From Taibaiella sp. (lineage in GTDB: Bacteria; Bacteroidota; Bacteroidia; Chitinophagales; Chitinophagaceae): a stretch of 58,902 nt of DNA. Both the position numbers and the translations under genes were made by a program. Below, piece after piece: positions 1 through 58,902 of this stretch (positions are counted from its first letter, which is position 1; each line of letters opens with the position of its first letter). The notes under the pieces are model-generated. The model was not told where the DNA came from. It was given only the letters and a program-made list of their open reading frames with translations, and searched no databases. The stretch spans positions 1 through 58,902 of the forward strand of contig JAIOYR010000012.1 of the NCBI GenBank assembly GCA_021740995.1, read 5' to 3'.

Positions 1-485
1 AGGTCGGCAGTTCAATCCTGCTCAACAGCTCTTCATTTTTCTTTACTCCCTGAGATACAGCATCCCGCATTGGCGGGAAGGTCGGCAGTTCAATCCTGCT
101 CAACAGCTCTTCATTTTTCTTTACTCCCTGAGATACAGCATCCCGCATTGGCGGGAAGGTCGGCAGTTCAATCCTGCTCAACAGCTCTTCCTTTTTCTTT
201 ACTCCCTGAGATATAGCATCCCGCATTGGCGGGAAGGTCGGCAGTTCAATCCTGCTCAACAGCTCTTCCTTTTTCTTTACTCCCTGAGATATAGCATCCC
301 GCAATGGCGGGAAGGTCGGCAGTTCAATCCTGCTCAACAGCTCTTCCTTTTTCTTTACTCCCTGAGATACAGCATCCCGCAATGGCGGGAAGGTCGGCAG
401 TTCAATCCTGCTCAACAGCTCTTCCTTTTTCTTTACTCCCTGAGATATAGCATCCCGCAATGGCGGGAAGGTCGGCAGCTCTTCC
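1..485. repeat. 78-bp direct tandem repeat, six full copies plus a partial
   Basis: Six head-to-tail copies start at 1, 79, 157, 235, 313 and 391, and a truncated seventh copy starts at 469. Copies differ only at a few sites, for example cttcattttt versus cttccttttt, gatacag versus gatatag, and gcattgg versus gcaatgg. The period of 78 is exactly 26 codons. Each unit also holds a short inverted repeat, TCCCGC-4 nt-GCGGGA. The array continues past the left edge, so its true copy number is unknown. Confidence 0.97.
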
Positions 486-574
486 GATATCACTTTTTCA
501 ATTATATTTTTGCATTTTATCCTGCTTTCACAAGATTGTTTAATCCTTGTTCTGGCATTATTTGCTACATGCAC
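1..574 (-). CDS. Partial minus-strand gene encoding a 26-residue repeat protein (3' end off the window)
   Basis: On the minus strand the repeat array reads through without a stop. Each 26-residue unit contains FPP(M/L)RDA(V/I)SQGVKK and then EELLSRIELPT, a charged amphipathic-helix-like unit with a proline-rich joint. Copies vary conservatively (M/L, V/I, N/K), as expected for coding sequence. Upstream of the array the frame stays open through the intergenic gap and beyond. The start is unresolved: in-frame GTG codons lie at 574 and 493, and neither has a clear ribosome site. Two plus-strand frames of the repeat are also open, so coding on this strand is an inference. No function recognised; the unit only faintly recalls the LPPL motif near the start of TolC-like proteins. 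Confidence 0.4.
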   Translation of the reverse strand, partial: MHVANNARTRIKQSCESRIKCKNIIEKVISEELPTFPPLRDAISQGVKKKEELLSRIELPTFPPLRDAVSQGVKKKEELLSRIELPTFPPLRDAISQGVKKKEELLSRIELPTFPPMRDAISQGVKKKEELLSRIELPTFPPMRDAVSQGVKKNEELLSRIELPTFPPMRDAVSQGVKKNEELLSRIELPT

Positions 575-611
575 TATTCTGTAAGCTAATCGTATTACTT
601 TTACGACATTA

Positions 612-1637
612 ATGATGCGGCTTAAAAAACTCCTGCTCAACGAGTATCTGCTCGTGTTTCTGTTTTGCCTTGCGGTGATACACGGGCCGGCTTTTTCGCT
701 CATGGACAATTTTGACCAATCGGCTTGTATAGATTGCCAAACATACCTGGGGGTAGCAGAGCTGGATCTCGACCAAAGCCCAGTGAGGCGGTACCGGCCC
801 ATAGTGCCCTTACTGGCAGGTAGTATTAATTTCGCTTTCGGGAGGGTATTTAATGTAATAGCCCCAAAAGAGTTTCCGGGCAATTTTCCACTCACCTTCA
901 GCTTTTATCTGGTCAACTGTATTTTGCTGAGTATATGGGGTGTTGTCATTTACCGCTTTTGCAAGGCATATGCTCTGGCTCCCATTTGCGCTATTGGTGG
1001 GGTGCTTGTTATGCTTACCTGCCGGTGGACACCCTACATCGCAGGCACCCCCCTGGCCGACTCTTTGTACTGCCTTGTATTAGGGCTTGTATTACTGGGT
1101 ATAAAAGAAAGGAATGAAAAAATGGTATTACTTGCTATATATCTGGGGCCGTTCGCCAAAGAGTCCTTTATATTTATAGCACCTGTTCTCTTTTTCTTTA
1201 GCCATGTAGGCAGGCTACGGCAGCTAATTCACTTTTCATTATCCGGCATTCTGGTGTTTTCCTTCAGGTATGCCTACGACTACATAGCCGGACACCCCCC
1301 CTCAAGTGGTTTGCAGGCAGATCTCGGCCATCTGGACTACGTATGGGATATCAGCAAGCGCCTATTCAGCTTTCATGGTGCCTATGATGTGATGTCCAAT
1401 TTTGGTTTGTGGTTGTTGTTTCCACTGCTGGCACTGTGGGTGGCCCCGGGTTTCAGGCAGGCTATCAAAGAGCACTCAGAATGGTATATGTTATTCTTTA
1501 TGGCTTCTGTGTTGGTGCACATGGTTCTATCCAGCTCATTTGAGCGCATGTTCTATATGTCCATGCCACTTATTTGTCTCTTTACAGGCCTGTCAATATA
1601 TCATTTATGGCTTGCCTTTGCAGAAAATAAAAAATAA
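612..1637 (+). CDS. Polytopic integral membrane protein, function unknown
   Basis: The 341-residue protein is strongly hydrophobic, with roughly eight predicted membrane segments. The first spans about residues 12-30, others cover about 105-165 and 170-220, and the last segments run about 265-335. A loop near residues 32-65 holds two cysteines (ACIDC) and an RRYRP motif. The overall design resembles the membrane glycosyltransferase or EpsG-like proteins of Bacteroidota, but I see no diagnostic catalytic motif. The start has two adjacent ATG codons (612 and 615). The gene lies upstream of tuf, which has its own promoter, so it is probably a separate transcription unit. Confidence 0.8.
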   Translation: MMRLKKLLLNEYLLVFLFCLAVIHGPAFSLMDNFDQSACIDCQTYLGVAELDLDQSPVRRYRPIVPLLAGSINFAFGRVFNVIAPKEFPGNFPLTFSFYLVNCILLSIWGVVIYRFCKAYALAPICAIGGVLVMLTCRWTPYIAGTPLADSLYCLVLGLVLLGIKERNEKMVLLAIYLGPFAKESFIFIAPVLFFFSHVGRLRQLIHFSLSGILVFSFRYAYDYIAGHPPSSGLQADLGHLDYVWDISKRLFSFHGAYDVMSNFGLWLLFPLLALWVAPGFRQAIKEHSEWYMLFFMASVLVHMVLSSSFERMFYMSMPLICLFTGLSIYHLWLAFAENKK

Positions 1638-1642
1638 ATTTA

Positions 1643-1670
1643 TTTGGAGACAATAATTAGCATATATTTG
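1643..1670 (+). promoter_or_regulatory. Bacteroidota-type promoter of tuf
   Basis: A -7 element TATATTTG at 1663-1670 matches TAnnTTTG, with a TTTG at 1643-1646 about 16 bp upstream. It lies just after the previous gene and 48 bp before the tuf start codon. The spacer is slightly shorter than the usual 19-21 bp. Confidence 0.6.
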
Positions 1671-1717
1671 CACACTTTTTAGATTAAGCAAAAACTAATA
1701 ATTCAAAACAATAGAAA

Positions 1718-2905
1718 ATGGCAAAAGAAACCTTTAAGAGGGAGAAACCCCACGTAAACATCGGTACCATAGGCCACGTTGACCATGGTAAAACTACATT
1801 GACCGCAGCTATCACTACCATTCTGTCATCTAAAGGACTGGCAGAAAAGAAAGGATACGATGAAATTGATGCTGCTCCCGAGGAAAAAGAGCGTGGTATC
1901 ACCATCAACACGGCTCACGTAGAATATGCTACTGCAAACCGTCACTATGCACACGTTGACTGTCCAGGTCACGCTGACTATGTAAAGAACATGATTACTG
2001 GTGCTGCCCAGATGGATGGTGCTATACTTGTGGTGGCTTCGACCGATGGTCCTATGCCTCAGACAAGAGAGCATATCCTGCTTGCTCGTCAGGTAGGTGT
2101 TCCACGTATGGTTATCTTCATGAACAAGGTTGACCTTGTAGAAGATGCAGAAATACTGGAGCTTGTAGAAATGGAAATCCGCGAATTGCTTACTAAGAAC
2201 GGCTATGATGGTGATAACACACCTATCATACAGGGTTCTGCAACAGGTGCTCTTGCCGGCGACCCTAAATGGGTGAAAGCAGTAGAAGACCTGATGGATG
2301 CTGTGGATTCTTATATCCCATTGCCTCCACGTCCGGTTGATCAGCCATTCCTTATGTCTGTAGAAGATGTGTTCACGATCACTGGTCGTGGTACAGTTGC
2401 TACAGGTCGTATTGAGCGTGGTGTGATTAAAGTAGGTGAGAACGTTGAAATCGTAGGTTTCAATGAAGCGCCACTTACTTCAACCTGCACAGGTGTGGAA
2501 ATGTTCAAAAAATTGCTGGATCGTGGTGAGGCTGGTGACAACGCCGGTTTGCTGCTCCGCGGTATTGAAAAGAGCCAGATCCGTCGTGGTATGGTTATCT
2601 GCGCTCCTAAATCTATTACTCCGCACACAGACTTCAAAGGTGAAGTTTATGTATTGAGCAAAGAAGAAGGTGGTCGTCACACGCCATTCTTCAACAAATA
2701 CCGTCCTCAGTTCTATTTCCGTACTACCGACGTAACAGGCGAGTGCATGTTGCCAGAAGGCGTGGAAATGGTAATGCCAGGTGATAACGTTAACCTTTCT
2801 GTAGTTCTTATCGCTCCTATAGCGATGGACAAAGGTCTTAAATTCGCGATTCGCGAAGGTGGCCGTACAGTAGGTGCAGGTCAGGTTACTGAAATAATCA
2901 AATAA
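1718..2905 (+). CDS. tuf: Translation elongation factor Tu
   Basis: The 395-residue GTPase delivers aminoacyl-tRNA to the ribosome. The G1 P-loop is GHVDHGKTT (about residues 19-27). Switch I contains [10 protein letters not shown]3 is DCPGHAD, and G4 is NKVD, followed by the two beta-barrel domains. Length matches the family norm. The gene stands alone: a promoter lies immediately upstream, a strong terminator immediately downstream, and there are no flanking tRNA, secE, nusG or rpl genes, unlike the usual tuf-tRNA-secE-nusG layout. The sequence is highly canonical and no key residue is missing. Confidence 0.99.
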
Positions 2906-2934
2906 GTAAGCTGCAGCAACGCTGCTACATAAAT

Positions 2935-2975
2935 AAAACCCGCTTCGTGATACGAAGCGGGTTTTATTGTTTTTG
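2935..2975 (+). terminator. Rho-independent terminator of tuf
   Basis: A perfect 13-bp stem (AAAACCCGCTTCG with its complement at 2953-2965) closes a 5-nt loop TGATA and is followed by a T-rich tail. It starts 29 bp after the tuf stop codon. Its A/T flanks are symmetric, so it may also end transcription of the converging minus-strand cluster. Confidence 0.95.
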
Positions 2976-3002
2976 TTAATTTGCGTACATTATTTTCAGA
3001 AA

Positions 3003-3383
3003 TTATTGCCCAAAATGTGTGCACACAAAAGCATGCTGCTGATTGTCGGTCATCTTATCGGTCTGCTTTACTTCAATGTGTACTTTATCGAAATGGTGAT
3101 CTCCTTTTAGTAGGTTAAAAAGCTCAGCCTTGGCATTTGTAGGCCCAAAAAGCAGAACTGCATCATAGTCTTTGATTATCGCAGCCAGCTCGTGGTAATA
3201 GCCCGCCTGTTGTTGTTGTTCCTTATTGTGCATCAGGTGCTCGCCCTTGCTCTGGCTATCCGCTTTTACCTGATTAGTAAACGACGATTCTATAGTATTC
3301 GTAGTCATGTCTTCCGGTGTAAACTCCATCAGGTGCGCTGTAGAATGATCCATCCAAATGCCTATTTTTTTCATTGCTTTCAT
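3003..3383 (-). CDS. Small protein with an eRF1-domain-3-like fold (baeRF/host-attachment type)
   Basis: The protein has 126 residues and opens with KKIGIWMDHSTAHLMEF. Its C-terminal half has AVLLFGPTNAKAELFNLL, which resembles the LLFGPGEAK motif of the archaeo-eukaryotic release-factor domain 3 family. Bacterial members, including host-attachment proteins, are thought to act on stressed or stalled ribosomes. The middle is glutamine- and histidine-rich and probably disordered. It is the last gene of the minus-strand cluster with Dps and lipocalin, which suggests a stress role. The function is an inference from one motif. A start at the ATG three codons later (3374) is equally possible. Confidence 0.7.
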   Translation of the reverse strand: MKAMKKIGIWMDHSTAHLMEFTPEDMTTNTIESSFTNQVKADSQSKGEHLMHNKEQQQQAGYYHELAAIIKDYDAVLLFGPTNAKAELFNLLKGDHHFDKVHIEVKQTDKMTDNQQHAFVCTHFGQ

Positions 3384-3427
3384 AGTGCTTGTTATTGTTT
3401 ATTATTGGTGAATGATTTCTTTTTGTC

Positions 3428-3664
3428 TTACTCCTGCGTCCCGGGTACTTTCGGTTCGCTATCATGCTCTTCAGCATACTTTGCCAGTAGTCCTGTCAGG
3501 GAATCATAGTATTCCTTAAGGTTCCTGTTTTCAGCTTCATCGTCAGAGCTGTCATCGTTTCTCACCGGCATCTCATCCAGGTATTTTATTAGCTCCGGAT
3601 ATCTATCTCTGATTTTCAGGGTTATCTCCATAATGTCCTGATTAAGTTCTTTGGTCGTTATCAT
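3428..3664 (-). CDS. Small acidic conserved-type protein, function unknown
   Basis: The 78-residue soluble protein is rich in Asp and Glu, with an N-terminal helix (MITTKELNQDIMEITLKI) and a second helix around residues 48-66. It has no signal peptide, membrane segment or cysteine. It lies 44 bp upstream of the eRF1-like gene and 76 bp downstream of dps on the same strand, so it is probably co-transcribed. No function can be read from the sequence. Confidence 0.75.
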   Translation of the reverse strand: MITTKELNQDIMEITLKIRDRYPELIKYLDEMPVRNDDSSDDEAENRNLKEYYDSLTGLLAKYAEEHDSEPKVPGTQE

Positions 3665-3740
3665 TTTACTGTTTTGTTTTGTGGTGGATGACTAATTATG
3701 AAATTGGTCGGTTTCATTTTGGCGTCCTCACTAAGCTCTC

Positions 3741-4214
3741 CTAATCCAGATAGCGCCTCAATATCCACGACGTTGTTTCGTGTTGTTGCAGCAGTCCTGT
3801 AAGAAAGTCTGCTGTGCCGGCATCTTTACTTTTGTCATTACATTCTTCAATGTCTTTGCGAAGTGCTACAGTCATAGATTCGTGGTCAGCCAGCAATTCC
3901 TTCATCATTTCCTTTCTTACAGGGTATTTATCCGGCGATTCTTTGAGCCTGCTTAGTTGAGAGAACTCCTTCATGGTGCCAATCGTTTTGCTACCCAGTT
4001 TGTTGATGCGCTCTGCCACCAGATCTATGGTTTCTTCCAGCTCGGTATATTGGCTCTGAAACAGTTTGTGTATTTCCATAAAGCTATCGCCACTTACATT
4101 CCAGTGAAATTTTCTGGTCTTTATGTACAGGGTCATTTCATCTGATAAAATCACAGACAATAATACCACACTCTTGTTCAGGTTCTTTTCTGTTATTCCT
4201 ATTTCCGGTTTCAT
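3741..4214 (-). CDS. dps: Dps-family ferritin-like DNA-protection protein
   Basis: From the ATG at 4214 the protein has 157 residues, the usual Dps length. A longer reading frame would need a GTG at 4259 and adds an unconserved tail. The Dps/ferroxidase signature is present: KTRKFHWNVSG, followed by the helix with HKLFQSQYTELEETIDLVAERI-type spacing (His, Asp and Glu ligands). Dps dodecamers oxidise and store Fe(II) with peroxide and shield DNA in stress or stationary phase. The neighbours (short-chain dehydrogenase, lipocalin, small stress-type proteins) support a general stress cluster. Confidence 0.93.
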   Translation of the reverse strand: MKPEIGITEKNLNKSVVLLSVILSDEMTLYIKTRKFHWNVSGDSFMEIHKLFQSQYTELEETIDLVAERINKLGSKTIGTMKEFSQLSRLKESPDKYPVRKEMMKELLADHESMTVALRKDIEECNDKSKDAGTADFLTGLLQQHETTSWILRRYLD

Positions 4215-4269
4215 AATTCTATATTTTTCGTTTGTTTGAAATTCTGTTTTAAAAGACACTTGTCTATTT

Positions 4270-5031
4270 CTATCTCACTAAGAAACCTCCGTCAATTTCG
4301 AGTGCAGTGCCTGTCATAAATGAGCTGTCTGCTGTCGCAAGAAAGATAAACCCGGCTGCTATTTCTTCTGACTTTCCTAGCCGCCCCATAGGATGCAGGC
4401 TCACTATATACTTACCGGCCTCTGAATTGTCGGTGATGCCCGCCTCTGTAAGCAATGGTGTTTCAATAAAGCCCGGGCAAATGGCATTGATTCTTATCCC
4501 TTCTGTCGCATACTCCAGCGCAGCAGCCTTTGTAAGCCCCAGCACTCCATGCTTTGCAGCTACGTAGTGCGATGAGGTGGCAAACCCTACCTTGCCCAGT
4601 ATCGAAGACATGTTTATAATTACACCGCTTTTCTGTTTCGCCATTTGCATCAACTCATGCTTCATACAATGAAACACACCATTGAGGTTTACTCCTATCA
4701 CCTTATGCCATGCTTCGTCGGTCATATCACCCACCTTTGCAGCCTCGCCACCTATTCCGGCATTGTTGAGTGCTACATCCAGCGTACCAAATTTCTTTAT
4801 CACCTTCTGTACCGTATCCTGTACCTGTTGGTATACAGCAACATCGCACTCTATGAAAATCGCCGAAGGATTATCTTTTTTGATTTCAGACATTGTTGCC
4901 GCTGCAGCATCAGACTTGCGATCTGCAATAGCCACATTGGCCCCCTCGCGGGCAGCAGCAATCGCACATGCCTTACCTATACCAGACAAGCCACCGGTAA
5001 TAAATACTGTTTTGTTCTCTAGTTTTCTCAT
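4270..5031 (-). CDS. Short-chain dehydrogenase/reductase (SDR)
   Basis: The chosen ATG at 5031 gives 253 residues, typical of classical SDRs; the longer frame (to 5133) would overlap the lipocalin gene. It has the Rossmann motif TGGLSGIGKA near the N-terminus, NNAG around residue 88, the catalytic serine in INMSS, the YxxxK pair in YVAAKHG, and PGFIETP near the C-terminal third. It should be a cytosolic NAD(P)-dependent oxidoreductase; substrate cannot be inferred. Its place between dps and lipocalin suggests co-regulation with stress genes. Confidence 0.93.
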   Translation of the reverse strand: MRKLENKTVFITGGLSGIGKACAIAAAREGANVAIADRKSDAAAATMSEIKKDNPSAIFIECDVAVYQQVQDTVQKVIKKFGTLDVALNNAGIGGEAAKVGDMTDEAWHKVIGVNLNGVFHCMKHELMQMAKQKSGVIINMSSILGKVGFATSSHYVAAKHGVLGLTKAAALEYATEGIRINAICPGFIETPLLTEAGITDNSEAGKYIVSLHPMGRLGKSEEIAAGFIFLATADSSFMTGTALEIDGGFLVR

Positions 5032-5125
5032 TTTCTGATTTGTTTTACCTGCTGATAATCCTGCTATACTCTTTTCTGCTACTATATACCCACTTATCCG
5101 CTTGTATGCAGCCAGGCTACAACTA

Positions 5126-5641
5126 TCAGGCATGTACCGTTACTTTCAGTTTCGATAAATCAAATCCCTTTTGTTTAAGGCGGGATAGTATCTGTTCATA
5201 TACTGCCTTGTCCATTTTTGACGTTCTGGATAATATCCACAGATAATTTCTGCCCGGATGGCTCACTACCGCATAACTATAATCATCTGCCAAATCAATA
5301 ATCCAATATTTAGCTTTGAATGGCCAGAAAAACTGAACCTTCAATTTTGCATTACCCGTGCCTTTCTCTACAAATGCCTTGCCTTCTATGGATGTCACCT
5401 TACCATTCACCGCATCTTTGTTGCATTTGTTTTTTACAATCACATACCCGTTTTCAGTAAGCGTATACTCAGCAGTAGTGCAATAGCACCCCTTCTGAAA
5501 CCGCTGCGGAAACGAAGCAATTTCGTACCACTTCCCGCTATACTTCGCAAGGTCTACATGGGCTACTGTTTGTAACTCCTGTGCATTAGTCATGGTTGTA
5601 ATCATTAACATCGACAGAATAAAAGAGTAATACATTTTCAA
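5126..5641 (-). CDS. blc: Bacterial lipocalin (Blc-like), secreted
   Basis: The 171-residue protein has an N-terminal signal peptide ending near TNAQ. It carries the lipocalin motif GKWYEIASFPQRFQKGC and the C-terminal strand-helix with LWILSRTSKMD. Blc proteins bind lysophospholipids or fatty acids in the envelope under membrane stress. Unlike E. coli Blc there is no lipobox cysteine after the signal, so it is probably soluble in the periplasm or exported. It is the first gene of the minus-strand cluster running to 3003. Confidence 0.93.
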   Translation of the reverse strand: MKMYYSFILSMLMITTMTNAQELQTVAHVDLAKYSGKWYEIASFPQRFQKGCYCTTAEYTLTENGYVIVKNKCNKDAVNGKVTSIEGKAFVEKGTGNAKLKVQFFWPFKAKYWIIDLADDYSYAVVSHPGRNYLWILSRTSKMDKAVYEQILSRLKQKGFDLSKLKVTVHA

Positions 5642-5933
5642 GATATTGAAGTCACTATAATCAGAAATAGATTTTTTTATCTAGAATGACCATACAAAGT
5701 TGATAAAAACAGATAGTTTTATCCTTACATAATTTGAGGGAATAGTTACATGATTATCGGGTAATAGAAAGCATAGACTGACGAAAATGCGACATGGACA
5801 CCTTGCCACAAAAGTGGGCACAAATAAAACCTACATCCTATACGAGATGTAGATAGTACCGTACGCTTTTGTAAAACGAAGGGAAATTTGGGTCGAGAGA
5901 TGTCTCTTGTACAGGCGGAGGAACAATAGTTAT
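5642..5933. other. Gene-free stretch with one hairpin
   Basis: This 292-bp A/T-rich gap separates the lipocalin promoter region from the cytochrome gene. The only structure I see is a 7-bp stem CTACATC / GATGTAG near 5830-5851. I cannot assign it to either neighbour. Confidence 0.4.
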
Positions 5934-6371
5934 TTACTTCGCTCTCACTGCCGCAACTTCACTGGCGGTTACAGCTCCGCCCGAATTACCCATGTTCGTA
6001 TAGACGTAGGTAAGCACAGCAGCCACCTCTTCGTCATTCAGCTGTTGGGGTGGCATAGTGTTGTTGTAGGTCTTGCCGTTCACTACTATCTCGCCACTAC
6101 TGCCTTTTATCACCTGCAGAATCGTTTTTTCTTTGTCAGCCAGATAATCAGACTTCGCCAGTGGTGGATTTACATTGGCTATACCGTCACCACCCGCCAT
6201 GTGGCACGACGCACAAGCCCGTTTGTACAGGTCTTCGCCCGAAGGGGCCGATGCTGCTGCAGTGCCAGATGCCGCAAATGGAGGCGCATCTTCCTTGCTT
6301 TTATTGTCGCCACAGGATACTACAAATAATGTTATGAGTGCTGCAAATGATAGAAGACCGGCAATTTTCAT
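5934..6371 (-). CDS. Lipoprotein c-type cytochrome
   Basis: The 145-residue protein starts with a lipoprotein signal (LFVVSCGD; Cys20 as lipid anchor) and a Pro/Ala/Ser-rich linker. It has one haem site CASCH at about residues 53-57, and NTMPPQQLNDEEVAAVLTYV supplies a likely axial Met and C-terminal helix. It is a class I monohaem electron carrier anchored in a membrane facing the periplasm. It is divergent from the sulfite-oxidase-like gene at 6479 with 107 bp between them. Electron transfer from that enzyme pair is a reasonable inference. Confidence 0.93.
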   Translation of the reverse strand: MKIAGLLSFAALITLFVVSCGDNKSKEDAPPFAASGTAAASAPSGEDLYKRACASCHMAGGDGIANVNPPLAKSDYLADKEKTILQVIKGSSGEIVVNGKTYNNTMPPQQLNDEEVAAVLTYVYTNMGNSGGAVTASEVAAVRAK

Positions 6372-6478
6372 TTTATTAGTAATTCTGGTTGATGCTGTGA
6401 AATTTGAAATATTGGTTAAATTTATGGGAAAATCGGTAAAAGTGGAAATGATATATCGATTATTGCACGGATTGTAGT

Positions 6479-7675
6479 ATGACTTTGAAAAAACAGCTCA
6501 CATATCGCTTATTAATTCTTGCTTTTTGTGCGGCAGTAGTGTCGTCTTGTGGCAGTGAGCCTGAAAAAGAAAATACCCCACCTGCTAAAACAGACATGGT
6601 TCGCTATCCTGAAAAAGCTGAAATGAAGCTGCTCACCGATCGGCCACCACAGCTGGAGACACCGCAAGAAATACTGAAACAGGATATCACCCCCAATGAA
6701 TACTTTTTTGTACGTTGGCACCTGTCGCAGTTGGTTACCCGAATAGATATAGACACCTTCAGACTCAGAATACGGGGGGCAGTAGCCCAACCGCTGGAGT
6801 TGTCAATGAATGATTTAAAGACAAAATTCCCTGCTGATAGCACTATAGCCCTGTGCATTTGCTCCGGCAACTCCCGATCATCTTTTGTACCCAAAGTGCC
6901 CGGCAGCCAATGGAGAAACGGCGCTATGGGCAATGCAAAATGGAAGGGGGTAAGACTGAGCAATCTGCTCGCCGCCGCAGGGCTAAAAAAGGATGCGTTA
7001 GATGTAGCCTTCCGGGGTATGGACAAAGGTGCCATGCCCGGCGTGGCCGACTTTGTAAGGTCGCTCAACGTGAACCATGCTACCGCCGGCGAGGTGCTGG
7101 TGGCTTACGAAATGAACGGACAACCTATACCCATGCTCAATGGTTTTCCGCTGAAGCTGGTAGTGCCGGGCTGGTATGCATCCTACTGGGTGGGTGCACT
7201 GGGCAGCATAGAGGTGCACACAGAAAAATACAAGGGCTTCTGGATGGAAAAAGCATACCAGGTAACCAGCACTCCCGGCATGACTGAAAAGCCCGGTAGC
7301 CTGGCAAAAGAAACCGTACCACTTACTACCATCAATCTTCACTCTGTGTTTGTGAGCCCTGTGGCTGACGAAGTAATCCCTGTGGGAAAACAGTATACCA
7401 TAGACGGGCTGGCATTCAATGACGGCTCGGGTATAAGCAAGGTAGAAGTATCGGCAGATAATGGCAAGACATGGACAGCCGCAACACTGAACCCTGAGCT
7501 GGGCAAGTACTCCTGGCGCCGGTGGAAGTATAGCTGGACACCACCTGCCACCGGCACCTACACACTCTGGGCAAAAGCTACTGATACTAAAGGATTGACA
7601 CAGCCCGAACAACAATGGAACCGCAATGGCTATGCACGCGGGTTTATTGAACGGATAACTGTGCAGGTAAAATAA
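6479..7675 (+). CDS. Lipoprotein sulfite-oxidase-family molybdopterin enzyme (SorA-like)
   Basis: The 398-residue protein has a lipobox (VVSSCGS, Cys24). The Moco domain (oxidoreductase molybdopterin family, about residues 60-270) has the Mo-ligating cysteine in CSGNSRSSF at Cys128 and the conserved PGWYASYWVG. A C-terminal dimerisation domain (about 285-395) follows. The family oxidises sulfite to sulfate and passes electrons to cytochrome c. The next gene, 5 bp downstream, is a small haem c lipoprotein, matching SorA-SorB organisation. Lipidation of both subunits would tether the complex, whereas classical SorAB is soluble. Substrate is inferred from family and context only. Confidence 0.9.
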   Translation: MTLKKQLTYRLLILAFCAAVVSSCGSEPEKENTPPAKTDMVRYPEKAEMKLLTDRPPQLETPQEILKQDITPNEYFFVRWHLSQLVTRIDIDTFRLRIRGAVAQPLELSMNDLKTKFPADSTIALCICSGNSRSSFVPKVPGSQWRNGAMGNAKWKGVRLSNLLAAAGLKKDALDVAFRGMDKGAMPGVADFVRSLNVNHATAGEVLVAYEMNGQPIPMLNGFPLKLVVPGWYASYWVGALGSIEVHTEKYKGFWMEKAYQVTSTPGMTEKPGSLAKETVPLTTINLHSVFVSPVADEVIPVGKQYTIDGLAFNDGSGISKVEVSADNGKTWTAATLNPELGKYSWRRWKYSWTPPATGTYTLWAKATDTKGLTQPEQQWNRNGYARGFIERITVQVK

Positions 7676-7680
7676 TATTT

Positions 7681-8058
7681 ATGAAAAAGACAACGGCATA
7701 CCTCTTACCTCTACTGTGCAGCACTCTGCTGGCAGCCTATGGTTGCCGGCAACCATCAAAACCAACTACACCAACGGTATCCACCGCCCCGCAGCACACC
7801 TTCACTCAAAATGGCTCTGTGCGCGAAATGAACATTTGGCCGGAGAATATGGAGTTTCCGGAAAGGGAAGGAAAAGCAGAGTTTGTGTCTTATTGCGGCA
7901 TCTGTCATTCACTAAAGTACATCACTGCACAGCCTGCTTTTTCGCGCACAACATGGGAGGCAGAAGTGCACAAAATGACAGAGAAATATGGCGCTCCTAT
8001 AGATAGTGCCATAAGCCATAAAATAGTAGACTACCTTGTAGCTATAAACGGTGAGTAA
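7681..8058 (+). CDS. SorB-like lipoprotein cytochrome c subunit
   Basis: The 125-residue protein has a lipobox ending at Cys22 (AAYGCRQ), a Pro/Thr-rich linker, and one haem motif CGICH at residues 72-76. The following helix includes Met99 as possible axial ligand. It starts 5 bp after the molybdoenzyme stop, so the two are translationally linked. The fold and order match the cytochrome subunit of sulfite:cytochrome c oxidoreductase. Confidence 0.88.
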   Translation: MKKTTAYLLPLLCSTLLAAYGCRQPSKPTTPTVSTAPQHTFTQNGSVREMNIWPENMEFPEREGKAEFVSYCGICHSLKYITAQPAFSRTTWEAEVHKMTEKYGAPIDSAISHKIVDYLVAINGE

Positions 8059-8061
8059 GAA

Positions 8062-9879
8062 TTAGGGCAGCAGCACCCCCTGCAGTTCTTTATCTTTAGC
8101 CTGCAGCTGCTCCTTTAGTCCATTCCATGTTTTAGTCTGCTTGGCTATCTTGGGGTAGGTTTCGAGTAGTACAAAGTGAGCATCTACTCCCAGTATACAT
8201 GAGGCCATCACCTGCTGCGAAAAATAGTGAACCGCTGCTTTCTTGCGCACCTCCAGTTGTTCGTTATCGCTCGCGGCTACAAGGTTCTGTACCTCTTTGC
8301 CAAAGTTCTTTGCATGTACATCAGCCTGCTCCAGGCTTTTTATTATTTTATCCAGCAGTGCCAGTCCTTGTTCCTTGGGGCCTGTTTTTCTTTTCATCAG
8401 GTCGGGTTGCTGCTGCCTGCAGTAGAGCAGCAGTGCCCCAAAGGAGAACACCCTTTGCAGTTTTGCAGCCATTGCTTTGCGCGCGCCTATCTCCAGCACC
8501 GCAGCCAGCTCATCTTCTTCATGTTCATTTTCTGAGAAGGCTATTACCCGACTATCTACCTTCACACTCTCTGCATGCAGTGGGCCGCGTAGCACTATAC
8601 CCTCTATGGTAGTGCATCGGCTGAGGGCTACATATACCTGCCCCGGCGCAAAAGACCGGTTGATGTCCAGTACTGCCTTCTGCAAGGTCAGCCCCTGGCT
8701 TTTATGAATGGTCACCGCCCATGCCAGCCGCAGCGGAAACTGGCTAAAACTGCCGGTCTCTTCTTCCATTATTTTACCCGCCTGCTTGTCCAGTGTATAG
8801 CGCATGTTTTTCCACACCTCCTGTGGCACCTGCACTTTATCCTTGCTATCGGCAAAAGCCACCTGTATGCCATTGGCATTTATTTCGTGCACGGTGCCTA
8901 TCTTGCCGTTGTAGAAGCGGCGTGGTGTCTGCATGTCATTTTTTATGAACATCACCTGTGCGCCCTTTTTCAGATGCAGTACCTGCTCTGCCGGCAGGTT
9001 TTTTAGATTTATCTCGCCCGTGGTAGTACCCTCAAAACTATGCAGTGTCGCATCTATAGCATCCAGCTCGCGCTTGTTCACATCATCTGCTATATAGTTG
9101 TGGGTGCACAGCATTATATAGCCTTCCTCCTTGGGCGGCAATGGCACATACCGCTCGTTGAGCACGGCAATGTCGGTCTGCGTTACCTCGCCGCTGCGCA
9201 CCCTGTTCAGTATATCTATAAACGATTGATCTTTCTGCCGGTATATCTTCTTCAGCTCTATATACACAGGCGGGTTTTGCATCAGCACCTGCGAGTCGAA
9301 GAAGTATGCGCCGGGATAATACAGCCCCAGTATGCTCCACTCTTCCTCCCTCACCACAGGTGGCAACTGAAAAGCATCGCCTATAAACACCATTTGCACA
9401 CCACCAAATGGCACATAATGATTGCTGCGCACATGCCGCAGCACCAGGTCTATGGCATCCATAACATCGGCACGCACCATGCTCACCTCGTCTATTATCA
9501 GCAGCTCCAGCCTGCGCAGCAGGTTTATCTTTGTTTCGCGCAACCTCAGGTTAGCCAGCAGCGAATGTTTGTCTTGTGTGCCATCTGCTTTTTTGCCAAA
9601 GCCACCCGCATTGCCCGGTACAAAGGGCCCGAGCGGCAGTTGCAGAAATGAGTGTATGGTTTCGCCCCCGGCATTGATAGCGGCCACACCTGTGGGTGCT
9701 ATCACCGCACATTCTTTGCCGCAATGGGTGCGTATGTATTTTAGAAAGGTAGTCTTTCCTGTACCCGCCCTTCCGGTAAGAAAAAGGTTTTCGTCGGTAT
9801 GTGTTACAAAAGCCACCGCTTTTTGAAAAACAGAATTCGAGGTGTCTATCTGTACAGTATCTTCTGTGATATCGGGCAT
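8062..9879 (-). CDS. PIF1/RecD-like superfamily 1 DNA helicase
   Basis: The ATG at 9879 gives 605 residues. Helicase motifs appear in order: Walker A TGRAGTGKTT, motif Ia APTGVAA, Walker B IDEVSMV, motif III GDAFQLPPV, and the late motif AVTIHKSQGLTL with VALSRCTT, which is typical of PIF1-type enzymes. These are 5'-3' helicases that act on G-quadruplexes and replication intermediates. About 140 residues after the helicase core are helical and charged, with no domain I recognise. It converges with sorB, with only 3 bp between the stop codons. Confidence 0.93.
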   Translation of the reverse strand: MPDITEDTVQIDTSNSVFQKAVAFVTHTDENLFLTGRAGTGKTTFLKYIRTHCGKECAVIAPTGVAAINAGGETIHSFLQLPLGPFVPGNAGGFGKKADGTQDKHSLLANLRLRETKINLLRRLELLIIDEVSMVRADVMDAIDLVLRHVRSNHYVPFGGVQMVFIGDAFQLPPVVREEEWSILGLYYPGAYFFDSQVLMQNPPVYIELKKIYRQKDQSFIDILNRVRSGEVTQTDIAVLNERYVPLPPKEEGYIMLCTHNYIADDVNKRELDAIDATLHSFEGTTTGEINLKNLPAEQVLHLKKGAQVMFIKNDMQTPRRFYNGKIGTVHEINANGIQVAFADSKDKVQVPQEVWKNMRYTLDKQAGKIMEEETGSFSQFPLRLAWAVTIHKSQGLTLQKAVLDINRSFAPGQVYVALSRCTTIEGIVLRGPLHAESVKVDSRVIAFSENEHEEDELAAVLEIGARKAMAAKLQRVFSFGALLLYCRQQQPDLMKRKTGPKEQGLALLDKIIKSLEQADVHAKNFGKEVQNLVAASDNEQLEVRKKAAVHYFSQQVMASCILGVDAHFVLLETYPKIAKQTKTWNGLKEQLQAKDKELQGVLLP

Positions 9880-9986
9880 GGGCAAATAAAGGACTAAAGT
9901 ACTGCAAAACGGTGATTTTACCCGAACTTACCAATTATTGAATCTGGTGTGTGAGGATTGAATAATCTGCTGTTACACGTAGTCTC

Positions 9987-10286
9987 TCAGCGTACTATCC
10001 AACTGGTTTCAGGGTTCATATACATCGATATCACTCCCTGTATAATTACCATGTTCTCATCAATGTTGTAATGTATTGCAAATGGAAACTTATCAAGCAC
10101 TCCAAATCGAATATCATCATAACGAATAGCTCTGGAAAAAGGTGCTTTGATTATGGAAGCTATTTGTTTACTTACATCATTGTAATATTTCTTTCCTAAA
10201 CCACCTTGTTTAGAATTATAGTAATTCACAGCATTTTGTATGTCATTGACAGCACGGGGAGTAATTGCCAATTTATATTCCGCCAT
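9987..10286 (-). CDS. ParE/RelE-superfamily toxin
   Basis: The 99-residue protein begins YKLAITPRAVNDIQNAVNYYNS and ends with FPFAIHYNIDENMVIIQGVISMYMNP, the ParE-type pattern of an N-terminal helix pair and a C-terminal beta sheet. The ATG shares one nucleotide with the stop codon of the upstream gene (TAATG), so translation is coupled. It is the toxin of a two-gene type II toxin-antitoxin module. Its target (gyrase or mRNA) is not determined. Confidence 0.85.
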   Translation of the reverse strand: MAEYKLAITPRAVNDIQNAVNYYNSKQGGLGKKYYNDVSKQIASIIKAPFSRAIRYDDIRFGVLDKFPFAIHYNIDENMVIIQGVISMYMNPETSWIVR

Positions 10287-10531
10287 TACTCCGTTTTTAT
10301 CAGTTTTTGCGCATCCTCCCAGCTCAGCAGTTCTTCGGGATGTTGCTGATAATATTTTTTTCTTTTAAGCACTTCATCTATCTGCCATTGCGGTATGTCG
10401 TATGCGATATCGGGTAGCACTTCTACCGCATCCAGTTTCTGCAAATCCTCTATTATTGCAGAAGCGTAGTCTTTTTTTATTATAATATGATAAGAAGGTT
10501 GCACAATAGTTGTTTTAATAAAGGTAAGCAT
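10286..10531 (-). CDS. Putative antitoxin partner of the ParE-like toxin
   Basis: The 81-residue protein precedes and overlaps the toxin by one nucleotide. It begins with a beta strand and has IIIKKDYASAIIEDLQKL followed by a helix with KRKKYYQQHPEELLSWEDA. Many Bacteroidota antitoxins of ParE modules share such a C-terminal toxin-wrapping helix ending W-D/E-A. No obvious DNA-binding motif is seen; assignment rests on position and size. Confidence 0.75.
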   Translation of the reverse strand: MLTFIKTTIVQPSYHIIIKKDYASAIIEDLQKLDAVEVLPDIAYDIPQWQIDEVLKRKKYYQQHPEELLSWEDAQKLIKTE

Positions 10532-10682
10532 TATTTGTATTTAAAGGTAAAATTAATGCCGGTATACTGAGCCATACAATCAGCATATCATACGCCCTGT
10601 TCATCCCTCTTTTACCTCACTTCATCACATTTCTTTGCAGGGCTTCGTATCTTTCATTTGCTTTGAGAGAAAATATGTCCCC

Positions 10683-12410
10683 ATGTCTTTACCCCGCACA
10701 GAAAAACAGGAGTTACTAAAGCAGATATTGCTGTGGACGGGTATCATCGCAGTGCTAACATTTTCAAGTTATGCACTAATGGATTATAATTACGCGACAG
10801 CAAAAAAACTCTATACCTGGAGCAGCATAGGCTGGGTGCTGGGTGTAGCTTTTTCGGTGGCTCTTTCAGGCATTATCCATTATCACTGGTTATTCTTACG
10901 ATATTGGAAAGCCGGCAAACGCACAAAATATGTACTGCTAATATGCTGCCTATATTGTATTGTGTTTATACTCTGCTATTCAAGAACCTACTTTGCGCAC
11001 TACCCCAAACATGTGAATATACCTATACTCCTTTCCCGTTCATGGGATGCTTCAATACAGGTGTTAATGATATTTTATCTTCCCTTTGCCATCATATATG
11101 CGTCTCTGCGGGGCATCCGGCAAAACAGGGAAAGAAAAGAAAAACTGCAGCACGAGCAACGCAGAACAGCTATCCTCCTCCTGAAAAGCAAACTGGAGCC
11201 ACACTTTTTATTCAATACATTGAATACCATCTATGCAATAGCCCAAAAAGAAAGTGCCAGCAAAACCATTACAGCAATAGACACACTATCAGCGCAGATA
11301 CGTGCTTTGCTACAAACTGCCACCACCGAAAGTAGCAACAACAAGTTGGAAATTGAATCCCCTAAAAAGAGGAATTATAAACCGTTAATCCAGTTCTTGT
11401 ATATCTGGTTAGGTATTTATGGTTTCACGATGTTCCCTAGCCTTATTGCATCCATTTCTTCAGGCAAATGGGAATATGAGCAATCGCCGATTTGGATGTA
11501 TCAACCACTGTTGTTAGCTACTGTTTCTCTGGCTATTGTAAGCCACTTTTATTTTTTATACAAGCCGTTTTTTATGATGCGGCAATATTCAAAGTATTTT
11601 CTAATGCTACCTCTACTTGTCTTCTTATTTATATCAGTAGATGTCACCTTAAGCGCATTAGTATTGAAAAGACGTTTACTGATTCAGAACGATGTTGATT
11701 TTTGGTCGATTGTAAAAGTAGCAGTCTGGCGGGTGCTTTTAGCAGAGGGCATATGCGCCTGGGTCTATGCAGTAGCCAGCCACTACAAAACGTTCAGAAT
11801 GCAAATAAAAGAGACCGAGCAGGCGGCAAAAGATAACGAACTCCTCCTCTTGCAAAGCAAGGTAGATACCACTACTCTTTTTAATGAGCTGAGTGGCCTG
11901 CAACAAACAGTAAACACAGAGCGCGCACCGGAAACTACCACAGCTGTCAGCGAACTCATTTCCTTGTTTCGGTACAGTGCAGACAAGGCCGATAAAGAAA
12001 CAGTTTCTGTCGCAGATGAGCTGCAATTCATAGAGCAATACCTGCACCTGCAGCAGCTACGCATACCCACAAGCGATACCATTAGTATCACCACAAACAT
12101 AGCTGCCGATGCAGTAGCCGGCCACATTGCGCCCATGCTGCTGCTGCCATTTATAGAAAATGCATTTAAGTATGGCATCAGTTATGAGCAACCATCATCC
12201 ATTGATATCACTATCAGCAAGCAAAATCAACTGCTGGAATGTAGCATCAGTAATACAAATCATTTCCGGCAGCAGTACACATCTACCGGCATGGGCATAG
12301 CCAATACTACCCGGCGGCTGCAACTGCAGTATGAGGGCAGATACCACCTGGAGCAAAAAAAAGAAAACGGCATTTACAGTGTATATTTAAGACTTGAACT
12401 AAGCAAATGA
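10683..12410 (+). CDS. LytS/YehU-like membrane sensor histidine kinase with internal duplication
   Basis: From the ATG at 10683 the protein has 575 residues; the longer frame needs a TTG. It contains two copies of a membrane-plus-kinase module. Module 1 (about 1-235) has four membrane segments and a phosphoacceptor helix with EPHFLFN (His at codon 11202-11204) but no ATPase domain. Module 2 (about 235-575) again has four membrane segments, but the equivalent motif reads DTTTLFN, with Thr at 11871-11873 replacing His. It is followed by a complete HATPase domain (LLPFIENAFKYG, GMGIANTTRRL). It overlaps the LytTR regulator by 4 bp. It probably phosphorylates that regulator. Confidence 0.92.
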   Translation: MSLPRTEKQELLKQILLWTGIIAVLTFSSYALMDYNYATAKKLYTWSSIGWVLGVAFSVALSGIIHYHWLFLRYWKAGKRTKYVLLICCLYCIVFILCYSRTYFAHYPKHVNIPILLSRSWDASIQVLMIFYLPFAIIYASLRGIRQNRERKEKLQHEQRRTAILLLKSKLEPHFLFNTLNTIYAIAQKESASKTITAIDTLSAQIRALLQTATTESSNNKLEIESPKKRNYKPLIQFLYIWLGIYGFTMFPSLIASISSGKWEYEQSPIWMYQPLLLATVSLAIVSHFYFLYKPFFMMRQYSKYFLMLPLLVFLFISVDVTLSALVLKRRLLIQNDVDFWSIVKVAVWRVLLAEGICAWVYAVASHYKTFRMQIKETEQAAKDNELLLLQSKVDTTTLFNELSGLQQTVNTERAPETTTAVSELISLFRYSADKADKETVSVADELQFIEQYLHLQQLRIPTSDTISITTNIAADAVAGHIAPMLLLPFIENAFKYGISYEQPSSIDITISKQNQLLECSISNTNHFRQQYTSTGMGIANTTRRLQLQYEGRYHLEQKKENGIYSVYLRLELSK

Positions 12411-13090
12411 TACGTGCTATAGCCATAGACGATGAGCCACTGGCACTGCAAGTGCTGCAAAACCATGCTGCACAGCTTGACTATATAACCATTGAGCGAA
12501 CCTTCACAAACGCTATGGAGGGTATCGCCTACCTGCACCGTCACCAGCCGGCAGCCCTCTTTCTCGACATTCAGATGCACGACCACAACGGGCTGGAAAT
12601 TGCCGAGACACTTATTGCAAATGTGCAGGTGATATTTACTACCGCCTATGCTGCTCATGCGCTCAGGGGTTTCGAGTTGGCTGCTACCGACTACCTGCTG
12701 AAACCTATATCGTTTCACCGGTTTTCGCAGGCATGTGAGAAAATAAAAGAGCGAACCGCAAAACCCACCGAGCCCTCTGAAATTATTGTAAAAGAAAACG
12801 GCATTTGGCACAAGGTGCCATTGGCAGAGCTGATGTATATAGAAGCCCGCGGCAACTACCTTTATCTGGCTACCAGCCATCACAGCTACATCATCCGGCA
12901 AACACTGCACGAGCTGGAGAAAACACTGCCGGCATGGTTTGTGCGCTGCCACAAAAGCTATATTGTAAACACAAAGCAGGTCAGCGCTGTAACACCACTA
13001 CAACTAACTGTGGGTGCTGGAACCATCCCCATAAGCCCCGGCCACAAAAACGAATTGTTTAAAAAAATGGGTTTAAAACCCGGCAGTTAA
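12407..13090 (+). CDS. LytTR-family response regulator
   Basis: The 227-residue protein has an N-terminal receiver domain with acidic pocket D8-D9, phosphoacceptor D54 in LFLDIQM, and Lys99 in YLLKP. A C-terminal LytTR DNA-binding domain follows (about residues 125-225), with IEARGNYLYL and VRCHKSYIVN motifs. It starts inside the kinase stop codon (ATGA overlap), so the two form one operon. Target genes are not evident; the 520 bp downstream carry no gene. Confidence 0.96.
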   Translation: MIRAIAIDDEPLALQVLQNHAAQLDYITIERTFTNAMEGIAYLHRHQPAALFLDIQMHDHNGLEIAETLIANVQVIFTTAYAAHALRGFELAATDYLLKPISFHRFSQACEKIKERTAKPTEPSEIIVKENGIWHKVPLAELMYIEARGNYLYLATSHHSYIIRQTLHELEKTLPAWFVRCHKSYIVNTKQVSAVTPLQLTVGAGTIPISPGHKNELFKKMGLKPGS

Positions 13091-13610
13091 ACCAGTCATC
13101 GGTCTCATTATCCCTATTCATTTGAAGGGCATTCGGAACCGTTCACTCTATGGAATTGAAATGCTTTTACTTGATGGTTGTACCGATGCTACAGTAAAGA
13201 GAATAATAGGCCAAACTTGGTGTATACTATACCGATCATGGCTTTGTGTTTTCTTTTCGCTTCATTGATATGAGAACGTTCGTAGAATGGGGCATATTTG
13301 CAGGTCTAGAAGCACTGCACTAATCAGCAACAAAAGACAACGGGGGGGATATTTGTCGATTTTTTTATTTGCAGTCGGCAGTTTTGACTCTTGGGTAAAG
13401 CGGTTTTCGTCCCATAATCTGAATCATAAGGGTTCTATCTCATGGGTATTGCAGGTGATGGTTCCCGGATTTGCAATGGACGGGACTTTCACCACTAACG
13501 TTAGTGCGGAGCACTGATCTTTCTGTAACCACAAAATTGTCTGCTGAGCACTTCATCCCACCTATTGCAAATGTGCGGTTATCAGCATTGTTTTTTCATT
13601 CGTTTAGTTG
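13091..13610. other. Gene-free region with a 14-bp palindrome
   Basis: I see no credible gene in these 520 bp; the short open frames lack homology-like character and overlap each other. The clearest structure is a perfect palindrome CACTAACGTTAGTG at 13493-13506. It could be a regulator site or the remnant of a mobile or intergenic repeat. Confidence 0.5.
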
Positions 13611-14036
13611 TCAGGCTCTCTTTATTTCTTTATTTACTGCTGCCACATTAAGTTCTACGTAACTAAGTCCGCAAATAATTACTATTTCAATCAAAAAATA
13701 GGCTATTCCCATAATTGTCAATATGTGGTAGTATTTAATCAGTAGTCCGATTGTTAAAGCACAGTATATTAAGTTTGCGACACCAATAAACCTGATAAAA
13801 GGTGTCCAACCTCCTCTTAAAAATAAATAACATGCAGCCGAGTAAATGCTAAAAAAAACTGCTATTGCAGAAAGGTAAGCCACTTCTATTTTTGGCATTT
13901 CAAAATACTCATTGAATTGTCGCACAATAACAAAGAGAAGAAATGCAGTCGTAAATGCTCCTATACTGTCAATGAGAAAAAGTGTCTTTTGTTTTTCGGT
14001 AAAATGTTTTATCAGTTTTTTCATTATTCTATTCAC
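13611..14036 (-). CDS. Small four-helix membrane protein, unknown function
   Basis: The 141-residue protein has four predicted membrane segments (about 20-40, 50-72, 78-98 and 105-125) and basic ends. It lies 7 bp downstream of another membrane protein gene on the same strand, and together with the next two upstream genes likely forms one operon. No functional motif is recognised. Confidence 0.78.
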   Translation of the reverse strand: MNRIMKKLIKHFTEKQKTLFLIDSIGAFTTAFLLFVIVRQFNEYFEMPKIEVAYLSAIAVFFSIYSAACYLFLRGGWTPFIRFIGVANLIYCALTIGLLIKYYHILTIMGIAYFLIEIVIICGLSYVELNVAAVNKEIKRA

Positions 14037-14043
14037 TTAAAAA

Positions 14044-14499
14044 TTAGTTGTTATTGTCTGTTCTGTCAGATGCGTTGACGCGAGGCCATTTCCATGCATA
14101 ACGGATAATCAGACAAAGAAGAGCGACTTCTACAACAGCGCCAAACACCATGTGTGCCCAGGCCTCTCCTGCCAAATTAAACAATGTATAAGGAATATAC
14201 ACCGCGGCAATAATAGTATTTGCCCAGCGATTTACTTTAGCCGGTAGGGCAACAGAAAGGAAAATCATCAGTGCCGGAATTGTCATTGAAATGAGCGCTA
14301 TCAAAAGAAATACTTGCGTTATATCAAATACAAATACCTTGCCTGCTATAATCTCTCTTAGTGTACCCGGCATATATAAGTGGAAGTAATCTACGTAGAT
14401 GTAGAGAAACATAAAACTCGCCCAAAGTGCTGCAAGTTTGAAGTTCAAACTAACTTTTATGTCTTTCAATTCGTTATGTGATGTTTGTTGTTTGTACAT
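14044..14499 (-). CDS. Four-helix membrane protein, DUF6326-like
   Basis: The 151-residue protein begins with a polar leader that includes ELKDIKVSLNFKLAALWASFMFLYIYVDY and has four membrane segments. The YIYVDYFHLYMPG motif with LREIIAGK resembles the small DUF6326 membrane family; this match is from memory. It sits between a secreted protein and a second membrane protein in a minus-strand operon downstream of a Crp-like regulator. Function unknown. Confidence 0.75.
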   Translation of the reverse strand: MYKQQTSHNELKDIKVSLNFKLAALWASFMFLYIYVDYFHLYMPGTLREIIAGKVFVFDITQVFLLIALISMTIPALMIFLSVALPAKVNRWANTIIAAVYIPYTLFNLAGEAWAHMVFGAVVEVALLCLIIRYAWKWPRVNASDRTDNNN

Positions 14500-14524
14500 A
14501 TATTTGTTTTACATAAAATATCAA

Positions 14525-15151
14525 CTAAAAATTAAACCCAAAATGAAATCCCGGCTCTCCGAAGATAAATTTCGACCATTTATCGTCCAGCTGTCTAAAT
14601 CCATCAGGCATTTTTGTGTGATAAGCGCGGTGGGTAATTGCAATTGATGGTTGAATAAAGAGTCTGTCCTTAAAGAGTTTGATGTGATAGCCAGCACGGT
14701 ATGTGTTGAAAATCTGAAAACCATTATCAATTTTATTGCCTTTGTTGTTCACAAAAGTTTGCCAGGTAGGCATCAAATTGAGTTCGGCATACAAACCTTT
14801 CCACAAAAATCGTTGGTAAGCTACTGATAAGCCATACTCACGAACATACCCCGGAAATTCTTCTGCCGGCTTTCCGTATGATTTGTTTAAAAATGGATGA
14901 ATACCATTCGGCCAGGCATATTTCCAGGTTTTTGGTTCTAATGTAATCACATCTTTTGCTGTAATGCGATACCCAAAGTTGAGTTGAACAAAGTCGGGGC
15001 TGTTTGTAGTAGCCAGGTTACCCAATAAAAAAACAGTGCTACCAACGAACCACCGCTTATAAGTACTGTCTTGTTTGGTATATTGTGCATTCACCTCTAA
15101 ATGGCTTGCCAACACTAAGGCGAGTCCAATCAAAAAAATTTTCTTTTGCAT
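14525..15151 (-). CDS. Secreted or outer-membrane beta-barrel-like protein
   Basis: The ATG at 15151 gives 208 residues with a clear signal peptide (KKIFLIGLALVLASHLEVNAQ). The longer frame adds an unlikely leader. The mature part is rich in alternating aromatic strands (FGYRITAKDVITLEPKTWKY, GLSVAYQRFLWKGLYAELN) and ends GFHFGFNF, the terminal-Phe strand typical of outer-membrane barrels. No ligand is evident. It is 85 bp downstream of the Crp/Fnr-family gene on the same strand and may be under its control. Confidence 0.8.
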   Translation of the reverse strand: MQKKIFLIGLALVLASHLEVNAQYTKQDSTYKRWFVGSTVFLLGNLATTNSPDFVQLNFGYRITAKDVITLEPKTWKYAWPNGIHPFLNKSYGKPAEEFPGYVREYGLSVAYQRFLWKGLYAELNLMPTWQTFVNNKGNKIDNGFQIFNTYRAGYHIKLFKDRLFIQPSIAITHRAYHTKMPDGFRQLDDKWSKFIFGEPGFHFGFNF

Positions 15152-15236
15152 ATCAATACTACTAATTGTTAAATGATACTGCAAAAGTAGATTGGCGAGA
15201 CGCCCTGACTCGTTCACTTAAGTTAAGAAATATTTC

Positions 15237-15815
15237 TTAGCTCTTTTTTTCAAGAATTCTTGCTCTCAGTCTGCTTAACGACTGTGGCTTAATGCCTAAA
15301 TAGCTCGCTAATTGGTGTTGTGGCACACGTTGAATAAGGTCTGGTCTATTTTGAATTAAGTTCAGGTATCGTTGTTCAGGCGAAGAAGTCTTAAACGAGT
15401 CAAAGTCGATTCGTTGTTTCGCTAAAAGTTCTTCGGATAATATTCTGCATAGGGTTTCAAACTTCGGAAATTTCCCGTTTACTGCTACTTCCATATCAGA
15501 ATTTGAAATTATAAGTATATTGTCTTCCATACAACTTACATAATATTCAGATGGGGTTTTGCTTATCACGCAAGGGGGTGTCAAACCTTCCATCTCTGTG
15601 TAGAATGCAGTAGTTTTCTCTTCGCCATCAATAACATAATATGCCCGGATACAGCCTTTTAGAACAAAGTAGCTCTCCTTTGTTCTTTGTCCTTCTTTGA
15701 GTAAAATTGTCCCTTTCTTAATAGAGTGGAATATATCTAACGAAAGAATTGAGTTCTTCTCTTCTTCTGTCAGTGTAATGTATTTTGATAAAAAGTCGAA
15801 TAGTATGTCTTGCAT
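15237..15815 (-). CDS. Crp/Fnr-family transcriptional regulator
   Basis: From the ATG at 15815 the protein has 192 residues. It contains a cyclic-nucleotide-binding-like beta-roll (GTILLKEGQRTKESYFVLKGCIRAYY) and a C-terminal helix-turn-helix (RVPQHQLASYLGIKPQSLSRLRARI). This short type is common in Bacteroidota and usually lacks conserved cAMP contacts. The gene heads a minus-strand cluster with the barrel-like protein and two membrane proteins, which are its likely targets. A longer start at 15872 would run into the repeat element at 15852-15899 and is less likely. Confidence 0.93.
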   Translation of the reverse strand: MQDILFDFLSKYITLTEEEKNSILSLDIFHSIKKGTILLKEGQRTKESYFVLKGCIRAYYVIDGEEKTTAFYTEMEGLTPPCVISKTPSEYYVSCMEDNILIISNSDMEVAVNGKFPKFETLCRILSEELLAKQRIDFDSFKTSSPEQRYLNLIQNRPDLIQRVPQHQLASYLGIKPQSLSRLRARILEKKS

Positions 15816-15851
15816 TGTTTTATAGGTTATTATTTTCCGTTTCCGAGCCTT

Positions 15852-16170
15852 GATGTCTGCGAGTCCCCGCACAAAGCAGGGAGAGAATCCGGGGACGAAC
15901 TGTAAAAATACCGAAATTTGGCTTTTTGCAAGCGTTATGCTTGCAGTGATAAGAACGAAGAGTTAGGCTAAGACCAACTGGGTGAAAGCAACAGAAGTTA
16001 TATATACATTTGGGGTAGTGATTTATTAGGTCAGGGTATCCTGATGTAGGCGAGTGCCACGCAGAAGAAGAGAGGAGAAGCTCCCGGGACGGAGAGTCAG
16101 CTTTAGGACACCAATTGTCGGCGGGTCTCCCGCAGAAAAAGCGGGAAGACCAGCCGGGGACGGAGAATCG
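15852..16170. repeat. Three diverged GC-rich hairpin repeats (REP-like)
   Basis: Copies at 15852-15899, 16042-16099 and 16116-16170 share one layout: GT-n-(T/G)GCG(A/G)GT, a CGCA-A-rich centre, then (C/T)C(C/G)GGGACG(G/A)A. In copy 3 GTCTCCCGC and GCGGGAAGAC form a hairpin around an A-rich loop. In copy 1 GTCCCCG pairs with CGGGGAC. They occupy the gap between the Crp-like gene and the island and contain no gene. Confidence 0.75.
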
Positions 16171-16316
16171 AATCTCATCCCCGTTTGGAGTCTAAACTAG
16201 GCATGTGTTTTTCACTTGCGAAAAAACTATAACATAGTAATAGGGGTCACACTCTTACCTCCGGTATAATCTTTCGCACTGCTTCCGTTGACTTTTCGGG
16301 GATAGGTAACTAAAAA

Positions 16317-16363
16317 AAAAGCGGAGAAAACCGTGCGCTCTCCGCTCTGTTTTCTCCGCTTTT
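16317..16363 (-). terminator. Original terminator of tRNA-Met, now cut off by the island
   Basis: A 15-bp stem (AAAAGCGGAGAAAAC with its complement at 16349-16363) is followed on the minus strand by nine T residues. It lies 8 bp beyond the distal 53-bp att repeat, so on an empty chromosome it would directly follow the tRNA-Met gene. Confidence 0.85.
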
Positions 16364-16370
16364 CTATGAA

Positions 16371-16423
16371 TGTGGTCCCACTCGGGTTTGAACCAAGGAC
16401 CCCCTGATTATGAGTCAGGTGCT
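16371..16423. repeat. Distal attachment site: 53-bp copy of the tRNA-Met 3' part
   Basis: These 53 bp are identical to 24732-24784 and in the same orientation. They cover the acceptor, T-arm, variable region and anticodon arm of tRNA-Met (minus strand), but the D-arm and 5' end are replaced by unrelated sequence. This is the expected footprint of tyrosine-recombinase integration in a tRNA 3' end. Confidence 0.97.
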
Positions 16424-16474
16424 AAATACCCTGAAAGATAATACCAACAAGCCTTTTGCTACATTGCTACTTTT

Positions 16475-16497
16475 ATGTTCAAGTAATGTTCAACTAA
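16475..16497 (+). repeat. Left copy of an internal end-repeat (candidate recombinase arm site)
   Basis: The 23-bp sequence begins ATGTTCAAGTAATGTTC and ends AACTAA, itself a double ATGTTCAA motif. It recurs with two mismatches at 24605-24627. The copies lie 51 and 104 bp inside the two att repeats. Confidence 0.6.
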
Positions 16498-16690
16498 TAT
16501 ATGCTCTGTACTGGTTAAAAAATGAAATTCGCTGTAAAGATAACACATCCCTAAAGATAAAGAATGCAATAGTTTGGCTTTGTGTTGCCTCTGCCGGTGC
16601 TATACTTTGTCTATAGGGATGAGATAAGATTAGTTGAAGCTGAATAATGTTACTACTTTTCCTGTTCGCAGCCGCTTATTCAAAAGCCTG

Positions 16691-17164
16691 TCAATTTAGT
16701 ACATGCTTGCGGTGTTTGCTCCCTACTTTTTCACTGCCATACTTTGCCCTGATTTCATCAAGGGTTTTCTTGCTACCAGTAGTTTTAAATTCCTCGGCTC
16801 TATAATACCAAGCTTTCTTTTTTGAAGCATAGAATAGCCCAGCATCTTTTAGTTGCTGCTTAACAGGCTTAGTATCTCCAGTTACCCACAACCATTTGTT
16901 TACTACCTCTATGAGAATGCCTGTTAAGGGCATTAGTTGCTCGATTACAGCCCTGTATTCCTCGGACAACCTTATTCCCTCGTCCGTGTCTTCCTGTGAT
17001 AGATTTTCACCTTTCAGTACATTGGCACAAGCATAGCTGTATTCAGCGTTTATTGCTTGCATCGTTTCGGTATCACCTCCGCAATCAGGATGATACTTTT
17101 TAGCCAGTATTTTATACATGGCTTTTACCTCGTCGAGTGTTCGACAGTCTTTGAAGTACGTCAT
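16691..17164 (-). CDS. J-domain protein encoded by the island
   Basis: The 157-residue protein has an N-terminal J-domain-like helix pair with the HPD signature in YKILAKKYHPDCGGD (about residues 17-31), followed by an unrelated C-terminal half containing WLWVTGDT and KKKAWYYR. J-domains stimulate the ATPase of Hsp70 (DnaK). Small J-proteins of this form are frequent in Bacteroidota phages and mobile elements. It probably recruits host DnaK for an element-specific task. It is isolated: 266 bp of non-coding DNA follow it and about 1 kb precedes it. A motif similar to the XRE operator lies about 25 bp upstream of the start. Confidence 0.88.
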   Translation of the reverse strand: MTYFKDCRTLDEVKAMYKILAKKYHPDCGGDTETMQAINAEYSYACANVLKGENLSQEDTDEGIRLSEEYRAVIEQLMPLTGILIEVVNKWLWVTGDTKPVKQQLKDAGLFYASKKKAWYYRAEEFKTTGSKKTLDEIRAKYGSEKVGSKHRKHVLN

Positions 17165-18211
17165 ACGTTATATTGATTTAGAATTAAAAGGTGTCTAACC
17201 TGTTGCCGATAGGCAAAACCGCCCCATGTGCGGATAGCCTTTGCGATGGCTGTGTGTGGGAGGAAATAAACTATTCCATTGGTGGCAGGGTGGCTAAAGA
17301 CAAGGGTAGCGAATGAACCAAATTATATTCCGTATAGCCCTGTGAGCGAGCAATATATTTTGGCGAATGAACTACTCTTGTGTGCGGTGCTAAGGTGATG
17401 GCTTCTGTAGTTTAGCCTTTGTGTGTGGCGAAGCTATTACCAGCACATGCCGTCAAATAGATTCATAGTTTATTGTGCGGTTGGCTGTGCGTGTGCCTGT
17501 GCGTAGACCGCCATGACGAACCTCAAAGCAGGACGAAAGCAGCCTAATGATAGCTATACAGCCCAATACCACTAATGTCCCTACAATCGCCTCCCAATGC
17601 CCAATAAAGCTATGCGAAGTCATGCGGTTTGAGGTAAGTGGCAATGGGGGCGGACGAAAGATAGAAGGAGATGGCGTTTCGATGGCTGCGGGCTGGCATG
17701 TTTACATGAGCGTTGGCAAGAGCCATAGAAACAGTTGCCATCGGAAGTAGTGCGCATGCAGCAGACAAATATGGCACTTTCAATGCTGCAAAGACACACT
17801 CCTTTGAACCTGCTGTTGAGGGTTGGTACTGTCGCTCAATAGAATTCCTGATGCTCGTATTTGATCGTGTTTTGATGCAATACAGAAAGTACTACTGAAA
17901 TTAAATTAGGAAACTGAACCCTGGCTGCAACCTATTAAACTGCACCTGCCTAAAAGTAACAGGTCGTCTACATGGCAACCGACCTGAAGGGTCGGGTGAC
18001 ATTAGAGGCTGTGGGCGGGTGTGTCTCACACGAATCAAGATATGGGGATAGGTAAAATTGCACCCTACCCCCAAAAAAATTAATGGCAGAAATTAAAACT
18101 GCCGTTATCTGCTCTTAATGCTATGAAATGTCAATGGACGGCATATAATATTCAAAAGGAGATTTTGCTATAAGCACCAACTTTTGATATGGAGTGATTT
18201 TATTCACACTG
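17165..18211. other. 1-kb gene-poor segment of the island with several hairpins
   Basis: No convincing gene is present. Short frames at 17453-17644 (minus, one membrane-like stretch, TTG start) and on the plus strand overlap one another and lack start signals. Visible structures are a nested stem at 17211-17240 (AGGC/GCCT around CCGC/GCGG), and two mutually exclusive stems at 17961-17994: AGGTCG with CGACCT, or CGACC with GGTCG. The segment may hold an untranslated RNA or a cis-acting site. Confidence 0.5.
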
Positions 18212-18601
18212 CTACATTTTCAATTTCCTTCTATCAGCTTTTATTTTTGCAGTTTGCCTCTTTACATATTCCAAGCCTTGCTTTTCCAATACCTCATCCG
18301 CATTCCAAAGTGCCATAATTTTCGACTTTGTACCATAAATCTGAACGCTTGAGCAAATATATAGTTCCCCATCAAAGACAATTTTTCGGGTGTTAGAATC
18401 ATACCTATGACGCTTGTATTCACATACCCTACAAATCACAAAGTCGTCAACGTTTAAAAGGTTTCTGAATTTATATGGCACATGACAAATGGAACCTTCT
18501 GAATCTTCAAATAAATTGAAATCTACAAAAGCTACCACTTGGGTAAAAAAGACTGTACCTATTCTGCCTCTATCATTATTTTTCAACATGCTGCGATCCA
18601 T
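18212..18601 (-). CDS. Island protein of unknown function, related to its upstream neighbour
   Basis: The ATG at 18601 gives 129 residues; it lies 4 bp after the stop of the preceding gene, indicating translational coupling. The first half is beta-rich (GRIGTVFFTQVVAFVDFNLF, VDDFVICRVCEYKR) and suggests a small OB-like barrel. The C-terminus is a basic helix ending KADRRKLKM. The pattern V-x-D-x-V-x6-CEY(K/R)...(I)xGTK also occurs in the upstream protein, so the two look like diverged paralogs. Function unknown; nucleic acid binding is a guess from the fold and the basic tail. Confidence 0.75.
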   Translation of the reverse strand: MDRSMLKNNDRGRIGTVFFTQVVAFVDFNLFEDSEGSICHVPYKFRNLLNVDDFVICRVCEYKRHRYDSNTRKIVFDGELYICSSVQIYGTKSKIMALWNADEVLEKQGLEYVKRQTAKIKADRRKLKM

Positions 18602-18605
18602 AAAT

Positions 18606-19019
18606 TTATTGTGGTTTACCACTGCGTAATGCAGCAAGCCGCCTATCAACTTCGGCTTGCAACTCTTGTCCAGCATTCGTGATGGAATCCATATACTCTT
18701 TCGTACCAATAAAAGCGATGTCGTTACGTGGGAACATTTCGCCTGTAGGAATAAACTGACCATTTATATCTAGCTTGTTAACTAAGGCACCACGCCCATT
18801 GTTAGCAGTGGCATCCCATGTCTTCTCAACTACTCGATATTCACAAACAAAGTACATGACATGATCGCCAACTTTAGCATTCTGTCTTTTGTCTGGCGGT
18901 ATGAAGCATTCAACAGTCAATGAAAGTTGTTCAACATATACGTTTGCTAAACCCTTTTTCGTGGGGTTGACAAAATTGGTTATTTGTCCTAAAATACCGC
19001 ACCCGCCGATTTGCTCCAT
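18606..19019 (-). CDS. Island protein of unknown function, putative OB-like fold
   Basis: The ATG at 19019 gives 137 residues; the longer frame to 19133 would run deep into the GNAT gene. It has beta-rich motifs (GGCGILGQITNFVNP, VGDHVMYFVCEYRVVEK), then a helix (NAGQELQAEVDRRLAALRSG). The CEYRV and FIGTKEYMDS elements parallel CEYKR and IYGTKSKI in the next gene. It sits 22 bp after the GNAT gene and 4 bp before its paralog. No function recognised. Confidence 0.75.
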   Translation of the reverse strand: MEQIGGCGILGQITNFVNPTKKGLANVYVEQLSLTVECFIPPDKRQNAKVGDHVMYFVCEYRVVEKTWDATANNGRGALVNKLDINGQFIPTGEMFPRNDIAFIGTKEYMDSITNAGQELQAEVDRRLAALRSGKPQ

Positions 19020-19041
19020 ACTAGGTTCTTTTATTGCATTC

Positions 19042-19611
19042 CTAAAGTAAAAAGGTCGAATTGTAAACGGTTGCCGGCATACATAAGCGTCGTACAAAAG
19101 TTGAAGTATCATCAATTGAATGCGCTTTATCAAATCCGCACTTAATTAACACTTTTTCGCTGCCAGTGTTATCGCTTTTTACAAGAGCAGAAATGAAATT
19201 GAATTTATACCCTATCAATGCTTCAATTGTCATGTTTAGAGCCATCGTCATTATACCCTGATTTCTATATTGTCCTGCTATGGCGAAAGCAAGATTATGG
19301 TTAATACCACCATTTCTAAATAGATCACCGGTGCCTACCTCAAAAACGGAAATAAACCCGATAAGCGTGGTATGTGCATCATCGTGGAAATTTGGGTCCT
19401 CATTGTATGCTATTTTTATCATCCTAAAAAACGACAATTTCCCACCGACCAAATCTGTCTGTTTTGCTAAAAAGGATTTCGCCGCATCAATCGAATTGAT
19501 TTCTAAGCCCAAAAACTCTTTTCTGATTTCCCTGTCTTTACATAAATCATAGAATGATTGTGCAGCAGTTAAATCAGGGCCGGTTAGTAATAAAAATGGT
19601 TCATTTTCCAT
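19042..19611 (-). CDS. GNAT-family N-acetyltransferase
   Basis: The 189-residue protein has the GNAT layout. A beta strand with TTLIGFISVFEVG precedes the acetyl-CoA loop FAIAGQYRNQGIMTMAL (motif A, Q/R-x-x-G-x-G/A type), followed by FISALVKSDNTGSEKVLIKCGF (motif B). It resembles RimJ/RimL-type enzymes that acetylate protein N-termini or small molecules. The substrate is unknown. The upstream gene is the frame-disrupted small gene 36 bp away; two linked small proteins follow, so it is the only recognisable enzyme of this cargo operon. Confidence 0.88.
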   Translation of the reverse strand: MENEPFLLLTGPDLTAAQSFYDLCKDREIRKEFLGLEINSIDAAKSFLAKQTDLVGGKLSFFRMIKIAYNEDPNFHDDAHTTLIGFISVFEVGTGDLFRNGGINHNLAFAIAGQYRNQGIMTMALNMTIEALIGYKFNFISALVKSDNTGSEKVLIKCGFDKAHSIDDTSTFVRRLCMPATVYNSTFLL

Positions 19612-19647
19612 ATTGCATAACTATTTTCATTCGCTACGTTTTGTTGG

Positions 19648-19886
19648 TTAGTTCTCAAACTCGTAGACTATATGCTTTACTATATCTTTCGGTATTTCTT
19701 CTGATATCGTTACAAGTACGACCGTGTTTTTTTCACGGTGTATTTTCACAACAATATCTTTTATAGTGAACTTATGATGCAGATTGTGTTTTTTTTAAAT
19801 AGCTTGTCTATTTTATTTCCAAAATTTGCATACCATTCGTTTATTAATTTCAGATTCTCAAATTTTATCTCTGATATATTAGCCAT
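19648..19886 (-). pseudogene. Small gene split by an A8 tract: -1 frameshift candidate or recent pseudogene
   Basis: From the ATG at 19886 the zero frame encodes 41 residues and stops at 19761-19763. An A8 run on the minus strand (T8 at 19789-19796) contains the slippery heptamer A-AAA-AAC. Slipping back one base there opens a continuous 79-residue product ending at 19650, with a coherent C-terminal half (FTIKDIVVKIHREKNTVVL, then EEIPKDIVKHIVYEFEN). Either programmed slippage joins the frames or a one-base deletion inactivated the gene. It heads the GNAT operon. No family recognised. Confidence 0.65.
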
Positions 19887-19913
19887 GGTTTAGTGGTTTT
19901 GACTTTTGGCAAA

Positions 19914-20744
19914 TCATTTGGCTACTACCAGTTTTTTTGTAATCGAATTAAAGCTACCCCCCTGTAGGGTATAATAATATATGCCCGGTGCGAGGTTAGA
20001 TGTGCTAATCACTATATACGGAGTGTTTGAATATGCCTTATAAGTGCTTATTACTTTCCCATTTAGGTCAACTAAAGCAATAGATGCAGCATCCGTGTTT
20101 TCGGGTAAAGTATAGTATATTTTTGCATCGCCAGAAACTGGATTAGGGATTGCTTCAATTGAAGCTGAATTATTCAGCTCATCATTCACTGGTAGCCCTA
20201 AACCTATTCCATTTCCGCAAATGTTACATGGTATTGTGCCGGGTAACGAATACACTTTAGTGGTATTTGATGAGCCGGAATAAGGAGTGATTGCAACAAA
20301 ACTATCATTTACTACTCCAACATTATAAACTGTTATGCTGAAAGCACTGTCAAAAGCAAACACAAGTGAACCGGTTTCGTCAATTACTAACCTATTCTGA
20401 ATACCTGATTTATCATAAACTGCCACTACATTAACTTTGTTGTCAATTTTAAATAGGTTTTCTGATACATATGCTACACCGCTACCACCTGTTAGAGAAT
20501 ACCCGCTAACAGTTGCAGGGAGTGTAATTGTTTTCCATAATGTCAGGTCTAAATTGTACAATTTCACTTGCGGATGCGTATATACCATGTATTTCTTACC
20601 TGATAATTTTAGGTTAACTACGGATTCTTGCAGTGCCGTTCCCAATGGTGCTGAATGTGTTTGTGTTAAGGCAATTTGCGCTCTCACAAGAACTGAGGTG
20701 TTTAGCATCGCTGCAAATAAAAATATTGCTATTAGATATTTCAT
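19914..20744 (-). CDS. Secreted protein with a T9SS type A sorting domain
   Basis: The ATG at 20744 gives 276 residues with a signal peptide (KYLIAIFLFAAMLNTSVLVRAQ). The longer frame adds an unlikely leader. The body is beta-rich, with a CNICGNG cysteine pair near residue 175. The last ~80 residues form a T9SS sorting domain: IPNPVSGDAKIYYTLPE, ALVDLNGKVI, LAPGIYYYTL, ending KKLVVAK. It is exported by the host type IX system, so the island carries surface or secreted cargo. Its promoter region is shared divergently with the XRE regulator, whose operator-like repeats lie between them. Confidence 0.88.
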   Translation of the reverse strand: MKYLIAIFLFAAMLNTSVLVRAQIALTQTHSAPLGTALQESVVNLKLSGKKYMVYTHPQVKLYNLDLTLWKTITLPATVSGYSLTGGSGVAYVSENLFKIDNKVNVVAVYDKSGIQNRLVIDETGSLVFAFDSAFSITVYNVGVVNDSFVAITPYSGSSNTTKVYSLPGTIPCNICGNGIGLGLPVNDELNNSASIEAIPNPVSGDAKIYYTLPENTDAASIALVDLNGKVISTYKAYSNTPYIVISTSNLAPGIYYYTLQGGSFNSITKKLVVAK

Positions 20745-20774
20745 TGTGTCTTGTTTATTATACAAATTAAAAAA

Positions 20775-20842
20775 TGAGGTGTCGTATATGGTAACACTAA
20801 AGGTATAAATAATTTCCAAATTGAGGTGTCTTAAAAGATAAC
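20775..20842. promoter_or_regulatory. Two operator-like repeats in the divergent XRE promoter region
   Basis: Copies at 20775-20795 and 20822-20842 share TGAGGTGTCnTAnAnGnTAAC over 21 bp and are 47 bp apart, centre to centre. Each is imperfectly palindromic (GGTnTC ... GA/GnTAACC). The second copy ends 7 bp before the XRE start codon. Repression of both divergent genes by the XRE protein is the simplest reading. Confidence 0.7.
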
Positions 20843-20849
20843 CTGAAAA

Positions 20850-21071
20850 ATGGACGAAAAGGAACTCCTGAAAATAATGGGCGCACGGATAAAAGAAATC
20901 CGGGTAGCTAAAGGAGTTACCCAGCAACAAATGGCGGTTGAGGCTTTTAATACAGACAAATCAAATATATCACGCTTAGAGGCCGGGCGAGTAAACGCCT
21001 CAATCTTCACCCTGTATAAAACTTCTCAATATTTGGGGGTGAGTCTATCTGATTTGGTCGACTTTGAGTAA
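20850..21071 (+). CDS. XRE-family helix-turn-helix regulator
   Basis: The 73-residue protein is essentially one Cro/cI-type HTH domain. Its pattern is IKEIRVAKGVTQQQMA, then TDKSNISRLEAG as the recognition helix, then LYKTSQYLGVSLSDLV. It is probably a dimeric repressor that controls element functions. It lies divergent from the T9SS protein with 105 bp between them, which contain two matching operator-like repeats. A promoter and small RNA follow downstream. Confidence 0.93.
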   Translation: MDEKELLKIMGARIKEIRVAKGVTQQQMAVEAFNTDKSNISRLEAGRVNASIFTLYKTSQYLGVSLSDLVDFE

Positions 21072-21156
21072 CCAAATTGCATAATTTGGAAAGTAATATT
21101 CCCGTTTTGAGGGTCTTTATGTTTTTAATATTATTTATTAAAAACATTAAAATAAA

Positions 21157-21188
21157 TTTGGTAGTTTCAAATAAATGACATACATTTG
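21157..21188 (+). promoter_or_regulatory. Strong Bacteroidota promoter of the island small RNA
   Basis: TTTG at 21157-21160 and TACATTTG at 21181-21188 are separated by 20 bp, an ideal match to the -33/-7 consensus. Transcription should begin near 21194. Confidence 0.85.
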
Positions 21189-21193
21189 CACTT

Positions 21194-21288
21194 TAAGTTC
21201 ATTGGATAGATTGAACAAACGAAGATATTAGCCCCCAAAATGGCTGTACCCAGTTAGATGTCTATCCACATTTGACTGGGTTTTTTTT
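21194..21288 (+). ncRNA. Small RNA with two loop-complementary hairpins
   Basis: The transcript of about 95 nt between the promoter and a terminator holds no reading frame of note. Hairpin 1 has stem GTTCA/TGAAC (21197-21201 with 21212-21216) and loop TTGGATAGAT. Hairpin 2 is the terminator stem of 12 pairs (21249-21260 with 21269-21280) with the 8-nt loop TCTATCCA. TGGATAGA (21203-21210) and TCTATCCA (21261-21268) are perfectly complementary, so the loops could kiss within one molecule or between molecules. Between them is a CCCCC-rich single strand. It could be an antisense/copy-control RNA, a regulatory sRNA, or an attenuator leader for the HNH gene 300 bp downstream. Confidence 0.75.
21249..21288 (+). 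terminator. Terminator of the small RNA
   Basis: A 12-bp stem with two G-U pairs and an 8-nt loop is followed by eight T residues. It ends the small RNA unit well before the HNH gene. Confidence 0.88.
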
Positions 21289-21289
21289 A

Positions 21290-21596
21290 TTTAATAAAGG
21301 AGAATTATTGCCGGTATTTTTTGTTGTTATGACTATGTACCAGCCTTGTTGCCAGTGAGCCCTAACTTTTTTGCTTTTTTATATGTCTATAATATAGGAA
21401 CGTGCCGGATTGCATAGATAAAAATCCCAAACACGATAATTTTATGTCTTAACACTTCTCAAATAGCATTGGACGAAAGGCGGGTTTTCGTCCATTACGC
21501 TACACTTACATTTCAGCGACACTTATGCAGCGTCTGGTCGGTTTTGGTTGGGAGCCAAGACGGAAATTGTATGTCCCAAATTAAACAAAAAATAGA
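21290..21596. other. Leader region before the HNH gene, with one hairpin
   Basis: No gene is seen. A perfect 9-bp stem TGGACGAAA / TTTCGTCCA with a GGCGGGT loop lies at 21470-21494. It lacks a T-run on the plus strand, so it is not an obvious terminator. A recognition site or RNA structure is possible. Confidence 0.5.
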
Positions 21597-22169
21597 ATGA
21601 ATGTAGAACAATGGCTACCCATATGTGGGTATGAGAATTATTATGAAATTAGCAGTAGCGGAAATATCCGGGGCAAAGACCGGGAAATAAAATTAGAGAA
21701 TGGAAAAACAAGAAAGCTAAAAGGAAAATATTTGTCAACCTTTACTAACAGGCAAGGTTACATCACTGTAACACTTTCAAAAAATGGTATCGCCAAAATG
21801 AAGTACCTCCATCGACTGGTAGGAACTGCATTTATTGAAAATCCTGACAGTTTACCGGAAATAAATCACCTTTCAGGGGTCAAAGCAGATTGTAGCGTAG
21901 GTAACCTTTGTTGGTCTACACACCGGGACAACATTATCCATGCTTATGAAAATGATCTAACGACAAATAAGGGTGGTACACACCCCTTTGCTGTAGGCGT
22001 AATAGACAATGAATTAGGGATGCAATTTGATACCGTAAAGGAATGGGCCGCTGCTCGTGGTGTCAACTATAATACCGGGCGCAATATCTTATCGGGTTGC
22101 AATACCTCGAAGGTTATCGACCTTACGAAAATTTACAAACAATTAAAAATGAAAATGAACAATGATTAA
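21597..22169 (+). CDS. NUMOD4/HNH homing-type endonuclease
   Basis: The 190-residue protein starts with a NUMOD4 domain (EQWLPICGYENYYEISSSGN, then IRGK). It continues with an HNH_3 nuclease core: HRLVGTAFIENP, PEINHLSG with the catalytic His, and GNLCWSTHRDNIIHAYEN. The C-terminal 60 residues (VKEWAAARGVNYNTGRNILSG) look like a NUMOD1-type DNA-binding tail. Such enzymes are common in phages and mobile elements. It overlaps the ATPase gene by 8 bp, so the nuclease and ATPase are produced together. Confidence 0.92.
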   Translation: MNVEQWLPICGYENYYEISSSGNIRGKDREIKLENGKTRKLKGKYLSTFTNRQGYITVTLSKNGIAKMKYLHRLVGTAFIENPDSLPEINHLSGVKADCSVGNLCWSTHRDNIIHAYENDLTTNKGGTHPFAVGVIDNELGMQFDTVKEWAAARGVNYNTGRNILSGCNTSKVIDLTKIYKQLKMKMNND

Positions 22170-23178
22170 AAAGCAGTATACAAATAATTTAAGGGAAATG
22201 ATAAGCAGGGTACAACAAGAACCAAAACTTGAAATGATATATTCCGGCATAAAGGAAAAATCTATCGGTGTTGTATTTGGCCCTAGCAAGGCTGGTAAAA
22301 CAATGTTCTGTGAAAACCTTGGTATGTCAATAGCAGCAGGTGTAAATGAATATTTGTGGAAACCTATAAAAATGGCCGGCAGAAAAGTATTATTCGTTTC
22401 TCTAGAGGAATATTACGCCAATAGGACTGAAAGGAACGAAAAGCAAGCGATGAAATTATCCGAACAGTACGGCACCGATTGGCTTGACAATTACATCGTA
22501 GTTAATGAAAACATAGACCGTTACCTCAATGATGCGAATGACTGGAATAGACTTGCAGAAATTATCATTGAGCAATCACCGGACATTGCATTTGTCGATT
22601 CACTGACGCATATGTACTCCGGCTCTATTGAGGATAGTAAAGTGGCAATCGAGTTAACAAAGAACCTTCGATATTTAGGGGATGCCACCGGTGCGACAAT
22701 AGTCGCCATTCATCATACCCATAAAATGTACGGACAACCTCTCAGCATTGATACCATAGCAGGCAGCAGGGTATTAGCGCAGGAATTGGATTTTATGATT
22801 GGGCTTAATAGAACGTCCTCGGGCAGCAAGTATATAAAGGACGTTGCTTTCAGGTACATACCAAGTAATGATGAGACAGTTTATACTTACGAAATCGATA
22901 ATGATTGTTGGCTTAACTTGACAGGAGAAACAACTGAAGCGAAACTTCTGGCAGCACCAGACGGAAGAAAGGACAATACAAATATGAACTTAATTTTAGA
23001 CTTCTTTCAACGCGAAAACGAAAGTGGGAATACTATCATTCCTACAAACGTAATAGAAGCCAAATTTGTAGATACCAAGGAGATGTCGAAACCAGCTTTG
23101 CATTCTAATTTGAGAAAGCTAATTAGCGATAATATTATTATCAAGCCATCGCACGGGGAATACAGATTGGCTGCATAG
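22162..23178 (+). CDS. RecA-fold ATPase, RepA/AAA_25-like, of the island
   Basis: The 338-residue protein has Walker A GPSKAGKT (about residues 39-46), an acidic strand VLFVSLEEY, Walker B IAFVDSLTHMYSG, and ATIVAIHHTHK as the sensor-like strand. This is the pattern of hexameric RepA replicative helicases and AAA_25 proteins of plasmids and satellites. The last ~80 residues (FFQRENES to EYRLAA) look like a winged helix. It probably unwinds or prepares element DNA after excision. It follows the HNH gene with an 8-bp overlap and is followed by a 15-bp inverted repeat array. Confidence 0.9.
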   Translation: MIKKQYTNNLREMISRVQQEPKLEMIYSGIKEKSIGVVFGPSKAGKTMFCENLGMSIAAGVNEYLWKPIKMAGRKVLFVSLEEYYANRTERNEKQAMKLSEQYGTDWLDNYIVVNENIDRYLNDANDWNRLAEIIIEQSPDIAFVDSLTHMYSGSIEDSKVAIELTKNLRYLGDATGATIVAIHHTHKMYGQPLSIDTIAGSRVLAQELDFMIGLNRTSSGSKYIKDVAFRYIPSNDETVYTYEIDNDCWLNLTGETTEAKLLAAPDGRKDNTNMNLILDFFQRENESGNTIIPTNVIEAKFVDTKEMSKPALHSNLRKLISDNIIIKPSHGEYRLAA

Positions 23179-23191
23179 TATCTATATTGAG

Positions 23192-23251
23192 TTAACTACC
23201 TTAACTAGCTTTACTTCTAGGCAATATAGTAAACATAGTTAAGCCAGTTAA
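23192..23251. repeat. Inverted repeat built from four TTAACT/AGTTAA units
   Basis: The left arm TTAACTACCTTAACT (23192-23206) and right arm AGTTAAGCCAGTTAA (23237-23251) are inverted with two mismatches and a 30-nt centre. Each arm holds two hexamers at 9-bp spacing. The array lies between the converging ATPase and integrase genes, a plausible place for an origin or a protein-binding site. Confidence 0.7.
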
Positions 23252-23260
23252 GGTATAAAA

Positions 23261-23291
23261 GAAAGGGGTAGCATGAGCCGCCCCTTTCTTC
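23261..23291. terminator. Terminator between the ATPase and integrase genes
   Basis: GAAAGGGG (23261-23268) and CCCCTTTC (23281-23288) form an 8-bp stem with a 12-nt loop between convergent genes, preceded by AAAA and followed by TTCTT. It could serve both directions. Confidence 0.6.
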
Positions 23292-24551
23292 TTATTTACC
23301 AAACACCAATTCAATCACCGCCCGGTTTGCTTCATCAATCGTTTCATTGCTGTAGCTGTCCAAATAGATACCAGTTACTTTATTGCCGTACTGATGACCA
23401 AGAGCATCTGCTATGAGGCTATTTTCGATATGAAGTTCCTTTTTCGCAAGGTTTGCCCATGTGTACCTTGCCCAATATGTACTTACATTCTTAACTATAC
23501 CGCAATCTTCTGCAATTCGCTTCATGTGCTTGCTACAATTTTTGCAAACTTGTTTTATCAGGTTGTGTTCTTTCAGTGCATCCGAGGTAAGTTGGAGCAT
23601 CGGCAACACAAATTTATTGCTGCTTTTACTCGGTACAGCCTTGTAATACTGGATCAATTCCTGAACTTTTGGATGCATGCCTATGTTATATATCCTGCCT
23701 GTCTTATTTCGCCTGTAAACCACCCTGCCGTCTAATATATCACCGGATGTAAGGGTAAGCATATCAGCAAAATTCATGCCTATAAGACAAAAAGAAAGAA
23801 TGAAGTAATTGCGGTTGTGCCAGGCGGGCGTATCGGGTTTTAATTCACGTTCCACAATGACTCTTATTTCTGCCAATGTGAGTGTCCTGCTGATAGTTTC
23901 CTCTGTCTCAATGGTGAACTTTAAAAATGGATAATACCTGGCCTCAACAACTTCTGCCTTAATTGCTTTGTTGTATATCGCTCGGATGCTACGCATATAT
24001 GCAGCGATAGCGTTTACTTTGAGCCCTTTGGAATTCTTCTTCATCCCTTTCACCAGCATACCTGTGTTATATTTAACTAGCAGTTTGTACGTTATATCCT
24101 CAAACTGCAACGATTCATTGCCTGAAAAGCTAATTATACTGTTCATGGCATCTTGGTAAGCCATAGCAGTCCCCGCCTTGCCCGCCAACTTCATGTTTGC
24201 AATTAGTTCATCTGAAAATTGCCTTACGGTTGCCTTACTCTTGGGCACTACCTTTTTGGTTACACTAGAAATGATATCCTCCGGCAGTAAAACTTCTTCT
24301 TCATCTTCAGCAAGCATTACCTTTCTTTCTACTTTATTCTTAGCACTGGTAAGCCTGTAATTATTGCTTTTATAGCTGGGGTCATTCGGCAATATCAATT
24401 GACCTTTGTCGTCCCAGTGATCCTCGTGTAAATAAATATCCAATGACTTTTCTTTGTTTCCGTCATTGTCGTAAATCCGCAATTTAAGCGGGTAAGTTTT
24501 GTCGTCTCGCTTCCTTCGTTTGTCGAGGACGAACTTGTAATGTACGCTCAT
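23292..24551 (-). CDS. int: Tyrosine recombinase (integrase) of the island
   Basis: The 419-residue protein has an N-terminal arm-binding domain with ample Lys/Arg and a SAM-like core-binding domain (about 110-215). The catalytic domain (about 230-415) contains LTLAEIRVIVE, the box I region CLIGMNFADMLTLT, the beta2-3 lysine in RRNKTGRIYNI, box II STYWARYTWANLA with Arg, LGHQYGNKVT and the nucleophile region IYLDSY. The canonical box I arginine is Asn, as in other Bacteroidota integrases that vary at this position (IntDOT also lacks it). It lies 180 bp from the tRNA att site and should catalyse integration and excision. Confidence 0.95.
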   Translation of the reverse strand: MSVHYKFVLDKRRKRDDKTYPLKLRIYDNDGNKEKSLDIYLHEDHWDDKGQLILPNDPSYKSNNYRLTSAKNKVERKVMLAEDEEEVLLPEDIISSVTKKVVPKSKATVRQFSDELIANMKLAGKAGTAMAYQDAMNSIISFSGNESLQFEDITYKLLVKYNTGMLVKGMKKNSKGLKVNAIAAYMRSIRAIYNKAIKAEVVEARYYPFLKFTIETEETISRTLTLAEIRVIVERELKPDTPAWHNRNYFILSFCLIGMNFADMLTLTSGDILDGRVVYRRNKTGRIYNIGMHPKVQELIQYYKAVPSKSSNKFVLPMLQLTSDALKEHNLIKQVCKNCSKHMKRIAEDCGIVKNVSTYWARYTWANLAKKELHIENSLIADALGHQYGNKVTGIYLDSYSNETIDEANRAVIELVFGK

Positions 24552-24604
24552 CTTGATTTGAGTTGTGTACAGCTACATACATTAAAGAAAATATGGTACA
24601 AGTG

Positions 24605-24627
24605 ATGTTCAACCAATGTTCAACTAA
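24605..24627 (+). repeat. Right copy of the internal end-repeat
   Basis: This is the partner of 16475-16497, with 21 of 23 bases identical and the same orientation. It contains two ATGTTCAA motifs 14 bp apart and lies between the integrase start and the att repeat. Confidence 0.6.
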
Positions 24628-24683
24628 AATGGCTAAAATGACCTGTATCCTTGAAAATTGAGTAGCTCTAGTAAGGACATGAA

Positions 24684-24726
24684 AAAAGCCTTCAAATCAG
24701 CTCTGGTAGCTAATCTAAAGGCTTTT
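24684..24726 (-). terminator. Island-supplied terminator downstream of tRNA-Met
   Basis: On the minus strand AAAAGCCTT (24726-24718) pairs with AAGGCTTTT (24692-24684), followed by T-rich sequence, starting 8 bp past the tRNA 3' end. It replaces the native terminator now 8.4 kb away. Confidence 0.8.
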
Positions 24727-24731
24727 ATTGC

Positions 24732-24784
24732 TGTGGTCCCACTCGGGTTTGAACCAAGGACCCCCTGATTATGAGTCAGGTGCT
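24732..24784. repeat. Proximal attachment site within the intact tRNA-Met
   Basis: These 53 bp are identical to 16371-16423. The site is embedded in the functional tRNA gene, next to the integrase. Confidence 0.97.
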
Positions 24785-24807
24785 CTAACCAACTGAGCTA
24801 TAGGACC
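24734..24807 (-). tRNA. tRNA-Met (anticodon CAU, elongator type)
   Basis: The 74-nt gene folds as a cloverleaf. The acceptor is GGTCCTA with TGGGACC (one G-U) and discriminator A. The D-arm is GCTC...GAGC and the anticodon stem CTGAC/GTCAG-like with loop CTCATAA giving CAU. The T-arm contains GGTTCAAACC. CCA is not encoded. The CTCATAA loop with these arms is closer to elongator Met than to initiator; a tRNA-Ile2 with lysidine-modified CAU cannot be fully excluded by eye. Confidence 0.93.
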
Positions 24808-24853
24808 AATGACGAATGACCGTCATTTAACGGGATAAATCCCGTAAGGAGTG

Positions 24854-24861
24854 CAAATGTA
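24854..24861 (-). promoter_or_regulatory. -7 promoter element of tRNA-Met
   Basis: TACATTTG on the minus strand matches TAnnTTTG, about 47 bp upstream of the tRNA 5' end. A TTTC lies about 20 bp further upstream. The leader between can form the hairpin ACGGGAT/ATCCCGT (24830-24845). Confidence 0.7.
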
Positions 24862-25008
24862 GCGGATTTTCTGAAAAAACCGAAAATAATCCTACGATTA
24901 TAGTAACGGATATTTTTCCTTTAATTTTTCTATCATTTCCGGATACAGACCGATAGCTATGGGGAGCGCAATGGAACCAATGACGATTGAGAGTCACTAA
25001 TAGAAATC

Positions 25009-25863
25009 TTATCCTTTCCTGCCCAGCATTTTTTGCAGATATTTATCTTTTTCTGGTTCGTTCATCGGTTTCAGGGTGCTTATCAGCCAGCCAGTGTTGC
25101 TTTCTTTTCGTTTATACCTGCTTACGGAGAAGTACCAGCCCGGAATGGTGAAAAAATGATACCGGACTTCCTTTACATACTTGAATGTAATCTGCTTCTG
25201 CTGCACCATGGCTATAAATGCCTGTACCCAGCGTGGCAGGGCTGCCGGCTCAAAGTATTGAGCGGAGATGCCCGTAGCAGATAGTGCCTGATAAAACACT
25301 ATGAAATCGGTACCATGGCTGGATGTGGGCAAGAACAGGTCGCCCCTGACAGTAGCTGCGAGTGGTGAGGCCGGCGTATCGGGTATAGGAATACCGGCAC
25401 CTATGCCGGCTATCTTCCACTGGGCAGCACCGTTTTTGTAATGTATGTGCAGGTAAAGCGGCAGGGTGGTTTCATTGCCCATATATTGCATGGCACAAGT
25501 CACCTCGGCATACCAGTTGCTGTCGGTAAAAGAGAGGTATTGCTGCCTGCCGGCGATGACCTGTGCTACAAAGAGCGATACATCGCTGGTCCACTGCTGT
25601 TTTTTGTTGAAGAGCGATTGTACCATCCTGCGCCTGTTAATAAAAGAGTCTGTTCCGTATAGCGAAACAGACTGCTTCCTGAGGTAGGATTCCTTATCGT
25701 CATTAAAACGCTCTATAAACTCGTCTATGAACTTGACTTCGTAGAGAAAAAAACTTTCCTTTTCTGTGGCGTTGGCAGGCATGGTACTCACCACCTGCGC
25801 CATAGCCGTGTGTGCACAGCTACTTAACCACAAAAACAGAACTAATTTCCTAGCTACAATCAT
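25009..25863 (-). CDS. Secreted protein of unknown function
   Basis: The 284-residue protein has a signal peptide ending near HTAMAQ. The N-terminal part is helical (KFIDEFIERFNDDKESYLRKQ), with several strands after residue 100. No catalytic motif is recognised. It lies 10 bp downstream of another secreted protein gene, so the two form a minus-strand pair and may act together in the periplasm. Confidence 0.75.
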   Translation of the reverse strand: MIVARKLVLFLWLSSCAHTAMAQVVSTMPANATEKESFFLYEVKFIDEFIERFNDDKESYLRKQSVSLYGTDSFINRRRMVQSLFNKKQQWTSDVSLFVAQVIAGRQQYLSFTDSNWYAEVTCAMQYMGNETTLPLYLHIHYKNGAAQWKIAGIGAGIPIPDTPASPLAATVRGDLFLPTSSHGTDFIVFYQALSATGISAQYFEPAALPRWVQAFIAMVQQKQITFKYVKEVRYHFFTIPGWYFSVSRYKRKESNTGWLISTLKPMNEPEKDKYLQKMLGRKG

Positions 25864-25873
25864 GTACCATTGT

Positions 25874-26506
25874 TTACTCCTCCGTTACACCAATATTGCC
25901 CAGAAACACATCCAGATATTGTTTCCTTATGTCCTGGTCGTCTTTGGCATCCCACACTTTTACGGTTACCTCTACCCTTTTCTGTGTTCTGTCTTTGTAT
26001 ACATAGTTTGCCTCACCACTCATGATGCCGGTAAACTCCTGCTCTACTGCCACCAACCCCATATAGGTGCCATCTGGCTGGCGTGTAAAGTTACTTACAT
26101 AGGTGGCATTGTGCCATAGAATATTCACTTTGTCGTACTTCAGGCGATTGAGCCGGCTGAGATAGGTGCGCACAGGCACCGTAACCGGCTTTTTCTCGTT
26201 TTTACGAGTTACGCTTACCAGCGCATATTCGTTGTTGTTAAACAGCTTCATGGCTTCTGCCACCAGTGCCTTGTCTGTTTCTTTTTTTTCAGACAGCGCC
26301 TTTATCAGCCTGGTGAGCTCCATGGTTTTGTTTTCTACGCGCTCATTGAGCTCTTTTTTGTTCAGTTTTATATTATCGGGCAGGGTGAAGATCTGCTGCT
26401 CTGCTGCGGCATTTTTATTTTTTGTTGCCTTTACGGGTTCGCTGTTTTGTGCACCTACCACAAACGGAAATGCTATGGCTATAAGCAATAAATAAGAACG
26501 GCTCAT
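25874..26506 (-). CDS. Secreted protein of unknown function
   Basis: The ATG at 26506 gives 210 residues with a signal peptide (SRSYLLLIAIAFPFVVGAQ); the upstream extension has no signal-like start. The mature part begins with a Lys/Asn/Ala-rich linker and a charged helix (NKKELNERVENKTMELTRLIKAL). A beta-rich C-terminal half (YMGLVAVEQEFTGIMSG) follows and may be an NTF2-like fold. It forms a pair with the gene at 25009. No motif identifies function. Confidence 0.75.
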   Translation of the reverse strand: MSRSYLLLIAIAFPFVVGAQNSEPVKATKNKNAAAEQQIFTLPDNIKLNKKELNERVENKTMELTRLIKALSEKKETDKALVAEAMKLFNNNEYALVSVTRKNEKKPVTVPVRTYLSRLNRLKYDKVNILWHNATYVSNFTRQPDGTYMGLVAVEQEFTGIMSGEANYVYKDRTQKRVEVTVKVWDAKDDQDIRKQYLDVFLGNIGVTEE

Positions 26507-26667
26507 TTTCTGTGTTTTAATTGTTTTGAAAATCATTTTAAACAGCAAAATTACCTGCGCCTGCCACGCTACAGGCTGACTATGCACAGGCTTGCGGCTG
26601 ATACTCGTCAGGCAGGTGCAGGGAGCATACAGGTCACATATAGTGCCATGTAGTACAATTATAGCCT

Positions 26668-26675
26668 TACTTTTG
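26668..26675 (+). promoter_or_regulatory. -7 promoter element very close to the HAD start codon
   Basis: TACTTTTG matches TAnnTTTG only 4 bp before the ATG at 26680. If used, the mRNA would be leaderless. No clear -33 TTTG is visible, which lowers confidence. Confidence 0.4.
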
Positions 26676-26679
26676 CAGC

Positions 26680-27309
26680 ATGATACAGGGCATAAAACAT
26701 ATAATTTTTGATTTGGGAGGCGTATTGCTCAATCTTAATTACTCACTTACCGAAAACGCATTTATTGAGGCCGGTGTCAAAAACTTCGGACAGCTATACT
26801 CACAGTTGCAGCAGAGCGACATCTTTGACCGGTGGGAAACCGGCAAGATGAGCCGCGGCGAGTTTATAAGCAATATGCAACAGGCGGCAGATGCGCCGCT
26901 TACAGAGGCGCAGGTGCTGCATGCCTGGAACGCTATGCTGCTCGACTTCCCGCTGCGCCGCCTGCAAATACTGCAGCAGCTACGCAACTACTACGACCTG
27001 TTTCTGCTTAGCAATACCAATGAGATACATGAAGAGGTATTCAACAACACGCTGATGCAGCAGCATGGCATACCCAATATTGGTGTGTTCTTCGATAAGG
27101 TGTATATGTCGCACAGGGTGGGCCTGCGCAAACCTATGCCGGAAATTTTTCTGCGGGTGCTGGAAGACAATGGGCTGCAGGCAGCACAAACACTGTTTAT
27201 AGAAGATAGTCCGCAGCATATAGAGGCTGCTAAAAAACTGGGCATTCAAACCGTCTTTATCACCAATGGCATGACCATAGAGCACGATGTGTTTAAGAGT
27301 ATGAGGTAG
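26680..27309 (+). CDS. HAD-superfamily phosphatase (subfamily IA)
   Basis: The 209-residue cytosolic hydrolase has motif I in IIFDLGGVLLNLN, motif II in FLLSNTNE, the conserved lysine in GLRKPMPEIF and motif III in LFIEDSPQHIEAA. The helical cap lies around residues 20-85. These enzymes dephosphorylate small sugar phosphates or nucleotides, or act as FMN phosphatases. The second Asp of motif I (DxD) is replaced by Gly, as is usual in this DLGGV-type group. Substrate unknown. Confidence 0.92.
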   Translation: MIQGIKHIIFDLGGVLLNLNYSLTENAFIEAGVKNFGQLYSQLQQSDIFDRWETGKMSRGEFISNMQQAADAPLTEAQVLHAWNAMLLDFPLRRLQILQQLRNYYDLFLLSNTNEIHEEVFNNTLMQQHGIPNIGVFFDKVYMSHRVGLRKPMPEIFLRVLEDNGLQAAQTLFIEDSPQHIEAAKKLGIQTVFITNGMTIEHDVFKSMR

Positions 27310-27377
27310 TGATGAGGGTGAGGGAATAGAGTTAAAAATACCTGTATTACCTGCTTTCATTGTCTGCCCGTGTTACC

Positions 27378-28589
27378 CTACTTCTTAAAATTTTTCTTGC
27401 CTTTAAACTTGCGCTTGGGCCGGCTGTCGGTGGTGGCGGCGCCGGGCTTGGGTGCTTCGCCAAACTGCTCGGGTACTTCCTGCCGTGCTACTTCCTTGCC
27501 CAGCAGCTTTTCTATTTTGGTGAATTTGAATTGTTCTTTGTCGGTTACAAATGTATAGGCGGTGCCCTTGGTGGCTGCCCGCGCTGTGCGGCCTATGCGG
27601 TGAATGTAGTCTTCGCCATCGTGTGGCACATCATAGTTGATGACCAGGTCTATATCTTCTATATCTATACCGCGGCTCAGAATGTCTGTGGCTACCAGTA
27701 TTTTCAGTTTTTTGCTTTTGAAGTCGAGGAGCACCTGCTCGCGCTGATCCTGCTCCAGATCCGACTGTATGTTGCCCACCGGAAAACGTGAACGTTTCAG
27801 CTCGTCGTAGAGCTTGCGCACACTGAGCTTGCTGGAGCAAAACACCAGCACGCTGGCAAACTCCTTCTGCTGCAATATGTACTTAACCAGCCCTATCTTC
27901 TGTGGTTCGTATACAAAGAACACGCCCTGAGCTATCTGCTCCGGTGGCTTGGATATGGCTATGTTTATCTCGGCAGGGTTTACCAGTATAGTATTTGCAA
28001 GCTTGCGTATTGCTGGTGGCATGGTAGCCGAAAACAACAGGTTCTGGCGTTTTGCGGGCATGTAAGAGATGATTTTTATGATGTCTTCATAAAAGCCCAT
28101 ATCCAACATGCGGTCTGCCTCGTCCAGTATCAGATACTTTAGTCCGTCCAGCTTCACATAGCCCATGTTGAGGTGCGATATCATGCGCCCCGGTGTGCAG
28201 ATAACTATATCCACACCGGTTTCCAGTGCTTTTCTTTCGGCAGCAAACAGTGCGCCGCCTGTGCCACCATATACCGATATGAAACTAATGGAGGTGTAGT
28301 AGGTGATACCCTCCAGTGCCTGTGCTATCTGCACAGCCAGCTCGCGGGTGGGCACTACTATCATGGCATTTACAGACTTTTCGTCGTGCGGGCCTGAGAG
28401 CAACTTGTGCAATACCGGCAACAGGAAGGCGGCGGTCTTGCCGGTGCCGGTCTGTGCGGCGGCTATTATGTCTTTACCAGCTATTATATGCGGTATTACC
28501 TGCTCCTGCACGGGTGTAGCGGTTACATAGCCCATAGCATCAATACCATCCATCAGATCATCGTCAAAACCAAACTCAGAGAAATACAA
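27378..28589 (-). CDS. DEAD-box RNA helicase (RhlE-like)
   Basis: The 403-residue helicase has a Q motif after GFDDDLMDGI, then motifs AQTGTGKTAAF, PTRELA, DEADRMLDMGF, SATMP, ILVATDILSRGIDI and HRIGRTARA, and a short basic tail (KRKFKGKKNFKK). It should remodel RNA in ribosome assembly or cold adaptation. The start is TTG at 28589: no in-frame ATG exists before the upstream stop, and the conserved Phe of the Q-motif region begins at residue 3. The next ATG (residue 13) would cut the family motif. Confidence 0.95.
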   Translation of the reverse strand: MYFSEFGFDDDLMDGIDAMGYVTATPVQEQVIPHIIAGKDIIAAAQTGTGKTAAFLLPVLHKLLSGPHDEKSVNAMIVVPTRELAVQIAQALEGITYYTSISFISVYGGTGGALFAAERKALETGVDIVICTPGRMISHLNMGYVKLDGLKYLILDEADRMLDMGFYEDIIKIISYMPAKRQNLLFSATMPPAIRKLANTILVNPAEINIAISKPPEQIAQGVFFVYEPQKIGLVKYILQQKEFASVLVFCSSKLSVRKLYDELKRSRFPVGNIQSDLEQDQREQVLLDFKSKKLKILVATDILSRGIDIEDIDLVINYDVPHDGEDYIHRIGRTARAATKGTAYTFVTDKEQFKFTKIEKLLGKEVARQEVPEQFGEAPKPGAATTDSRPKRKFKGKKNFKK

Positions 28590-28748
28590 ATTATGTAGAT
28601 TTTGCTATAAAGATAGCTATTTGGCGGCACATGAGTTTGCAGACATTGAGCAGGGGTATTAATATACTGATGCGGTGATAATGCTATCACTGCCATCTAT
28701 AGCCACACCCCACAAAAAATACTATCTTTATAGGACAGAAGAATACAC

Positions 28749-29465
28749 ATGGTACCCAACTGGCAAAAAGGAATAGTAACACATATAGAGCAGGTAACAC
28801 CCAATACCCGCCGCTTTCTGGTAAATCTGCCAGAGGTGTCTATGTTTGATTTTAAGCCCGGCCAGTTCGTTACTCTGGATCTGCCGATACACGAGCAGCG
28901 CAACAAACGCTGGCGCAGTTACAGCATTGCCTCTATGCCAGATGGCAGCAACACCATAGAGCTTATAATAGTGCACATGGAGGGTGGTACGGGTTCTAAA
29001 TATATTTTCGAAAACATAAAGGAGGGTGACACCCTTACACTGCGGGGTCCGCAGGGGGTGTTTGTGCTGCCGGAAGATAAGGAGAAGGAGCATTTTTTCA
29101 TATGCACGGGTACGGGCATAGCCCCCTTTCGCAGTATGCTGCATTATATACACCACAAAGGGCTGGAGGGATATAAAACCAATCTGATATTCGGCACACG
29201 CACGCAAAGCGACCTGCTGTATCATGACGAAATGCAGTTGCTGACTATGAAAAAGCCGGAGTTCATATATCGCCCCACCTTATCGCGGGAGCAATGGGAC
29301 GGCGACACCGGTTATGTGCATGACATATACGAAGAGCTGTGCAGCAAGCGGCAACCAGCCTCCTTCATGCTATGTGGCTGGCGCGATATGATAGACGAGG
29401 CACGTGAGCGCATACTCAAAATGGGCTACGACAAAAAGGATATTCACATAGAGATTTACGGGTAG
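28749..29465 (+). CDS. Ferredoxin-NADP reductase-like flavoprotein
   Basis: The 238-residue protein has the FAD domain (FKPGQFVTLDLP, RSYSIAS flavin motif near residue 58) and the NAD(P) domain (FICTGTGIAPFRSML, LIFGTRTQSDLLY, FMLCGWRDMIDEA). There is no iron-sulfur domain, so it is a stand-alone reductase of the FNR family shuttling electrons between NAD(P)H and a partner such as ferredoxin. It is divergent from the DEAD-box gene. Confidence 0.92.
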   Translation: MVPNWQKGIVTHIEQVTPNTRRFLVNLPEVSMFDFKPGQFVTLDLPIHEQRNKRWRSYSIASMPDGSNTIELIIVHMEGGTGSKYIFENIKEGDTLTLRGPQGVFVLPEDKEKEHFFICTGTGIAPFRSMLHYIHHKGLEGYKTNLIFGTRTQSDLLYHDEMQLLTMKKPEFIYRPTLSREQWDGDTGYVHDIYEELCSKRQPASFMLCGWRDMIDEARERILKMGYDKKDIHIEIYG

Positions 29466-29553
29466 AAAAAATTCACCACAAAGGACACAAAAGTCACAAC
29501 GCGCTCTGCTGCTTTGAAAGCACAGTGTCCATGTAACCTAGTATGTTGTTATT

Positions 29554-30762
29554 TTACTTCTCCAATGAATGGATGCCACGGAGCAGACGCTTCCAGCGGA
29601 TGCCGCCTTCGCCATAGCTGAGCCATACAAACCATGCCTTGCCCACTACGTGGTCGGCAGGTACAAAGCCCCAATAGCGCGAGTCGAGGGAGTTGTGGCG
29701 GTTGTCGCCCATCATCCAATAGTAGTCCATCTTAAACGTGTAAGAGGTCGCCTCTTTGCCGTTGATGATTATTTTGCCGTCCCGCTCATCCAGTGTATTC
29801 AGTTCATAGTTGCGTATGATGCGGCGATAAATAGCTATGTTTTCCGGAGTGAGGTTAACGGTAGTGCCCTGCTTAGGTATAGTGATAGGACCGTAATTAT
29901 CCATGTTCCACTTGAAGTTGACTGTATCGTGCGGAAAACACCACTCGCCGGGAGTAGTAGGCGGCACTCCTGCGGCATGTCTTACCCAAGGCGTTACAGA
30001 TACTACATTGGTAGCTTTTGCCACCTCTGCCACCTGGCAGTTTTCCAGATTATACAGATACAGATTGTTGTTTGCCTTCTCGCTAAACTCTACATCGTCT
30101 TCTACAATAGGTGCGCTGCCATTGGTGGTTACCAGATAATGAATCTTGGAATGGGGGAATAGCGGCGCCATCTTGCCATTGCTGTATATGCGGCCGTCTT
30201 TTACTTCCAGCACATCGCCGGGTACAGCTACACAGCGTTTTATGTAGTTTTCTTTTTTGTCTACCGGGCGGGTAAGCACATGGAAGTTGGCATTGACATA
30301 ATCCCTGCTCGACTCGCGGCATAGTTTATAATAGTCCTGATCGGGATACTCTGCTACTACGGTATCGCCGGCTGGGAAGTTGAATACCACTACATCGTTG
30401 CGCTCCACGTGGCCAAAGCCGGGTATGCGGCGATAGTCCCATTGTACGGCTTCGGTGTAAGACTTGGTACCTGTCAATGGCATAGTATTGTGCACCAGTG
30501 GGAGGGCTACAGGTGTCATGGGTACGCGTGGTCCGAAAGCCAGCTTGCTCACAAACAGATAATCATTTACCAGCATAGTGCCCTCCATAGAGCCTGTAGG
30601 TATGGTATATGCCTCGAAGAAAAAGGTGCGGATAATGGTTGCGGCTACTATAGCAAACAATGCGGCATCAAGCCACTCTCTGCCCACCGATTTTTTCTTT
30701 TTGGTAGTAGTTTCCCCGGCAACACCAGCGGGGTTAGTTTCGTTTTTTTTCCAGAATGCCAT
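29554..30762 (-). CDS. lepB: Signal peptidase I
   Basis: The 402-residue inner-membrane protease has one N-terminal membrane segment. The catalytic Ser is in TIPTGSMEGTML (about residue 58) and the general-base Lys in NYIKRCVAVPGD (about residue 171). The GDNRHNSLDSRYWGFVP box lies near residue 355. Between the lysine box and the GDNR box lies a long insertion of about 150 residues, normal for Bacteroidota LepB but absent from E. coli. It removes signal peptides from exported preproteins. Confidence 0.97.
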   Translation of the reverse strand: MAFWKKNETNPAGVAGETTTKKKKSVGREWLDAALFAIVAATIIRTFFFEAYTIPTGSMEGTMLVNDYLFVSKLAFGPRVPMTPVALPLVHNTMPLTGTKSYTEAVQWDYRRIPGFGHVERNDVVVFNFPAGDTVVAEYPDQDYYKLCRESSRDYVNANFHVLTRPVDKKENYIKRCVAVPGDVLEVKDGRIYSNGKMAPLFPHSKIHYLVTTNGSAPIVEDDVEFSEKANNNLYLYNLENCQVAEVAKATNVVSVTPWVRHAAGVPPTTPGEWCFPHDTVNFKWNMDNYGPITIPKQGTTVNLTPENIAIYRRIIRNYELNTLDERDGKIIINGKEATSYTFKMDYYWMMGDNRHNSLDSRYWGFVPADHVVGKAWFVWLSYGEGGIRWKRLLRGIHSLEK

Positions 30763-30903
30763 GTGGGCTCAGATATTATCTTCAAAAGTAACAACTTCCC
30801 TTACATTTTATGGTACAGCACAGCAAGGGTAGTGATATTTAACAAATAATAATACCCGTCCGGGTGCCTGTTGGTAAGTAGCCGGAGGATATTTTACCGC
30901 AGA

Positions 30904-30923
30904 CCTGCCTGACGGCAGGCAGG
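30904..30923. repeat. Short perfect hairpin inside a repeat-like spacer
   Basis: CCTGCCTG-ACGG-CAGGCAGG is a perfect 8-bp stem. It interrupts the sequence ACCGCAG...GCGCGAAGACGCTGAG, a spacer type often repeated in intergenic regions of Bacteroidota. It lies between lepB and the TPR gene. Confidence 0.6.
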
Positions 30924-31047
30924 GGCGCGAAGACGCTGAGGTGTTTTTAAGGTGGCTGGGGCTAATATGATATTTTAATTTTCTGTTCTTATAAATTACA
31001 GTCGTTTGTTCTTATCTGCCACATATAGCTTGTATCTTTACACTGTT

Positions 31048-32580
31048 ATGCCCTTTCGAGTGTCTATTGTTGTAATGCTGTTGCTGCTGCTGCCCGGCCG
31101 GGGCATAGCTGCTAAGTATACGTACACCTATACCGACAACTGCGCCCGGGCATACAACCACTTCCTGTCTATGCACTTTGCAGAGGGCAGGCAGGCAATA
31201 GCACTGGAGCGCAAAAACAATCCGGACAATCTGATGGCAGTATACATGTCGGACTATGAGGACTGTATAGTGCTGCTGATAAACTGCAATGTGGCAGACT
31301 ACCGCCAGCGTGCAGACCAGATGAGTACCCGGCTGGAGCTGCTGGGGCAGGGCGACACAAAATCGCCCTGGTACCGGTTTTGCTATGCGGGTATGTATCT
31401 GCATAGAGCCATCATCAATATCAGGTTTGGAGAGCAATACAAAGCTGCGCTCCACTTCCGTAAATCCTTTGCACTGCTCAAGGAGAACCAGCGGCTGTTC
31501 CCCGCCTTTGAGCACAACAATATTATAGCCGGGCTGCTGGAGTCGGTAGTGGGCTCACTGCCGGGCAGCTACAAGTGGCTGGCGGCGGTTTTTGGGATGA
31601 AAGGCAGCGTGAAGCAGGGCACGGATAAGCTGGCTGCTTTTGTAAACACCCACAACAACACCCACCCACTTTATACCGAAACAGTACTTTACTACCTCTA
31701 TGCACGGTTTTACCTGCTGGCAGAGCAGCAGGAAGTATGGGAGCTGCTGAGCAAGCCACAGTTTGTGACCCGCAACAATCTGCTCAATACCTTTGTGAAA
31801 GCCAATATAGCACTCGACTATCGCCGCTCTGACGAGGCTATAGAGCTGCTGCGTGCTGCTGCTGCAGAGCCGGGCTACGGCAGCTATCCGATATTTGACT
31901 ATCAGTACGGTATGGGATTGCTGACCCGCTGCGATACGGCATCGACTTACTACTTCCACAAATACCTGCGCAACAACAAGAGCGACATTTATATAAAAGA
32001 CGCCTGGCAGAAGATGGCGTTTGCATGGCATGTAAATGGCAACAAAGAAAAAGCTGCCTATTGCCGCCTGCAGGCAGCACGGGAGGGCAGCGCACGGCTG
32101 GATGCCGACAAGCAGGCAGCACGGTTTGCGGCAGGCGACACCTGGCCAAACAGTGTATTGCTGCAGGCGCGGCTGCTGATAGAGGGTGGCTATAACGAAA
32201 AAGCACTGACCATACTACAAGGCATAGAAAAAGGCAAGCTGCAACAGCCGGCAGACCGGGCAGAGTATCACTTCAGGCTGGGCAGGGTGTATGAGGAGCT
32301 GGCTAAAAAGCCCGGCAATGGGCACTATTACAAGCAGGCACTGGCACAGTATAAGGATGCTATGACCGAAGGAAAAGGCCGCAGAGAGCAGTTTGCCGCA
32401 CGGGCAGCGCTACACACCGGCAAGATATATGAACTGCTGGAAATGAATACTGAAGCTATAACCAGCTACAACGAATGTCTGAACATGCCCGACCACGACT
32501 TTCAGAACTCTATAGACCAGCAGGCAAAGTCCGGTATCAACCGCATAGAATGGAAGTATCCGGCACTGAAGCAACAATGA
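31048..32580 (+). CDS. Secreted or periplasmic TPR-repeat protein
   Basis: The ATG at 31048 gives 510 residues and a clear signal peptide (MPFRVSIVVMLLLLLPGRGIAA); the earlier ATG at 31006 adds 14 unneeded residues. The rest is helical, with TPR-like repeats best seen around residues 360-490 (ADRAEYHFRLGRVYEELAK, RAALHTGKIYELLEMNTEAI). It probably acts as a periplasmic scaffold; partners unknown. Confidence 0.88.
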   Translation: MPFRVSIVVMLLLLLPGRGIAAKYTYTYTDNCARAYNHFLSMHFAEGRQAIALERKNNPDNLMAVYMSDYEDCIVLLINCNVADYRQRADQMSTRLELLGQGDTKSPWYRFCYAGMYLHRAIINIRFGEQYKAALHFRKSFALLKENQRLFPAFEHNNIIAGLLESVVGSLPGSYKWLAAVFGMKGSVKQGTDKLAAFVNTHNNTHPLYTETVLYYLYARFYLLAEQQEVWELLSKPQFVTRNNLLNTFVKANIALDYRRSDEAIELLRAAAAEPGYGSYPIFDYQYGMGLLTRCDTASTYYFHKYLRNNKSDIYIKDAWQKMAFAWHVNGNKEKAAYCRLQAAREGSARLDADKQAARFAAGDTWPNSVLLQARLLIEGGYNEKALTILQGIEKGKLQQPADRAEYHFRLGRVYEELAKKPGNGHYYKQALAQYKDAMTEGKGRREQFAARAALHTGKIYELLEMNTEAITSYNECLNMPDHDFQNSIDQQAKSGINRIEWKYPALKQQ

Positions 32581-32673
32581 TAGTTTTACCTGTTTATCAC
32601 CACTTTGGCACTTAGATTGTGGTGGGGTGTAGTAACGTTCCACACATTTTTGTTTGGCGAAGAAGAATAAAGG

Positions 32674-33375
32674 TTAAAAATTTACAGAAAGGTGAATGCC
32701 ATAATCTATCTGCCACGATTGTAATCCAAAATACTTGCGTGCAGTACCTTGCACTCCTGTAGCAAACCTGTTGCGTAGAAACAGAAAATCGTAACGTAGG
32801 GGTATTATTGCTCCTGCATATCCCTCCGATTCTTTGCGAACATAATACATGAAATCATTGACTATGACACTATAATACCGATGTGTGAGGTAGTAGTTTG
32901 TACCCCATGTATAAGAAACGCCAGCCCCTGCGGAGAATTTGTGTCTGCGAAACTTATCATACCTATAATTTGCGGTAGCATCTATCATTTTATAGCCATA
33001 TCTATGACGAAGCGAACCTATATCATCAATATTTCTGGATCCCTTAATATATTGTCTGTAATATAAGTATGATGTGAAAGGCTCTGGGTGATACTCTGTT
33101 TTGTCGAAAAAAGGATTTAGATTCCATTCGTGATATCCCATAGAATAACCGAAAGAATTATTTACTCTATGTTCCAGGTTTACACCCAGTTGATTGGCAA
33201 TGTATGAGGTAATCACCGTTCGGTCAAATGGAGTAATGCCCACTATTGAAAAATTAGCAATGGAGAGCATCACTGTATTTCTATACTCCCTTTTTTTACT
33301 GCCTACAGAGTCTGCTTTGGCTTGTACCCTACTATTACTACCAATGAAAATTAAAGTGATAAGGAAGAGCCGCAT
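32674..33375 (-). CDS. Outer-membrane beta-barrel-like protein
   Basis: The 233-residue protein has a signal peptide (RLFLITLIFIGSNSRVQA) followed by aromatic, alternating strands (FGYSMGYHEWN, KFSAGAGVSYTWGTNYYLTHRYY). It ends DYGIHLSVNF with a terminal Phe, the usual outer-membrane barrel signature. No specific family recognised. It converges with the TPR gene. Confidence 0.78.
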   Translation of the reverse strand: MRLFLITLIFIGSNSRVQAKADSVGSKKREYRNTVMLSIANFSIVGITPFDRTVITSYIANQLGVNLEHRVNNSFGYSMGYHEWNLNPFFDKTEYHPEPFTSYLYYRQYIKGSRNIDDIGSLRHRYGYKMIDATANYRYDKFRRHKFSAGAGVSYTWGTNYYLTHRYYSVIVNDFMYYVRKESEGYAGAIIPLRYDFLFLRNRFATGVQGTARKYFGLQSWQIDYGIHLSVNF

Positions 33376-33519
33376 AAGCTGTTATTTGTGGTAGTGCTTA
33401 AGAATCTTTTTGTTCCTTAGGTTAGCATAGCGCATCAGTAACAGACAATAAATATTGCCAACACCTGAAGTAGGCCATCGTCGGTCCTGCATTTCACGTA
33501 CCCTTATTATCCACACTCC

Positions 33520-33858
33520 TCACTTTGCCAGCACATAGCCCCAGTCGCGGAGCCACAGTATTACTTTTTCTTTGTAGTCGCCCTGTATGAGTATCAGACC
33601 ATCTTTGGCGCTGCCACCGGCACCACACTTGGTTTTCAGTTGCTTGCCCAGTGCTTCCAGGTCGTCGTTGGTGCCGCTGAATCCCTCTACCAGTGTTACC
33701 ACTTTTCCGGCTCTTTGTTTGGTATCCAGTTTTATCCTTAGCCGCTGCTGCGCTTTGGGCAATGTTTCCAGTGCTTCTTCTTCGGGGTAATCGTTGAAAA
33801 AATCTTTATTGGTCGAGTAAGCAAGACCGTCCGGTCTTGCTGCGTTTTTTTTAGACAT
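33520..33858 (-). CDS. yciH: SUI1/YciH translation factor
   Basis: The 112-residue protein has the SUI1 fold: LRIKLDTKQRAGKVVTLVEGF, DDLEALGKQLKTKCGAGGS, DGLILIQGDYKEKVILWL. It is the bacterial homolog of eIF1 and influences start-site fidelity. The stop lies 93 bp from the next downstream gene start. Confidence 0.95.
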   Translation of the reverse strand: MSKKNAARPDGLAYSTNKDFFNDYPEEEALETLPKAQQRLRIKLDTKQRAGKVVTLVEGFSGTNDDLEALGKQLKTKCGAGGSAKDGLILIQGDYKEKVILWLRDWGYVLAK

Positions 33859-33889
33859 CTGTCAGCGCATTTAGTACAGCAAATGAGGG

Positions 33890-35752
33890 TTATGCTTCCT
33901 TGCCTTCTTCTGTAACATCAGTAGCAGCATCGGCAGGTGTGGTGGTGCCTGCTACTATTTCATTGCTTTCCGGCATTGCGCTTTCTGCTACTACAGGTGT
34001 TACTTCTGCTACTACTTCTGTGGCTGTTGCAGGTTCTGCTTCTGTGGCCACCGCCTCATTTACCGGCTCTGCAATTGCTTCTCCGGCTACTACCTCTGCG
34101 GCTACTGTTTCAACAACAGCCTCTGTTGCCGGCTCAGCTATTGTAGTCTCTTCGGCTTTAACCTCAGGCGCCGCTATTGCAGCAGCCTTTATGGCTTTTG
34201 CAGCTTCTTCTGCCTGCTTGCCAAACTCGTCTTGCACGGCAGCATATTTTTCTTTCAGGCGTTTTATCTGTTTCTCACACTCCTGCAGCAGTTGCTCCAG
34301 GTGCTTGCGCAGCTCAGCGGCCTTCTTGCCCGGAGTTATGTTTTCCAGCGCAGCTTTGAAGTCTATTATTTTATCTTCTTCTTCCTGAATGTCGGTAAGG
34401 AGTTTGGCAACCATTTCTTTCGCCTGCACCTTACGGGTTTCTTTCATTCCTTCAAACTGCTGTTTCCTTAGATCTCTGTTTTCATCTTTGCGGGCAAAGA
34501 AGTGCTTGCGGGCAGCCAGAAAATCTTCCCAGATTTTTGTGGCGTGCTCTCTTGCCACCGGACCTATAGTCTTCCACTTGTCCAGCAGTTCATTCATCTC
34601 TACTGTGGCATCGCCCCAGCTCGATGAGTTTTTTATACGCTCGGCACGGCGCAGTATTTCCATTTTCAGGGTATAGTTCTCCTCGTGCATAGCGCGGATG
34701 TTCTCCGTATGCGCATGTTTATTGGTATAGAAGACATCCTGAGCACCTATAAATCTTGCCCACAGTTCATCGCCACGCTCGCCACCTACTCTTCCGGTTT
34801 TTTTCCATTCTTCCATCAGTGCAGCAAATGCCTGCGCTGTTTTGTTCCACTCTGTGCTGTCTTTGAGTGCTTCTGCCTTTTCTGCCAGGGCAGATTTTGC
34901 TATGAAGCTTTGCTCCTGCTCCACTGCTATGCGCTCGCTATGCTCCCGCTTGCGGTCGAAGAAAGCCGCCTTTGATGCTATGAACCGTTGCCACAGCTCT
35001 TCATTCTTTTTGCTAAGGGTATGACCTATAGTTTTCCACTCATTGGTAAGGCGGTGAAAGGTTTCGGAGGTTTTTTTCCATTCCACAGAATTTACCAGCG
35101 ACTCTGCCTGCTCTACCAGATCCAGTTTCAGATCCAGATTGCCCAGCAGGTCTTTTTCCTGCTCTTCAAAGTGTTTTTGTTTGCGGTCGTTGAAGTTTTT
35201 ACGGGCAGCCTCTATACGGCTCCACAGCTTATCGCTTCTATATTTATCGGTATGTCCGCTTTGTTTCCACTGTTCTGCTATTTCTTTAAGCACATTGGCG
35301 GTTTCTTTCCAGTCTGTGCTTTCTGCAAGACCTTCTGCCTGTTCTGCCAGTTTCAGCTTTACAGCATAGTGTTCGTCATGTATAGCGGTTATTGACTGTT
35401 CCCACACAGCTACTTTTGCCAGGAGGGCATCCAGGTTGCCCAGCGCAGCAGCATTGTTCAGTTGCTGTTTCAGGGTGTGCACCTTATCGGCCATTTTTAG
35501 CTTGTCTTCGCTGGCATCCCACTCAGCGGCAGCTTCAGCCACCTTTGCTTCCAGTTGGGTATACTTCTCTCTAAGCTCATCTACCAGCGATGTACTGTTC
35601 TCGGCCGAGAACTCCGCTATCAGGCGTTCTTTGCCATCCTTACCGGCGTTTAGCACTAACTTACCATCTTCACTCAGGGTGAAAGATTCTTTACCATCAA
35701 ATGCTACTGTGTCCCACAATGTGATGAAATCCATATTCTGTTCCTGCGACAT
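33890..35752 (-). CDS. DUF349 multi-repeat protein
   Basis: The 620-residue protein has at least four tandem DUF349 units of about 75 residues (about 130-430), each with a pattern like EALKDSTEWNKTAQAFAALM-EEWKKTG and ELWxRF. They form a long alpha-helical rod. A coiled-coil section (about 430-520) and a low-complexity Ala/Glu/Val/Thr tail follow (from about 525). The function of DUF349 proteins is not established. The tail is built of near-repeated TEAV/VAEV-type units. It lies just upstream of yciH on the same strand. Confidence 0.92.
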   Translation of the reverse strand: MSQEQNMDFITLWDTVAFDGKESFTLSEDGKLVLNAGKDGKERLIAEFSAENSTSLVDELREKYTQLEAKVAEAAAEWDASEDKLKMADKVHTLKQQLNNAAALGNLDALLAKVAVWEQSITAIHDEHYAVKLKLAEQAEGLAESTDWKETANVLKEIAEQWKQSGHTDKYRSDKLWSRIEAARKNFNDRKQKHFEEQEKDLLGNLDLKLDLVEQAESLVNSVEWKKTSETFHRLTNEWKTIGHTLSKKNEELWQRFIASKAAFFDRKREHSERIAVEQEQSFIAKSALAEKAEALKDSTEWNKTAQAFAALMEEWKKTGRVGGERGDELWARFIGAQDVFYTNKHAHTENIRAMHEENYTLKMEILRRAERIKNSSSWGDATVEMNELLDKWKTIGPVAREHATKIWEDFLAARKHFFARKDENRDLRKQQFEGMKETRKVQAKEMVAKLLTDIQEEEDKIIDFKAALENITPGKKAAELRKHLEQLLQECEKQIKRLKEKYAAVQDEFGKQAEEAAKAIKAAAIAAPEVKAEETTIAEPATEAVVETVAAEVVAGEAIAEPVNEAVATEAEPATATEVVAEVTPVVAESAMPESNEIVAGTTTPADAATDVTEEGKEA

Positions 35753-35901
35753 AACTACAATCCTGATTTTAAAAATACCGACAAAAAATAAGTGTAAAAG
35801 GGAAACAACAATTTGCCCGCCTTAGCTACAACCAGCGCAATTTAACGCTATTTTGTATTAAGGCAAAGCATAAAGTGCTGAAATAATGGTTTATTATCAA
35901 T

Positions 35902-36666
35902 CTAGCCGAATACTTTGCGAAGAATATCTGATACTCTGGCAGCAGGATTGGTGCGAATTTTCGCCTCTTCTTCTGCCACATTTATAAATATACCATTGAG
36001 TGCCCGCTCAGTTACATACGAAGGCAAATCGGGGTTTACCTTTTGGCGGGTAGTGGGCAAGCGGTTATAAACATTGACCATTTCCGACCAATAGCGGGTG
36101 GCATTGGTCTTATCGAGCGATGTTTTTATCACCGGACGAAAGGCAGTAGTGAGCGAGGCTGAGGTTCTGCCTTTCAGGTATTGGGTAGCGGCATCGTTGC
36201 TGCCACGCAGTATAGACAGGCCATCCTGTATGCTCATGCTGGTAATGGCATTGGTGAAAATAGGTACAGCTTTAGAAGATGCATCTTCCGCAGCACGGTT
36301 CATAGACAATATAGCTTTATCTACATACGAGCCCATGCCCAGCGAGCGCAGCGTGGTTTCTACTTTTTTGGCCTCCGGTGGCAGTAATACCTTTATCAGC
36401 TGATTGCCAAAGAAACCGTTTACTGCCGACACTTTGCCGGTAGCATTGCGTGTGCCTACGTTCAGTGCCTCTTTGAGCCCGGCGGTTATTTCACCTTCGC
36501 TCAGGCTGCCTTTTCCTGCGGCACCTGCCACAGCCGTTGGCAGCTTCACACCCCCCATAGTTTTTTTGGCACCATCCAACAGTCCTTTTACACTCTGTGC
36601 ATGAGCACCAATGCTAAGTGATGCTATCACTACCGGCACCAAAGCCGCTTTAGAAAAAATGTTCAT
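35902..36666 (-). CDS. DUF4197 secreted protein
   Basis: The ATG at 36666 gives 254 residues with a signal peptide (NIFSKAALVPVVIASLSIGAHAQ). The longer frame overlaps the upstream gene. The mature part has the DUF4197 pattern: LSEGEITAGLKEALNVGTRNA, FFGNQLIKVLLPPEAKKVE, and TRYWSEMVNVYNRLPTTRQKVNPDL. Its role is unknown. Confidence 0.9.
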   Translation of the reverse strand: MNIFSKAALVPVVIASLSIGAHAQSVKGLLDGAKKTMGGVKLPTAVAGAAGKGSLSEGEITAGLKEALNVGTRNATGKVSAVNGFFGNQLIKVLLPPEAKKVETTLRSLGMGSYVDKAILSMNRAAEDASSKAVPIFTNAITSMSIQDGLSILRGSNDAATQYLKGRTSASLTTAFRPVIKTSLDKTNATRYWSEMVNVYNRLPTTRQKVNPDLPSYVTERALNGIFINVAEEEAKIRTNPAARVSDILRKVFG

Positions 36667-36751
36667 AAATACGTTTTTGAAATTCTTTGAATATCTAAAG
36701 ATACAGTATAATTTACCACAGTGAATAAACGGCTGATAATTACTATAAAGT

Positions 36752-38026
36752 TCAGCTTTCCTTAACATTGGTGGTTCTGTATGCCGCTGCCAGCAGCGAG
36801 GCGCTCACCATTACCGGCACAAAATGCAGGTATTTGTAGGGTATCTGTATGAACACGTAAAACACTACCAGATACACCTTGAACGAAAAAAGCAGAAAAA
36901 CCTGTAATGGATATTTTTCCCGGTTTCTGGCATAAAACCATGCCAAACCTATCACTGTGGCAATGCACATGGTCAGATGCAGGTTTTTGTAGAGCATGAG
37001 CTTGTGGCCCAGATCGCCGGGAAACCACGCCATAGCATAGGGAGTAAAGCCAATGCCATTGTATAAATACACCTCTCCACCAAAGACTTTCATATCGTGC
37101 AGCCACTCCTGTGCCGCTGCCTGCGTATGGTAGGCGTACCCTTTGAGGAAAATGGTGCTATCGAGACGCAGGAAGGGATACCAGTAGAACACCACGAAAG
37201 CAACCAGTAATGCAATGCTGACGTATACTGCTTTCTTCCCTGCGCCTGAAATAAACAAAGCAAACAAAAACAAGGGCACCCAGAAGACTATACTATAGCG
37301 CGACAAAAGACAAATAGCAATGCCGATAACCAGCGGTAGCATGTGCTTGCGGGTAATGCTCTCGGCCACAAAAAAGTAGTAAGCAGCTATCAGCCCCTCT
37401 ACGGTGTATACAAACATTCGGTTGTCATGCAGAATGAACACCAGCCACACCACCATGGGCCATATAGGCATCAGGAGATCCCATATTTTTTTGGGTGTGT
37501 TTTTGTAGTTTTTGAGGAAGTAATAGAGTGTTGCAAACCACATACCGAAGGTGGGTATCCAGCGGTAATCTTTTTTGGCCCACTCGGTGAGCATGTAGGG
37601 CAGCCACTGGAAAGGCATGTAAGTAGGAAACAACACATAATCGAAGAATTGAATCTCCCTGTAGGGCTGCTCACCATTCAGAAACCGCTGCACCAGTGTG
37701 GTAATCTGTGGAATGATGTCTGAGCGGCTTTGGGGGTCGCCATACTTTTGGTTGTACCACCACAGGTGCTTCAGCTTGCTGAAAATGTAATAGGTAAAGA
37801 CAAAATAGAGTACCCACATGAGTATAGTAACAACCCGGGGGGAAATCTTCAGGTCTGTGCCCGGGGTGGCCGGCGCAGGCGCTGTGGCTATTTTCAGATA
37901 CAAAAACCCAATACCGATGGCAATACCAAAGTATAGCAATGGCGCTATATATGGCCCTGTGGTATTGATGAGCCAGGTAGTGCTCAACATCTCCAGACAG
38001 CAAAGCAGCAACAACAATTGTTTCAT
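36752..38026 (-). CDS. Polytopic membrane protein, possible GT-C glycosyltransferase
   Basis: The 424-residue protein has about ten to eleven membrane segments. The first large loop after the second or third segment contains RSDIIPQITTLVQRFLNGEQPYREIQFFDYVLFPTY-type sequence, with an acidic residue near the membrane. GT-C enzymes that use lipid-linked sugars have such a loop, and the pattern NGxxPYR recalls DUF2029/GT87-like proteins. The assignment is tentative. Confidence 0.75.
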   Translation of the reverse strand: MKQLLLLLCCLEMLSTTWLINTTGPYIAPLLYFGIAIGIGFLYLKIATAPAPATPGTDLKISPRVVTILMWVLYFVFTYYIFSKLKHLWWYNQKYGDPQSRSDIIPQITTLVQRFLNGEQPYREIQFFDYVLFPTYMPFQWLPYMLTEWAKKDYRWIPTFGMWFATLYYFLKNYKNTPKKIWDLLMPIWPMVVWLVFILHDNRMFVYTVEGLIAAYYFFVAESITRKHMLPLVIGIAICLLSRYSIVFWVPLFLFALFISGAGKKAVYVSIALLVAFVVFYWYPFLRLDSTIFLKGYAYHTQAAAQEWLHDMKVFGGEVYLYNGIGFTPYAMAWFPGDLGHKLMLYKNLHLTMCIATVIGLAWFYARNREKYPLQVFLLFSFKVYLVVFYVFIQIPYKYLHFVPVMVSASLLAAAYRTTNVKES

Positions 38027-38170
38027 TCAAAAACACGATTGACCCACAAATTAAAAAAACATTATCCATTTAACGGAAAATGAAAGAAGATGTTGCCATT
38101 TCCATATTCAAATAAAATTTCGAAACCACCTAACTTTGGAAAAATACTATGGTGATGAGCGCCGTAGTAT

Positions 38171-39508
38171 TTAGCGAATGACGGCAACCTTACTCACATA
38201 CATCTGCTCTCCGCACAGCACATATACTATGTATACCCCCGGTGGCTGATTGCTTATATCTATCTCCGTATCTGTAGTAGTGCAGGTGCGCTCATATACC
38301 CGCATACCCGCTATGTTATAGATACTTACCAGCGATATATTCATAGGAGTGTGTATACTGAAGGCTCCCTTGGTAGGATTAGGGTACAGCTTGCTTTCTA
38401 TGACCTTATCTATACCATTTACGGCTACGGCATTATTTACCTTGCGTATCCTGTTGTTTTCATAGTCCGCTATTATCAGATTGCCATGCTCGTCTACAAG
38501 CATATCAGTGCAGAATAGTTTCGCATCCGTAGCCAGCCCTCCATCACCAGAGAAACCTGTTACGCCTGTTCCTGCAACTGTAGTGATTATTCCTGTTACA
38601 CAATCTATTTTACGAATTGTACCGTTACCATATTCCGCTATATAAATATTATTTTGCTTATCTACAAAAAGCCCCGTAGGTTGATTTAAACTTGCATTTA
38701 CAGCCAATCCTGCATCTCCAGAGTATCCTGCAACACCACTACCTGCTACTGTTGTAATGACACCAGTGCTTACTTCAACTTTTCTCACAACATGATTATA
38801 TTGTTCTGCAATTAGAATATCACCTACATTATCTACAAATACTTGTGAGGGACCATTTAGTTCCGCACTGGTAGCAAATCCTCCGTCGCCCGAATACCCC
38901 CCAATTCCGTTTCCAGCTATTGTTGTAATTATGCCAGTACCTTTATCTATTTTTCTAATTTTGTTATTACCCCAATCAGGAATATATACGTGTCCAACCT
39001 TATCTACATGCAATCCCCCGGGAAGATTTAGTTCTGCGTTAGTTGCCAGTCCGCCATCTCCACTACTTCCATTGCTACCAATTCCTGCAATTGTGGTGAT
39101 TATGCCTGTTCCTAAATCTATTTTTCTAATTCTGCTATTGCCAGCGTCTGTAATGTAAATATTCCCGGCTGTGTCTAAGTGCAATCCTTGAGGAACTTGA
39201 AGCTGTGCATTTGTGGCTATGTTGCCATCTCCAAAATATCCAGCACTACTGGTGCCCGCAATTGTTGTGATTATTCCTAAAACAAAATCGACTTTGCGGA
39301 TTCTATGGTTTAAAGCATCGCATATGTACATGTACGTTTTATGGCATGCAACATGAGTAGGAGCTTTTAGTTTTGCATTCGTAGCTGGCCCACCATCGCC
39401 GCTATAACCGAAAGTATCTTTTCCGGCGATAGTAGTAATAATATTTACCTGTGCCTGCGAGATAAAGCAGGAACAAGTGAATATCAATATCTTGAGGAGC
39501 CTTATCAT
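38171..39508 (-). CDS. NHL-repeat beta-propeller protein with T9SS sorting domain
   Basis: The 445-residue exported protein has a short signal peptide (RLLKILIFTCSCFISQAQ). Six repeats of about 55-57 residues follow, each with TT(I/V)AGxGxxGYSGDGGxATNA and then D/E-x-x-N-x-x-(I/V)RK(I/V). They predict a six-bladed propeller (about 22-360). The C-terminal 75 residues form a T9SS type A sorting domain (SKLYPNPTKGAFSIH, VSIYNIAGMRVYE, QPPGVYIVYV). It is likely a surface or secreted binding protein. The start overlaps the stop of a small upstream frame (ATGA). Confidence 0.93.
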   Translation of the reverse strand: MIRLLKILIFTCSCFISQAQVNIITTIAGKDTFGYSGDGGPATNAKLKAPTHVACHKTYMYICDALNHRIRKVDFVLGIITTIAGTSSAGYFGDGNIATNAQLQVPQGLHLDTAGNIYITDAGNSRIRKIDLGTGIITTIAGIGSNGSSGDGGLATNAELNLPGGLHVDKVGHVYIPDWGNNKIRKIDKGTGIITTIAGNGIGGYSGDGGFATSAELNGPSQVFVDNVGDILIAEQYNHVVRKVEVSTGVITTVAGSGVAGYSGDAGLAVNASLNQPTGLFVDKQNNIYIAEYGNGTIRKIDCVTGIITTVAGTGVTGFSGDGGLATDAKLFCTDMLVDEHGNLIIADYENNRIRKVNNAVAVNGIDKVIESKLYPNPTKGAFSIHTPMNISLVSIYNIAGMRVYERTCTTTDTEIDISNQPPGVYIVYVLCGEQMYVSKVAVIR

Positions 39509-39723
39509 TGTTTTACAAATTTAGAGATATATTTTCTGCCTTTTGCAGCTAATATGCTGGTTACAGACATCCCCTGTGCAATAATAACCAGGATCAGGTT
39601 GTAAATGCCATAATGTAACCTTACTACTTCTTTTAGGATACTGCCCACCATATAACCTTGGCTGCCCTGCACCCACATCCGATAAGCAGTGCAAATAAAT
39701 TTTACTCCTGCCTGAAACATCAT
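39505..39723 (-). CDS. Small membrane-associated frame coupled to the NHL gene (uncertain)
   Basis: The 72-residue frame starts at ATG 39723 and ends in a 4-bp ATGA overlap with the NHL gene. It has one hydrophobic stretch (YNLILVIIAQGMSVTSILAA) and a basic C-terminus (KGRKYISKFVKQ). The overlap supports it as real, but an overlapping frame exists in the same stretch and no family is recognised. It might be a remnant of a larger membrane protein. Confidence 0.35.
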   Translation of the reverse strand: MMFQAGVKFICTAYRMWVQGSQGYMVGSILKEVVRLHYGIYNLILVIIAQGMSVTSILAAKGRKYISKFVKQ

Positions 39724-39779
39724 TCATGCTTCATGTAACTTTGTGTATTGTACGCCGGTACTACAACCGGCGAATAAAT

Positions 39780-40691
39780 ATGTTGCCAAACTCCACGCCC
39801 AAAATACTATACGTACTCGCCGGGCCCACAGCCGTGGGCAAAACCGCCGTAGCCATAGCACTGGCGGAGCGGCTGGGTACGGCTATAGTATCGGCAGACA
39901 GCCGCCAGTGCTGCAGGGAAATGACCATAGGCACCGCCAAACCTACAGCAGCAGAACTGGCCGCAGTAAAACATTATTTTATCGACAGCTTCCCGGTAAC
40001 CACTCCACTTACTGCGGCAGACTACGAAGCGCTGGCACTTGGCTATCTGGATGAAATTTTCGAACAAAATGATACAGCCATTCTTTGCGGCGGCACAGGG
40101 CTATACATACAGGCACTCTGCGAAGGCCTGGATGCTATGCCAGAAACCGACCCGGATATAGCACTAAAAACAGAGGAGGCCTACAAACTGCATGGCATGG
40201 CGTGGCTGCAGCAAGCAGTAGCCGCCGAAGACCCGGAGTTTTTTGCTACTGCTGAGATTCATAACCCTGCCCGTATGCTGCGGGCACTATCCTTCATTCG
40301 CACTACGGGCAAAAGCATAGTACACTACAGAACCAAAACAAAAAAGGAACGCCCATTCCGCATTATAAAGGCAGGGCTGGAGCTGCCACGGGAGCTGCTC
40401 TACAATCGCATAAATGAACGGGTAGATAGTATGATAGCCCAGGGGCTGGCAGATGAGGTAAGGCAGCTAATGCCATACAGGCACCTAAAGAACCTGCAAA
40501 CGGTGGGCTATGCCGAAATGTTCGATTATCTGGACGGCACCTGCACCCCGCCGCAGGCAATAGACAAGATAAAACAGCACACCCGAAACTATGCCAAAAG
40601 ACAGATGACCTGGTTTAAAAAAGACAAGGAAATAAACTGGTTTGATGCGCGTGATAGCGATGTGGTGGATAAGATATTGCAGTTGGCCTAG
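39780..40691 (+). CDS. miaA: tRNA dimethylallyltransferase
   Basis: The ATG at 39780 gives 303 residues. It has the P-loop GPTAVGKTAVA, SADSRQCC, GTAKPT, LCGGTGLYIQAL, a central swinging domain, and the C-terminal QTVGYAEMFDYLDG and RNYAKRQMTWFK motifs. MiaA adds a dimethylallyl group to A37 of tRNAs reading UNN codons. The earlier ATG (39726) adds 18 non-conserved residues. Confidence 0.97.
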   Translation: MLPNSTPKILYVLAGPTAVGKTAVAIALAERLGTAIVSADSRQCCREMTIGTAKPTAAELAAVKHYFIDSFPVTTPLTAADYEALALGYLDEIFEQNDTAILCGGTGLYIQALCEGLDAMPETDPDIALKTEEAYKLHGMAWLQQAVAAEDPEFFATAEIHNPARMLRALSFIRTTGKSIVHYRTKTKKERPFRIIKAGLELPRELLYNRINERVDSMIAQGLADEVRQLMPYRHLKNLQTVGYAEMFDYLDGTCTPPQAIDKIKQHTRNYAKRQMTWFKKDKEINWFDARDSDVVDKILQLA

Positions 40692-40695
40692 GCAG

Positions 40696-41868
40696 CTAGG
40701 CTGGTTTTTGTGGCTTTTTCATTAGCATGTCTGTCCACTTGCCTGCCATAAAGGGGCGCTCTACAAAGTAAAAAAACACGGAAGATATAAGCAATATAGG
40801 TACCATCAGCAGCACCACCTGCAGCAGGAGATTAGGCAGGTAGTAATCGGTGAGTTTCCAGTGGATTGTAACCCTGCCTATTACCGAAATTATAGTATAG
40901 TGCAACAGGTATATAGAGTAGCACATGCCGCCTATCACCGGCATAAACCTGAAACTGAATATCCGTTTTACAATATCGTTTTTGAGCACTATATAGTAAA
41001 GCAGACCTATAAGAAACGGGAAAATAAGGCGGGCGGTTAACAGCATGCCGGCCGATGCGACCTCATATTGTTTTTCCTTTATAGGCAGGTAAACGACAGT
41101 CACCAGAGCTACGGCTGCAGCAATAGCCATAAATCGTTTATTAAAAAGCTGCTCAGCAGTGCCACTCACATAAAGGTCGGCAAGGAGGATGCCTATGAAA
41201 AAGTATTGTGCAAAGCCATAGAGCGAAAGCATATTGTGTGCCGGTGGAAAAGCTGCTTGTAGTAATACCATTGCTACAGTAGCCGCCACCAGCAGCCCCC
41301 TGCGGGCTGCAACGGGCAGCATAAGCACCCTAAATAATAAGGGTGCCAGAATATAAAATTGTATCTCAATCTCCAGCGACCAGGCTACTACAGTAAGCAG
41401 CGGCGTGTGATGGAAAATAATGTTGTGTGAATAAATCAGCGATGCCAGCCAGCTGGGCAGCAGTACCGATACAGGGTGAATGTGCATGAACAACTGCATC
41501 AGAAACAAGGCGGTCATGGCTATGAAGTAGGGCGGCTCCAGCCGGGTTACACGGCGCAGGTAGTACTTTTTAAGCTGCACTTTTTTCTCTTTGCGTATAT
41601 ACTCCTTTGCAAATGGGAGACACAGAATAAACCCACTCAGCACAAAAAACAATTCCACACCACGGTCGCCATTTTCCATCAGTCCTCTCAGCAGCGGATA
41701 GGACGAGGGGTTGTCGGCAAAAACTACGGGTGATTTCACCGTGAAGTAGCCATAAGTATGAAATAGTATAACAAGAATAATAGCCAGAAAGCGGATGCCA
41801 TCTATTTCGGGATAGTATAGTTGGTTGCTTGTTATCCTGCGAAGCTTGTTATAGAGGTTGCCGATCAT
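40696..41868 (-). CDS. Acyltransferase 3 family membrane protein
   Basis: From the ATG at 41868 the protein has 390 residues and about ten membrane segments. Family motifs include YYPEIDGIRFLAIILVILFH (start of the domain with the catalytic His region), ELFFVLSGFIL, RRVTRLEPPYF and the C-terminal FYFVERPFM. These enzymes O-acylate surface polysaccharides or lipids. Acceptor unknown. It converges with miaA. The longer frame to 41916 would need a TTG start. Confidence 0.93.
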   Translation of the reverse strand: MIGNLYNKLRRITSNQLYYPEIDGIRFLAIILVILFHTYGYFTVKSPVVFADNPSSYPLLRGLMENGDRGVELFFVLSGFILCLPFAKEYIRKEKKVQLKKYYLRRVTRLEPPYFIAMTALFLMQLFMHIHPVSVLLPSWLASLIYSHNIIFHHTPLLTVVAWSLEIEIQFYILAPLLFRVLMLPVAARRGLLVAATVAMVLLQAAFPPAHNMLSLYGFAQYFFIGILLADLYVSGTAEQLFNKRFMAIAAAVALVTVVYLPIKEKQYEVASAGMLLTARLIFPFLIGLLYYIVLKNDIVKRIFSFRFMPVIGGMCYSIYLLHYTIISVIGRVTIHWKLTDYYLPNLLLQVVLLMVPILLISSVFFYFVERPFMAGKWTDMLMKKPQKPA

Positions 41869-42213
41869 GCGTTTTAATCTGCCTTTTTCACTAAAAAGTA
41901 GCTGACAAAACAACAACTACAAAGCCTTGTAGCAATTTTCTGTTTCCGCCTAAAGGCAGACAAATGTAGAAAGTATCGTCAACAAAGTAAAACAGGCAGA
42001 AAAGAGCCGGAGAAGTTGGTAAATGGCATCTGAATGTCTTTCTTAAGATATTCTATTTCAACATCATGCAATTTTATTTTTGATAATGTCACGTATAGGT
42101 ACGCTGTAGCTCATTCTTTATTACGTCCCTGCAAACGTCGTTTCACCAAAATATATTAATTTGCTTACTTATTAATTGGAGATGCAGTGTGCATCTTCGG
42201 TAAAAGGATGAAT
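41869..42213. other. Intergenic leader before the M1 peptidase
   Basis: Within 345 bp I see a possible -7 element TATTTTTG at 42075-42082 without a clear -33 box. A small hairpin AGATGCA-GTG-TGCATCT lies just upstream of the start codon (about 42179-42195) and could influence translation. Confidence 0.4.
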
Positions 42214-44166
42214 ATGAAAAGTAAACGCTTACTTATCTCTGCGGCATTGCTGCTGCTGGCTGTTGTGGCTGAAGCACGGCATGGCAACTATTGTGCAGAC
42301 CGTAAAAATGGAAAAGGAAAAGAACAGGCTAAAACCACTATGGCAGATGCTGCTGAGGGCGATTATGATATTAAACACCTTCGGTTCAACCTGCATGTTA
42401 CCGATACATCCATCTACATTCACCCCAGCGATGTAACTACTACGGCTCAGGTAATAGCCACATCTATGAGTGAGTACGTGTTTGAGCTGGGCGCCAGCCT
42501 CACCGTAGATTCGGCAAAAATAAATGGTACACTCCTGCCGGTAACCGGCAGCGGGTCGGTGCGCAGAATAGCGCTGCCAACAGCACTCACAGCAGGTGCC
42601 GGCTTTACTGCTCAGATATTTTATCATGGCATGCCACCTACAGGTGGTGGATTCTTTAACGGCATTACCCATACTATATCTGCCGGTGGCACCCACATGG
42701 TATATACTGTCAGCGACCCGTGGGTAGCACTCAACTGGTGGCCCTGCAAACAATCTGTAAACGATCAGGCAGACTCTGTAGATATGTTTGTAACCGTACC
42801 CGATGGCGTGCGTGATGGTAGTTGTGGCAGGCTGGTAAACATAGATATTACTTCTACTCCCGGCTTCTGGACACATCATTGGAAGACCAACTACCCCATA
42901 GACTATTACCTGATTTCTATAGCAGTAGCCCGTTATTCAGAATACAAAGATTACCTGCACTTTACCGGCAGCCCCGACTCTATGCTTATTCAGAACTTCT
43001 TTATGGATACAGCCACCTTCAATCCTGCACACAAAGTAAAATTTGATAGTGTTGGGCAGATGATAGATTATTTCTCCACACTATTTGGCAGGTATCCCTT
43101 TTGGCAAGAGAAGTACGGCATGTGTTTTACTACACTCTCCGGTGGTATGGAACACCAAACGATGACCACAATAGGCGTAACAGATGTGGGCACTATAGCC
43201 CATGAGCTGATGCACCAGTGGTTTGGTGATCATGTCACCTACAAGACCTGGGGCGACATGTGGCTGAGCGAGGGCTTTGCTACATTTTCAGAGCATCTGT
43301 ATCTGGACCACTTCTGGGGCACAGCCGCGGGAAATGGACGGCGACAGGCGCACCTGAGTGCTGCGCTGGGCAAGCCCTGCGGCATGACATACATAAATGA
43401 CACAACTACAAGTGATAGCTTATTCACCGTAAATCAGTACCAGAAAGCCAGTATATTCATCAACACCCTGCGCTACATGGCACCCGAGGATAGCCTGTTC
43501 TTCAAGGTATTGCGTACATACCAGAGTACACACGCCTTTGGCAATGCAAGCACCGCCGACTTTAAGGCTATAGCCGAAGCAGTGTATGGTTTTGATCTCG
43601 ATACTTTCTTTAACCAGTGGGTATATGGCAGGGGCTTTCCTCAGTACAAAGTAACCTGGAATCAGGTGGGCAGCACCGTGTATGTGAAGCTCGCACAATC
43701 GCAGTCTTGCCCCACGTATACCAATCACTTCAGCACTCCGGTGCAGGTGCACCTGCGTGCAGGCTCACTAGATACTTTTATAAAAGTGTATAACAGTATA
43801 GACACTCAGGTATTCACTTTCGAGTGGGCACCAGCTATCACCAATGTGTACCTGAATACGCACAACTGGACATTGCTAAGGGTATTAGGGGGAATTACCA
43901 AGGACGTATCGCTGGTGGGTATAGGCAGCATAGAGCGCGGCAACATCCGTATACAACCTAACCCATCCAGTAATTACTGGGAGATAGACCAACTGCCCGA
44001 AGACACGGGTCTGGCATTGATGGATATGGCCGGTCGTGTGCTGTGGGAGGGCAAAAGCAGCACTAACAGCAAAACACGTATACCCGGCACCAACCTGCCC
44101 ACAGGCAACTACCTGCTGCGGCTGAGCGGAGCAACAACAGAGCATGTGAAGCTGGTGCATTGGTGA
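42214..44166 (+). CDS. Secreted M1-family zinc aminopeptidase with T9SS sorting domain
   Basis: The start at 42214 has AAAGG about 6 bp upstream; an ATG at 42208 is possible. The 650-residue protein has a signal peptide, a beta-rich N-domain, and the GGMEHQTMT motif in place of GxMEN. The zinc site HELMHQW is followed by WLSEGFATFSEH, supplying the third ligand Glu. The C-terminal 75 residues (IQPNPSSNYWEIDQ, ALMDMAGRVLWEG, LPTGNYLLRL) are a T9SS sorting domain. It trims N-terminal residues from peptides outside the cell. Confidence 0.95.
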   Translation: MKSKRLLISAALLLLAVVAEARHGNYCADRKNGKGKEQAKTTMADAAEGDYDIKHLRFNLHVTDTSIYIHPSDVTTTAQVIATSMSEYVFELGASLTVDSAKINGTLLPVTGSGSVRRIALPTALTAGAGFTAQIFYHGMPPTGGGFFNGITHTISAGGTHMVYTVSDPWVALNWWPCKQSVNDQADSVDMFVTVPDGVRDGSCGRLVNIDITSTPGFWTHHWKTNYPIDYYLISIAVARYSEYKDYLHFTGSPDSMLIQNFFMDTATFNPAHKVKFDSVGQMIDYFSTLFGRYPFWQEKYGMCFTTLSGGMEHQTMTTIGVTDVGTIAHELMHQWFGDHVTYKTWGDMWLSEGFATFSEHLYLDHFWGTAAGNGRRQAHLSAALGKPCGMTYINDTTTSDSLFTVNQYQKASIFINTLRYMAPEDSLFFKVLRTYQSTHAFGNASTADFKAIAEAVYGFDLDTFFNQWVYGRGFPQYKVTWNQVGSTVYVKLAQSQSCPTYTNHFSTPVQVHLRAGSLDTFIKVYNSIDTQVFTFEWAPAITNVYLNTHNWTLLRVLGGITKDVSLVGIGSIERGNIRIQPNPSSNYWEIDQLPEDTGLALMDMAGRVLWEGKSSTNSKTRIPGTNLPTGNYLLRLSGATTEHVKLVHW

Positions 44167-44204
44167 TCGTTTATAATGTAAAATGAAATTTTAAGGGAGG
44201 GAAA

Positions 44205-44231
44205 TTGCTTTTCTGATTTTCCTTATTTTTG
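44205..44231 (+). promoter_or_regulatory. Promoter of the RelE-type TA module
   Basis: TATTTTTG at 44224-44231 matches TAnnTTTG, with TTG at 44205-44207 upstream (16-bp spacer). It precedes the antitoxin ATG by 22 bp. Confidence 0.6.
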
Positions 44232-44253
44232 AAGTTGAAATAGCAAGAGTACC

Positions 44254-44475
44254 ATGAAAAACATTCATTTATCTGTACCTGAAAAGCACTATTCCTTTAT
44301 CATGAAACTGATAAAGAGCTTTGACTATGTAAAGATTGAAGACACAGTTGTTACACCCCCCCCAACTAAAAAAGAGTTTTTAGATGGGATGCGTAATGCC
44401 ATAGAAGATGTAAAACAAATAAAGGCAGGAAAAAAGAAAGGGAAACCATTTCAACAATTGCTGGATGAGCTTTGA
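44254..44475 (+). CDS. Putative antitoxin of a RelE-type module
   Basis: The 73-residue protein begins MKNIHLSVPEKHYSFIMKLIKS and ends with a helix EFLDGMRNAIEDVKQIKAGKKKGKP, a common pattern for small antitoxins in Bacteroidota. It overlaps the toxin start by 11 bp. A run of four prolines (near residue 37) separates the two halves. Assigned by context. Confidence 0.75.
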   Translation: MKNIHLSVPEKHYSFIMKLIKSFDYVKIEDTVVTPPPTKKEFLDGMRNAIEDVKQIKAGKKKGKPFQQLLDEL

Positions 44476-44797
44476 TATAATTGCAATTGATTTTTTTGAC
44501 AAACAGGCAAAAAGGTTAGTCAAAAAATATCCTTCCCTCCAAAACGAATTGAAACAATTACAAAAGCAATTGTCGGAGTTGCCCCAAACCGGAGTGCCAA
44601 TAGGATATAATTGTTACAAAATCCGCTTGCGTATTGCGTCTAAAAACAAAGGCAAATCAGGTGGGGCAAGGATAATCACAAAAGTATATGTTTCTGGAGA
44701 AACAGTTTTTCTATTATCAATTTACGATAAAGCAGAACAACAGAATATTTTAACAAGTGAACTTAAAGAATTGCTGAAACTACTTCCCAAAGATTAA
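44465..44797 (+). CDS. RelE/HigB-like toxin
   Basis: The 110-residue protein begins FDIIAIDFFDKQAKRLVKKYPSLQNEL and contains YKIRLRIASKNKGKSGGARIITKVYV followed by VFLLSIYDKAEQ and NILTSELKELLK. This matches the RelE-fold toxins that cleave mRNA on ribosomes (HigB/RelE-like). The antitoxin overlaps upstream. Specificity untested. Confidence 0.85.
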   Translation: MSFDIIAIDFFDKQAKRLVKKYPSLQNELKQLQKQLSELPQTGVPIGYNCYKIRLRIASKNKGKSGGARIITKVYVSGETVFLLSIYDKAEQQNILTSELKELLKLLPKD

Positions 44798-44802
44798 TAC
44801 TT

Positions 44803-45255
44803 TCATGAACTTGATTCACCTGCACTCATAATTGCCGGTACAGCCACTTTCAGCGCCATCTTCAGCATCTCCTTGTGGTCGAAGGCGAGTTCGATAATGT
44901 CTTTTACATATACCCAATGCGCCTCGGCTGCATCGTCGTTGCCTTGCACCGCATGGGCAGCAGCATCGGCAAAGGCATAGTAGGTTACTGTAACTGTGCG
45001 CCCCCGAGTGTCTCGCCCTGGTTTGCCAAACGTGTGCAATTGTGTCATAGATGGTATTTTCAGCCCTGTTTCTTCTTCTAGCTCTCTTATAGCGGCAGCT
45101 TCCAGCTCCTCGTCGTCTTCCACAAAGCCACCGGGTAAGGCCCACATGCCTTTATATGGCTCATTGCCACGTTTTATAAGCAGTAGTTGCAGACTATCTC
45201 CGGTGCCCGAGAAAACCATAGCGTCGGCAGCTAATTTTATATTCTGAATAAGCAT
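44803..45255 (-). CDS. Nudix hydrolase
   Basis: The 150-residue protein has the Nudix box GGFVEDDEELEAAAIRELEEETGL (G-x5-E-x7-REUxEExGU fits), preceded by LLLIKRGNEPYKGMWALPGG. ADP-ribose or modified nucleotide pyrophosphatase activity is typical for this ALPGG-type group, some of which (NrtR) also have a DNA-binding domain; none is seen here. It converges with the TA module. Confidence 0.93.
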   Translation of the reverse strand: MLIQNIKLAADAMVFSGTGDSLQLLLIKRGNEPYKGMWALPGGFVEDDEELEAAAIRELEEETGLKIPSMTQLHTFGKPGRDTRGRTVTVTYYAFADAAAHAVQGNDDAAEAHWVYVKDIIELAFDHKEMLKMALKVAVPAIMSAGESSS

Positions 45256-45393
45256 ATCATAATATTATTGAAAAGGAGAAGCAGGAAACAAAAAAGGAAA
45301 ATTATACAAACCTTGTTAAATATAGCCCTAAACCTTTTGGATATTACCTCGAATGGTATTTATCTGTAACTTCGTGTGAGTAAAACCGCTATT

Positions 45394-46002
45394 ATGAAAA
45401 AAGTCGTTTTCATTTTTTTACTGCTTGCAAGCCTTGGCGTTAACGCTCAGGAGGTATATAATAGTTCGGGTAAAGCGAACTATAAAAACAAAAAATCCAG
45501 TTCGGGCTACGATGCAGACAAGCTGATAGTAGGTGGCGGTGTCATATTGGGGTTTGGTACGGGTTATGCCAATCTGGGTGCATCTCCTATAGTTGGATAC
45601 CGGTTTGCCAAGCGCTTTTCGGCAGGTGTAGGCGTAGGCTATCAGTACAATAAATATCCTTTTTACATAGACCCATTCGAAAATGTGCATTATGCCTATA
45701 TGAATATTGTATACCCAAACTTGTGGGCAAGGTATTTTGTTTATCGCAATATCTTTATCAATGCAACGTATGAGTACGATTTTATCAGCTTAAAACGTCC
45801 GCTCGACAACTACGGCAACCTAAACCAGACCAAACTGAACGTAACCAACCAATGCCTGCTGGCAGGTGTGGGGCTGCGGCAGCCGCTGGGCGGCAGGGTG
45901 TCGTTTTATGGCGAGTTGTTTTACGATGTATTGCAGGGCAAATATAGCCCATACCCAAAGAACTCGCCAAGTCTCAGATTTGGTATTGCAGCTGGTTTCT
46001 AA
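45394..46002 (+). CDS. Outer-membrane beta-barrel-like protein
   Basis: The ATG at 45394 gives 202 residues with a signal peptide (KKVVFIFLLLASLGVNAQ). The rest alternates glycine- and aromatic-rich strands (GGGVILGFGTGYANLG, FSAGVGVGYQYNKYPFY) and ends SLRFGIAAGF with a terminal Phe. It is likely an eight-stranded porin-like barrel of unknown role. The upstream GTG frame adds six residues and is less likely. Confidence 0.8.
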   Translation: MKKVVFIFLLLASLGVNAQEVYNSSGKANYKNKKSSSGYDADKLIVGGGVILGFGTGYANLGASPIVGYRFAKRFSAGVGVGYQYNKYPFYIDPFENVHYAYMNIVYPNLWARYFVYRNIFINATYEYDFISLKRPLDNYGNLNQTKLNVTNQCLLAGVGLRQPLGGRVSFYGELFYDVLQGKYSPYPKNSPSLRFGIAAGF

Positions 46003-46070
46003 AAAAGTTCCTAAAATAGATATAATTTCAGGCGTTGCTATTATTGGCAAGGCCTGATTTTTTTTTGCGC

Positions 46071-47612
46071 ATGAACTCAGTTATCCTTCTGTTTATCATA
46101 CTTGTTTATTTCGCGGTATTGCTGGGCATTGCCTTTTATACTTCCCGAAATTCTGACAATGAATCTTTCTTTATAGGCAACCGCAGCAGCAAGTGGTGGC
46201 TGGTAGCTTTTGGTATGATAGGTACATCTCTGTCGGGTATGACCTTTATATCAGTACCCGGTACGGTAGGCAAGGCGGGGTTCAATTATTTTCAGGTGGT
46301 TATAGGCTATTGGTTAGGGTATTTTGCGGTGGCCTATATTTTGTTACCCCTTTACTACAAGCTCAATCTTACTTCTATTTATACCTATCTCGAAAAGAGG
46401 CTGGGTACCAATGCCTACAAAACGGGCTCTTTGTTTTTTATACTGTCGCGCACGCTGGGTGCTACGCTGCGGCTATATCTGGTGATAAAGGTACTGGAGA
46501 AATTTGTGCTGGAGGATATGGGTATTCCGTTTGAACTAACTGCCATCATTATACTTGGCCTTATACTGCTATACACTTTTCGCGGTGGGGTAAAGACAAT
46601 AGTGTGGACGGATACCCTGCAAACCACGTTTATGCTGCTGGCACTGGTGATATGTGTAGGTTACATCATGCACACACTGCACCTGAGCCCCGGCGAAACA
46701 TGGGCAGCTATGCAGCAAAGAGGATATACCACATTGCTGCAAACCGACTTTAAAAGCCCCGGGTTCTTCCTGAAGCAGATATTGGGCGGCGCATTTATTA
46801 CCATAGCCATGACCGGTCTGGATCAGGAGATGATGCAGAAAAACATCAGCGTGAGCAACCTGAAAGACTCACAGAAAAACATGGTGGTATTCTGTTTTGT
46901 GCTGCTGGTAGCCAATTTCATTTTTCTGTTGCTGGGCGGGCTGCTCTATTTATATGCTGGTGCCAACGGAATAGCTACCGCCGGCGACGATTTGTTTCCG
47001 GCTATTGCCATCAACAGTGGCTTGCCATTCTTTATCACCGTATGTTTTCTCATAGGGCTTATCTCTGCTGTATTCCCCAGTGCCGATGGTGCATTGACGG
47101 CGCTAACATCTTCCTTCTGCATTGATATACTGGGCATAAAAAGAAACAAGCACACCACCGAGGCGCAGCAAAAAAGAACACGGTTGATAGTACACAATGC
47201 CTTTGCAATAGTGTTTTTGGGCTGTATATTCTTTTTCAGAACTATAGACAATGGCTCTCTTATAGATATACTGCTGAAGATGGCAGGGTTCACCTATGGT
47301 CCCCTACTGGGTTTGTTTGCGTTTGGAATACTAACTACCCGCAACACCCGTCCCGGCCTCCCTATCTGGATATGCCTTGCCTCGCTGGTGGCTACTTTCG
47401 GGATAGACCTGATAAACAATGCAAGCTGGTATATAGATAAGATGCACTTTGGTAAAAGCACAGCATCCTCGCTCACATCCTTATCTGACAGTGTTTTTCA
47501 CGGATATAAGATAGGGGTAGAGCTACTAATCATTAACGCTTTATTTACCTTTTTACTGCTATTTTTATTCGCTGAAAAAAAGCAAACAACCATCATAAAC
47601 CAGACAATATGA
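46071..47612 (+). CDS. Sodium:solute symporter (SSS family)
   Basis: The ATG at 46071 gives 513 residues and about 13 membrane segments. Family signs are FFIGNRSSKWWLVAFGMIGTSLSGMTFISVPG near the N-terminus, FRGGVKTIVWTDTLQ in the middle, and the Na2-site stretch SAVFPSADGALTALTSSF. It imports an unidentified substrate with Na+. Its last four bases overlap the LOG gene. Confidence 0.93.
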   Translation: MNSVILLFIILVYFAVLLGIAFYTSRNSDNESFFIGNRSSKWWLVAFGMIGTSLSGMTFISVPGTVGKAGFNYFQVVIGYWLGYFAVAYILLPLYYKLNLTSIYTYLEKRLGTNAYKTGSLFFILSRTLGATLRLYLVIKVLEKFVLEDMGIPFELTAIIILGLILLYTFRGGVKTIVWTDTLQTTFMLLALVICVGYIMHTLHLSPGETWAAMQQRGYTTLLQTDFKSPGFFLKQILGGAFITIAMTGLDQEMMQKNISVSNLKDSQKNMVVFCFVLLVANFIFLLLGGLLYLYAGANGIATAGDDLFPAIAINSGLPFFITVCFLIGLISAVFPSADGALTALTSSFCIDILGIKRNKHTTEAQQKRTRLIVHNAFAIVFLGCIFFFRTIDNGSLIDILLKMAGFTYGPLLGLFAFGILTTRNTRPGLPIWICLASLVATFGIDLINNASWYIDKMHFGKSTASSLTSLSDSVFHGYKIGVELLIINALFTFLLLFLFAEKKQTTIINQTI

Positions 47613-48307
47613 AAGACCAATTCAGCAGTATGAAGATGCGCGACTGGACAGAAACCAAGGCGCACTCCAGCTGGCAGATATTTAAGATAATGGCAGAGTT
47701 CGTGCAGGGTTTTGAAACGTTGGCCCGTATTGGTCCATGCGTTTCCATATTCGGGTCTGCCCGCACCAAGCCGGGACATAAGTACTACGAACTTGCTGTA
47801 GAAATAGCCAGACGCTTATCGGAAGAAGGATTTGGGATAATAACCGGAGGAGGTCCCGGAATCATGGAAGCGGCAAACAAAGGAGCACACACGGCTTCCG
47901 GCAGGTCGGTAGGGCTCAATATACAGCTGCCTTTTGAGCAGACCAGCAATCAATATATTAACAAGGATACATCGATTGATTTTGATTATTTCTTTGTACG
48001 TAAGGTAATGTTCACTAAATACTCACAGGGTTTCATAATGATGCCCGGCGGGTGGGGTACAATGGATGAATTTTTTGAAGTAGCAACCCTTATACAGACC
48101 CGTAAATTCATTCAGACACCTATGGTATGTGTGGGTAGTGAGTACTGGACGGGCTTGTTCGACTGGATGCGGGTGGCTATGCAGGAGACCGAGCAAAACA
48201 TAAGCCCGGGCGACCTGGAGCTAATAAAGATATTTGATACTGCCGATGAAGTAGTGGCTTACATCAGCGAGTTTTATACACACAACAAACTGCAGCCTAA
48301 CTTCTAA
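47609..48307 (+). CDS. LOG family protein (TIGR00730-like nucleotide phosphoribohydrolase)
   Basis: The 232-residue protein carries a Rossmann-like fold with IFGSART, GGGPGIMEAANKGA and the diagnostic PGGWGTMDE motif. LOG proteins hydrolyse nucleoside 5'-monophosphates, including cytokinin-type ones, to base and ribose phosphate. It starts within the stop of the symporter gene and is followed 4 bp later by a methyltransferase gene, so the three are in one operon. Confidence 0.95.
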   Translation: MKDQFSSMKMRDWTETKAHSSWQIFKIMAEFVQGFETLARIGPCVSIFGSARTKPGHKYYELAVEIARRLSEEGFGIITGGGPGIMEAANKGAHTASGRSVGLNIQLPFEQTSNQYINKDTSIDFDYFFVRKVMFTKYSQGFIMMPGGWGTMDEFFEVATLIQTRKFIQTPMVCVGSEYWTGLFDWMRVAMQETEQNISPGDLELIKIFDTADEVVAYISEFYTHNKLQPNF

Positions 48308-48311
48308 CAAA

Positions 48312-48965
48312 ATGACCACATCCCTGCTCTCTGAGCAAATAGAAAGATATACCGAAGCATACACGTCGCCGGAGCAGCCTGTGCTGACGTCCCTGAACAG
48401 GGAGACCAACCTGAAGCGCGGCGATGCGGTGATGTTATCGGGTCACCTGCAGGGTTCTGTGCTACAGATGCTCAGCCACATGATACGGCCACACCGCATA
48501 CTGGAGATAGGCACATACACGGGCTACTCTGCTATATGCCTGGCTCAGGGACTATCTGCCGGCGGGCAACTGCACACAATAGAAATTGATGAAGAGCTGT
48601 ATGACATAGCTGCAAAGCATATTACCACAGCAGGATTGTCAAGGCACATAACGCAGTACACAGGCATGGCCTCCGAGATAATTCCTGATATGCAGGAGCA
48701 GTTCGATCTGGTGTTTATAGATGCGGATAAGAGCAATTATGAGCTGTACTACGACCTTGTTTTCAGCAAAGTGCCGGTTGGTGGCTTTATTATAGCCGAT
48801 AATGTACTGTATGATGGTGAGGTGATACTACCTGAAGCACAACAAACCAAGAACGCCCGTGCCATCTGCAGCTTCAACAACAAAGTAAAAGCCGATAACC
48901 GGGTGCAGCATTTGTTGTTACCCGTAAGAGATGGATTGATGATAGTAAGGAAGGTGGGGGCCTAA
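48312..48965 (+). CDS. O-methyltransferase (class I SAM, family 3)
   Basis: The 217-residue protein has the SAM motif ILEIGTYTGYSAICLAQGL, the acidic TIEIDEELYDIA, FDLVFIDADKSNYELYYDL (metal site D residues) and GGFIIADNVLYDG. This matches the catechol/caffeoyl-CoA O-methyltransferase type that needs a divalent metal. Substrate unknown. Confidence 0.94.
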   Translation: MTTSLLSEQIERYTEAYTSPEQPVLTSLNRETNLKRGDAVMLSGHLQGSVLQMLSHMIRPHRILEIGTYTGYSAICLAQGLSAGGQLHTIEIDEELYDIAAKHITTAGLSRHITQYTGMASEIIPDMQEQFDLVFIDADKSNYELYYDLVFSKVPVGGFIIADNVLYDGEVILPEAQQTKNARAICSFNNKVKADNRVQHLLLPVRDGLMIVRKVGA

Positions 48966-49004
48966 ATTAATTTCTAATTGATGTACCTTTGTATAAAAAC
49001 GTTT

Positions 49005-49274
49005 ATGCCTGTAATCTCACTTTTTCAGGGACTGATAGTTTATATGTTCTATATTGATAACAAGCAACACAAATTGCCCCACATTCACGTTAAATACAGC
49101 GATAGTTCTGCTGTTTATAGCATTCCAGAGGGAGTTCTTCTTGAAGGATCTTTGCCTATCCCAAAGGAAAAACTTATATTAGCGTGGATAGAACTTCGAA
49201 GAGAAGATCTCATGGCAGATTGGCATCTAGCAGTAGCTGGGCAAACAGTATTTAAAATTGAACCTTTAAAATAA
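49005..49274 (+). CDS. DUF4160 protein
   Basis: The ATG at 49005 gives 89 residues. It has the DUF4160 pattern: an N-terminal strand, MFYIDNKQHKLPHIHVKYSD (the H-x-P-H-I-H-V signature) and ILAWIELRREDLMADW. It is paired with a DUF2442 gene 5 bp downstream. Such pairs are frequently listed as toxin-antitoxin-like but their action is not established. Confidence 0.88.
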   Translation: MPVISLFQGLIVYMFYIDNKQHKLPHIHVKYSDSSAVYSIPEGVLLEGSLPIPKEKLILAWIELRREDLMADWHLAVAGQTVFKIEPLK

Positions 49275-49279
49275 CAAGA

Positions 49280-49522
49280 ATGAACCCCCGGGTAGTTTCT
49301 GTAAAAGTTTTAGCTGATTATGTTTTGGACCTCACATTTGAAAATGGTGAAAAGGGACATTTCTCTATGAAGCCGTACCTTGATTTTCCTGTTTATAATG
49401 CGCTAAAAGATTATGCCCTTTTCGAAAAAGCAAGGGTAACTTTTGGTTTCATTTCGTGGAGCGATGATATAGATATGTCGCCCGATAATCTGTACCTTGA
49501 AACTAAAATGCTCGCGGTGTAA
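49280..49522 (+). CDS. DUF2442 protein
   Basis: The 80-residue protein has the DUF2442 pattern RVVSVKVLADYVLDLTFENGE, then FSMKPYLDFPVYNALKDYALF and FISWSDDIDMSPDNLYLET. It follows the DUF4160 gene by 5 bp. The two are probably co-expressed and may form a complex. Confidence 0.88.
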   Translation: MNPRVVSVKVLADYVLDLTFENGEKGHFSMKPYLDFPVYNALKDYALFEKARVTFGFISWSDDIDMSPDNLYLETKMLAV

Positions 49523-49620
49523 ATAATGAGATTTACCACTGTGCACACAACGACCTCTTGCAATTGGTTCTGTCGGAATTTATGGTCTCAAGTCCTCATT
49601 TGTGTGGTAATATCAATTAT

Positions 49621-50298
49621 CTATTGCCCGGATTTTTCTTTGTCATCTTCCGGGAACCATTTATCTGCCCAACGCAAATAAAGCAAAAATAAGCCTATCA
49701 TAAAAATAAGAAACAGTATCAAAAAAATGAGCGTTGTTTTTCTCTTGCTAACGTTATGCCGGGCAAGAAAATAAGTCATAACCCCTAACATCAAAAAGAA
49801 TATACCAACTGCTATATTCACTGCCCTATTGATTTTTTTCGCGCGCGGTTTCACCTTTTCTTCCAGGCCAATTTCATCACGAACAGGTATCCCTTTTTCC
49901 TGTAGGGCGTATTTAAGCAACAACCCTTTTTCGTAGCTAAGGCTACTGGCCTGATGCGTCTTTTTCTTTGTTGTTTTCAAAACAATAGTCATACAAATAT
50001 CTCCTCTGGGGTCGTCCAGCACTACTTCCTGAATATCTTCGAAGTAGTACTTTCTGCTTTTCCATAGTATGTTGTGATTTCTCACTTCTATGTAATAGGT
50101 GGACAAGCTGAAATAATTTAGTGCCAGTGAGCCTAGCAGGAAGAAACCTAAACAAAACAAAAATGCAACCAACATAATAAGGCTAAATCCATAAATATAG
50201 CAGAACACTAACGGCATAATCATAAACACCCATGCGGCAATTCCGTGGGAAGTCGTAATCTGGTTGCCTTTAAAATATATGGTATGTTGATCTTGCAT
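49621..50298 (-). CDS. Membrane protein of unknown function
   Basis: The ATG at 50298 gives 225 residues. Two hydrophobic hairpins (about 25-65 and 165-215) flank a cytoplasmic beta-rich part with YYFEDIQEVVLDDPRGDICMTI, reminiscent of a bacterial PH-like domain. It ends in an acidic-basic tail (PEDDKEKSGQ). No function recognised. Confidence 0.75.
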   Translation of the reverse strand: MQDQHTIYFKGNQITTSHGIAAWVFMIMPLVFCYIYGFSLIMLVAFLFCLGFFLLGSLALNYFSLSTYYIEVRNHNILWKSRKYYFEDIQEVVLDDPRGDICMTIVLKTTKKKTHQASSLSYEKGLLLKYALQEKGIPVRDEIGLEEKVKPRAKKINRAVNIAVGIFFLMLGVMTYFLARHNVSKRKTTLIFLILFLIFMIGLFLLYLRWADKWFPEDDKEKSGQ

Positions 50299-50448
50299 TT
50301 GGGATCCACAAAAACAGACGAAGGCTGCAGGATAATATTTGTATCTCCGGATTGTATGCAATCTTCAGACTATGTCGTAAGGCAGATAAAATATCTTATA
50401 TGCCGTTCGCAGGTAGTCATTTAGTTGATAAATGATGTGCAAATCAGT

Positions 50449-51168
50449 CTATCCGTCTTTTTTAGGTTTCTTCTTAAAGATGTTTTTTACAGAATTTTTC
50501 ATGTTGTCTATAAACGGTTTCTTTTCGCCTATTACCGTTACCTTTATCATGCGGATATCTTTGTTAGGACGGTCATTTGCATCGCGTGGTTCCGCGGCAA
50601 TTTTGTCCACTATTTCCATTCCTTCTACAACCTCGCCAAATACAGTATAGTTACCGTCCAGGTGTGGTGTCCCGCCCTGGGTTTTGTATACTTCGCGTTG
50701 CTCCGGTGTATAGTTGCGACCGGTGCGCTTGCTCATCACATCCAGCTCTGCATCTGTAAACGGCTTGCCTGATACCAGGTAGAACTGGCAGGAAGAACCA
50801 GACTTATCAGGTGTCTGGTCGCGGGCTACGCCTACTGCTCCACGCTTGTGGTACGCTACATCATTTATCTCGGCAGGTATGGTTGTGCCCAATCCGCCAT
50901 TGCCCAGTGCTTGCCCGGGTTTAGCTTGCTTTGAGTCCGGGTCACCGCCCTGAATCATAAACTGAGGTATGCAACGGTGAAACAAAGTACTGTCGTAAAA
51001 ATGCTCAGTAGCCATCTTTACCATATTATTGGTGTTGAGTGGCGTGTTGTCATATAGCATTAGTACAATGTCGCCATATTCTGTTTCAATTTTTATCTTA
51101 TTTTTCTGTGCTATTGAAACAGACGATATCGCAATTAAGGCTATTAACAATAGTGTTACTCTTTTCAT
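50449..51168 (-). CDS. Secreted cyclophilin-type peptidyl-prolyl isomerase
   Basis: The 239-residue protein has a signal peptide (VTLLLIALIAISSVSIA) and a cyclophilin domain: NTNNMVKMATEHFYDSTLFHRCIPQFMIQGGDP, then SSCQFYLV and FGEVVEGMEIVDKIA. The catalytic Arg is in FHRC. It ends in a lysine-rich tail (KKKPKKDG). It assists folding of periplasmic or outer-membrane proteins. Confidence 0.95.
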   Translation of the reverse strand: MKRVTLLLIALIAISSVSIAQKNKIKIETEYGDIVLMLYDNTPLNTNNMVKMATEHFYDSTLFHRCIPQFMIQGGDPDSKQAKPGQALGNGGLGTTIPAEINDVAYHKRGAVGVARDQTPDKSGSSCQFYLVSGKPFTDAELDVMSKRTGRNYTPEQREVYKTQGGTPHLDGNYTVFGEVVEGMEIVDKIAAEPRDANDRPNKDIRMIKVTVIGEKKPFIDNMKNSVKNIFKKKPKKDG

Positions 51169-51237
51169 GTTTGCTTTATTTTAAATTTCGCTTATAACGT
51201 GGGGATCTAAAAATATGACATTTACGCTAATTGGGAA

Positions 51238-51639
51238 CTACTTTTTTTCCTGACATAATTCTATCAGTACTCCATTGGTGGTTTTGGGGTGCAGAAAACA
51301 AACCAGCTTATTGTCTGCACCATCTTTTGGTTTTTCATTCAGCAGCTCGAAACCATGTGCCGCCAGCCGTTTCATTTCAGCCTCTATGTTTTCCACCTCA
51401 AAGGCTACATGGTGGATTCCTTCTCCCTTTTTAGCCAAAAATTTTGCTATGGGGCTGTTTTCATTGGTGGCTTCCAGCAGTTCTATTTTGGAATCGCCGG
51501 TGCTGAAAAACGCAGTGCTGACTCCTTCCGTCGCTACTATCTCTTTTTTGTAGCAGGGTGTATTCAATAATTGCTCATATAACTGTATAGAAACAGCTAA
51601 ATCCTTTACTGCAATTCCCAGGTGTTCTATTTTCAACAT
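51238..51639 (-). CDS. mce: Methylmalonyl-CoA epimerase
   Basis: The ATG at 51639 gives 133 residues, the family length. It is a two-module VOC-fold metalloenzyme: MLKIEHLGIAVKDLAVSIQLYEQLL with the metal His, STAFFSTGDSKIELLE with the metal Glu, GEGIHHVAFEVENIEAEM, and VLIELCQEK. It interconverts (R)- and (S)-methylmalonyl-CoA in the propionate pathway. The mutase genes are not in this window. Confidence 0.95.
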   Translation of the reverse strand: MLKIEHLGIAVKDLAVSIQLYEQLLNTPCYKKEIVATEGVSTAFFSTGDSKIELLEATNENSPIAKFLAKKGEGIHHVAFEVENIEAEMKRLAAHGFELLNEKPKDGADNKLVCFLHPKTTNGVLIELCQEKK

Positions 51640-51752
51640 TTTTCTTATAGTTTTTGCAAATGGGTACATAGGCAATTTGAAAGGTTGCCCGAACCGTAAA
51701 GTTACCAAATTGACATAATTTTGCCCATATTCTCTTTTTTGTAAAACTAGAC

Positions 51753-52973
51753 ATGGAAATGAAATTCCCAATATATCTTGATAATAATGCTACTACACCC
51801 ATGGATCCGAGGGTGCTGGAGGCTATGCTGCCCTATTTCGTAGAAAAATTTGGAAACGCTGCAAGCCGTAATCACTCTTTTGGGTGGGAGGCTGAGGAAG
51901 CGGTAGACTATGCACGCGAGCAGGTAGCTAAGCTGATAAATGCGGATCCCAAAGAAATCATATTCACATCAGGTGCTACTGAGGCGGACAATCTGGCAAT
52001 AAAGGGCGTATTTGAAATGTATGCTTCTAAGGGGAACCATATAATTACTTGTACTACCGAGCACAAGGCTGTATTGGATACCTGCAAGCATATAGAGAAA
52101 CAAGGCGGACAGGTTACATATCTGGAGGTAGCTGCGGATGGTCTTATAAACCTCGAAGAGTTGGAAGCTGCCATCACCGACAAGACAATACTTATATCTA
52201 TAATGTATGGCAATAACGAAATAGGGGTTGTTCAGCCAATGCGTGAAATAAGCAAAATTGCCCGCAAGCATGGCATACTGCTGTTTACTGATGCAACACA
52301 GGCCGTAGGTAAAATACCGGTTGATGTAAATGCTGATGGTATAGACCTTATGGCATTTAGCGGTCATAAAATGTATGGACCCAAGGGTGTGGGTGCACTG
52401 TATGTGCGCCGGAAAAACCCAAGAGTAAAAGTAACATCGCAGATGGATGGCGGTGGCCATGAGCGCGGTATGCGTAGCGGTACACTTAATGTACCAAACA
52501 TTGTAGGTCTGGGTAAGGCTTGCGAACTGTGCATGAATGAAATGGAAAGTGAAGCAATACGCCTGAGTGCTATGCGCGACAGGCTGGAGACATCGCTGCT
52601 GGAGCTGGAAGAAGCCTATGTAAACGGAAACAGGGAACACCGCTTGCCACACACCGCCAACATATCCTTCAAGTATGTAGAGGGCGAAGGGCTGATGATG
52701 GGGTTCAATAAAAACATTGCACTATCCAGCGGGTCGGCATGTACCTCTGCTTCATTAGAGCCATCTTACGTACTGAAAGCGCTGGGCTTGGGCGACGATC
52801 TGGCACACAGCTCACTGCGTTTCGGGCTGGGTAGGTTCACTACCGATGAGCAGATAGATTTCACTATAGATGCTATAAAAACTACTGTGCTGAAACTACG
52901 CGAAATGAGCCCGCTATGGGAGATGTATAAGGAAGGTATAGACCTGAATGCAATAGAGTGGGCGCACCACTAA
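51753..52973 (+). CDS. iscS: Cysteine desulfurase
   Basis: The 406-residue PLP enzyme carries [12 protein letters not shown], the TEHKAVLDT His, the PLP Lys in [11 protein letters not shown], and the active-site Cys in [17 protein letters not shown]. It supplies persulfide sulfur to IscU for iron-sulfur clusters, and to other acceptors. It starts divergently from mce. Downstream are iscU and iscA; hscB, hscA, fdx and iscR are not present here. ATG at 51753 or 51759 is possible. Confidence 0.96.
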
Positions 52974-53099
52974 GTAATGTGATAAGGTGGTGAATGTGGA
53001 AGAGAGTGACAGTGAAAATATAGAAAAGCTAAAATCATTATTAATAGAAAATGGACCAATTGCATATTTGCACACCGGTTCATTCACAAATTAGAAATC

Positions 53100-53516
53100 A
53101 TGGCATATTCAGAAAAAGTTATTGACCATTACTCCAACCCCAAAAATGTGGGTACATTGGACAAAGCAAAAACAAACGTAGGCACGGGTCTGGTAGGTGC
53201 ACCGGAGTGTGGCGATGTAATGAGGCTGCAGATAGAAGTAGATCAGGAAAGCGGGTTGATTAGTGATGCCAAGTTCAAAACTTTTGGATGCGGCTCAGCT
53301 ATAGCATCTTCATCGCTGGCTACAGAGTGGCTCAAAGGAAAATCGATAGATCAGGCACTGACTATTGACAATATGGATATAGTAGAAGAGCTGAACCTGC
53401 CGCCGGTAAAAATTCACTGCTCTGTGCTTGCTGAAGATGCAATCAAAGCAGCTATCAATGACTACAGGGTAAAAAATGGTTTGCCAGAGTTTGTGCTGGA
53501 AAAGAAAGCGCACTAA
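53100..53516 (+). CDS. iscU: Iron-sulfur cluster scaffold IscU
   Basis: The 138-residue protein has the three scaffold cysteines in GAPECGDVM, FGCGSAI and VKIHCSVLAEDAI, plus the LPPVK motif, which binds HscA in classical systems. It lies 126 bp after iscS. HscA is not encoded nearby, so the chaperone, if any, is elsewhere. Confidence 0.96.
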   Translation: MAYSEKVIDHYSNPKNVGTLDKAKTNVGTGLVGAPECGDVMRLQIEVDQESGLISDAKFKTFGCGSAIASSSLATEWLKGKSIDQALTIDNMDIVEELNLPPVKIHCSVLAEDAIKAAINDYRVKNGLPEFVLEKKAH

Positions 53517-53537
53517 TATCGTAGAAAGTAGAAGGTA

Positions 53538-53584
53538 TAAAGTAGAAAGCAAAGCCGGTATTCAGCTTTAGACTTTCTACTTTA
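53538..53584. repeat. Hairpin between iscU and iscA
   Basis: TAAAGTAGAAAG (53538-53549) and CTTTCTACTTTA (53573-53584) form a perfect 12-bp stem with an inner AAAGC/GCTTT stem. Nearby GTAGAAAGTAGAAGG copies suggest a slipped repeat. Without a T-run it is more likely an mRNA-stability or partial-termination element. Confidence 0.75.
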
Positions 53585-53609
53585 AACTTGTCACTAAAAG
53601 AAAAAAACA

Positions 53610-53936
53610 ATGATTTACGTAAGTGATAAAGCGAAGGAGAAAGTAGAGCAGTTGAGGCAGGATGCTGCCCTGACTGAAGATTACTTCCTGCGTGTGAGCG
53701 TAGTAGGCGGCGGCTGTTCTGGCTTGTCTTACAAGCTCGACTTTGACAATGAAAGGCAACCTAAGGACCAGGAGTTTGAAGATCAGGGTGTACGTGTAGT
53801 CACAGACCTCAAAAGTTTCTTATACCTCTGCGATACAACCCTCGATTTTTCGGATGGGCTCAACGGAAAAGGTTTTCACTTCAGCAACCCGAATGCCAGC
53901 CGCAGCTGTGGTTGTGGCGACAGCTTTGCTGTCTAG
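53610..53936 (+). CDS. iscA: A-type iron-sulfur carrier IscA
   Basis: The 108-residue protein has the three conserved cysteines, in GGGCSGLSY and SRSCGCGDSF. It delivers clusters or iron to target proteins. It is third in the isc cluster and is followed by a terminator. Confidence 0.95.
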   Translation: MIYVSDKAKEKVEQLRQDAALTEDYFLRVSVVGGGCSGLSYKLDFDNERQPKDQEFEDQGVRVVTDLKSFLYLCDTTLDFSDGLNGKGFHFSNPNASRSCGCGDSFAV

Positions 53937-53960
53937 GTTTACTTCTCTTGTTCAGATATT

Positions 53961-54221
53961 TCATCCGGGCTTCTGCCCGGATTTTTTTTTGATCATATGC
54001 TCAGGTGCTCCTTGCACAGACAATCCGGGTGAGCCTTTTCTTTTTTCGTTGCCATAATGTACGTTTTTGAGTGTATGCACGCGGTCCTGCGGCAGCAATA
54101 CAAGCTTGTATTCCTTGTTTTCTTCAAACTGATACGTGATGTTGAAAGGGGAATTTATTGCATTGTTTGTACTGTCTGGGACAGAAGTATAGTTACTCCC
54201 ACCCTTACGAAAATGTATCAA
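53961..54221 (-). CDS. Doubtful short frame, possible gene remnant
   Basis: The 86-residue frame lacks an ATG (TTG start) and ends inside the isc terminator. Its middle (NSPFNITYQFEENKEYKLVLLP) looks protein-like, so it may be a truncated gene. No family recognised. Confidence 0.25.
   Translation of the reverse strand: MIHFRKGGSNYTSVPDSTNNAINSPFNITYQFEENKEYKLVLLPQDRVHTLKNVHYGNEKRKGSPGLSVQGAPEHMIKKKSGQKPG
53963..53990 (+). terminator. Rho-independent terminator after iscA
   Basis: An 8-bp stem ATCCGGGC / GCCCGGAT with a TTCT loop is followed by nine T residues in total, 26 bp after the iscA stop codon. Confidence 0.93.
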
Positions 54222-54281
54222 GATTTAGTGCGGCACATTATTTGCCAGAGATAATTTGCACAAAAAGTATACCTGCCTGTA

Positions 54282-55760
54282 TCATAGTTTCACAGAGTTG
54301 CTGGCATTGCTTTCGTTCCATGTACGGTCCAGTGCGGTTACAATGTAGGTAGCCTTTTTATGAGCTTTTGCCTCGGGGTCTTTGTAGGTGGTTTCCTGCT
54401 GTATAGATATGATGCGGTCATTTCTTTCTAGGTCCACAGCCTCGTTGCTCTCAAAGCGGTATACTACATACTTCAGTGGCTCCTTGTCTTTATTGTCTGC
54501 TGCCCATTGCAGCGCAGCGCCATTTGCTTTCAGTACTGGTGCGGCAGGAGCTATGCTATCCAGCCAGGGCATAGCAGGCACCAGCGCAGGGTATCGGGCA
54601 TGGTGTTGCTGCAGGCTGTCTTTTACGGCAGGTTTTATCTTGTCGAAGCAGGAGGAGCTGTAGAACGAATATCCGGAATTGGGGCAATTGTTTCTTATGT
54701 CGCGTAGCTGCCACAGCAGTTCTGACGGGGTAGCCCACGGCCCGCTCTTGGCAGTGGTCATTCGGTACAGGCCCAGCCCGTAGTATACGTGCCGCTTATA
54801 GCAGTGCTCGTACCACCACGGCATCAGTACTGCAAAGGGGGCAGCCTTATGGTTGTGCTCCCAGTATAGCTGCGGCATCATATAGTCTACCCAGCCTTTT
54901 TGCAGCCACATCAGCACATCGGCATACAGGTCGTCGTAGGTGGTTTGTCCACCTCTGGTTTCAGAGCCTGCAGGGTCTTTGCTTTTATTGCGCCACACAC
55001 CAAAGGGGCTGATACCCAGTTTCATGTATGGTTTCTCCTGCTTGATGCTGGTATTGAGCAGCAATATAAACCGGCTTACATTGTCTCTGCGCCAGTCTTC
55101 GCGGTCGGTGCCTTTTCCGTATTTGGCATAACTTTTATTGTCGCCAAACTGCTGGCCCGGCACCCTGTAGGGGTAGAAGTAATCATCCAGATGCACGGCA
55201 TCTATATCGTACCGTTTTACCACATCTGCAATCACATTTATCACATACTCGCGGGCATCGGGTATACCCGGGTCTATGTAGGCTTTGCCGCCATAGTTTA
55301 TTATCCAGTCGGGGTGTGAGCGGGTAACGTGTCCGGGTGGATTGGGGTTCTTCTTGCTATCCATAAGTGCACGAAACGGATTGAACCAGGCGTGGAATTC
55401 CAGATTGCGTTTGTGGGCCTCTGCCACCATAAAGCTTAGCGGGTCGTAGTAGGGGAAGGGCGGTTCGCCCTGCCTGCCGGTAAGGTATCGGCTCCAGGGT
55501 TCCATTTTAGATGCGTACATGGCATCGCAGGCAGGGCGCACCTGCACTATTACTGCATTGCATCCTACAGACTTCAGCATATCCAGCTGGCGCACAAACT
55601 GCTGCTGCTGCTCTACTGCTGCCAGTCCGGGTTTAGATGGCCAGTCTATATTGGCTACGGTGGCTATCCACGCCCCTCTGAACTCCCGCTTCACAGGCTG
55701 CCCCTGCGCCTGAGATAGAATGACCAATGAAATAAGCAATAAGAAAACCGAACGAAGCAT
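54282..55760 (-). CDS. GHL10-like (DUF187) secreted glycoside hydrolase
   Basis: The ATG at 55760 gives 492 residues and a signal peptide (LRSVFLLLISLVILSQAQG). The GHL10 TIM-barrel (about 25-340) has FRGAWIATVANIDWPS, NAVIVQVRPACDAMY, HAWFNPFRA, DIDAVHLDDYFYPYR with the catalytic acidic pair, and YMMPQLYWEHNH. A C-terminal Ig/FN3-like domain follows (about 410-490). Related enzymes act on peptidoglycan or surface glycans; the substrate here is unknown. Confidence 0.93.
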   Translation of the reverse strand: MLRSVFLLLISLVILSQAQGQPVKREFRGAWIATVANIDWPSKPGLAAVEQQQQFVRQLDMLKSVGCNAVIVQVRPACDAMYASKMEPWSRYLTGRQGEPPFPYYDPLSFMVAEAHKRNLEFHAWFNPFRALMDSKKNPNPPGHVTRSHPDWIINYGGKAYIDPGIPDAREYVINVIADVVKRYDIDAVHLDDYFYPYRVPGQQFGDNKSYAKYGKGTDREDWRRDNVSRFILLLNTSIKQEKPYMKLGISPFGVWRNKSKDPAGSETRGGQTTYDDLYADVLMWLQKGWVDYMMPQLYWEHNHKAAPFAVLMPWWYEHCYKRHVYYGLGLYRMTTAKSGPWATPSELLWQLRDIRNNCPNSGYSFYSSSCFDKIKPAVKDSLQQHHARYPALVPAMPWLDSIAPAAPVLKANGAALQWAADNKDKEPLKYVVYRFESNEAVDLERNDRIISIQQETTYKDPEAKAHKKATYIVTALDRTWNESNASNSVKL

Positions 55761-55987
55761 AAGCAGATTATTAACAGGCAATTTAAACGAAAGTGTGAAA
55801 GTAGCATTTTCGGCTTACTTGTAATTGGTTGGTTAATGAGATGATGGAAAAATGTGGTGGGAAGTTGCAGGTATGGCAGGTGGTTTATAGTAATCTTTCT
55901 TTAACCAAATACATGTAAATTGCTTCGTCGTTGCTCTGTCTGCTTTTTCAGGGACGGGGAATACTGCTCTGCAGCAAAACAATAAAA

Positions 55988-56536
55988 ATGAAAACAACTT
56001 CACTATATGTAATTGTACTATTTGCAATTCTTCTATTTTCGAGTTGTGGGAAAAAAGCAGGAATGTGTAAAGACATGAATCTATCTATAGAAAGACAAAA
56101 CTATAGTGGGCTACAGCTTAGAACAGATGGATATTATTATGAGGACTCCGATACATCCAATGATGTCAAAATATTATTCTTCTATAGAGATGGCGTCTTT
56201 TTAGACGGCGGTTTCGAGTCATTAAATGACGCTGAAAATGGTGCTGTAAAAATTGATATCTCTAACGCTCTTTCAAAGCAAACAAAATATGTTTGGGGAG
56301 CGTTTCAGATTATTGGAAACACTCTTGAAATTGAGCATTGGCGACCTATAAATTCAGGTTGCTACAAAACTTTGTATATAAAAGGAGAAATACAAGATGA
56401 CAGCACGTTTGTAATAACTCATAGAGAGAATCGGGATAAGAACGGGGAAGTGTTATGGAAGGAATCGCCGAATAGCGTGTGCCATTTCCGGGCAATTCCA
56501 CAAAAACCTGACAGTACCAATGATTTTGTGAAATAA
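55988..56536 (+). CDS. Lipoprotein, tandem paralog A
   Basis: The ATG at 55988 gives 182 residues with a lipobox (LLFSSCGKK). The mature protein is beta-rich with a CKDM near the lipid cysteine and ends QKPDSTNDFVK. It shares the layout and the exact last eleven residues with the next gene, showing tandem duplication. Function unknown. The sequence is richer in A/T than most neighbours. Confidence 0.85.
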   Translation: MKTTSLYVIVLFAILLFSSCGKKAGMCKDMNLSIERQNYSGLQLRTDGYYYEDSDTSNDVKILFFYRDGVFLDGGFESLNDAENGAVKIDISNALSKQTKYVWGAFQIIGNTLEIEHWRPINSGCYKTLYIKGEIQDDSTFVITHRENRDKNGEVLWKESPNSVCHFRAIPQKPDSTNDFVK

Positions 56537-56616
56537 AGCTTTGCTTTGCGGCGTATAATTTTTGAGTGCCGGCAGGGAAGCAACCCAACATACTATACAG
56601 TCTCAATCCAACACAA

Positions 56617-57162
56617 ATGAAACCTAATTCACTTCTTATAATTATGCTCTTAGCTATACCTCTATTTTCGAGTTGTGGGAAAGGATTAGGGCTATGCAAG
56701 GATATGGAGTTGTCATTCAAAAGGCAGGACTTTTCAGGATCTCTACTTAAAACAAATGGGTATTATTACGAAGAGCCTGATAAATCCGGTAATTCACCGA
56801 TACACTATTTATATCGAAACGGCGTTTATCATGGTGGGTTTAAAGAATCATACGAGGATGCTAAAAACGGGAACATTGATGTAGATGCCACTAATTCGGT
56901 TTTAAAGCAGACTCGAAGGGTCTGGGGTGCTTTTCGATTAAATGGGAATAGTATAGAAATTGAAACTTGGGGGGCGACATATGGGTGCTCTAAAACAATA
57001 TCCATGAAAGGGGAAGTAAACAATGACACTACTTTTGTAATAACCCAGATTAAATACATGAAAAAAAATGGGAAAGTAGAAGAAGAAAAAAAGGTCAATA
57101 ACACGTACCATTACCGGGCCAGTCTGCAGAAGCCAGACAGTACAAATGATTTTGTGAAATGA
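56617..57162 (+). CDS. Lipoprotein, tandem paralog B
   Basis: The ATG at 56617 gives 181 residues with a lipobox (PLFSSCGKG). It matches paralog A along its length (LCKDMELSFKRQDFSG, TNGYYYEEPD, KQTRRVWGAFRLNGN, DTTFVIT) and ends QKPDSTNDFVK. It lies 80 bp downstream. No function recognised; the pair may be surface-exposed lipoproteins. Confidence 0.85.
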   Translation: MKPNSLLIIMLLAIPLFSSCGKGLGLCKDMELSFKRQDFSGSLLKTNGYYYEEPDKSGNSPIHYLYRNGVYHGGFKESYEDAKNGNIDVDATNSVLKQTRRVWGAFRLNGNSIEIETWGATYGCSKTISMKGEVNNDTTFVITQIKYMKKNGKVEEEKKVNNTYHYRASLQKPDSTNDFVK

Positions 57163-57285
57163 GGCATTGCAGCAATTGTAAGGGCTATTTAGTTGACGAG
57201 TTATTTTTTAACTTTTGTACCTTGATGCTGCCAGATAACGGCAAAAAAGCCGGAGATTTGGCCAGAACGAACAGATTAGTAAATT

Positions 57286-57753
57286 ATGACTATTGAAAAC
57301 AAAGTACTTGATACTCTAGATCCCAGTCCGGTCGTGCCATTTTCTATAAATGAGCCATTGATAATAAACAACTGTGTTATAAACAAATTGATCATTTCAG
57401 GGGGTGAGTCGACAGCGAAGATGCTCATTTCCAATTCAATTATATCTGAGATTTCAGCTGTTGGTAGATATTTTAATTCCGGACTGGAAATTTCTAATTG
57501 TATTATAAATAAAGTTTGCACTTTTGAAGCGACTGGGAATAAGGAAACAAAAGCTGAAATAGTATTTGAAAACAATATTTTTGGTTGTTTTGTAGATTTC
57601 TTAGACGCTTATTATACGGGGCCCTTTATTTTTAGAAATAATATTTTGCTGGCTGGTAGTAGCTTGCTGGGCAATAAGGGAACTATGGTCGAAACTTCTT
57701 TCCTTTCTGGTTCTATAATTGAAAATAATATTGGGGATTTGTACATGGATTAG
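57286..57753 (+). CDS. Beta-helix-like repeat protein
   Basis: The 155-residue protein is built from repeated Ile/Asn-rich strands such as LIINNCVINKLII, MLISNSIISEIS, LEISNCIINKVC, IVFENNIFG and FIFRNNILLAG. This suggests a right-handed parallel beta helix or pentapeptide-like fold. No signal peptide is present, so it is probably cytosolic. Function unknown; the base composition is A/T-rich and the context is tandem lipoproteins. Confidence 0.75.
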   Translation: MTIENKVLDTLDPSPVVPFSINEPLIINNCVINKLIISGGESTAKMLISNSIISEISAVGRYFNSGLEISNCIINKVCTFEATGNKETKAEIVFENNIFGCFVDFLDAYYTGPFIFRNNILLAGSSLLGNKGTMVETSFLSGSIIENNIGDLYMD

Positions 57754-58043
57754 TCCTTTGATTTCGCTGAGTTTTCTGCTCTCAAGCTTTGCTCCGTCTC
57801 AGTTGTGTCTCCTTTTTCAGAGATACTGCGTAAATATTGGCTATGTAGTTAATGAATAATTTTTCAGCTTCTGTGCCTGTATACAGCCTGGTTAGGACAG
57901 ACATACCTGCGCTTTTTTAGACATATTGAAACAGAATGTGTTGCTGTTGCAGATAAAAAAACCACTTAAGAAAAATCCCGCAACAATTGCCCGTCAAATG
58001 ATTATTTTTGCAGCGTTTTAAGAAAACAACCTAAAAGCATTTT
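57754..58043. other. Intergenic region before the E2 gene
   Basis: These 290 bp hold no credible gene. A -7 element TATTTTTG lies at 58003-58010, 33 bp before the E2 start, with TTG at 57987-57989 upstream (13-bp spacer, shorter than usual). Confidence 0.5.
58003..58010 (+). promoter_or_regulatory. -7 promoter element of the E2 gene
   Basis: TATTTTTG matches TAnnTTTG and would place the transcript start about 25 bp before the ATG. The -33 box is weak. Confidence 0.5.
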
Positions 58044-58902
58044 ATGGCTATAGTAGATGTAGTAATGCCCAAAATGGGGGAAAGTATAATGGAGGCTACT
58101 GTGCTCAAGTGGCACAAACAAGTGGGTGATTCTGTGAAAATGGATGAAACACTGCTGGATATAGCTACTGATAAAGTGGATAGCGAGGTGCCATCGACCG
58201 GTGCGGGCGTAATCACAGAACTACTGTATAAAGAAAATGATGTAGTGCCCGTAGGTGCGGTGATAGCCCGTATAGATGCGGGTGGTGCTGCAGCATCTGC
58301 CGCACCCAAAGCCGCTGCCCCTGCAGCACAGCCGGTGGCTGCCCCTGTGCAGGCTGCTGCGCCACAGGCACAGCCCGTGGCTGCGCCATCTGGCAATAGT
58401 GGAGCAAGATTCTACTCGCCACTGGTGCTCAACATAGCCGGTACTGAAGGTATAGGCATGGCAGAGCTGGAAAACATACCCGGCACAGGCAACGAAGGAA
58501 GGGTAACTAAAAAAGATATACTGGGTTATGTAGCCAACAGAAGCGCTGCACCCGCTGCACCACAGCCGGTAGCGGCTGCGCCAGCTGCCCCGGCCGCTCC
58601 CGCACCTGTTGCGGCTGCTCCGGCTACCGCGAGTGTACCCCCATCGGGCAATGTGGAAATAATAGAGATGGACAGAATGCGCAAGCTGATAGCCGACCAC
58701 ATGGTGCGCAGCAAGGCTATATCGCCACACGTTACCAGCTTTACCGAGGCCGATGTCACCAACATCGTAAAGTGGCGTGAAAAAATGAAGGGGCCTTTTG
58801 AAAAGAAATACGGTGAGAAGATAACATTTACACCTATCTTCTTTGAGGCTATAGTGAAGTGCATACGCAAGTATCCTACTATCAACTGCAGCCTGGATGG
58901 GT
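58044..58902 (+). CDS. Dihydrolipoyl acyltransferase E2 of a 2-oxo acid dehydrogenase (5' part)
   Basis: The first 286 codons are present and the gene runs off the right edge. The lipoyl domain (1-80) has the lipoylated Lys in DIATDKVDSEV. Two Ala/Pro-rich linkers flank the subunit-binding domain (SPLVLNIAGTEGIGMAELENI, GNEGRVTKKDIL). The catalytic domain begins at about residue 215 (EIIEMDRMRKLIADHMVRSK, HVTSFTEADVTNIV). It links E1 and E3 in pyruvate, 2-oxoglutarate or branched-chain complexes; DATDKVDSEVP-type lipoyl sequence and the SFTEADVT motif favour the branched-chain-like group in Bacteroidota, but this is not certain. Confidence 0.95.
   Translation, partial: MAIVDVVMPKMGESIMEATVLKWHKQVGDSVKMDETLLDIATDKVDSEVPSTGAGVITELLYKENDVVPVGAVIARIDAGGAAASAAPKAAAPAAQPVAAPVQAAAPQAQPVAAPSGNSGARFYSPLVLNIAGTEGIGMAELENIPGTGNEGRVTKKDILGYVANRSAAPAAPQPVAAAPAAPAAPAPVAAAPATASVPPSGNVEIIEMDRMRKLIADHMVRSKAISPHVTSFTEADVTNIVKWREKMKGPFEKKYGEKITFTPIFFEAIVKCIRKYPTINCSLDG

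Follow-up and report, generated by a model that had tools for sequence, protein, structure and literature searches.

A predicted short terminated RNA with complementary hairpin loops upstream of the HNH-RepA genes of a tRNA-integrating element in Taibaiella sp.: a possible attenuator leader

The element and its short RNA

The window, a stretch of 58,902 nucleotides of Taibaiella sp. (contig JAIOYR010000012.1), carries an element of 8361 bp inside tRNA-Met, with an exact 53-bp direct repeat at both ends, spaced 8361 bp apart (Table 1). The integrase beside tRNA-Met and the direct repeat of the tRNA end fit the small tRNA-integrating type, which bears out the island proposed in the preliminary description. 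The gene order is XRE regulator, predicted short RNA, HNH endonuclease, RepA-like helicase and integrase, the latter adjoining the tRNA. The RNA lies, as had been described, between the XRE regulator and the HNH/ATPase genes. The helicase had a weak profile match to the T7 gp4 and Twinkle helicases. Pfam also assigned DnaJ-like, GNAT and secretion-tail genes, and a Por_Secre_tail gene (type IX secretion tail domain) is located at 19914-20930 within the mobile element. Defence-system models matched the element only with HTH models (XRE) and a homing-endonuclease model (HNH). At gathering score, Rfam revealed only tRNA in the window; the weak match of lowest E-value was bglG-cis-reg with 21.2 bits versus 80. 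Near both element ends, ATGTTCAA-type direct repeats (24594-24630 and 16475-16500) are possibly arm sites of the integrase. Upstream of the XRE gene are two 37-nt direct repeats (20759-20795 and 20806-20842), 73 % alike with a core AGGTGTC..TAAC, which judging from their sequence are likely candidates for XRE operator sites.

Table 1 Features of the element (positions in the window)
Feature	Position	Strand	Details
Left att repeat	16371..16423	-	53-bp copy, 3' part of tRNA-Met; exact repeat of 24732-24784; weak tRNA match in Rfam scan
XRE/HTH_3 regulator	20850..21071	+	73 aa; Pfam PF01381, E 6.8e-10
AT-rich inverted repeat	21119..21147		12 bp, perfect; ends 9 nt before -33 box of RNA promoter
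Promoter	21157..21188	+	TTTG 21157-21160, 20-nt spacer, TACATTTG 21181-21188; perfect match to Bacteroidota consensus
Short RNA	21194..21288	+	about 95 nt; predicted 5' end at about 21194
Hairpin 1	21197..21216	+	predicted fold; 5-bp stem, 10-nt loop UUGGAUAGAU
Putative kissing partner A	21203..21210	+	UGGAUAGA in hairpin 1 loop; exact complement of UCUAUCCA
Hairpin 2	21229..21246	+	predicted fold
Intrinsic terminator	21248..21288	+	14-bp hairpin 21248-21281, -19.0 kcal/mol; eight U at 21281-21288
Putative kissing partner B	21261..21268	+	terminator loop UCUAUCCA; exact complement of UGGAUAGA
Imperfect promoter-like site	21485..21514	+	TTTT, 18 nt, TACATTTC
NUMOD4-HNH endonuclease gene	21597..22169	+	PF07463, PF13392; overlaps RepA start
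RepA/DnaB-like helicase (AAA_25)	22162..23178	+	PF13481, E 7.6e-18
Tyrosine integrase	23292..24551	-	PF13102, PF17293
Right att repeat	24732..24784	-	inside tRNA-Met (gene 24733-24807)

The consensus promoter of Bacteroidota has TTTG around -33 and TAnnTTTG at -7, according to an excerpt of PMC7366714. The promoter called ideal in the preliminary description is a perfect one, and was the sole match to TTTG-N18-21-TAnnTTTG on both strands of 16000-25000; with spacers of 18-22 nt, it was one of two such matches in the whole window. It is the only perfect promoter of the element and is directed at HNH-RepA. On the opposite strand, no TTG-N18-22-TAnnTTTG promoter was present in the 704 nt searched. 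A scan for sigma-70-type promoters, uninformative for Bacteroidota, yielded 10 sites against 11 expected from shuffles. From its sequence, the inverted repeat ahead of the promoter may serve the RNA promoter as an operator, or may be a structure belonging to the XRE side. The promoter-like site at 21485-21514 is a possible separate promoter of HNH-RepA, but a weak candidate, since such sites occurred about 0.5 times per 300 nt in the same scan. A 9-bp inverted repeat (21470-21494) overlaps it and is a possible operator.

The feature had been delimited as 21157-21288; its first part (21157-21188) is the promoter, so that only about 21194-21288 belongs to the RNA itself. This RNA had a minimum free energy (MFE) of -28.7 kcal/mol and a z-score of -4.69; none of 200 shuffles was as stable. 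The proposed intrinsic terminator was confirmed by its hairpin and U-run, and the 95 nt indeed contain no reading frame of note: ATG-started frames are 5 codons long, and the longest frame begun within the RNA has 28 codons, starts with TTG at 21272 and extends beyond the terminator. Promoter, terminator, HNH (start 21597) and RepA (start 22162) follow each other on one strand, the layout of an attenuator. The 308 nt from the terminator to HNH folded no better than shuffles (z +0.61).

Complementarity and folding of the two loops

The loop of hairpin 1 and the terminator loop present the exact complementarity of at least 6 nt between two hairpin loops that characterizes kissing RNAs. The exact complementarity of the 8-nt terminator loop had been noted before and was confirmed, but the whole loop is probably not free: the pair U21261-A21268 formed with a probability of about 0.89 in the predicted fold, thus leaving a free loop of 6 nt, CUAUCC. 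Opening the loop to the full 8 nt costs about 1.3 kcal/mol.

An 8-nt loop-loop match including a terminator hairpin was absent from all 400 dinucleotide shuffles of the window (plus strand). Two of these shuffles had a match in a stem of at least 10 bp and 176 had some weak-stem match; the window itself has one further weak-stem loop pair (16854-16934). Local shuffling produced a hairpin with a nearby 8-nt complement once in 300 shuffles of 21190-21290 (101 nt) and ten times in 300 shuffles of 21190-21600. Real terminators with a loop of at least 8 nt, the flanking pair counted, were also inspected for a complementary partner loop. The terminator at 21248-21288 was the only one of seven in the window to possess it, compared to none of 39 in other loci (mostly bacterial, with two phage records and some loci overlapping) and none of 29 in IMG/VR loci. 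The spaced pair TGGATAGA-N20-50-TCTATCCA occurred a single time in the 3.9-Mb assembly. In the element the 8-mer has two copies, inverted and 50 bp apart, both in the short RNA and one in each loop. The absence of a terminator pair from the 400 window shuffles and of a partner loop at the 39 other terminators shows that the exact loop match exceeds chance.

MFE folds of the growing transcript contained a 9-bp helix between the loop sequences (21203-21211/21260-21268) for transcript ends at 21268-21276, and from an end at 21278 on the terminator took over. The nested alternative fold reaches -17.9 kcal/mol versus -28.7 kcal/mol for the finished terminator fold. This difference of 10.8 kcal/mol argues against the loop helix as a classical antiterminator. 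As a duplex of separate strands, the loop helix was calculated at about -9.6 kcal/mol for 8 bp and -6.1 kcal/mol for the free 6 bp, with programs that exclude pseudoknots. Two RNAs cofolded without kissing attained -60.0 kcal/mol versus -57.4 kcal/mol for two monomers.

Exact loop-loop complementarity had been taken as a hallmark of kissing RNAs, including those of plasmid copy control, which holds only loosely here. In the copy control of ColE1 and R1, an antisense RNA kisses its target RNA. The same is described for ColIb, in an excerpt of PMC8383071. The exact complementarity is shared with these systems, but the antisense-target arrangement is not. The RNA is on the RepA strand, unlike RNAI, CopA or Inc, and the 704 nt searched hold no opposite-strand promoter. 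With both loops in one sense-strand RNA, the complementarity suggests that they pair either within one molecule or between two copies of the RNA.

Homologues and related helicase loci

A homologue of the RNA was not found in the family genomes, phages, plasmids, IMG/VR stretches and related helicase loci searched. A DNA search in 147 family genomes gave only partial matches among the matches listed, and most of the best ones covered the promoter half (query 1-53). Comparison by blastn to phages and plasmids revealed no place covering 80 % of the query. A single-sequence covariance model (R1), for which the window sequence was entered twice, had six other matches at E <= 0.1 in 394 family genomes. 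All six were read individually and judged unrelated to the RNA. In nine and then seven sources, R1 matched the window only, apart from matches with E 0.17 (the opposite strand of the window) and E 4.3. One R1 match (L159 1511-1578, genome G366; E 0.0097 for its own genome, 394 genomes searched) contained GGAAAGAT, followed 60 nt later by ATCTTTCC, which lies in a terminator-like hairpin; the two are mutually complementary and both differ from the window. This loop pair is probably due to chance, because the model itself selects for similar loops and the first segment is where a coding frame ends (...GSLERLKEQQY stop).

In IMG/VR, a gapped pattern of the loop pair matched at least 120 stretches, a number that indicates chance level. 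By a loose rule, 5 of the first 120 listed had a stem of at least 5 bp around both 8-mers; on reading, none resembled the arrangement of promoter, RNA and terminator. The 18-mer of hairpin 1 matched once, with no complementary loop within the 201 nt read, and the 21-mer of the terminator had no match in IMG/VR. Protein searches of IMG/VR gave no relatives of the helicase or the HNH protein and six distant relatives of the XRE regulator. Among 5.8 billion proteins, the HNH protein had 11 other relatives at E <= 1e-20, the nearest 62 % identical.

Helicase relatives were present in 5 of 393 other genomes of the family (E <= 1e-20), 4 of 395 other genomes of the order (one, G312, already counted) and 5 of 394 other genomes of the class, and at three loci of named genomes. 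Fifteen helicase loci, the window included, were examined; L031, which starts inside the gene, and L032, with a match of 42 residues, were left out. The sample includes near-duplicates (L027 and L183) and several loci arranged in another way (integrase, small HTH gene, helicase). In a post hoc comparison, made once the pattern had been seen, a perfect promoter was located within 450 nt upstream in three of the fifteen loci, the window, L175 and L176, while the total of matches in ten of these sequences predicted about 0.02 per locus. The other twelve lacked it, including L030 and L033. These two are the nearest relatives that the genomes yielded, and they have the HNH gene overlapping the helicase as in the window; the overlap holds likewise for L025. 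L030 is an 8.1 kb element of a Chitinophagaceae MAG in tRNA-Val with a 49-bp repeat and, as in the window, the integrase adjoining the tRNA. Neither L030 nor L033/L025 has a perfect promoter or a strongly folded leader before HNH (z -0.60 for L030, -1.77 for L025/L033). Loop pairs seen by eye in L030 and L025 failed the strict test, so a shared loop design was rejected.

L175 (genome G472), located at tRNA-Gly, is an element of 4.8 kb with a 49-bp repeat and the integrase beside the tRNA. It comprises an XRE gene, a perfect promoter, a folded leader, the RepA helicase, a GvpU-like gene, the integrase and an ORF of 170 aa; the integrase is 36 % and the XRE protein 32 % identical to those of the window. 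Its leader (9771-9931, z -5.74) offers two long hairpins beside the RepA start that exclude one another: a stretch ahead of the start codon has two possible partners, an upstream arm and the sequence immediately preceding the RepA ATG. In these modelled folds, the leader looks like a riboregulator or switch. At E <= 1 it had no Rfam match except a weak miRNA. In L176 (genome G464), a perfect promoter precedes a leader (z -4.67) that ends in a hairpin with a U-run, about 20 nt ahead of the RepA start. By the loop-loop test, neither L175 nor L176 had kissing loops, and no common sequence was detectable in the leaders of the window, L175 and L176. Two further observations were made in L175: a GvpU-like gene (11101-11541; NCBIfam NF041667, 100.6 bits, cut-off 70) between helicase and integrase, and a palindrome TAGGTCATATATGACCTA (9357-9374) upstream of its own XRE gene.

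Possible roles of the RNA

We tentatively favour the RNA as a prematurely terminated 5' leader, an attenuator, of the HNH-RepA replication operon, whose predicted loops would kiss in cis or in trans. Attenuation is the first choice because the promoter is directed at the operon, a terminator follows it and folded leaders recur ahead of the helicase. The strong promoter would fire and the intrinsic terminator would stop most transcripts at a length of about 95 nt, while those reading through would encode HNH and the RepA-type helicase. During transcription, the hairpin 1 loop may pair first with the future terminator-loop sequence. The terminator hairpin would then form, and both loops could remain in kissing contact and thereby set the reliability of termination. 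The loops could also pair between molecules, which is conceivable as the short RNA could accumulate, and tie read-through to the copy number of the element. We infer transcription, termination efficiency, read-through, the kissing contact, any effect on HNH-RepA and any action in trans.

An attenuator or a control of replication had already been suggested, and it gains some support from the L175 and L176 leaders and from the element's only perfect promoter, which faces HNH-RepA. In both loci, a perfect promoter and a strongly folded leader stand directly before the helicase. The loop match beyond chance, the succession of loop helix and terminator in the growing-transcript folds and the precedents on mobile elements, IsrK and the SGI1 RNA as far as excerpts describe them, are consistent with an attenuator leader. 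Against it stand the 308 unremarkable nt between terminator and HNH, a possible weak separate promoter of HNH-RepA, the twelve helicase loci without a perfect promoter, even the HNH-sharing L030 and L033, and the leaders of L030 and L025/L033, which are not strongly folded and failed the strict loop test. No sequence common to the three leaders was detectable, L175 and L176 had no loop-loop match, the loop helix is probably no classical antiterminator, and the locus comparison is post hoc with near-duplicates (L027/L183). A quite improbable extension is a copy-number sensor free of antisense RNA. In it, the terminator loop of one molecule would kiss hairpin 1 of a second leader still being transcribed, and vice versa; a higher copy number of the element would then raise the amount of short RNA and, with it, termination ahead of the RepA helicase.

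Promoter, terminator and distance to HNH are explained equally simply by a free-standing, trans-acting sRNA that is compacted or dimerised by the loop contact, with HNH-RepA promoted separately. We consider this close rival somewhat less likely than the attenuator. The RNA combines the TTTG/TAnnTTTG promoter and the 3' intrinsic terminator by which intergenic sRNAs of Bacteroides are recognised with high confidence, according to an excerpt of PMC7366714. The spacing of 308 nt and the imperfect promoter at 21485-21514 would also suit it, and RteR, an sRNA of 90 nt, is a precedent from another Bacteroidota element. However, none of ten gene starts of the element was a convincing target in 40 tests. 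Segment energies were mostly ordinary. The lowest counts of shuffles that did as well were 2 of 200, for loop 1 at the start of the DnaJ-like gene, and 7 of 200, for the linker at RepA. Furthermore, the folded RNA runs directly into RepA in L175 and L176. The RNA may instead be an ordinary short RNA or leader with accidental loop complementarity: the loops are short, weak matches were frequent in shuffles, conservation was shown by no relative, and the feature was picked from 58.9 kb as striking. The rarity of the match in window and local shuffles (0 of 400 with a terminator pair; 1 of 300) and at real terminators elsewhere (0 of 39 and 0 of 29) renders an accident unlikely. It is very improbable that the inverted 8-mers are DNA sites, operator half-sites of the XRE regulator or another protein, instead of RNA loops. 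The XRE gene adjoins and the 8-mers are inverted repeats, but the repeats before XRE are more operator-like and lack the 8-mer, and both copies sit in RNA loops.

If an attenuator leader is present, a terminated RNA made from this promoter would act as a simple brake on the helicase, and a loop pair inside the terminator would couple RNA-RNA contact directly to termination. Among the papers listed, we found by title and abstract no description of this element family or of a restraint of the replication helicase in small tRNA-integrating Bacteroidota elements. The combination of XRE gene, perfect promoter, folded RNA, RepA-type helicase and integrase beside a tRNA gene would offer a handle for finding such elements.

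Premature leader termination with short complementary segments is a property of c4-type immunity RNAs. Likewise, the CI RNA of P4 belongs to an integrating element whose replication genes are restrained by premature termination in an untranslated leader through short-segment pairing (PMC4825925, in excerpt). CI is processed from the primary transcript and pairs with seqA and seqC, whereas the element RNA has one intrinsic terminator and two loops of one RNA, and it had no Rfam match. In the repZ leader of ColIb-P9, a loop takes part in a pseudoknot. Pairing within this replication-gene leader switches expression, as an excerpt of PMC8383071 describes. The repZ switch is translational and involves an antisense RNA; in contrast, the partner here is the terminator loop and no antisense promoter was found in the 704 nt searched. 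IsrK of prophage Gifsy-1 exists as a short, intrinsically terminated RNA and as a longer mRNA made by read-through, on which the short RNA acts (PMC4825925, in excerpt). It is similar as a mobile-element RNA with a terminated short form, but differs in genes, host and sequence; kissing loops are not mentioned in that excerpt, and read-through is a prediction here. RteR of CTnDOT is a 90-nt RNA of a Bacteroidota integrative element (PMC7366714, in excerpt); it acts on the tra operon and is likened to the element RNA by description, not by sequence. The sgm-sRNA of SGI1 has a terminator-like repeat or stem-loop 66 bp after the start site, which may limit the full-length transcript; by the same excerpt (PMC9299015), its active part differs in being a processed 3' piece needed for mobilization.
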